From: a bacterium
GTDB taxonomy: Bacteria; Zhuqueibacterota; QNDG01; JABMRT01
Direction of reading: 5' to 3'
Assembly: GCA_016931355.1 (NCBI GenBank)
Contig: JAFGEX010000186.1
Location: forward strand, 1 to 32,890
DNA length: 32,890 bases
The position numbers were made by a program, and so were the translations under genes. Below are positions 1 to 32,890 of the stretch, piece after piece; the stretch's first letter is position 1; each line of letters starts with the position of its first letter. The notes beneath the pieces were generated by a model. That model was not told where the DNA came from. It worked only from the letters and a program-made list of their open reading frames with translations, and did no database searches.

Positions 1-120
1 AAAGGCCCCCCCCCCCCCCCTGCATCGATTCCCGTTCAAGGAGACATGTCCATGTTCGGTAAAGGTAGTGGACGGCACAATACGTTGTCTGGTGACAGGA
101 TTTAACAAGAGCCTTTTCTA

Positions 121-2061
121 ATGTGCGGTATATCTGGTATCGTTGGCAGGCCGGACCGCCAAGCGGTTCAAAGGATGATGAATGCCATGAAACATCGCGG
201 TCCGGATGATCGCGGCATTTATTCGGATTCGGTGTCGGCATTAGGGATGACTCGTCTGGCCGTATTGGATCTCTCTCCTGCAGCCCATCAGCCGATGAGC
301 ACGCCGGACGGCCGTTTTATTATCGTTTACAACGGAGAAATTTATAATTACCGGGAGGAACGGCGCATTTTGGAAAGAAAGGGCCATCTCTTCCATTCGA
401 CCTGCGACACGGAAGTTGTCTTGCGCCTCTTCCAGGAATACGGTCAGGAATGCGTCGGCCGTTTACGCGGCATGTTTGCCTTTGCCGTATGGGATCGACA
501 TGAAAAATGCCTGTTTGCCGCGCGTGATCGTCTGGGCATCAAACCTTTCGTTTACAGCGTCCAGAATGGAAACTTAATTTTTGCCTCTGAGTTGAAGGCG
601 CTTCTTTCCAGCCGGCGGGTTCCCTTCATCATCAGCGAGAAGGGATTGAATCAATACTTGTTCTGGGGTTCCGTACAGCCTCCGGAAACCATCCTTTCCG
701 GTGTCAAAACCTTATTACCCGGTCATTGCTTCTGGTTTAAGGAAGGGAAGATCAGCGAATATCAATATTGGGATTTATGCGGGTCCGATCATCAACAAGA
801 TCCGTGCCGGTGTTATGATGAGTGCAGAGAACGTTTATTGTACGAATTGTCCGAATCCGTTCGCTTGGAATTGGTCAGCGATGTACCGCTGGGTGTATTT
901 TTAAGCGGCGGGTTGGACTCGGCGTCGATCGTCGCCCTGATGAAACGCAGCGGCACCGCTCACATTCATACTTACTCAATAGGCTTTGAAGATAATCGTC
1001 AGATGCCGGATGAAACGAAGGAGGCAAAACAGACCGCTATCCATTTTGGAACCGAACACCAAAGCCTGGTTGTCACCGGTTCAGAAGTTGCCAGGAAATT
1101 CGATGATTTCGTGCTTACGCTTGACCAGCCGAGTGTCGATGGATTGAATACCTTTTTTATTTCGGAATTCGCAAGGAGCGGCGTTACGGTGGCACTCAGT
1201 GGATTGGGAGGCGATGAATTGTTCGCCGGCTACAGCCGTTCCTGGCAGATGTATTGGCGGCGTCAGGGTCAATCGAGGGAAGGGGATCAAAAGTTTTTGA
1301 ATCTTTTTCGAAGCGATTTTGGAAAGTTGTTCGTTCATTTTTTGCCGGACACGGTTAAAAGCCGTTTGTCCGACAGGATGGCGCTCGGAAATGTGTTGAC
1401 AGAATATGCGTTGCGGAGACGGATTTTTCAGCCTGAACAGATCACGCGTTTGCTGAAGCCGCGATTTCGACCAGACAGGGTGTCGATGAATTCCGCGTCC
1501 GCCGACATCGCCTATTTCGATGATCCATCCCTGATGGATACGGTCCGGCGGGTGAGTCGGCTCGACCTTAAAACATTCATGCCCTTTCAACTGTTGCGGG
1601 ATATGGATGCCGTTTCGATGGGACATTCTTTGGAGGTGCGATTCCCTCTCATCGACCATCGGATGATCGAATTTTCCTTCAGAATCCCTTCTTCCTTCAA
1701 ATACGCGCCATCGGGGAAACCAGCCAAAATCTCCGAATCTTCAATGAATTATGCCACCAGTGGAGCAAAAAAAATCCTACTGGAGGCCCTGCGCCGAGAT
1801 TTGCCACCAAATTTTGAGCATCGGAAAAAGAGTGGATTTAAGCTGCCTGTCGAAGATTGGCTGAGAAATGATCTGTCTCATCAGTTAAAGGATCATATCT
1901 TCAATCCTGCGGTTGGGGCCCGTTTGTTTTTCAGGGGAAAAAGTTTGCAATCTCTCTATCATGGATTTTTGCAGGGCAAAGTCCCCTATACCCACCTGTG
2001 GTCCATTTTCGTTTTATTGGCGTGGTATCAACAAATGCTCCGCTTGATCGATAGACCGTGA
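121..2061 (+). CDS. asnB: Asparagine synthase (glutamine-hydrolysing)-like amidotransferase, copy 1
   Basis: N-terminal MCGISG (Cys2 glutaminase nucleophile), RGPDDRG, YNGEIYN, PP-loop SGGLDSAS, LSGLGGDELFAGY; ORF track 646 aa. Confidence 0.93.
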   Translation: MCGISGIVGRPDRQAVQRMMNAMKHRGPDDRGIYSDSVSALGMTRLAVLDLSPAAHQPMSTPDGRFIIVYNGEIYNYREERRILERKGHLFHSTCDTEVVLRLFQEYGQECVGRLRGMFAFAVWDRHEKCLFAARDRLGIKPFVYSVQNGNLIFASELKALLSSRRVPFIISEKGLNQYLFWGSVQPPETILSGVKTLLPGHCFWFKEGKISEYQYWDLCGSDHQQDPCRCYDECRERLLYELSESVRLELVSDVPLGVFLSGGLDSASIVALMKRSGTAHIHTYSIGFEDNRQMPDETKEAKQTAIHFGTEHQSLVVTGSEVARKFDDFVLTLDQPSVDGLNTFFISEFARSGVTVALSGLGGDELFAGYSRSWQMYWRRQGQSREGDQKFLNLFRSDFGKLFVHFLPDTVKSRLSDRMALGNVLTEYALRRRIFQPEQITRLLKPRFRPDRVSMNSASADIAYFDDPSLMDTVRRVSRLDLKTFMPFQLLRDMDAVSMGHSLEVRFPLIDHRMIEFSFRIPSSFKYAPSGKPAKISESSMNYATSGAKKILLEALRRDLPPNFEHRKKSGFKLPVEDWLRNDLSHQLKDHIFNPAVGARLFFRGKSLQSLYHGFLQGKVPYTHLWSIFVLLAWYQQMLRLIDRP

Positions 2062-3296
2062 CAACGGGATACCACCATATCTTGTATGTTCATCAGGACG
2101 GCCTGATGACCGGCTCGGCGATCAGCCTGCGAAATCTTTTAATGGCTCTGGACAACAAAAAATTTGTCCCTAGAATTTTGTTGGGATCGAACGGTCCGGC
2201 GCAGATCATGTTTGAGTCGCTCGGCATACCCGTCGACGTGGTTTTCATGCGAAAGTTCGCCACCTTTCCGGGGCCCCACTGGTTTCAAAGAAATTTCTTG
2301 CGCGGATTCCTTTCCTTTGCGCCGAACCGGCAATTGTCGGCTTATCTCCGCAAGCATCGACCCGATCTGGTGCACATCAATGACAAATCGTTGTTGGGAC
2401 CGGGGATTGCCGCATCACGCTGCGGATGTCCGGTTGTATGGCATTTAAGGAGCACCTACGCGGTTACGCACTCCCGTTTGAATGCCACCGTTTCCAGAGC
2501 GGTGATCCGTTGTTTCGCCGACCGTCTGATTGCGATATCGGAAGACGAGACAGATGGATTTGAAGATATGGGAAAGCTGGCGGTTATCCATAATTCAGTC
2601 AATTTGAAAGATGCCAGGTTGGCGGCTGGACGCCGCGGGGCTGTTCGTTCCGAATTGGGCATCGCCGAGAATGAAGTAGCGGTTGGCATGATCGGGCAAC
2701 TGAATCAATACCGGGGCGCGTGGGATTTCATCCGGATGGCCGGATTGGCTTTTCAGGAAGAGAAATCCCTGCGTTTCATTGTGATGGGCTCCGTCCCAGC
2801 GGGCGTTCCTATTGGGTCAGCTACGAGCCTGGGACGGGGATCTCACGGCTTCTCACTGGAAAGACAGATATCGAAAATGATCGACCAGGCCGGGATATCG
2901 AACCGGCTGATATTAACCGGTTTCAGGGATGATGCCCTTGCTGTCATTGCCGGCCTGGATATTCTGGTTGTGTGCAACCGTCTGGGTGTGCTGGGGCGGC
3001 CGCCTTTCGAAGCCATGGCAGTGGGCCGGCCGGTTGTGGCCTATGCGGGGGACAGCGGCAGATCCAGTGTCATGAAGGACCGCGTAACGGGTTTTATCGT
3101 GCCGGCGGGTGATCTACAGGCCTTGGCGTCGGCCGTCGTCAAGCTCGCCAGAAATCCCGATCTGCGTAGGCGTATGGGCGTGGCGGGTCAAAGGCACGCC
3201 CGCAAAAATTTCAATCCTGATCACAATGCAAGGGCTGTGGAGCGTCTCTATGCGGAAATTCTATGCCGGGCCGGGAAGGGGAAAACAGCCCAATGA
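2058..3296 (+). CDS. Glycosyltransferase family 4-like
   Basis: GTG start overlapping the asnB-1 stop; PPFEAMAVGRPVVAYAGDSG...VPAGDLQALASAVVKLARNP GT4 C-terminal motif. Confidence 0.88.
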   Translation: MTTGYHHILYVHQDGLMTGSAISLRNLLMALDNKKFVPRILLGSNGPAQIMFESLGIPVDVVFMRKFATFPGPHWFQRNFLRGFLSFAPNRQLSAYLRKHRPDLVHINDKSLLGPGIAASRCGCPVVWHLRSTYAVTHSRLNATVSRAVIRCFADRLIAISEDETDGFEDMGKLAVIHNSVNLKDARLAAGRRGAVRSELGIAENEVAVGMIGQLNQYRGAWDFIRMAGLAFQEEKSLRFIVMGSVPAGVPIGSATSLGRGSHGFSLERQISKMIDQAGISNRLILTGFRDDALAVIAGLDILVVCNRLGVLGRPPFEAMAVGRPVVAYAGDSGRSSVMKDRVTGFIVPAGDLQALASAVVKLARNPDLRRRMGVAGQRHARKNFNPDHNARAVERLYAEILCRAGKGKTAQ

Positions 3297-4390
3297 GTCA
3301 TAGGCCTCTGATTTCAATCTGCATGCCGGTTTTCAACGCAGGACCCTACCTTCAGCAGGCGATTGAAGGCGTGCTGGGTCAGACCTACACCCGCATCGAA
3401 CTGGTGATATGCGATAACGGCTCAAAAGACGACTCGGTGATGATAGCCCGACGCTTCGCCGAGTCGGACAGGCGCGTGCGTTTTATTCAAAACACCTGGA
3501 ACATCGGTTATGCCGGCAACGCCCACAAGGCCATGTCCCTAGGAAAGGGCGAATTTCTTTTGATGCACGGCGCAGACGATTATCTGATGCCTTTCGCATT
3601 AGACCGGTACGTTGAACTGATTCAGCAGGCGGCTGAACCGAAGCGACTGGTTTTAATGTCCGACTTTATCATGGGGGACGCCCAGGGGCACCCCAAGGTT
3701 CGCTACAGCCTTTCAGTGAATAAAATTCAACTGGATGAACTTTCTCCGGACATGACGAAAAACAAACGGCCGGCTTTATGCAGGACTTCCGGGCATTTCA
3801 TTCTGCGCCAGTGCCTGCCGAGGCTGGAAACATATGGCGGCGTGGGTTCTGTTTTGGTGGCGCGGAATCTTTTCGAATCAGTTGAGGGATACGTCAGCAA
3901 TCACTGGTTCAATCCGGATAAGTACTTCATCTACAAGGTTCTCTCACTGGATCCCGAAGTCGTTTGGGTGCGCCGTCCGTTGTATTTTTATCGTGTACAC
4001 GAATTCAACCAACTTTCGCAGCAACAATCGACGGGCACGCTTAAGTGGCTACTGGATGAATACGCCTATACGTTCGAGTTCGATGAAGCGTTTTACGGAC
4101 GATTCGGACAGGGACGGGATAGACTGATCCATTTTTTTATTGATCAGGACTGCCTGAATTCAGCTCTGCGTGAGCTTGCGATCGGCAGTCGCAGGCTCGG
4201 CTTCAGGCAGCTGGCCTTCGCCCTGGCAACCTATCCGGATTCGGCTTGGCACAACCCGAAAACGTACTGGGCGCTGCTCATTTGGCTGTTCGGCCCGCTG
4301 GGGCGGGCCGCATCCTCGTTGGTTTACAGAAAGGGGTGGTGGAAACGGTGGTTCCAACGGGAAGGACCGCTCGAAAAGGCCGGGCAATGA
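3293..4390 (+). CDS. Glycosyltransferase family 2
   Basis: MSHRPLISICMPVFNAGPYLQQAIEGVLGQTY...ELVICDNGSKDDS, GT-A fold N-terminus; in-frame ATG at 3293 preferred over the ORF-track start 3263. Confidence 0.88.
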   Translation: MSHRPLISICMPVFNAGPYLQQAIEGVLGQTYTRIELVICDNGSKDDSVMIARRFAESDRRVRFIQNTWNIGYAGNAHKAMSLGKGEFLLMHGADDYLMPFALDRYVELIQQAAEPKRLVLMSDFIMGDAQGHPKVRYSLSVNKIQLDELSPDMTKNKRPALCRTSGHFILRQCLPRLETYGGVGSVLVARNLFESVEGYVSNHWFNPDKYFIYKVLSLDPEVVWVRRPLYFYRVHEFNQLSQQQSTGTLKWLLDEYAYTFEFDEAFYGRFGQGRDRLIHFFIDQDCLNSALRELAIGSRRLGFRQLAFALATYPDSAWHNPKTYWALLIWLFGPLGRAASSLVYRKGWWKRWFQREGPLEKAGQ

Positions 4391-6009
4391 ATGCTGAAAC
4401 CACCATTGTTCTTTGCGGCGGGCGCATCAATTATTCCAATCTGCCCGTCGCTACCAGCACCTCCAACGCGATGGTTCCGGTCAACGGCAAACCGGTCATC
4501 GGCTGGATTCTGGACGATCTCCTGGCCAAAGGGATCAGCAAGGCCACAATCGTTCTGCGGGCGGAGGATCACCGGCTTAAATTTTTCCTGGAATGGGCTT
4601 ATCCAAAACGTATGGATTTGATTCAGGTCGTCCTGGAAGACGAGGGGACGATCGTTGAATCCCTTCAGGCAGGCTTCAATCGGTCCCCTTCGGGCGGATT
4701 GGTGCGTATCGTATTGGGCGATACCCTGATCACCGATCCATTCGAGGGCGAGGATGATTTTGTCTATGTCGGAACCGTTGAAGAAACGCACCGCTGGTGT
4801 CTCGCGCAAATGGATGAGCAGGGACGGATTTTTGACTACCGGGACAAGCAGGAGGATGCGCCGTCGCCCTACCTCGCATTGGCCGGTTATTATCACCTGC
4901 GACATGGGGACTTTCTGGCCCGATGCATCCAGGAAACCATTTCGGACGGAGGCAGGGAAATCAGCCATGTGCTGACGCGTTACGGTGCGGGCCATCCGGT
5001 TTATGCCCGGTCGGTGCGCACATGGTATGATTTCGGAAATATCGACCGCCTCGTGGCGGCCCGACAGCAGCTGCTCCAATCCCGAATTTTCAATCAGTTG
5101 AACGTGAACCCCCTGCTCGGCACGATCACCAAGATCAGCGCGGATTCCGACAAGCTCAGGGACGAACTGGATTGGTACCTGAACCTGCCCGGCCCCCTTC
5201 AGGTGCTCACGCCGCGCATCCTGAGCCATACCCAAGTGAACGGGAAGCTGCAGATCGTCCAGGAGTATTACGGATACCCGACACTGGCCGAGTTGTACGT
5301 GTACGGCGATCTGCACGCCGATGCATGGCGCGCGATTCTGCGGCGGGTTTTGCTCATTCACCGGGAATTCCGGCGATACAGCGGTGACCTGATGCCCGAA
5401 CATATCGGGCAAATGTACACGGAGAAACCGCTGGAGCGTTTGGGGGTCCTCAGCGGTTCTCATCCATTCTGGAAAAAAATGCTCACCACTGAATGGATAT
5501 CCCTCAACGGCCGCCGGCTGCGCGGCTGGCCGATGTTGGAGGAAACAGTATACCGGCGGTCGGCTGAGTTGGCCGCCAACGCGCCGGTCTCGATCATCCA
5601 TGGTGATTATTGCTTTTCCAATATTTTATTTGACGTCAACAACCAGATCATGAGGCTCATCGATCCTCGCGGCAGTTTCAGCAACAAGGGGATATACGGT
5701 GACGCCCGATATGATGTGGCCAAATTGCGCCACAGCGCTCACGAGCATTATGACTTTATCCTGGCTGATTTGTTCAAGCTGATCGAGAGCGGCACGAGCT
5801 TCGAAACGCGTATATACACCAATCACACGCAACTGGCCGTCGGCGAGGCGCTTGATCGGATGCTGGTCGAGATGAATTACGATTTGAAGGAAATTCAGTT
5901 CATTGAAGGATTGTTATTTGTCTCAATGCTGCCGCTGCATCGTGAGGACAGTCGTCGCCAAAAAATGCTTTTCCTGACGGGACTTTCATTGTTGAATGAG
6001 GTGCTTTGA
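4387..6009 (+). CDS. Fusion protein: nucleotidyltransferase domain plus aminoglycoside phosphotransferase (APH/choline kinase)-like domain
   Basis: ATGA overlap with upstream stop (ATG 4387); N-terminal TTIVLCGGRINYSNLPVATSTSNAMVPVNGKPVIGWIL resembles the NTP_transferase fold; C-terminal IIHGDYCFSNILFD...RLIDPRGSF is the APH HxDxxxxN and ID motifs. Confidence 0.8.
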   Translation: MNAETTIVLCGGRINYSNLPVATSTSNAMVPVNGKPVIGWILDDLLAKGISKATIVLRAEDHRLKFFLEWAYPKRMDLIQVVLEDEGTIVESLQAGFNRSPSGGLVRIVLGDTLITDPFEGEDDFVYVGTVEETHRWCLAQMDEQGRIFDYRDKQEDAPSPYLALAGYYHLRHGDFLARCIQETISDGGREISHVLTRYGAGHPVYARSVRTWYDFGNIDRLVAARQQLLQSRIFNQLNVNPLLGTITKISADSDKLRDELDWYLNLPGPLQVLTPRILSHTQVNGKLQIVQEYYGYPTLAELYVYGDLHADAWRAILRRVLLIHREFRRYSGDLMPEHIGQMYTEKPLERLGVLSGSHPFWKKMLTTEWISLNGRRLRGWPMLEETVYRRSAELAANAPVSIIHGDYCFSNILFDVNNQIMRLIDPRGSFSNKGIYGDARYDVAKLRHSAHEHYDFILADLFKLIESGTSFETRIYTNHTQLAVGEALDRMLVEMNYDLKEIQFIEGLLFVSMLPLHREDSRRQKMLFLTGLSLLNEVL

Positions 6010-6371
6010 TGCGTATCGCCATCGATCTTGACGGAACGATCTGCCCGATCAAACAGCCGAACCAGAACTATTCCGATCTGGTACCCTTGCCCGGCGCTGT
6101 GGAACGCCTCCGCGACCTGCGCGCCAAGGGCCACTACATCATCATCCTGACCGCTCGGAACATGGCGACTTGCCAGAGCAACTTGGGAAAGGTCATGAAA
6201 AACGTGGGCAGAATTACCTTGGGATGGCTGGAAAAGTACGGGGTGGAGTATGATGAAATCTATTTCGGCAAACCGAATGCGGAGGTCTATATTGACGATC
6301 GCGCCATCCGATTCCAGGATTGGGCACACATGACGGATGAATTGTTGGAGAACCAGGCGCGCAGCCGGTGA
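6006..6371 (+). CDS. HAD-superfamily small phosphatase (capsule-biosynthesis type)
   Basis: MRIAIDLDGTIC DxDGT motif, IILTARN, YIDDRAIRF; ATG overlap with upstream stop. Confidence 0.82.
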   Translation: MMRIAIDLDGTICPIKQPNQNYSDLVPLPGAVERLRDLRAKGHYIIILTARNMATCQSNLGKVMKNVGRITLGWLEKYGVEYDEIYFGKPNAEVYIDDRAIRFQDWAHMTDELLENQARSR

Positions 6372-6413
6372 AGCAATTTTTATCCCTTTGATCTTTTTTT
6401 GGAGGAGACGGCT

Positions 6414-7166
6414 TTGAAGATCGTGGTGCCGATGGCGGGGGGAGGAACAAGATTTTCAACGCGAGGGGTGTCCATCCCAAAACCGCTCATCCCGGTGGCG
6501 GGGCGGCCGATGATTGATTGGGCTTTGCAGAGCTTGAAGGATATCGCGTACTCTCAAATTATTTTTGTCGCGTTGCGGGAACACGAGAAAAAGTACGGGG
6601 TGAACGACGTCCTGCAAGAGATCATAGGCGGCCCCTTTCAGCTTATCCTGCTCGACGGTGTGACCGAAGGTCAACTTTGCACGGTTTTATCCGCTCGGCA
6701 ATATCTGGATACCGACGAGGACGTTTTGATCGCCAGTTCGGACACCTATATTCAATCCTGTCTTCATCGGGACATTTCTCAGCGGGCGCCGGGTTGCAGA
6801 GGCCTCATTTCGGTGGCGGATATGCCGGGGGATCGCTGGAGTTTTGCACGGACGGATGAAGACGGGTGGGTTTTGGAGGTGGCCGAAAAAAAACGCATTT
6901 CCAACCATGCCAGTACTGGCTTGTATTATTTCTCGAACGGTCATGAAATGATCACAACAGCCGACGAAATGATCCAAAACCAGGAGAAAACACGCGGCGA
7001 ATATTATGTGATCCCGGTATACCAAAAATTCATCCGCAAGGGATGGCGGGTGCGCATTTCGACAGCGGACGAAATGTGGGACATGGGGACTCCAGAGGCA
7101 CTGGATCATTTTCAGGCATACCTTGTACAGGTCAATGCCGGACAAAGGAAGGATGGAGCTGTCTGA
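6414..7166 (+). CDS. Sugar nucleotidyltransferase-like protein (NTP_transferase family)
   Basis: KIVVPMAGGGTRFSTRGVSIPKPLIPVAGRPMIDWAL signature; TTG start at 6414 with upstream GGAGG (ORF track starts at TTG 6399). Confidence 0.83.
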   Translation: MKIVVPMAGGGTRFSTRGVSIPKPLIPVAGRPMIDWALQSLKDIAYSQIIFVALREHEKKYGVNDVLQEIIGGPFQLILLDGVTEGQLCTVLSARQYLDTDEDVLIASSDTYIQSCLHRDISQRAPGCRGLISVADMPGDRWSFARTDEDGWVLEVAEKKRISNHASTGLYYFSNGHEMITTADEMIQNQEKTRGEYYVIPVYQKFIRKGWRVRISTADEMWDMGTPEALDHFQAYLVQVNAGQRKDGAV

Positions 7167-7177
7167 GCGGTCCGCTA

Positions 7178-8605
7178 ATGGTTGATAAACGAGAAGGCCT
7201 GTCGGTCATGGCTTCCAGATTTGCCAGCAGCAGGAAGAATCTTGCCATCAACATCGGCGCGTTGGTGGTCTTGCTGATGGCCATGCTCGGGTCCAATGCA
7301 TTCGGCTCCAAAAACATCCTGTTGCTCCTGGCATTCGTTGTGGCGGTCCTGACCCTCCACTATCCACTGTTTGGCTGGTTGCTCCTGGTGTTTATGATTC
7401 CGTTGGAATCGGCGTTTTTATCGATTGGGGGGGGAGTCGTCACCTATACACGTTTACTCGGGATCCTTCTCTGTGGACTATGGGTCTTAAAGGTCATCGT
7501 TGAACAACGTCCAATCATCATCATACCGTACGCAAAATGGTTTCTGCCCTTGATATTTTGGGCGGTGCTTTCCATAGAGTGGGCCGGTAATGTCAGCCTG
7601 TCGCTGAGCCTTCTGATGACACTGCTGCAGATGTTTGTCTTGGGCTTTGTCATGTACAACGAAGTCCATGATGCCAAACAACTGGGGGCAATGTTATTTG
7701 TATTGATGATGAGCTGTGCGCTGGCCGCAATCATCGGTTATTTTAAAATCGGCAGCATGGACGAGAACTCGTTGTTGAAACTGGGAGGCCAGGGTGTAAA
7801 AGAATATGCCACCATGGTCGGCACAGCGTTCCTGTCCGGCATCATCCTGTTTTCCTTCCGCAGGCAGAACCACGAAAAGATATTTTACATGCTGATATCC
7901 GTTGTCTGCATTTACCCGCTTTTTGCAGCCGGGGAACGCGGCGTTATCCTGGGCCTCGCGGTGGGATGGATTGTGATCACGATGGTCAGCCGTCGCAAAT
8001 TCTCTAAGATTGCTTTTGCATTCCTGATTTGTCTGGCGTTGTACGGATTTTTTCATTTAGCCATACAAAATGAATTGTTGAGCAACTATACGATCAATCG
8101 CTTTCACCTGACCGAGCTCATCAAATCCGGAGGAATGGGACGGATAGACATTCTGAGAGTCGGCCTCAGTATCGTCAAAGACCGACCCATTTTCGGCATC
8201 GGCCTCGGAAATTTTCCGGTGGCCTATCTACGTTATTCGCGCAATCCCATTCTGGGTCGTTACATCGGGCTTGGACCGCACAACGATTTTCTGGGTATCG
8301 CGACGGAGCTAGGAATCATTGGTCTGTTTCTTTTCATCGGTATGATTGTCGATTTATGTGTCCGTATTTTTAGATTATTCCGAGAACCCCTTGATCATGA
8401 AAGATACACCTTGCTGATCTGGCTGTTCGGGCTTTGGTTCTATTGCCTTACGACCAGTATGACGAGTGATTATATTTACCGTAAATTTTATTGGCTGCTG
8501 ATTGCCCTGATCGAGATTGTGATTCGTTTGGCCCAACAACCGCAGAGCCTGATTCCCGATTCACAGCCACACCCCCTTTTTCACCGCGAATCATATAAAA
8601 TATAA
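7178..8605 (+). CDS. O-antigen polymerase/ligase (Wzy_C-type) membrane protein
   Basis: Multiple hydrophobic segments; RIDILRVGLSIVKDRPIFGIGLGNF...LGPHNDFLGIATELGIIGL typical of Wzy_C; in-frame ATG at 7178. Confidence 0.85.
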   Translation: MVDKREGLSVMASRFASSRKNLAINIGALVVLLMAMLGSNAFGSKNILLLLAFVVAVLTLHYPLFGWLLLVFMIPLESAFLSIGGGVVTYTRLLGILLCGLWVLKVIVEQRPIIIIPYAKWFLPLIFWAVLSIEWAGNVSLSLSLLMTLLQMFVLGFVMYNEVHDAKQLGAMLFVLMMSCALAAIIGYFKIGSMDENSLLKLGGQGVKEYATMVGTAFLSGIILFSFRRQNHEKIFYMLISVVCIYPLFAAGERGVILGLAVGWIVITMVSRRKFSKIAFAFLICLALYGFFHLAIQNELLSNYTINRFHLTELIKSGGMGRIDILRVGLSIVKDRPIFGIGLGNFPVAYLRYSRNPILGRYIGLGPHNDFLGIATELGIIGLFLFIGMIVDLCVRIFRLFREPLDHERYTLLIWLFGLWFYCLTTSMTSDYIYRKFYWLLIALIEIVIRLAQQPQSLIPDSQPHPLFHRESYKI

Positions 8606-8741
8606 ATTTTAAAATGGTCTTTTCTGGATTGATGATCTCTTTAATAAACAGATGGCTGAAACATATTCGCGAAGGATTTTCCGGTCATCCCAAGGTGAGT
8701 AGAAGTCAGAAAGCGACTGCCAGACTGCAGAAAGGTGAACC

Positions 8742-10637
8742 ATGTGCGGTTTGACGGGTGTCTGTGGTGTGATACAAGCAGACCAAATGAATCAAATCGT
8801 CAGGATGATGGAGCTGATACGCCACAGAGGTCCTGACGGACATGGGATTATGGGATTGACCCGGGAGAAGTGTTTATGCAGGAAAACAAGACGAGGCCCC
8901 ATTCTTCCTGTTGAATTCCCCCATGTTGGAGAGGCCGGAACACTTTTAGGCCATGTCCGTCTTGCCATTCTTGACCTATCCGATTCCGGACTGCAGCCGC
9001 TGTCTTGCCCGGAAAACAAGGCGTGGATCATCTTCAATGGGGAAATCTATAACCATGTTGAGTTGCGAAGGGAGTTGACCGCTCTAGGGCATTCATTCCG
9101 CACTCGAAGCGATACCGAAGTGCTCCTGGCTGCCTATCTGGAATGGGGCCCGAAGATGTTCAGTCGGCTGGACGGGATGTATGCTTTTGCCATTGCGGAT
9201 GCGCATCATCAAACTCTATTTTGCGCACGGGATCGTTTCGGTGAAAAACCATTTTATTATTGCATTCATAACGGATCATTCTGGTTTGCATCCGAAATCA
9301 AGGCTCTTCTTGCCATCATGCGTTTCTGCAAGGCGAATTTGCATTCCCTTGCATCCTACATGGTCAATAGCAAGACCCACTTCGGCGAAGAAACCTTTTT
9401 TTCGGATATTCACCAACTGCCCGCGTCTTGTTGGATGGAAGTTCCCTGGCAGAAGCCGAATGAATATAAAATCACCCGGTACTATCAACTATCCGACTCG
9501 AACATCAATCATCACACGGATGATTTGATATCCGCGTTCAGAGAACATCTCACCCATTCCGTGAAATTGCGTTTGCGTGCGGATGTGCCCGTTGGCTCAT
9601 GCCTCAGCGGCGGGCTTGATTCCTCGTCAATCGTTTCGATCTCCTTGCGGGCATTGGAGGCCCATCGCTCCCTTTTTCACGCGTTCACGGCAATCCCCGA
9701 TGTCCCCGGATACAGTGAGCTGAGTTGGGCCGGCCAGGTCATGGAAAACAAGCGCGGTTTTCTTCACGAAGTTCATATTTCGGCCGAGAATTTGGTGTCA
9801 GACCTGGACGATTTCCTTTACTGCCAAGACGAACCCGTATCCGGATTGAGTGTCTATCTCCAATATCGCGTGATGAAGGCGGCGAATGAACATCACATCC
9901 CGGTCTTATTGGACGGACAAGGCGGCGATGAGTTGCTACTGGGTTATGAACGCCTGTACGCCTTGTATTTGCTGCAAACCCTGTTCACGGGCAACATCAA
10001 CAAAGCCACACACGAATTCCACCAATTTACCAAAAATGGTTCCATCGCCCCTTCCCGGCTTGCTGCCTTATTGATCTATTCCATCCCGCCTATGCGCCGA
10101 TATTGGCGTTCATTGGGTTACAGCGGTTACCTGATACCCGAAATCAGCAATCTGATCAGTGAAAACGATCCGCGGTCATTGAATATTTTTGAGGCGCAGC
10201 GGTATGAAATTCGGGTCGAACCCTTGCCGGAATTGCTCAGAGTGGAAGATCGCAATGCCATGCGGTTTGCCGTCGAAACACGCCTTCCGTTTCTGGACCA
10301 TAAAATAGTCGAATTCTGCCTGCAGTCACCGATTCAATGCAAGCTGAATCAAGGATGGACCAAATGGATGTTGCGAAAGGCCATGGATGGAATCATGCCT
10401 TCACCCATCACCTGGCGCAAAGATAAAAAGGGATTTGAATCCCCGGATCGAATATGGATGGATCATTTGAAGGAAGAAATGAAACAAATACTCGGAAAAT
10501 CCTCCTTGTCTGCTGATTTATATTTGAATCGGGATCTCTGGCATACCCATCAGAATTTGATTTCCAGGAATCCCAAATTAGCCTGGAGGATGTTTTGCCT
10601 GGAAAAATGGATGCATCTTTTTCATGTCGGATTGTAA
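8742..10637 (+). CDS. asnB: Asparagine synthase-like amidotransferase, copy 2
   Basis: MCGLTG, RHRGPDGHG, FNGEIYN, SGGLDSSS, LDGQGGDELLLGY. Confidence 0.93.
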   Translation: MCGLTGVCGVIQADQMNQIVRMMELIRHRGPDGHGIMGLTREKCLCRKTRRGPILPVEFPHVGEAGTLLGHVRLAILDLSDSGLQPLSCPENKAWIIFNGEIYNHVELRRELTALGHSFRTRSDTEVLLAAYLEWGPKMFSRLDGMYAFAIADAHHQTLFCARDRFGEKPFYYCIHNGSFWFASEIKALLAIMRFCKANLHSLASYMVNSKTHFGEETFFSDIHQLPASCWMEVPWQKPNEYKITRYYQLSDSNINHHTDDLISAFREHLTHSVKLRLRADVPVGSCLSGGLDSSSIVSISLRALEAHRSLFHAFTAIPDVPGYSELSWAGQVMENKRGFLHEVHISAENLVSDLDDFLYCQDEPVSGLSVYLQYRVMKAANEHHIPVLLDGQGGDELLLGYERLYALYLLQTLFTGNINKATHEFHQFTKNGSIAPSRLAALLIYSIPPMRRYWRSLGYSGYLIPEISNLISENDPRSLNIFEAQRYEIRVEPLPELLRVEDRNAMRFAVETRLPFLDHKIVEFCLQSPIQCKLNQGWTKWMLRKAMDGIMPSPITWRKDKKGFESPDRIWMDHLKEEMKQILGKSSLSADLYLNRDLWHTHQNLISRNPKLAWRMFCLEKWMHLFHVGL

Positions 10638-11841
10638 AACAAAGAAACTCAAAATTGTTTTTATTTCGGATGGTTACCCCACCGATTATCATCCCATGAA
10701 TAATGTTTATCTGCACAGAGCGATAAAAAATCTAGCCCAATTCGTTCAGGCTTCCGTCGTTCATCTGCGCGCATGGAAGCCGGGCCGGGCCATGCTCGAA
10801 TCCAGACAATGGGAAGGTATTCCTGTTCTCTCCATGGCCATTCCCCAGCTCCCTTTGCGAAGCAGTCTGCACCTCAATATCCGGCTTTTAGCCAAACTCG
10901 GCTATCCTTTGGCAAACCAAACCTTGACAGAGGCGGATTTATTACATTCAACCGGGATTTATCCGGCGGGATATATCACCAGCCACTGGTCCCAGCTGTT
11001 GAAAAAACCCCATGTGACTCATGCAGTGGGCAGCGATGTCAACATGTTCCTGCCCAAGGCACGCTGGTTACGGCGGGAGAGAAGTTGGCTGGACGAGATA
11101 AACGGCGTCGCCTGTGTCAGTCAGGCGATCAAATCGAAGGTAATGCTTCTGGACAACAACCTGCCAAACGTCCGCGTGATCTATAGGGGGATTGATACGG
11201 ACCAATTCTCCCCGCAGGGGCCTGCGGAAGGCCCGCAGGCGAGACAACCCGCGACTCGTTTCTTCTATCTGGGTGGATTTCAGACCTGGAACAAGAAGCG
11301 CTTTGATGTTTACAACGTCAAGGGTGGGCATGTTTTGCTGGAGGCCTGGAGCAGGGTGGAAGCGCAACTCGGGGAAAGCAGCCTGGTCATTTCCGGGCAC
11401 GGCATTCATCCCGACCGTCTCAAGTCATGGATCGGATCACTGAAAAGACCGGAAGCGGTCTTCTTCCTTCCTATGATTACGCCGGTATTGGTCCCAAACT
11501 TTCTGCGCGCATGCGATATCGTCGTCATTCCGAGTCTCAGTGAAGGATTGCCCAACCTAGCCTATGAGGCACAGGCATGCGGGCGTCCGGTTTTGGCATC
11601 GGATGCGGGCGGGATACCCGAAGCGATTGTTCATGGCGATACGGGACTCCTTGTTCCCAAGGGCGATTCGAAGGCCTTGGCGGATGCGATGCTTTGGTTT
11701 CATTTGCATCAGAAAGCAGTGGCCCGGATGGGCGCCAACGCCCGCCGGCATGTGCGTGATCATTTTTCCCTGCAACGGGCGGCGCTTGAAATGCTGTCAT
11801 TATTCGATGCTGCCATCCAGCATCATCATTCCTCCTCATGA
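10624..11841 (+). CDS. Glycosyltransferase family 4
   Basis: VIPSLSEGLPNLAYEAQACGRPVLASDAGGIPEAIVHGDTGLLVPKGDSKALADAM, classic GT4 E-x7-E region. Confidence 0.92.
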   Translation: MSDCKTKKLKIVFISDGYPTDYHPMNNVYLHRAIKNLAQFVQASVVHLRAWKPGRAMLESRQWEGIPVLSMAIPQLPLRSSLHLNIRLLAKLGYPLANQTLTEADLLHSTGIYPAGYITSHWSQLLKKPHVTHAVGSDVNMFLPKARWLRRERSWLDEINGVACVSQAIKSKVMLLDNNLPNVRVIYRGIDTDQFSPQGPAEGPQARQPATRFFYLGGFQTWNKKRFDVYNVKGGHVLLEAWSRVEAQLGESSLVISGHGIHPDRLKSWIGSLKRPEAVFFLPMITPVLVPNFLRACDIVVIPSLSEGLPNLAYEAQACGRPVLASDAGGIPEAIVHGDTGLLVPKGDSKALADAMLWFHLHQKAVARMGANARRHVRDHFSLQRAALEMLSLFDAAIQHHHSSS

Positions 11842-13016
11842 CGGAAACAATTTGGCGGGAAAGCAATATATCGCATATTTGTCATATAACGACCAATCAT
11901 CCGCCGTTTGATACGCGGATTTTTTACCGGGAGTGCCTCTCGCTCAGAGCGAGCGGCTATCAGGTTTCATTGGTGGCGCCCCACAGTCGTCGGCAGCGCG
12001 TCAACGGCGTCTCCGTTATACCGCTGCCCGTTTCAAAGTCGGTCGTCTACAGGCGATTATTCATGACGCGGACGGCCGCACGGATCGCATCCCGTGAGAG
12101 GGCGGATTTGTATCATTTTCATGATCCTGAGCTTATCCCGGCAATGCAGTGGCTTGCGAGACGCACCCGCAGACCCGTCGTTTGGGACGCTCACGAGAAT
12201 TATGCTGACACCATTCCCCATTTCAATGTCCTGGGGACACCCCTACTCAGCCGGGCCGGGGGTATCTGTTTTGATAAACTGGAGATTGCCGCCTGCCGAA
12301 GTGATTTCTCCGGCGTCGTGACCATTACCCCCGAAATGGCTAAACGTTACCGTTCCCGGGGAATTCGGACCTGCGAGCTCGGGAATTACAGCGATATTCG
12401 CCTGATCCCTTTTCCCCCAACGGTCAAGCGCTGCAGCCGGCCGCGCTTTATCAGCATCGGGGGACATTTCAAGGACCGGGAGGTAATGCAGATTGCGGAT
12501 GCGTTCTGTGCTTTAAGACGGAGGATGTCCTGCGAAATCGCGTTTTGGGGGTTTTTTCAACCGGCCGATTTTGAGGATACCATGCGGTCGTTTTTTAGTG
12601 CGAGGGGCATTGCCGAGAACGATGTGACCATCGGCGGTCCCTATCCGTGGATGAGCCTCGTCAGAGATTTGATTCCAACCGGCTGGGTCGGATGCTGTCT
12701 GATCAATCCGAGGGATCGATGTGGCATACAGGCGATCCCCAACCGCCTTTTTGAATACTGGTCTCTCGGAGTCCCCGCCGTCGTATCGGCGGGGACCGAA
12801 GCGGCGCGTTTTGTGCGGGAGACAGGCGGCGGGATGGTCATTGAGGAAAATAGTTCGAGGGCGATTGCCGAGGCATTCAAAAAATTTGCCCTGCATCCGA
12901 TGCTCGTCGAACGGATGGGAAAGGCCGGAAGGAAGGCTGTTGAAAAAAAGTACAATTGGCAAAGTTCATTTCCTGCCCTCCTGAATTTATACGCCGATCT
13001 CGGCGTGTTTCCATGA
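11838..13016 (+). CDS. Glycosyltransferase (GT4-like, GT-B fold)
   Basis: HICHITTNHPPFDTRIFYRECLSLRASGYQVSLVAPH N-terminus; PNRLFEYWSLGVPAVVS C-terminal motif; overlaps previous stop. Confidence 0.85.
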   Translation: MTETIWRESNISHICHITTNHPPFDTRIFYRECLSLRASGYQVSLVAPHSRRQRVNGVSVIPLPVSKSVVYRRLFMTRTAARIASRERADLYHFHDPELIPAMQWLARRTRRPVVWDAHENYADTIPHFNVLGTPLLSRAGGICFDKLEIAACRSDFSGVVTITPEMAKRYRSRGIRTCELGNYSDIRLIPFPPTVKRCSRPRFISIGGHFKDREVMQIADAFCALRRRMSCEIAFWGFFQPADFEDTMRSFFSARGIAENDVTIGGPYPWMSLVRDLIPTGWVGCCLINPRDRCGIQAIPNRLFEYWSLGVPAVVSAGTEAARFVRETGGGMVIEENSSRAIAEAFKKFALHPMLVERMGKAGRKAVEKKYNWQSSFPALLNLYADLGVFP

Positions 13017-13127
13017 TCCCGTCGGTGAACGGCGTGTCGTCTTTCATGCCCCCTCGAAATGAAGCCGGCGTTTCGGCCACCCTGCAACCGATGATTCGCG
13101 TTCAATCTTGATGGGTAGAGGATTCCG

Positions 13128-15026
13128 GTGTGCGGCATTATCGGCATTTGTAAGTCCCAAGATTTCCCGCTTTCGTCCTCCACGCTGTACGGTTCTCGCG
13201 ACAGGGTGGCGCACCGCGGTCCTGACGATTCGGGGTCCGTTCTGCTCAGCCGCCAGGAAGGCGTCTGGGAAGAAGCCCAAGGCGATGCAGGGAATTGGCA
13301 GGTCGGCCTGGCGTTCCGGCGGTTGGCCATTCTAGATCTGAGTCCGGCCGGCCGGCAGCCGATGTCATACCGGAATAGGTATTGGATTGTCTGCAACGGA
13401 GAAGTTTTCAATTTCGTGGAGCTTCGGGACGAATTGAAGCAACTCGGCCATGACTTTCATTCCCGGTCGGATACGGAGGTGATACTCGCCGCTTATGCCG
13501 AATGGGGAAGGTCTTGCTTCAAGAAATTCCGCGGAATGTGGGGAATGATGATATTGGACGCCGTCAGGAACGAAGTGGTCCTGTGCCGGGACCGTCTCGG
13601 CATCAAGCCGCTTTATTTCTGGCAGCGCCGGAATATGACGGCTGTTGTATCGGAAATCAAACAGCTGATCGAACTTCCCGGTTTCCGGGTAAAAATGAAC
13701 ATCCGGGCGGCGTCCGATTTCCTGTCTTCAGGCTATGAAAATCCCTCCCACACCTTTTTTGATGCCGTCCATCCCATACCGGCTGGGACTTCGCTCTCGA
13801 TCAATCTGACGGATCTGAATCAAACCATACCGGAACCCTATTGGCATCCTGAACGGATTACCATCAGTATCCACGACAAAACAGAAGCCGGCCGTTTATT
13901 TACGGACAAACTGACGGAAAGTGTTCAAATTCATCTGCGCAGCGACGTTCCCGTCGGTTGTGCTTTGAGCGGCGGACTGGACTCTTCTTCCATTGCCGCG
14001 CTTGTCCATCAATTGCATCAGGGGCGTTCGAGCACTTTACATTCGTTCACCTCCACTTTCCCCGATACGGATATTGATGAAAAGGAATTTGCGGATGAAC
14101 TCGCCAGGCACATCCCTTTGAACCAGCATTTTGTCACGCCCGATCCGAAGACCTTTCTGCAGGATCTTGATCGATTTGTGTGGATCCATGATGAACCGGT
14201 TGGCAGTCTTTCTATATATGCCAGTTATTGCCTGGCCAGGCTTACCCGCCATCATCATATCCCCGTGACGTTGAATGGACAGGGGGGAGATGAAATCCTT
14301 TCGGGATATTGGCAAACCTATTTTCTTTATCTCAGAGAACTTATCAAACATTGGAAATGGCCGACTGTTGCACGGCATTATTGGGGCTCCGTTTTTTTTC
14401 ACGGGAATCCCGAATTGATCCGCCAGACACCGGTCATGTTCAGGCGGTACCGAGAGCGGGATAGATGGAGAGATCGAATTCGATTTTTTAAGAACGTCGA
14501 ATTCCCCCTCTCGGAGACGTTCAACCAAATGCTTTCTCTTCAAGGGCAGGAGCGCCGGGTCTATGAGATCCGAAAGATGTTCCTGCCCAGGCTCCTCAAA
14601 TGGGATGACCGCAACTCCATGGCTTTCGGTGTTGAAGGCCGCTATCCTTTCCTGGACCACGAGTTGATCGAGCTGTGTCTATCTTTCTCCCCGGAATCCC
14701 TTTATCAGAACGGGTGGGTCAAATGGCCGATGAGGGTTGGTTTGGCTGGCCTGCTGCCTGAAAAAATCCTCAAAAGACGGGTCAAATTGGGCTTTGAAAC
14801 GCCTCAGAATGAATGGCTCCGCTATTCACTCCGGCCATCCCTCGAAGACTGGATGAGACAGGATCATCCGATTCACTCGATCCTTGATCCGTCCGCCATC
14901 CGGGAATTGGCTCAATCCGTCTGGAATGCGCGGCGCGCGGACGAGGAAACGGGACAGGCCTTATTCCGGATGTTCATTTTCGACCGATGGCTCGAACGGT
15001 TCGGCGTGGATTGTTCCTTTTCGTAG
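13128..15026 (+). CDS. asnB: Asparagine synthase-like amidotransferase, copy 3
   Basis: GTG start giving (M)CGIIG; HRGPDDSG, CNGEVFNF, SGGLDSSS, LNGQGGDEILSGY. Confidence 0.92.
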   Translation: MCGIIGICKSQDFPLSSSTLYGSRDRVAHRGPDDSGSVLLSRQEGVWEEAQGDAGNWQVGLAFRRLAILDLSPAGRQPMSYRNRYWIVCNGEVFNFVELRDELKQLGHDFHSRSDTEVILAAYAEWGRSCFKKFRGMWGMMILDAVRNEVVLCRDRLGIKPLYFWQRRNMTAVVSEIKQLIELPGFRVKMNIRAASDFLSSGYENPSHTFFDAVHPIPAGTSLSINLTDLNQTIPEPYWHPERITISIHDKTEAGRLFTDKLTESVQIHLRSDVPVGCALSGGLDSSSIAALVHQLHQGRSSTLHSFTSTFPDTDIDEKEFADELARHIPLNQHFVTPDPKTFLQDLDRFVWIHDEPVGSLSIYASYCLARLTRHHHIPVTLNGQGGDEILSGYWQTYFLYLRELIKHWKWPTVARHYWGSVFFHGNPELIRQTPVMFRRYRERDRWRDRIRFFKNVEFPLSETFNQMLSLQGQERRVYEIRKMFLPRLLKWDDRNSMAFGVEGRYPFLDHELIELCLSFSPESLYQNGWVKWPMRVGLAGLLPEKILKRRVKLGFETPQNEWLRYSLRPSLEDWMRQDHPIHSILDPSAIRELAQSVWNARRADEETGQALFRMFIFDRWLERFGVDCSFS

Positions 15027-15031
15027 GCTGT

Positions 15032-15049
15032 CCCGTGCGAGGGCACGGG
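15032..15049. other. Intra-operonic hairpin after asnB-3
   Basis: CCCGTGC-gagg-GCACGGG, perfect 7-bp stem with no T-tract. Confidence 0.5.
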
Positions 15050-15134
15050 GGCTTGTTGATTCGTTGTTTCAAGAAATGAGAGTCCATACCCTGATATTGC
15101 CTGCTTCGGTGAACTTTTATCGTCGAGCCGAACC

Positions 15135-16370
15135 CTGAAAATTTTTCTCATCAATCATTATGCCGGCTCCATTCGCCACGGCATGGAATATCGGCCGTAT
15201 TATCTGGCGCGCGAATGGGTTCGGATGGGCCATGCGGTGGCAGTCGCTGCCGCGTCCGTCTCCCATGTGCGCACGCGAACTCCCGTGATCCGGGGGACCG
15301 TCACCCGGGAAACAATCGATGGAATCCGCTATTTCTGGTTAAAAACCCCCGATTATCAAGGGAACGGGATCGCCCGCGCGTTCAATATCTTCGTCTTTGT
15401 CGGTCGGCTTATGCAATATCGCAAACGGCTTTCGAGGATTGTCAGGCCGAATGTCGTGATCGCCTCCTCCACCTATCCGTTGGACATGGTGCCGGCGTAT
15501 TTCATCGCCCGGCTCTGCCGCGCCCGACTGCTCTTTGAAGTACATGATTTATGGCCGTTGTCGCCGATTGAACTGGGGTCCATGTCGAAGCGTCATCCCT
15601 TCATCCTGCTGATGCAAGGTGCAGAAAACTGGGCTTACCGAAAGGCTGAAATCGTCGTCTCCATGTTGCCCCATACCAGGGATCATATGGTTCAGCATGG
15701 AATGAAACCAGAGAAATTTGTCCACATTCCAAACGGAGTGGATGTTGAAGAATGGGGCGACGAACCGCAAGCGATGCCGGAAGAACACAAGCGAGCGTTG
15801 TCAGCCCTGAAGGCCAGGAGACATTTCCTGTTGGGGTATACGGGGGCGCATGGCCTGGCCAACGCTCTCGATTGTTTTATTGACGCCGCCTTTCAATTGC
15901 AGAAACATCCCGTGACGTTTGTACTCGTGGGGCAGGGACCCGAAAAGGACAGACTGAAGCGGAAGGTGCAGTCCAGGCAGCAAACCAATGTCATTTTCCT
16001 TCCACCGGTTGAAAAGAAAGCCATGCCCGACCTTCTTCAGGCGATGGATGCTCTTTATGTCGGACTGAAGGACGATCCATTGTTCAGGTTCGGAGTCAGC
16101 CCGAATAAATTGATGGATTACATGATGGCCGCAAAACCCGTCATCTATGCGATCAGGGCCGGAAACGATGCGGTGGCGGAAAGCCGGTGCGGAATCTCGA
16201 TCCCGCCGGAAAATCCGGGAGAGATTGTCCGGGCGGTCCTGAATTTCATGAGCCGGACGGCCGAATCCAGGAGGAAGATCGGCCGGAGAGGGAAGGCCTT
16301 CGTTTTGGCGAATCATGATTACAGGATCCTGGCGAAACGATTCCTCGTTTCGCTCGAACGGGCGGCTTGA
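15135..16370 (+). CDS. Glycosyltransferase family 4 (WbuB-like)
   Basis: In-frame extension upstream of the ORF-track ATG 15183 gives xKIFLINHYAGSIRHG-MEYRPYYLAREWVRMGH; the conserved N-terminus would begin at CTG 15135. C-terminal FGVSPNKLMDYMMAAKPVIYAI. Confidence 0.82.
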   Translation: MKIFLINHYAGSIRHGMEYRPYYLAREWVRMGHAVAVAAASVSHVRTRTPVIRGTVTRETIDGIRYFWLKTPDYQGNGIARAFNIFVFVGRLMQYRKRLSRIVRPNVVIASSTYPLDMVPAYFIARLCRARLLFEVHDLWPLSPIELGSMSKRHPFILLMQGAENWAYRKAEIVVSMLPHTRDHMVQHGMKPEKFVHIPNGVDVEEWGDEPQAMPEEHKRALSALKARRHFLLGYTGAHGLANALDCFIDAAFQLQKHPVTFVLVGQGPEKDRLKRKVQSRQQTNVIFLPPVEKKAMPDLLQAMDALYVGLKDDPLFRFGVSPNKLMDYMMAAKPVIYAIRAGNDAVAESRCGISIPPENPGEIVRAVLNFMSRTAESRRKIGRRGKAFVLANHDYRILAKRFLVSLERAA

Positions 16371-17062
16371 TGATCACCGAAAAGGATCGTATACGTTCTA
16401 TCTATACAGCCCGAAACGAACGACTGGCGGGCAGCGGGCGTTATTCGGTCTTTCATCCCGCAGGATTATTCATGGCTCAGCATCGGCAACGTGACGTACT
16501 TCGCCTGATGCGGCAAGAAGGTATTCTCCCGTTAAGCGGGAAAGACATATTGGAGGTTGGCTGCGGCGGTGGAGGTGTGTTGCAGGAGTATTTGATTTAT
16601 GGGGCGAGTCCCGGCCAATTGCACGGATGCGACCTGTTGTGCGAGCGTTTGCACGCCGCCCGTTCTCTGCTGCCGAACGTGGTGCTCACCGTCGCGGACG
16701 GTCAGTACCTTCCTTATGCCGCAGGGCTTTTCGACGTGGCCCTGCAGTACACGGTTTTTACATCCATTCTGGACGACGGGATCAAAGCCAATGTGGCGCG
16801 TGAGATGCTGAGGGTGATCCGACGCGGGGGGATCATCCTGTGGTATGACTTCTGGCTGAATCCGATCAACCAGCAAACCAAGGGCATCCGCAAGGCTGAA
16901 ATCCGCCGTCTCTTCCCGGGTTGTTCCTTCAAATTCCATCGGATTACCCTTGCGCCGCCGCTCGCGCGTAGGCTCGTACCGCTATCATGGATCCTGTGCC
17001 TCATGCTTGAGAAACTCAGGATTTTGAATACGCATTATCTGGTGGCGATTCGCAAGATGTGA
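16370..17062 (+). CDS. SAM-dependent class I methyltransferase
   Basis: DILEVGCGGGGVLQEYL motif I; VADGQYLPYAAGLFDVALQ; EMLRVIRRGGIILWYD; start is ATG 16367 or 16370. Confidence 0.85.
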   Translation: MITEKDRIRSIYTARNERLAGSGRYSVFHPAGLFMAQHRQRDVLRLMRQEGILPLSGKDILEVGCGGGGVLQEYLIYGASPGQLHGCDLLCERLHAARSLLPNVVLTVADGQYLPYAAGLFDVALQYTVFTSILDDGIKANVAREMLRVIRRGGIILWYDFWLNPINQQTKGIRKAEIRRLFPGCSFKFHRITLAPPLARRLVPLSWILCLMLEKLRILNTHYLVAIRKM

Positions 17063-17167
17063 GTTTAGAATGCGAACCGCAGGCCGTCATTGAAAAAAAT
17101 GAAGCCCCTTCGGTCCGATTCGCGGATCGTGACGGGTGCTTCCGGTCGCATCCGGCATGGTTGACCT

Positions 17168-18340
17168 TTGAAAAATCAGATTCGTAAAATCCCCTACGCC
17201 AGAATCGTCTGCGATGGCAACGAACAGAAGTACATCCGGGAAGTGCTTGACAGCGGGTGGCTGACCACGGCCGGGAAGTCTCACGAATTTGAGAGGCTTT
17301 TCTCGGAATCCGTGGGGGTGAAGCATGCGGTGTCCGTCAATTCCTGCACAGCGGCCATGCATCTGGCTCTCGAGGCGATAGGGATCAAGCCCGGGGACAA
17401 AGTGTTTGTCCCGACCATGACTTTCACGGCCACTGCGGAAGTGATTCGCTACATGGGTGCGGATCCCGTATTCTTGGATGTTGATTATGGGACCAGTCTG
17501 ATAACGCCTGAACTGTTGAAGGAGGCCGTTTCGGCGCACGCCGAAGTGAAAACCCTGGTGCTCGTCCATTACGGGGGCCAGGCTGCGGAAATGCTCGGAG
17601 AGAACGGCATTCTTTCGATTTGCAGGCAGCACGCCATCCGGGTGATTGAGGATGCCGCTCATGCCTTTCCTTCACGCGAGGGCGGCCGCATGGTCGGCGG
17701 GCTTGGAAAAGCCACGTGTTTCAGCTTCTACGCGAACAAAACGATCACCACAGGCGAAGGCGGTATGCTGTGCACGGATGATGAGGGGCTTGCGGAACGT
17801 GCCAGGATCATGCGTTTGCACGGAATCAACCGGGACATCTGGAGCCGGTATCTTGGGACCAGATCCGACTGGGCCTATGATGTGGTGGCGCCGGGTTTCA
17901 AATATAATATGCCGGATTTGAACGCGGCCGTGGGATTGGCCCAATTGGAGAGGGCGGAGGAGTACAGAACAGGACGGCAGCGCTGCGCCGAATACTATTT
18001 CAGGGAACTCGCACGGATCCCCTGCATCGACCTTCCAGTTCTGAGGGTGAATCCTGAAGACCATGCCTGGCATTTGTTCCCCGTCGTGCTGAAACCCGAC
18101 GCGCCGGTCGCGCGCGACTCTTTTATGGAAAGGATGTCGGAAAACGGCATTGGAACCTCCGTGCACTACAAACCGTTGCACCGGATGACCTATTACCGGG
18201 AGCGGTACGGATTAAAACCGGAAAACTATCCGGGCGCCGAAAAACGCTGGCAAGGATGCGTGTCCCTGCCCATCTATCCGAGCCTGACGAAGGGTGAGCT
18301 CGGGTATGTCTGTTCCGTCATCCGGAACCTTCTTGCATAA
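17168..18340 (+). CDS. DegT/DnrJ/EryC1 PLP-dependent sugar aminotransferase
   Basis: SVNSCTAAMHLALEA, FVPTMTFTATAEVIRYMGADPVFLDVD, EDAAHAFPS, CFSFYANKTITTGEGGMLCTDD (PLP lysine); TTG start. Confidence 0.93.
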   Translation: MKNQIRKIPYARIVCDGNEQKYIREVLDSGWLTTAGKSHEFERLFSESVGVKHAVSVNSCTAAMHLALEAIGIKPGDKVFVPTMTFTATAEVIRYMGADPVFLDVDYGTSLITPELLKEAVSAHAEVKTLVLVHYGGQAAEMLGENGILSICRQHAIRVIEDAAHAFPSREGGRMVGGLGKATCFSFYANKTITTGEGGMLCTDDEGLAERARIMRLHGINRDIWSRYLGTRSDWAYDVVAPGFKYNMPDLNAAVGLAQLERAEEYRTGRQRCAEYYFRELARIPCIDLPVLRVNPEDHAWHLFPVVLKPDAPVARDSFMERMSENGIGTSVHYKPLHRMTYYRERYGLKPENYPGAEKRWQGCVSLPIYPSLTKGELGYVCSVIRNLLA

Positions 18341-18933
18341 TGCCGCGATTTCTCGAGATTCTCATTGCCCTGGCCGGTCTTGTTCTTTTATCCCCGCTTT
18401 TCGTTCTGGCAGCGGTTCTCATTCCTCTTGAGTCAAAGGGGCCCGTTTTCTACAAAGCGGATCGCGTCGGCCGGGGCGGCCGAACTTTCGTTATATGGAA
18501 ATTTCGTTCCATGATCGTCAATGCGGATAAAGACGGCCCTGCAATCACCACGCGCCGGGATTCGCGCGTTACGGCAGTGGGTGCCTTTCTCCGCAGGACC
18601 AAGCTCGACGAATTGCCTCAATTGATCAATGTGCTTAAAGGCGACATGGGATTTGTTGGGCCCAGGCCTGAAGATCCCCGCATCGTTTCAAAATATAATG
18701 ATTTTCAAAAAGAAATCCTTCTGTTCCGGCCAGGAATCACAAGTCCTGCCAGCATTACGTTCCGGTCCGAGGAAGGCATGGTTCCGTCGGATGATTGGGA
18801 GAAGGCATATTTCAATCATATCCTTCCAAGGAAATTGGAAATGGACTTAGCGTACATGAAACAAGCGACCTTTTCAACGGATTTAAACGTAATGTTTCAA
18901 ACAATATTCAATTACAATAAAAACAATATATAA
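18340..18933 (+). CDS. Bacterial sugar transferase (PglC-like monotopic phosphoglycosyl transferase)
   Basis: GPVFYKADRVGRGGRTFVIWKFRSM, TKLDELPQLINVLKGDMGFVGPRPEDPRI; short single-domain form (197 aa). Confidence 0.92.
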   Translation: MPRFLEILIALAGLVLLSPLFVLAAVLIPLESKGPVFYKADRVGRGGRTFVIWKFRSMIVNADKDGPAITTRRDSRVTAVGAFLRRTKLDELPQLINVLKGDMGFVGPRPEDPRIVSKYNDFQKEILLFRPGITSPASITFRSEEGMVPSDDWEKAYFNHILPRKLEMDLAYMKQATFSTDLNVMFQTIFNYNKNNI

Positions 18934-19157
18934 AACCTGTATTTCCCCGAATATCCCAGGGGATATGAGTTGTTGGCTTCATCTCTATATTTTCCGTATT
19001 TTTCACTCATATATGAATTTGGATTTTATGACAAGCCGCAATTTCCTTCTTTTCAATTGAATCCTTGATTATATTCAATATGTTTTTTAACTTAAAAGTC
19101 ATACAGGAATGAGAATTGCTATTGTTTATAAGAGGTATGTGAAATATTCAAGAATGA

Positions 19158-19266
19158 ATTGAAAATCCCCGCCGTTTGAAGCGGGGAATCTTCGATGAGC
19201 AGGGGAAGAGACACAAAAATTCATATGCATTCGCCGGGGAAAATCCCCGGGAAATGCGTTCGCAGA
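19158..19266 (-). repeat. Two-hairpin REP-doublet-like repeat, copy 1 (capD leader)
   Basis: Reverse complement tctgcgaacgcatttcccggggattttccccggcgaatgcatatgaatttttgtgtctcttcccctgctcatcgaagattccccgcttcaaacggcggggattttcaa aligns with the copy at 26986-27106. Confidence 0.65.
19227..19257. other. Hairpin GCATTcgCCGGGGAaaaTCCCCGGgaAATGC immediately upstream of capD
   Basis: 5 bp + 2 mismatches + 7 bp with a 3-nt loop, read directly; ends 16 nt before ATG 19274. Confidence 0.75.
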
Positions 19267-19273
19267 TGGATCC

Positions 19274-21142
19274 ATGAAAAAACGCCTTTACGAAATCAAT
19301 GATTTTCTGAACAGCCTGAGCATGGGAAGGCGGAGACTGATCAAGATGGCCGCTGATGGGGGGCTCATCGCCCTCGCCTATGCATTATCCTTTGATCTGC
19401 GGTTTGATTTTGCGGTGCCGGATACCGAATCCACGCTGTGCATGTTAACCTTACCGGTGATGGTGGGGCTTTCCCTTCCCATTTACCTGTTTTCAGGCGT
19501 CTATAAGGGTTTCTGGATGTATTGGAGCGTCCGGGATCTCAAACAGCTGGTCATCGTTCACGCCTTCTGCACGCTCGCTTTTTCCGTCCTGGCTCTTTTT
19601 GCCTGGTATCTCGGTTTTCCCCTCATTCCCAGGTCCATCATCATCATCCATTATTTCATCGGCATTCTTTTTCTAGCCAGTCTGCGAACAGGATACCGCT
19701 TGTTCCTGGAGGCATCCATCTCGGATAGGGGAACAGTCAACAGACGCCTCCTGATTGTAGGCGCGGGGAATTCAGGTGAGATGCTGATCAGCCAGATTCA
19801 GACTGATCCGAATCTTCGCTGCAAGGTCGTCGGATTGATTGACGATGATGAGGCCAAGTGGAACCGTTCGATTCACGGCGTCAAGGTCCTGGGCGGGCGG
19901 CAAACAATCGTCCAAGCCGTCGAACAGACCCAGGCGGACGAAATCATCATTGCCGTTCCTTCAGCGTCATCGAAAAAAATGCAGGCCATTGCATTCGAAT
20001 GCGAGAGGACAGGCCTTCCCTTTCGAATCGTACCTGGACCCAGCGAACTCGTGGATGGCAGGGTTTCGTTCAGCCGGATCCGGCCGGTTCGGATAGAGGA
20101 CATCCTCGGCCGCGAGCAAAGCGAAATGGACGAAGACCGGGTGCGCCACCTGATCAAGGGGAAAAGGATCCTGGTGACGGGCGCCGCTGGCTCCATCGGA
20201 TCGGAACTCTGCGCACAGATTCTGCGGTTCAAGCCCTCCGCACTCCTGGCGATCGACAGGGATGAAAACCAGTGCTTTTATCTGAGCAACCGCATTTCGG
20301 AAAACGGGTCCGTCACTTGCCTGGTTGCGGATGCGGCGAACCGAAAAAAAATGGAATTGCTTTTCCGGGAACATAAACCGCAGATCGTTTTCCATTCGGC
20401 GGCATACAAGCATGTCCCCTGCATGGAGGCTGTTCCGGAAGAGGCCGTCCGGAATAATCTCGGCGCGACCCTGGTGATGACAGATCTGTCCTTGAAGCAC
20501 GGTATCGAACATTTCATTCAAATTTCCACGGACAAAGCCGTGCATCCTTCAAACATCATGGGCGCATCCAAACGTCTTTGCGAAATAACGATCCAGAACA
20601 TTGCGCGTAGGGGGGTGAAGGGATTTATATCGGTCCGTTTCGGCAATGTGATCGGAAGCCAAGGCAGCGTGTTCACGGTGTTCGAAGAACAGATCCGCAA
20701 CGGAAAACCGGTGACCGTGACGCATCCGGATATGAGGCGTTTTTTCATGACCATTCCGGAGGCTTGCCGACTTGTGCTCGAAGCCGCATCCAGCACCAAA
20801 GGCTGCCTGTTCATGCTTGAAATGGGGGAGTCGATCCGCATCGCGGATTTGGCGCGGCACATGATTTCACTCGCGGGGCTCAGGCCGGACGAAGACATAC
20901 CGATCCTTTTCACGGGGCTCAGACCCGGCGAAAAGATTGAGGAAAAGCTGATATACGAACATGAAAAACCCGTCCGATCCGCCAACCCGAAAATTTTCAC
21001 CATCGCATGCAACGGCAAAACGCCGAAGGGGCTTGAGAAAAACCTGAGGGAGATCGTGAAACTCGCGGATGACATGCAGACGGAAAAAATGATCGGAAGA
21101 ATCCGGAAGTTGATCCCCGAATACAAACCGGATCAGGTTTAG
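19274..21142 (+). CDS. CapD/WbpM/PglF-like nucleoside-diphosphate-sugar 4,6-dehydratase
   Basis: N-terminal hydrophobic segments, LLIVGAGNSGEMLI, VTGAAGSIGSELCAQIL Rossmann motif, STDKAVHPSNIMGASKR. Confidence 0.93.
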   Translation: MKKRLYEINDFLNSLSMGRRRLIKMAADGGLIALAYALSFDLRFDFAVPDTESTLCMLTLPVMVGLSLPIYLFSGVYKGFWMYWSVRDLKQLVIVHAFCTLAFSVLALFAWYLGFPLIPRSIIIIHYFIGILFLASLRTGYRLFLEASISDRGTVNRRLLIVGAGNSGEMLISQIQTDPNLRCKVVGLIDDDEAKWNRSIHGVKVLGGRQTIVQAVEQTQADEIIIAVPSASSKKMQAIAFECERTGLPFRIVPGPSELVDGRVSFSRIRPVRIEDILGREQSEMDEDRVRHLIKGKRILVTGAAGSIGSELCAQILRFKPSALLAIDRDENQCFYLSNRISENGSVTCLVADAANRKKMELLFREHKPQIVFHSAAYKHVPCMEAVPEEAVRNNLGATLVMTDLSLKHGIEHFIQISTDKAVHPSNIMGASKRLCEITIQNIARRGVKGFISVRFGNVIGSQGSVFTVFEEQIRNGKPVTVTHPDMRRFFMTIPEACRLVLEAASSTKGCLFMLEMGESIRIADLARHMISLAGLRPDEDIPILFTGLRPGEKIEEKLIYEHEKPVRSANPKIFTIACNGKTPKGLEKNLREIVKLADDMQTEKMIGRIRKLIPEYKPDQV

Positions 21143-21229
21143 GCGGAGCCGGCTGGAATGAACGGTGACGCAGGCGGTTCGCCGGCGGGAACGGCAGCGG
21201 CCTTGGGACGGGGCGTATCGATTTACGGC

Positions 21230-21257
21230 TTGACATTGATGGGTGAATCCCTATCTT
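21230..21257 (+). promoter_or_regulatory. Putative sigma70-type promoter for the YjbH-like transcription unit
   Basis: TTGACA-N16-TATCTT, about 30 nt upstream of the start at 21289. Confidence 0.45.
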
Positions 21258-21288
21258 TCCGGAAGAGGATGCCGGCCGAGGGCGCGAC

Positions 21289-22524
21289 TTGATGAGAAGC
21301 GTGTTCATTCTCCTTTTGAGTTTTTTGTTCTTCTCGGGATGGGGACGGATTGAAGCGCAGGAGGCTCCGTCATCCGTCGAATCGGTGCGGGACGCGTTGA
21401 TCCGACTGGGTTTTGAGAATGTGGCGGCATACGAGGATTCGGCCGACTTGGCCGTCACCTATGAAAACAGGATTTACCGGTATGAAATCAAGGCTGTCCG
21501 GGAGATATTCAAGCTTGTTCCGGAATTCCAATTGGACGGGAAGCGGTTGATCCTCATCCCCCAGAAGAGGGGAATTCCCGTCGCGGCAATTGTTGTTGAT
21601 CCCGATCGAGGGGCGCAGATTTACAGAGCGGAATATATGCAGGAAAAGAAAAACCGTGCAAAAATAGAAGTGAACATGGACGTTGAACCGTATTGGAAGA
21701 GACTGGATCGGATGAAACCGGGGAATTCGTCGTTCATGAAAATCGATTTTTACATCCATCCCCAATTCAAGGCCCAGTTGGGGAATTTCAGGGATGCGGT
21801 GCAGTCACAGATCAACCTGGCGCCTGCCGTATCCACCTCCCTGTGGAAGGGCATGCGTTTCTCGGTACAGTGGATTTTCCCCCTTCAGAACGACCTCGGA
21901 CCGGAGGGTGATGATGGAAGGCCGGGCTTTGTGACCTTGAATCAGACCCTTCGGTTGCCCTTCCGATCGTTCCTCTCAGGGTCCCTCGGCTATTTTTCCC
22001 AGAACCGGTACGGCGTGGACCTGGAAATCAAGAAATTTTGGTGCAATGGTCAAATTGCGGCGGCCGCTGATCTCGGGTATACGGGCTTCGCCCAATATTA
22101 TCAGAATGGCTGGTATTACTCTGATCCGGGATGGTGGACCTATTTTTTCAGCGTGGAAGCCCGCTCCGCAGTTTATGATTTCACGGCCAGGCTGACATGT
22201 GGAAAATTCATTTACCGGGACAGCGGTTTCCGGTTGGATGTGCTCAGGCAGTTCGGCGAAATCGCAGTCGGTTTTTTTGCGCTCAAGACGGGGGAGGGGA
22301 CGAATGGGGGATTTTCCTTCAACATTCCTCTGTTCCCATCCAAGCGGGGATATCCCAGACGATTTCGCGTCAGCCCGGCGGTGGGGATCCCCTTTTCCTA
22401 CCGCTACAAGGGATTGCCCCAGTACGGCCTGCAATACTCGACCTCAAACGGGTTGGATGAATTTCTGGAAAATTTGAATCCTGACTTTATCGGGAATCAA
22501 CTGAGAAAAAGCCTGATAGATTGA
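21289..22524 (+). CDS. YjbH-like protein, resembling the C-terminal/beta-barrel portion
   Basis: Signal-peptide-like start; RDALIRLGFENVAAY; late segment FRLDVLRQFGEIAVGFFALKTGEGTNGGFSFNIPLFPSKR recalls the C-terminal part of YjbH-type proteins. Confidence 0.6.
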   Translation: MMRSVFILLLSFLFFSGWGRIEAQEAPSSVESVRDALIRLGFENVAAYEDSADLAVTYENRIYRYEIKAVREIFKLVPEFQLDGKRLILIPQKRGIPVAAIVVDPDRGAQIYRAEYMQEKKNRAKIEVNMDVEPYWKRLDRMKPGNSSFMKIDFYIHPQFKAQLGNFRDAVQSQINLAPAVSTSLWKGMRFSVQWIFPLQNDLGPEGDDGRPGFVTLNQTLRLPFRSFLSGSLGYFSQNRYGVDLEIKKFWCNGQIAAAADLGYTGFAQYYQNGWYYSDPGWWTYFFSVEARSAVYDFTARLTCGKFIYRDSGFRLDVLRQFGEIAVGFFALKTGEGTNGGFSFNIPLFPSKRGYPRRFRVSPAVGIPFSYRYKGLPQYGLQYSTSNGLDEFLENLNPDFIGNQLRKSLID

Positions 22525-22542
22525 CCGCAATCCAACGAAAGG

Positions 22543-23763
22543 ATGAACCCAGCCATGAAAAACCAAATGATGCGGCAGTTTCTCGGAATGCTCGGAATCC
22601 TTCTGATCGCATTCTCCTGCCAGAACAGGAAGGTGAATCCTCTCGACCCCGAACCATTGGGAAAAGTTTTGCCAGGATATCAGATAGCGAGGGTGAGAAG
22701 GACGATCACGGGACTGGTCATGGACCGCTCCACAGAGCTCGCCATACCCGATGTCATGGTCACGGTGATCGACACGACCGGCGGGCTTGATTCCACCATT
22801 GCAGTTGGAACGACCAATCTTTCCGGAAGGTTCGACATACCCGGCATTCCAAACGACACCCTGCTGGTCTATTTTTCCAAGGATGGATATATCGACGCCA
22901 CCATTACGGCCTATGTCCAGTATTCCTACTGGAGCGTTGATCTGAAAACCACGGCGCTTATTCCACTGGGAATGAAAGCGGTCATCGGATCCGCCGGCGG
23001 AAGCCTGACCGATACGGATGAAGAAGGAGACATCATCCGCCTGGATATTCCTGCCGGGGCATTGAATTCGGATGTGGAAATCACGATCACCCATCTGCAG
23101 GGCGTGGACGTTCCGTTTTATCCGCCCGAGGGGCGGCTTTCCTATGCCACTGCCCACTTCGGTCCGGAGGGGACTTTGTTTCAAAAACCAGTGATGATCA
23201 CCATGCCGCTTCCCCAGGTCATGACGCCCGGCGTGGAGCTGCCTTTGTATTCGTATGGCGGGATTCTCCGTGTCAAATGGGAAGACACCGGCATTCAGGC
23301 AAAGGTGGACGACGACGGCCTCACCGCGACCGCGCAGGTTGATCATTTTAGCGTCTATTCCCTCATGCCCGAAGTACAGGTGATCGACGCAGCGGTGGAT
23401 ACGTTGTGGGAACAGTATGAATTGCTGCCCAGCGCATACGGTGCCTTCACGGTGACCTATGAAGACCGGCCGGACAACCTGGGCCCCGAGTTTGTTGAAT
23501 TTCCGAACGGCACCGACGGACTAAACCGCTCCACGCTGATCTACATGTTTGAGCAGTATTACGGTGTTTCTTTCAACGCATCCAGGATTGAAACAATCTA
23601 TTATCAGTCGACTCGGGGCCTGTACCCGTTCCGAGTCATCCGAGGAATCATTTTTACGGGAGAAATGATCCTGCAGGATCCGTTGAGAACCGTTTATGCA
23701 ATCAAATGCATCAAACGTCCAATGGTCGTATATACGGCTCATGACCAGGGTTGCGTGAACTAG
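22543..23763 (+). CDS. Lipoprotein with carboxypeptidase-regulatory-like and ZU5-like domains
   Basis: Lipobox-like LLIAFSC; ITGLVMDRSTELAIPDVMVTVIDT...GTTNLSGRFDIPGIP; SAGGSLTDTDEEGDIIRLDIPAGALNSDVEITI. Confidence 0.65.
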   Translation: MNPAMKNQMMRQFLGMLGILLIAFSCQNRKVNPLDPEPLGKVLPGYQIARVRRTITGLVMDRSTELAIPDVMVTVIDTTGGLDSTIAVGTTNLSGRFDIPGIPNDTLLVYFSKDGYIDATITAYVQYSYWSVDLKTTALIPLGMKAVIGSAGGSLTDTDEEGDIIRLDIPAGALNSDVEITITHLQGVDVPFYPPEGRLSYATAHFGPEGTLFQKPVMITMPLPQVMTPGVELPLYSYGGILRVKWEDTGIQAKVDDDGLTATAQVDHFSVYSLMPEVQVIDAAVDTLWEQYELLPSAYGAFTVTYEDRPDNLGPEFVEFPNGTDGLNRSTLIYMFEQYYGVSFNASRIETIYYQSTRGLYPFRVIRGIIFTGEMILQDPLRTVYAIKCIKRPMVVYTAHDQGCVN

Positions 23764-23868
23764 CGATTCAATCGGCAGCATGCGGATTCCGGAAATCCGG
23801 CATGATCCGGCGGCAGGCATTCGAGGAGAATCGGAGGGAAATCCATCCGAAGGGGAACGAAAATCCCG

Positions 23869-24597
23869 ATGAGGCACGGAACGCTGGCACGGGTTTTGGT
23901 TTTAAGCCTTTTCACGGGCCTTTGCCGGCAGGCGGGCATCGCCCAGTCTCTCATGGGAACGACGGGGCTGGTCATGATTCCGACAGCCGAACTGGCCGGG
24001 GACGGCGAGGTTTTTTTCGGCGTGAACGGCGGGAACCGGCAATACAACGTGCTACATCCTGGCAAGTTCCACCATTATTCCTATTTTGCCACCCTGGGAT
24101 ACCTGCCTTTTCTTGAGGTGTCCCTCCGTCTGACGCGTGATTATCATTTTTCGTGGAGCTTCGGGGACGAGGGGCTCGGAGACCGCATGGCAAGCGTCCG
24201 GCTCAAGCTGATGGGGGAGACCCGGTACAGGCCCTCCATCGTTTTGGGCGTTCATGACATTTTATCGGCATTTGAAAAGTCAACAGTTGTCTATTTCAAC
24301 GCCCTTTATCTGGTAGGTTCCAAACACATCCATCCGCTGGGCAGTCAGTTTCGGCTGGGTTTGCATATGGGTTATGGATCGGATCAAATGGAAGCAAGGC
24401 GCCATGAATATACCGGCTGGTTTGGAGGGATCTCAATCGAGGTGGTTTCCCGCTTGACTCTCATGATGGAACATGATTCCGAAAAGTTCAACGGGGGGGC
24501 GGAGGTTCAGTTTTTTGATCGTATTCGGATTCTATTAGCCTTGATCCACTTGGACTCGTTTGCAGGAAGCCTGAGTTATTCGTTAAGGCTGCAGTAG
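23869..24597 (+). CDS. YjbH-like protein, resembling the N-terminal portion
   Basis: GTTGLVMIPTAELAGDGEVFFGVNGGN..., then barrel-like alternating strands (LPFLEVSLRLTRDYH); signal-peptide-like N-terminus. Confidence 0.6.
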   Translation: MRHGTLARVLVLSLFTGLCRQAGIAQSLMGTTGLVMIPTAELAGDGEVFFGVNGGNRQYNVLHPGKFHHYSYFATLGYLPFLEVSLRLTRDYHFSWSFGDEGLGDRMASVRLKLMGETRYRPSIVLGVHDILSAFEKSTVVYFNALYLVGSKHIHPLGSQFRLGLHMGYGSDQMEARRHEYTGWFGGISIEVVSRLTLMMEHDSEKFNGGAEVQFFDRIRILLALIHLDSFAGSLSYSLRLQ

Positions 24598-24614
24598 GCA
24601 TGGGCCTACCTGCC

Positions 24615-24638
24615 AGGAGGGGTCTCAATCCTCCTTTT
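24615..24638 (+). terminator. Possible weak rho-independent terminator after the YjbH-N-like gene
   Basis: AGGAGG-ggtctcaat-CCTCCT followed by TTT. Confidence 0.45.
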
Positions 24639-24753
24639 ATCCGGTGTTTAAGAGACCGGACCACAACAGGGTCTGGCGGGATTCTTGAAAGGGTATCCAT
24701 GGAGGGGACGTGAACCCCGTCGTGCGATGAGGAATCATTTCAAGGAGGTGATT

Positions 24754-26763
24754 ATGGTGATAAAGGCGTTCCGGATGATCGGCTTTTCGGGAATGGTCAT
24801 TTTTTCATTCGCCTGCTTTGCGGGAGAAAATGGGGTTCAAAGTGCCCAGGAAACGGCTTTCGGGATATTCAACTCCAATTTCAATGAAAAGGGACCTGCA
24901 GTCGCCTATAATTTCAAGGATGATGAATATCTCGTGATTTCCGTTGTGAACGACACCGTTTTCGGCAACCGCGACATTTACGGGCAGTTCGTCCGGTCGG
25001 ACGGTTCGTTGAAAGGCGACCGGTTCCCGATCTGCAGCCATCCAGCCGACCAGGCCTGTCCGGATGTGGCGTACGGCATTGAAAACCAGTATCTCGTCGT
25101 CTGGTGCGACTTCCGTGTGCCCAATGGAGACATTTACGCCGCAAGACTTGACGCCTCCGGCATGAAACTTGAAAATGCGATCACCGTGGCGGATACGACG
25201 TTCCCCATCTGCGATCAGGACAGTGTGCAGCTTCATCCTCGCATTGCGCACAATCCAATGGACAACAATTATCTTGTCGTTTGGATGGATTACCGGAACT
25301 CCTATTTTCCGGGGGATCCATGCCCGTGCGAGCCGGGGCAGGAGTACGCCGGTCTGCCGCCGATCAATACCGATGTATACGGACAGAGGCTGGACATGTC
25401 GGGCCTGCCGATTCCTCCGGAAGAACCGGCGAGCACCAAGGTCAATTTCCCCGTTGCAGTCGACCGCGGCATCGATGAGTATTTCCAAGATGTCGCCTAT
25501 TGCGGGGGAGGCGACCGCCCCGATGAATGGCTCGTGGTTTTTTGCAGATATAATCTCGATTATCAACTGCCTGGAGCCGAGGTTGTTCACGGCGTCCGGA
25601 TCGACGGGAAGACAGGGAATTGGATCGATACATGGGGAAATCTCATTGTGCCGGTGCTGTCCGGGACAACCGGAGCGCAGGAGGGACCGCCCTGGAAACC
25701 GCATTTCCCGATCGGCGCCTCTGAATCGCAAAGCCAGCATGCCCAGAGTCTTTCCCAGGCGAGTCCCCGCGTGGAGAGCAACACCGGCTGGCTGCTCCAC
25801 AACGGCCAAGCCCAGGCTCTGAATCCTTATCCGCTGCCGGAATGCCTGGTGATCTGGACCGAATTTCCCATTCCATCCCGAATCAGGGCTCAGCGGATTG
25901 CGTATTTCCCGGATTCCACGGCATACAGACGGGGACTCAAGACGGAACGAGGCGCTAACGGCATGTTCACGCTCGTCCCGCTGGACAGCATGGGCCGTCC
26001 ATCCGATCCCATCGGTGACTGGATCATCTGGAATAACCTGACGCTCACGTCCGACGATTACCAGCATGATTACGGTAATATTTCGTTCAATCCAATCTCC
26101 GGCGATTATCTCGCCGTATGGGACGATTGGAGCAGGACGGAATGGGATGGAACGTATCCGAACGATGGCCCATACAATGCTCCCCCGGCGGATATCGCGG
26201 GTCGGCGTCTTTTTTTGAATCCGCAAGATTCGAGTATTGTGTTCATGGACAGGGACGCCGCCTGGAAAGCCGGCGATTCTGCACCATTTCTCATCGCGGC
26301 CACACCCACTGACGAAGGGAATTATTCCTATCCAGGGATCGCCTACGGCTATTCCAATGATCAATTTCTGGTCGCCTATGAATGGGAGCAGGACAACGAT
26401 GACCGGGCGATCGACGTGCAGGGCGTGTCGTTCCACGAAGTGCCCACCGCCATTGCATCCAAACAGCCGGGACCAGCGCCGGTTTCTCCCATCCTCGCCT
26501 CCAATTTCCCGAATCCCTTCAATCCGGGAACGTCCATATCGTTCCGCCTCTCATCCGCGGGGCGCACCCAGGTCAGGGTATTCGATGCCCTGGGAAGGGA
26601 CGTTGCCGTGCTGATGGACGAGAACAGGCAGGCGGGCCAAACCGCGGTTTATTGGAACGGCCTGGACGCAGCCGGACATCCGGCCGCATCCGGCGTCTAT
26701 TTCTATGAGATCCGTTCCGGCCTTGATTCAGCCACACGGGGGAAAATGCTGCTCCTGCGGTAG
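24754..26763 (+). CDS. Secreted protein with repeated YLVVW.D.R...DIYG-type motifs and a C-terminal FlgD-like/T9SS type A sorting domain
   Basis: SD AAGGAGG before ATG 24754; signal-peptide-like MVIKAFRMIGFSGMVIFSFACFAG; C-terminal SNFPNPFNPGTSISFRLSSAGRTQVRVFDALGRDVAVL...GVYFYEIRSG. Confidence 0.85.
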   Translation: MVIKAFRMIGFSGMVIFSFACFAGENGVQSAQETAFGIFNSNFNEKGPAVAYNFKDDEYLVISVVNDTVFGNRDIYGQFVRSDGSLKGDRFPICSHPADQACPDVAYGIENQYLVVWCDFRVPNGDIYAARLDASGMKLENAITVADTTFPICDQDSVQLHPRIAHNPMDNNYLVVWMDYRNSYFPGDPCPCEPGQEYAGLPPINTDVYGQRLDMSGLPIPPEEPASTKVNFPVAVDRGIDEYFQDVAYCGGGDRPDEWLVVFCRYNLDYQLPGAEVVHGVRIDGKTGNWIDTWGNLIVPVLSGTTGAQEGPPWKPHFPIGASESQSQHAQSLSQASPRVESNTGWLLHNGQAQALNPYPLPECLVIWTEFPIPSRIRAQRIAYFPDSTAYRRGLKTERGANGMFTLVPLDSMGRPSDPIGDWIIWNNLTLTSDDYQHDYGNISFNPISGDYLAVWDDWSRTEWDGTYPNDGPYNAPPADIAGRRLFLNPQDSSIVFMDRDAAWKAGDSAPFLIAATPTDEGNYSYPGIAYGYSNDQFLVAYEWEQDNDDRAIDVQGVSFHEVPTAIASKQPGPAPVSPILASNFPNPFNPGTSISFRLSSAGRTQVRVFDALGRDVAVLMDENRQAGQTAVYWNGLDAAGHPAASGVYFYEIRSGLDSATRGKMLLLR

Positions 26764-26957
26764 AGCCGCATCTGAGAATGATAAGGCAACAAGAGATCGT
26801 CATAACGATGGATGCCGTTTGGGGTTCTTCCCGAGGCACTGGGCGGAGGAAGATCAGCATCAGGATGTGAAGAGCGGTGATTCATGGAAATCGGCATCCA
26901 GATTCCCGGACGAGAAGGAAAAGAAGTCCTTATGCCGGTTGAAAAAAGTTGGAACTC

Positions 26958-26984
26958 AGCCCCGGAGATTGTCCGGGGCTTTTT
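26958..26984 (+). terminator. Rho-independent terminator downstream of the T9SS-type secreted protein gene
   Basis: AGCCCCGGA-gattg-TCCGGGGCT followed by TTTT; perfect 9-bp stem. Confidence 0.88.
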
Positions 26985-26985
26985 C

Positions 26986-27106
26986 TTTGAATCTGACAGC
27001 GAGCGCATTCCCCTTTAGCTTGCCGCGGGGTAAGCGAGCGAATACAAACAAATTTTTCCCTACAGATCGAAGATTCCCCGCCGCTTGCGGCGGGGAGCTT
27101 TAATCC
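26986..27106 (+). repeat. Two-hairpin REP-doublet-like repeat, copy 2
   Basis: tttgaatctgacagcgagcgcattcccctttagcttgccgcggggtaagcgagcgaatac...cagatcgaagattccccgccgcttgcggcggggagctttaatcccg; perfect 10-bp stem TCCCCGCCGC-tt-GCGGCGGGGA at 27075-27096. Confidence 0.85.
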
Positions 27107-27153
27107 CGGTTTTCGCATTCAGACCTGCGGGGAGGCATGAAAGGAGCCTGAAA

Positions 27154-27852
27154 ATGCCGAACAACGGTATCCGTATCGAAGTCCCGCCTGCAGTTCTGGA
27201 AAACTGGCAGGAAATCGCGGACATTCTGGCCGGGCTGATCAAAATCCCGGCAGCCCTGATCATGCGGCATACGCATCCTGACATCGAAGTTTTTGTCTCG
27301 AGCCGGAGCCGGAACAATCCCTACCGGCCCGGGGCCAGGGAAATCCTGCACGGATCCGGACTTTATTGTGAAAGGGTGCTGAAGACGCGGGAGAAGCTCC
27401 TTGTGCCCGATGCGCTTTCCGATACGGACTGGAAAAACAATCCGGACGTCAAGCACAACATGATCGCCTATCTGGGCTTTCCCATTCTGCTGCCGAACGA
27501 TGAGCCGTTCGGAACCCTCTGCGTTCTCGACAACAAGCGGAATGAATTTTCAGTCACGCTCGAAAGGCTGATGATACAGTTTCGAAACCTGATCCAATCC
27601 CATCTTGAAATGATCTATGTGAACCAGATTCTGGGCGAAAGGGACAGGAAGCTGACGGATTATCTCGGAGAGCTTCAGACCCTGCGGGGTCTGGTCTCGA
27701 TTTGTTCGAACTGCAAGAACATCCAGGACAATCAGGGTCATTGGATTCCCATCGAGCATTATCTGATCCGGAATCCGGTGGCGAAATTCAGCCACAGCAT
27801 ATGCCCTGAATGTATGAAAAAACTATATCCGGACATGAACGATAATCAATGA
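27154..27852 (+). CDS. GAF-domain protein with C-terminal four-cysteine motif
   Basis: ATG 27154 with upstream AAAGGAG; GAF-like VLKTREKLLVPDALSDTDWKNNPDVKHNMIAYLGFPILLPNDEPFGTLCVLD; C-terminal ICSNCKNIQDNQGHWIPIEHYL...SHSICPECMKKLYP. Confidence 0.8.
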   Translation: MPNNGIRIEVPPAVLENWQEIADILAGLIKIPAALIMRHTHPDIEVFVSSRSRNNPYRPGAREILHGSGLYCERVLKTREKLLVPDALSDTDWKNNPDVKHNMIAYLGFPILLPNDEPFGTLCVLDNKRNEFSVTLERLMIQFRNLIQSHLEMIYVNQILGERDRKLTDYLGELQTLRGLVSICSNCKNIQDNQGHWIPIEHYLIRNPVAKFSHSICPECMKKLYPDMNDNQ

Positions 27853-27870
27853 TGTCAGACCGCCGGAACA

Positions 27871-27993
27871 GGTATTGAAGCGCCCCGGCAGCGCGCTGCT
27901 GGGGAATTTTCGATCCGTAAGGAAGAAGACTTTTAGATTCGCTCGCTTACTCCATAGCAAGCAACGGGGAATGCGCTCGCTGCCAGATCAAAA
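27871..27993 (-). repeat. Two-hairpin REP-doublet-like repeat, copy 3 (inverted relative to copy 2)
   Basis: Reverse complement ttttgatctggcagcgagcgcattccccgttgcttgctatggagtaagcgagcgaatctaaaa...ttacggatcgaaaattccccagcagcgcgctgccggggcgcttcaatacc aligns along its length with copy 2. Confidence 0.85.
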
Positions 27994-28005
27994 CTCTCCG
28001 GTGGC

Positions 28006-28096
28006 GGGCTTCCAAAGGGATCTGCGATCTGTATCAGGAAAGGGAATTGATACTTCTATGCATTTTCCGTTGCAGGCTGCGGGGGATGCGCTCACG
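28006..28096 (-). repeat. Degenerate two-hairpin repeat, copy 4, in tandem with copy 3
   Basis: Reverse complement gtgagcgcatcccccgcagcctgcaacggaaaatgcatagaag...ttcctgatacagatcgcagatcccttt matches the same landmarks (gAGCGCATnCCCC ... ACAGATCG.AGATnCC). Confidence 0.55.
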
Positions 28097-28122
28097 GTCA
28101 TTGTCAAACGGCTTTTTCACGA

Positions 28123-28242
28123 TCAAACCGCTCTGAACGGCGGTTTCATCCCCTCCGCTTTTTTCCTCAAATACTTCTCTTCGTCCGCACTCCGCGTGTT
28201 GTATCTCTCCACCGTCTTCATTTCCCGCTCAAAAAACTTCGG
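28123..28242 (-). pseudogene. Remnant of an aldo/keto reductase C-terminus
   Basis: Minus-strand translation PKFFEREMKTVERYNTRSADEEKYLRKKAEGMKPPFRAV* aligns with YPFFLKAVEMAGRYKPLTAGEEEYLKKTAEGMEPLFKSA* of the intact gene at 30046-30996. Confidence 0.7.
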
Positions 28243-28518
28243 CTGATCCGTATGAATGGCCGTCCGGCGAAGGCCATGATTCCTGTCCAGGACCGCCTGC
28301 TGCGATTCCGCACAGGACACGGAGGCTGTGTCATTCCGGATCTGAACCGGCGCTCCGGATGAAATTCAGCGAAGGCATTTTCGACCGGCGGCAGGTCCGG
28401 ACTTACGCTCCTTCCGGGGAGAACCGGCGGATGGCACTCCTGCCCGCCGGATCTTCATCCGCGGCACCGCCCAATTCAGGTCAGCTCTCTTGCTCCTTGA
28501 ACGGAACGGCTGCTCGCA

Positions 28519-29757
28519 TCACCTGCCGTACGCCGGAGTTTTTTCCATCATCCGGGACAAAGGCTTGCGCTCCGAAGTGCTCCGGAGAAAAGGCCTCTGA
28601 AATCTGCCGCGTTCCGCCTGCCTGGCCGGGGCGGGTGATGAATACTGGAAACCGTCCAATGTCCTTCGCTCCAGAGACTGGTTCATGATTTTTTCCAGTG
28701 TTTTAACCATGGCCTCGTCCTCGGGCGTGACGAATGTGAAGGCGTCGCCGTTTCGTTCCGCCCTGCCGGTGCGCCCGATGCGATGGATGTAGGCATCCGG
28801 GGTATCGGGCATGTCGAAGTTGATCACATGGGAGATGTTTTCCACGTCCAGCCCGCGCGCCGCAATGTCCGTTGCCACCATGATCTGATAGGTTCCATCC
28901 TTGAATCCATTCAAGGCAGACTGCCTCTGTCCCTGCGAACGGTTGCTGTGCAGGCTCGTTGTTTCGTAACCTTCGTGTTTGATCTGGCGCGCCAGTTTTT
29001 CCGCCCGATGCTTGGTGCGGGTGAAGATCAAGACGGAGCCTGCGCCGGTCACGCGCAGCAGATCCACCAGAAGCCGGGTTTTCAGGTGCTGGGGCACCGG
29101 ATAAAGCGCGTGCGCAACCGTATGCGCCGGCCTGCTCAATCCGATGGCGATCCGTTTGGGATGCCTGAGCGCCTCGGATGCCAGTTCCTCGATTTCCTTC
29201 GGAAAGGTGGCTGAGAAGAGCAGGGTCTGGCGTTTGGACGGGACACGGGCCAATATCTTCCGCACCGAGGGCAGGAATCCCATGTCGAACATGCGATCTG
29301 CCTCATCGAGCACCAACACTTCCACGGATTTGAAATCCACCAGGCCCTGGCCGATGTGATCCAGAAGGCGTCCGGGGCAGGCAACCAGAATTTCAAAACC
29401 GTTTTTCAGCGCATGGATCTGAGGCGCAGGCGACACCCCTCCGTAAACCGTTGCGCTTCGGATGCGAATTCCGGATCCGAATGCCCGGAAGGCGTCATGT
29501 ATCTGTTCAGCGAGCTCCCGCGTGGGGGTGAGAATTAAGGCACGGGTTTTTCCGTGCCGGCCGGCGAGCAATTTCTGCAGGATCGGCAGGACGAAAGCGG
29601 CAGTCTTGCCGGTGCCTGTCTGCGCGGTCCCGATGATGTCATGCCCGGCCAGGGCCGCGGGGATGGCGACTGCCTGCACCGGCGTGGGCATGGAATATCC
29701 TGCCCGCACCGTCGCAGCCAGAAGCCTGGCGTCCAGATTGAATTTTTTAAAGCCCAT
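28519..29757 (-). CDS. rhlE: DEAD-box ATP-dependent RNA helicase (RhlE-like)
   Basis: PTPVQAVAIPAALAGHDIIGTAQTGTGKTAAFVLPILQ, PTRELAEQI, VLDEADRMFDMGF, FSATFP, ATDIAARGLD, HRIGRTGRA. Confidence 0.95.
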   Translation of the reverse strand: MGFKKFNLDARLLAATVRAGYSMPTPVQAVAIPAALAGHDIIGTAQTGTGKTAAFVLPILQKLLAGRHGKTRALILTPTRELAEQIHDAFRAFGSGIRIRSATVYGGVSPAPQIHALKNGFEILVACPGRLLDHIGQGLVDFKSVEVLVLDEADRMFDMGFLPSVRKILARVPSKRQTLLFSATFPKEIEELASEALRHPKRIAIGLSRPAHTVAHALYPVPQHLKTRLLVDLLRVTGAGSVLIFTRTKHRAEKLARQIKHEGYETTSLHSNRSQGQRQSALNGFKDGTYQIMVATDIAARGLDVENISHVINFDMPDTPDAYIHRIGRTGRAERNGDAFTFVTPEDEAMVKTLEKIMNQSLERRTLDGFQYSSPAPARQAERGRFQRPFLRSTSERKPLSRMMEKTPAYGR

Positions 29758-29956
29758 TGTTTTTCCTTTTTCAGTTTTTCGCTGCAGAACGACATGGAAC
29801 TGCAGGTTTCCTCCGCCGGCTTTTTGTTCGCCCGGCCGGGAATGAGGTGCATTTCATCACCCGGATTCGTATGAACGGGAATCGGTCTGGGGGGGAATTC
29901 CGCGGTCAACTTCAGGCCCCGCGGTCATGTCGGCGGGGTATCGGGGAGATGTTAAT

Positions 29957-29984
29957 ATGATAAGTTAATAAATAAAACAGTCAA
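29957..29984 (-). promoter_or_regulatory. Putative sigma70-type promoter for the DEAD-box helicase gene
   Basis: On minus strand TTGACT-N16-TATCAT in an AT-rich island, about 200 nt upstream of ATG 29757. Confidence 0.45.
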
Positions 29985-30045
29985 TTCCTATAAAAAAAGA
30001 TGGTTCACAGGCCGGGCCGGCGAGCCGGTCCCGCAATCGCGCGGT

Positions 30046-30996
30046 TCATGCCGATTTGAACAACGGTTCCATGCCTTCCGCAGTTTTCTTCAGATACTCT
30101 TCCTCGCCTGCGGTCAGCGGCTTGTACCGGCCTGCCATCTCCACGGCCTTCAGGAAAAACGGGTACTCTCCGGGCGGGATGGCCGCACACGCGCCCCGCG
30201 TCCATGCGAATCGCAGCGCAGTTTCGAGCAGGGGATCCTCTTCGATGGGTCTGTACCAGCATTTTTCATACGGTTTTTCCGCGCCTTCAGGGACGGGGCC
30301 CCGTGCCATGGCCTTCAGGGCCAGGATACCCATACCCTTTTCCTTCGCCTTTTCAAGCACGGCCGGTCCGAAATTTCCCTGATGCCAGCAAACGAAATTG
30401 ACCGGGAACAGGATCGTGTCGAAGTGATAATGCGCCATGGCGAGCAGGGCCGCTTCCTCCGAATGGGCGGAAAACCCGAGGAATCGCGTCTTGCCTTCCT
30501 TCCGTGCCTTTAGGAAAACTTCCATGGCGCCCTTCGGCCCGAACGCTGTTTCCACGTCTTCCCGGGTTGTCAATGCGTGCAGCTGGTAAAGGTCGAAATG
30601 ATCGGTGCGCAGCAGGTTCAGGGATTCATGCAATTCCTTTTCCGCTCCTTCCGCGGACCGCTGAGTCGTCTTGCAGGCCAGGAAGCACTTCTTCCTGTAA
30701 GGCTCGAGCGCAGGCCCCAGTCTTTCCTGCGCGTTCCCGTAAGTCGGGGCCACGTCGAAATAACGGACGCCCCGGTCAAATGCCTCAGCCACGCGGCTTT
30801 CCGCCGTGCCCTGTTCCTCGTTCATCACGATCACGCCGCCGAATCCGATCAGGGTGACGGATTCGCCTGTGTTTCCGAGCAGGCGTTTTCCGATCTGCTC
30901 CGGACTCGTTTGACTCCGGCTGCATCCTGAAAGGTTCATCATCGTCAAGGCGGCACCTCCAGTCAGACTGTTTTCAATGAATGAACGGCGGTCCAT
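30046..30996 (-). CDS. Aldo/keto reductase with Tat/lipoprotein-like N-terminus
   Basis: MDRRSFIENSLTGGAALTMMNLSGC; GVRYFDVAPTYGNAQERLGPAL, DHFDLYQLHAL; ATG at 30996 preceded on minus strand by AAAGGAGG. Confidence 0.9.
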   Translation of the reverse strand: MDRRSFIENSLTGGAALTMMNLSGCSRSQTSPEQIGKRLLGNTGESVTLIGFGGVIVMNEEQGTAESRVAEAFDRGVRYFDVAPTYGNAQERLGPALEPYRKKCFLACKTTQRSAEGAEKELHESLNLLRTDHFDLYQLHALTTREDVETAFGPKGAMEVFLKARKEGKTRFLGFSAHSEEAALLAMAHYHFDTILFPVNFVCWHQGNFGPAVLEKAKEKGMGILALKAMARGPVPEGAEKPYEKCWYRPIEEDPLLETALRFAWTRGACAAIPPGEYPFFLKAVEMAGRYKPLTAGEEEYLKKTAEGMEPLFKSA

Positions 30997-31178
30997 TTGA
31001 CCTCCTTTCTGCTGTTTCACGTGGAATATTCTGATCCTTTTCCGAAAAGTCAAGGGAAAATCAAATGCGGCACCCGGTGTAGGGATGTTAAGAAAGAGGA
31101 GTCCGCTTTCCGTTTCGGCTTGCCGGTCACATAAACTGCTCCTCCGTTCCGGTCCTTTGCATCGCGGCTATCCGGCGC

Positions 31179-31220
31179 CATAAAAAAATCCCGCCTTTTG
31201 ACAGGCGGGATTTTTTTATG
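31179..31220 (-). terminator. Symmetric rho-independent terminator downstream of the Ig-repeat gene
   Basis: CATAAAAAAATCCCGCC-ttttgaca-GGCGGGATTTTTTTATG; perfect 17-bp inverted repeat with A-tract/T-tract on both sides. Confidence 0.92.
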
Positions 31221-31242
31221 GGAGGGGAGATAAAGAGATATT

Positions 31243-32890
31243 TTATTTCATGAGCGTCAGACGTCTGGTTTTCCTGAATTCTCCTGCAACGATCCGGCAG
31301 ATGTACACGCCCGATGGATAACCGGCAGCGTCCCAGACCGCTTCGTACATGCCGGGCTGCAGTTTCTCCTGAACGAGCACTGCAGCCTCGCGACCCATCA
31401 TGTCGTAGATCCGGATGTCCACAAAGGTGGGCTTCGGGAGTCCGTACCGGATCCTCGTCAAGGGGTTGAACGGATTCGGATAATTATTTTCCAGTGCGTA
31501 GGTTTCAGGCACGGCCAGGGACAGCCGGGTGGATACGCCCGTGTCCACCAGATCAATGCTCAACGTGTCCGATACGGATGCGCCGTAGGGATCGCGAACC
31601 GTGAGCGCGATGCGCACCCGGCCTTCGTTTTCGTAGATGCCGATCTGGGCCGTGCGTGTCCGGTCGTCGATATGAATCCGGATGTCGCGGTTGTCCAGCA
31701 CCGTAGCGGTCCATTTGAGAAGGCTGTCCGGGTCGTCCGGATCGGACACATAGGGATCCAGTTGAATGCTCCAGACCAGGGAGTCGATGTCCGTTAGCAC
31801 AGGCGCCGGGAAATCTTTGTCGAAGACCGGCGGTTGATTGGTCGATACGACTGTGAGCATCACATAAAGCGTGTCCGAAAGGGGATTCTCCGGATGCCTG
31901 TCGCAGGCAATGACCATGAACTGCGTGGTCTTGGTGCCCTTCGGCGGAGTGCCGGACAGGGAGGAGCCTGCGGCGGTCAGCCAGGAAGGGTAGTTTTTGA
32001 ATGTCACAACAGCAGGAGGTCCGTCCTCGTCGTTGATCGTGCAGGTATAGATGAAGGGCGATTTTTCCGCTGCGCTCACGGAGCTTTTCGATGTGATGCG
32101 GGGCGGGTCATTGGTCTGCTCAACTGTGACCGTGACCTTGAGCGTATCGGTCAGAGCGCTGTCCGATGCAATGACAATGAAGGAAGTGTCTCTTGCCGCA
32201 TTTCCCGGCGTTCCGGAGATCAGCGCATCCTTGACTGTCATCCAGGACGGCATGTTTTCAAATTTAAAAAAGACCACATCATTTTCCGGATCTTGCGCTG
32301 AGGCCTTATAGCTGAAAGGTTTGTCCTCAAAGGCTTTCGCCGAATCCGGGGAGAGGATGACGGGCGGATCATTGACCGGCGCGACCGTGACTGTCACGGT
32401 CTTCCTGATCTGATGCGTCCCGTCTGAGACCAGTATGACGAAGGAAGTGTCCTTTGTGCCTTCAACCGGGATCCCGCTGATCGGATTGGACGCATGTGCG
32501 AGCCAGGCCGGGTGTTTTTCAAATGTGAAGGTCAGGACTGCGCCTTCGGGATCCGTTGCGGTTGCGGTGTAGGAGAAGGGCTGATGCTCTGTGGCTGCAA
32601 CGGACAGAGGGGAAGTGATGACAGGCGGATCATTGACAGGGGTGACCGTGAGCGTGACTGTCTTCGAGTCAGTCAGGGACCCGTCTGAAACAGTGACCTT
32701 GAAGGAAGTGTTGGTTGCGCCTTCAGGGGGCGTGCCGGAAATGACGGCACCTGAAGCGGTGAGCCATGCAGGCTTGTCCGAGAAGGTGAAGGTCAGGGCG
32801 TTTCCTTCAGGGTCAGTCGCAGTGGCAGTGTATGAGAAAGCCTGATGTTCTGTTGCAGAGGCTGTTGAAGCAGAGGTGATGGTGGGCTTG
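31243..32890 (-). CDS. Partial secreted protein: tandem Ig/cadherin-like (He_PIG-type) repeats plus C-terminal T9SS type A sorting domain; 5' part is beyond the window
   Basis: NNYPNPFNPLTRIRYGLPKPTFVDIRIYDMMGREAAVL...GVYICRIVAG C-terminus; the frame stays open upstream of the ORF-track start 32397 (...WLAHASNPISGIPVEGTKDTSFVILVSDG...) to the window end. Confidence 0.85.
   Translation of the reverse strand, partial: KPTITSASTASATEHQAFSYTATATDPEGNALTFTFSDKPAWLTASGAVISGTPPEGATNTSFKVTVSDGSLTDSKTVTLTVTPVNDPPVITSPLSVAATEHQPFSYTATATDPEGAVLTFTFEKHPAWLAHASNPISGIPVEGTKDTSFVILVSDGTHQIRKTVTVTVAPVNDPPVILSPDSAKAFEDKPFSYKASAQDPENDVVFFKFENMPSWMTVKDALISGTPGNAARDTSFIVIASDSALTDTLKVTVTVEQTNDPPRITSKSSVSAAEKSPFIYTCTINDEDGPPAVVTFKNYPSWLTAAGSSLSGTPPKGTKTTQFMVIACDRHPENPLSDTLYVMLTVVSTNQPPVFDKDFPAPVLTDIDSLVWSIQLDPYVSDPDDPDSLLKWTATVLDNRDIRIHIDDRTRTAQIGIYENEGRVRIALTVRDPYGASVSDTLSIDLVDTGVSTRLSLAVPETYALENNYPNPFNPLTRIRYGLPKPTFVDIRIYDMMGREAAVLVQEKLQPGMYEAVWDAAGYPSGVYICRIVAGEFRKTRRLTLMK

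Follow-up and report, generated by a model that had tools for sequence, protein, structure and literature searches.

A high-copy two-hairpin repeat that is probably a non-autonomous IS200/IS605-type transposon moved in trans

What are the hairpin repeats that lie between the genes of the 32,890-nucleotide stretch analysed here (the window), and how did they come to be there? The first-pass annotation had described four copies in the window; three full-length copies of about 117 nt were recovered, while the fourth proved to be a decayed fragment without hairpin B. The best copy, W2 (26987-27104, plus strand; covariance model 135.8 bits, E 6.4e-28; HMM 117.6 bits, scored in locus L047; consensus identity 0.90), has a TGAA target at 26988-26991 and an element that starts at 26992 (TCTGACAG...). 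Its left guide CATT (27006-27009) precedes hairpin A, the left-end palindrome (CCCCTTTAGCTTGCCGCGGGG, 27010-27030), and its right guide GATT (27072-27075) precedes hairpin B, the right-end palindrome (CCCCGCCGCTTGCGGCGGGG, 27076-27095), both palindromes being placed from the alignment and the sequence; the right cleavage site is TTAA, a variant of TCAA, at 27100-27103. W3 (27874-27992, minus strand; covariance model 113.1 bits, E 1.1e-22; HMM 100.3 bits; identity 0.84) has its element at 27987-27875 after the variant target TTGA, with guides CATT on the left and AATT on the right and the right cleavage site TCAA. The diverged copy W1 (19159-19274, minus strand; nhmmer 77.9 bits; consensus identity 0.67) follows TGGA, a variant of TGAA, at 19271-19274, and its element runs from 19270 to 19159, ending in TCAA, with the left guide CATT at 19256-19253. 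W4 (28017-28100, minus strand; nhmmer 28.5 bits, E 2.8e-7) matches only model positions 8-90; its left part is recognisable with the guide CATC, hairpin B has been lost, and its fold is no better than that of shuffles (z +0.40). Folded as single-strand DNA, the other window copies were not strikingly stable (z -2.2, -0.95 and +0.45), whereas the family consensus was (z -3.6). At 19271-19276, W1 adjoins a polysaccharide-biosynthesis gene (19274-21142) and reaches into the start codon of that gene (19274), and it may influence the gene's leader.

A genome-wide covariance-model scan had been proposed for finding further copies, and they were found in large numbers. The 16-mer ATCGAAGATTCCCCGC from the hairpin-B arm gave 301 matches across the host assembly (3.89 Mb) with up to two mismatches allowed, compared with 0 for the reversed control, and the covariance model R1 matched at least 149 places in the genome, with a best E of 5.5e-31. 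R1 was built from 21 copies, for which RNAalifold returned a poor structure (14 pairs), so that it is mainly a sequence model. The dispersed repeat family is real, since the 301 versus 0 matches and the model E-values exclude chance. Its consensus is TTGAATCTGACAGCGAGCGCATTCCCCGCGGCTTGCCGCGGGGTAAGCGAGCGAATCCAAATGTCTTTTTCCCTACAGATCGAAGATTCCCCGCCGCTTGCGGCGGGGAGCTTCAAT; the element is about 112 nt long, within a repeat of roughly 115-117 nt, contains no gene and is too small to code for a transposase, and the roughly 300 copies account for nearly 1% of the genome. Pairwise comparison of 131 full copies gave a median identity of 0.80, with 0.98 for the closest pairs, suggesting that a few copies are recent and that most are old. 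No published description of this family was found in the literature searched.

The layout that the annotation had seen in the window, hairpin A, spacer and hairpin B, was also observed here, with a spacer of about 25-30 nt and both hairpins in the same orientation. The palindromes are subterminal, close to both ends and on the same strand, and the element has no terminal inverted repeats (TCTGACAG vs GAAGCTCC). Pairing was likewise retained despite sequence change, as the annotation had proposed, and compensatory changes occurred in both hairpins across the family. At pair 7/14 of hairpin B we counted C-G 22, A-T 11 and G-C 3 (79% paired vs 48% when shuffled), and at pair 6/15 of hairpin A, C-G 28, G-C 12, T-G 9 and T-A 3 (85% vs 57%). 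These changes, together with the strong hairpins that the consensus forms as RNA (z -4.8) and the lower frequency of copies inside long open frames (57/116 vs 425/575 random positions), are what an immobile structured RNA or terminator family selected at gene ends would also produce. We nevertheless give that reading hardly any credence, because copies occur in both orientations, no Rfam family matched the repeat, tandem copies show a polarity, the spread across phyla is patchy (both described below), and the element is present or absent at eight orthologous loci with clean empty sites. The empty sites refute it as a sole explanation; copies may still act secondarily as terminators.

The ends of the element are sharp. 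In the aligned copies, information dropped to roughly 0 bits immediately beyond the conserved TTGAAT on the left and to at most 0.4 bits beyond the conserved TTCAAT on the right, and no target duplication was detected in 89 copies from the own genome. Twelve insertion loci of G009 were joined in silico without the element and searched for in G004, a sister species of the same genus. Intact, readable empty sites were present for 8 of the 12 loci, and all eight read TGAA followed directly by the flank, while filled sites read TGAA, then TCTGACAG...GAGCTTCAA, then the flank, indicating that the element starts after TGAA and ends in TCAA. For the own genome the boundary is uncertain by one base; 102/118 copies there have a T after TCAA. 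Exact excision from G004 would produce identical empty sites, and insertion and loss both fit the model. TGAA precedes the element in 87/95 copies. Several of the G009 insertions appear to use a TGA stop codon; in the own genome, insertion at TGA stop codons was not enriched (12/94 vs 57/460), and the orientation bias with respect to GC skew that is expected from lagging-strand targeting was not significant.

Filled and empty sites also agree with an AA that is either common to the two ends or duplicated at them, as expected of a DDE-type MITE (2-bp duplication) or an IS110-type element (AA core); an AA target duplication is formally possible, since it is indistinguishable from TGAA/TCAA ends. 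Such an origin is nonetheless very improbable in our judgement, because the two ends do not form an inverted repeat, TG before the AA is fixed in 8/8 empty sites just as the whole TGAA recurs among the genomic copies, and it leaves the two subterminal same-strand hairpins and the match of the guides unexplained.

This match concerns the tetranucleotides CATT (left) and GATT (right), which lie directly 5' of the CCCCG stems. IS608 inserts 3' of TTAC, has TCAA as its right cleavage site and carries the guides AAAG and GAAT 5' of its hairpins, with A+16 pairing with T-3 and A+17 with T-4 (PMC5934647). In the repeat studied here, the left cleavage site and guide are TGAA/CATT in 73/95 copies and the right ones TCAA/GATT in 76/95; the two guides differ at one base, and so do the two cleavage sites. 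In the IS608 structure the fourth bases of guide and cleavage site pair too, and under this scheme TGAA requires CA.T and TCAA requires GA.T, both of which are matched by CATT and GATT. The left guide starts 15 nt inside the element (14 nt after the cut) in the own genome, and 16 nt inside (15 nt after the cut) in a copy from Candidatus Manganitrophus and in IS608. On the plasmids of Manganitrophus, both sides of the lower hairpin-A stem have been exchanged (GCGCGTC/GACGCGC), while TGAA, CATT, GATT and TCAA are unchanged. The match of guides and targets is thus strong support for IS608-type recognition, short of proof, as the foot of the hairpin was picked after the sequence had been seen and the comparison is partly post hoc.

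Taken together, we consider it highly probable that the repeat is a non-autonomous single-strand transposon of the IS200/IS605 type, akin to the haloarchaeal palindrome-associated transposable elements (PATEs), and that a Y1/HUH transposase moves it in trans. The element would consist of a bare left end (hairpin A) and right end (hairpin B) only. By analogy with the IS608 mechanism, a transposase dimer supplied in trans would bind both hairpins on single-stranded DNA, CATT would pair with TGAA and GATT with TCAA and thereby place the cuts, and the excised circle would insert 3' of a new TGAA. The TGAA that remains intact to the left of a resident copy would be a target in its turn, and its reuse would build up head-to-tail arrays with the younger copy upstream. 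With score as a proxy for age, the upstream copy scored higher in 19/21 clean tandem pairs (p = 2e-4), the better preservation predicted when insertion takes place between an old copy and the TGAA in front of it. Full ends were required for these pairs, and most of the dropped cases in which the upstream copy was worse were one copy broken up by insertions in its hairpins. In the window, contrary to this trend, the decayed W4 lies 26 nt upstream of the better preserved W3. Like IS608, the element inserts 3' of a tetranucleotide, carries tetranucleotide guides on the 5' side of two hairpins of the same strand and has a near-equal left-end spacing, with cleavage sites of TTAC/TCAA in IS608 vs TGAA/TCAA here (PMC5934647); unlike IS608, it lacks tnpA and tnpB, uses another target and has extra lower stems around the guides.

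Judged by nearly all features that can be tested from sequence, the element works like the PATEs and belongs with them, its enzyme partner being presumed. With the PATEs of Haloquadratum walsbyi the element shares its non-coding size, subterminal palindromes that are related between left and right, the lack of terminal inverted repeats and of target duplication, a conserved terminal oligonucleotide that equals the target, core-deleted forms of about 50 nt, and smaller repeats that insert into the palindromes (PMC3119063). Its differences are that it is bacterial, targets TGAA, occurs in several phyla and has no IS605 partner that was found; its roughly 300 copies in one genome compare with 177-194 for all Haloquadratum PATE families together (PMC3119063). 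The short forms, seen at L170, L172 and L130, have a single hairpin in which the left half of hairpin A is joined to the right half of hairpin B. They resemble the terminal-only PATEs of 52 bp in Haloquadratum, which have been ascribed to repeat-mediated deletion (PMC3119063).

A second repeat of 45 nt (TCTTCAATAATTCATAAATACAATAGCTTGATCCCGCGYAGCGGG) was observed inside the hairpins of the element, in either orientation, in the sister genus represented by G004 and G009. A 17-mer from it occurred 44 and 25 times in these two genomes, respectively, and 0 times in the own genome. It lay in the loop after CTTG at eight loci (L137, L141, L145, L086, L088, L065, L146 and L142), at the 5' foot of hairpin B on the opposite strand at four (L139, L143, L166 and L147), and inserted in itself at positions 978 and 1024 of L255. 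This repeat resembles the SMR-A repeats of Haloquadratum, which target PATE palindromes (PMC3119063). In some own-genome copies (L009, L018, L025, L027, L012, L122, L191 and L220), hairpin A is bigger by about 20-24 nt of a second palindrome (CCCGGGCTTTGACCCGGGG), which is another insertion or duplication within the hairpin.

Within the order, the element was abundant in the own genome (G000), with 29 copies in G009, 20 in G004, 2 in G007 and 1 in G002, and it was absent from nearly all of the 82 genomes of the phylum examined. Exact matches to hairpin A were found in Syntrophaceae/Syntrophales, a groundwater deltaproteobacterium and a Nitrospirae MAG, and a copy was present on plasmids of Candidatus Manganitrophus (Nitrospirota). 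This patchy spread across phyla suggests horizontal transfer, with binning errors in MAGs as a potential explanation of single cases. No element was found in phages, nor in viral contigs searched with exact patterns only.

Consistent with the annotation, no transposase was detected among the 10 window proteins scanned, which include proteins of the polysaccharide-biosynthesis, GAF, DEAD-box helicase and aldo/keto reductase kinds, so that the mobiliser must act in trans. The annotation had looked to a REP doublet or BIME moved by a RAYT-type (TnpA-REP) enzyme, and had named a RAYT/IS200-like transposase flanked by the same hairpins as the gene to look for. No Y1_Tnp gene flanked by the ends of the element was found in the own genome, 118 relatives or 7 other host genomes, the flank scans covering 68 Y1 loci (0/68), a part of all Y1 matches, in host genomes that are fragmented and incomplete; three of the seven other host genomes, all fragmented MAGs, had no Y1_Tnp match at all. 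The sole Y1_Tnp match in the own genome is an incomplete gene that lies at the edge of a contig (L031, G000:C40:1-317), beside which lie the repeats GGGCGGCC...GGCCGCCC. The N-terminal side of this truncated gene was seen to run into unrelated palindromes (GGGCGGCCACAGG...GGCCGCCCCTACG), probably a third palindromic repeat family of this genome. In G004, a RAYT-like Y1 gene (L119, G004:C212:1-1400) is flanked by numerous copies of a further palindrome (TAGCCCACGACTTCAGTCGTGGGGTAA), with which it apparently forms a REP/RAYT pair separate from our element; as a mobiliser of the element this gene was rejected, being surrounded by a different repeat (TAGCCCACGACTTCAGTCGTGGG).

A REP doublet, REPIN or BIME would share with our repeat its high copy number, its hairpins and the lack of an internal gene, RAYT-like Y1 genes are present in related genomes, and the probable mode of movement, in trans by a Y1/HUH enzyme, would be common to both (PMC8266576, PMC3733652). 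However, REP-type classification appears improbable, because the two non-identical hairpins are always direct and never inverted, CATT and GATT rather than a GTAG/CGTC tag precede the palindromes, and ends and target (TGAA, with its eight empty sites) are fixed; in addition, the Y1 genes of G004 and the own genome adjoin other repeats, and none of those examined carries these hairpins. What stands of the RAYT proposal is its closeness in enzyme class, since RAYTs are relatives of the IS200/IS605 transposases within the HUH Y1 enzymes (PMC8266576).

The gene for the presumed mobilising enzyme may be missing from the assembly, which is 84% complete, or may have been lost. Another reading, which we regard as unlikely, is that there is no dedicated IS200/IS605 partner, and that the family has been moved across several phyla by an unrecognised or host-encoded HUH enzyme while itself being parasitised in one genus by the 45-nt hairpin-inserting mobile repeat. 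If true, this would amount to a two-tier system of transposase-less mobile DNA.

On the preferred reading, a non-autonomous IS200/IS605-type transposon moved in trans, the repeat would be a high-copy bacterial case of a transposase-less element of this type with clean empty sites. It would also put the IS608 guide rule to an independent test in nature, the changed target, TGAA, being accompanied by guides that differ accordingly, and it advises caution, in that hairpin repeats classed by eye as REPs can belong elsewhere.
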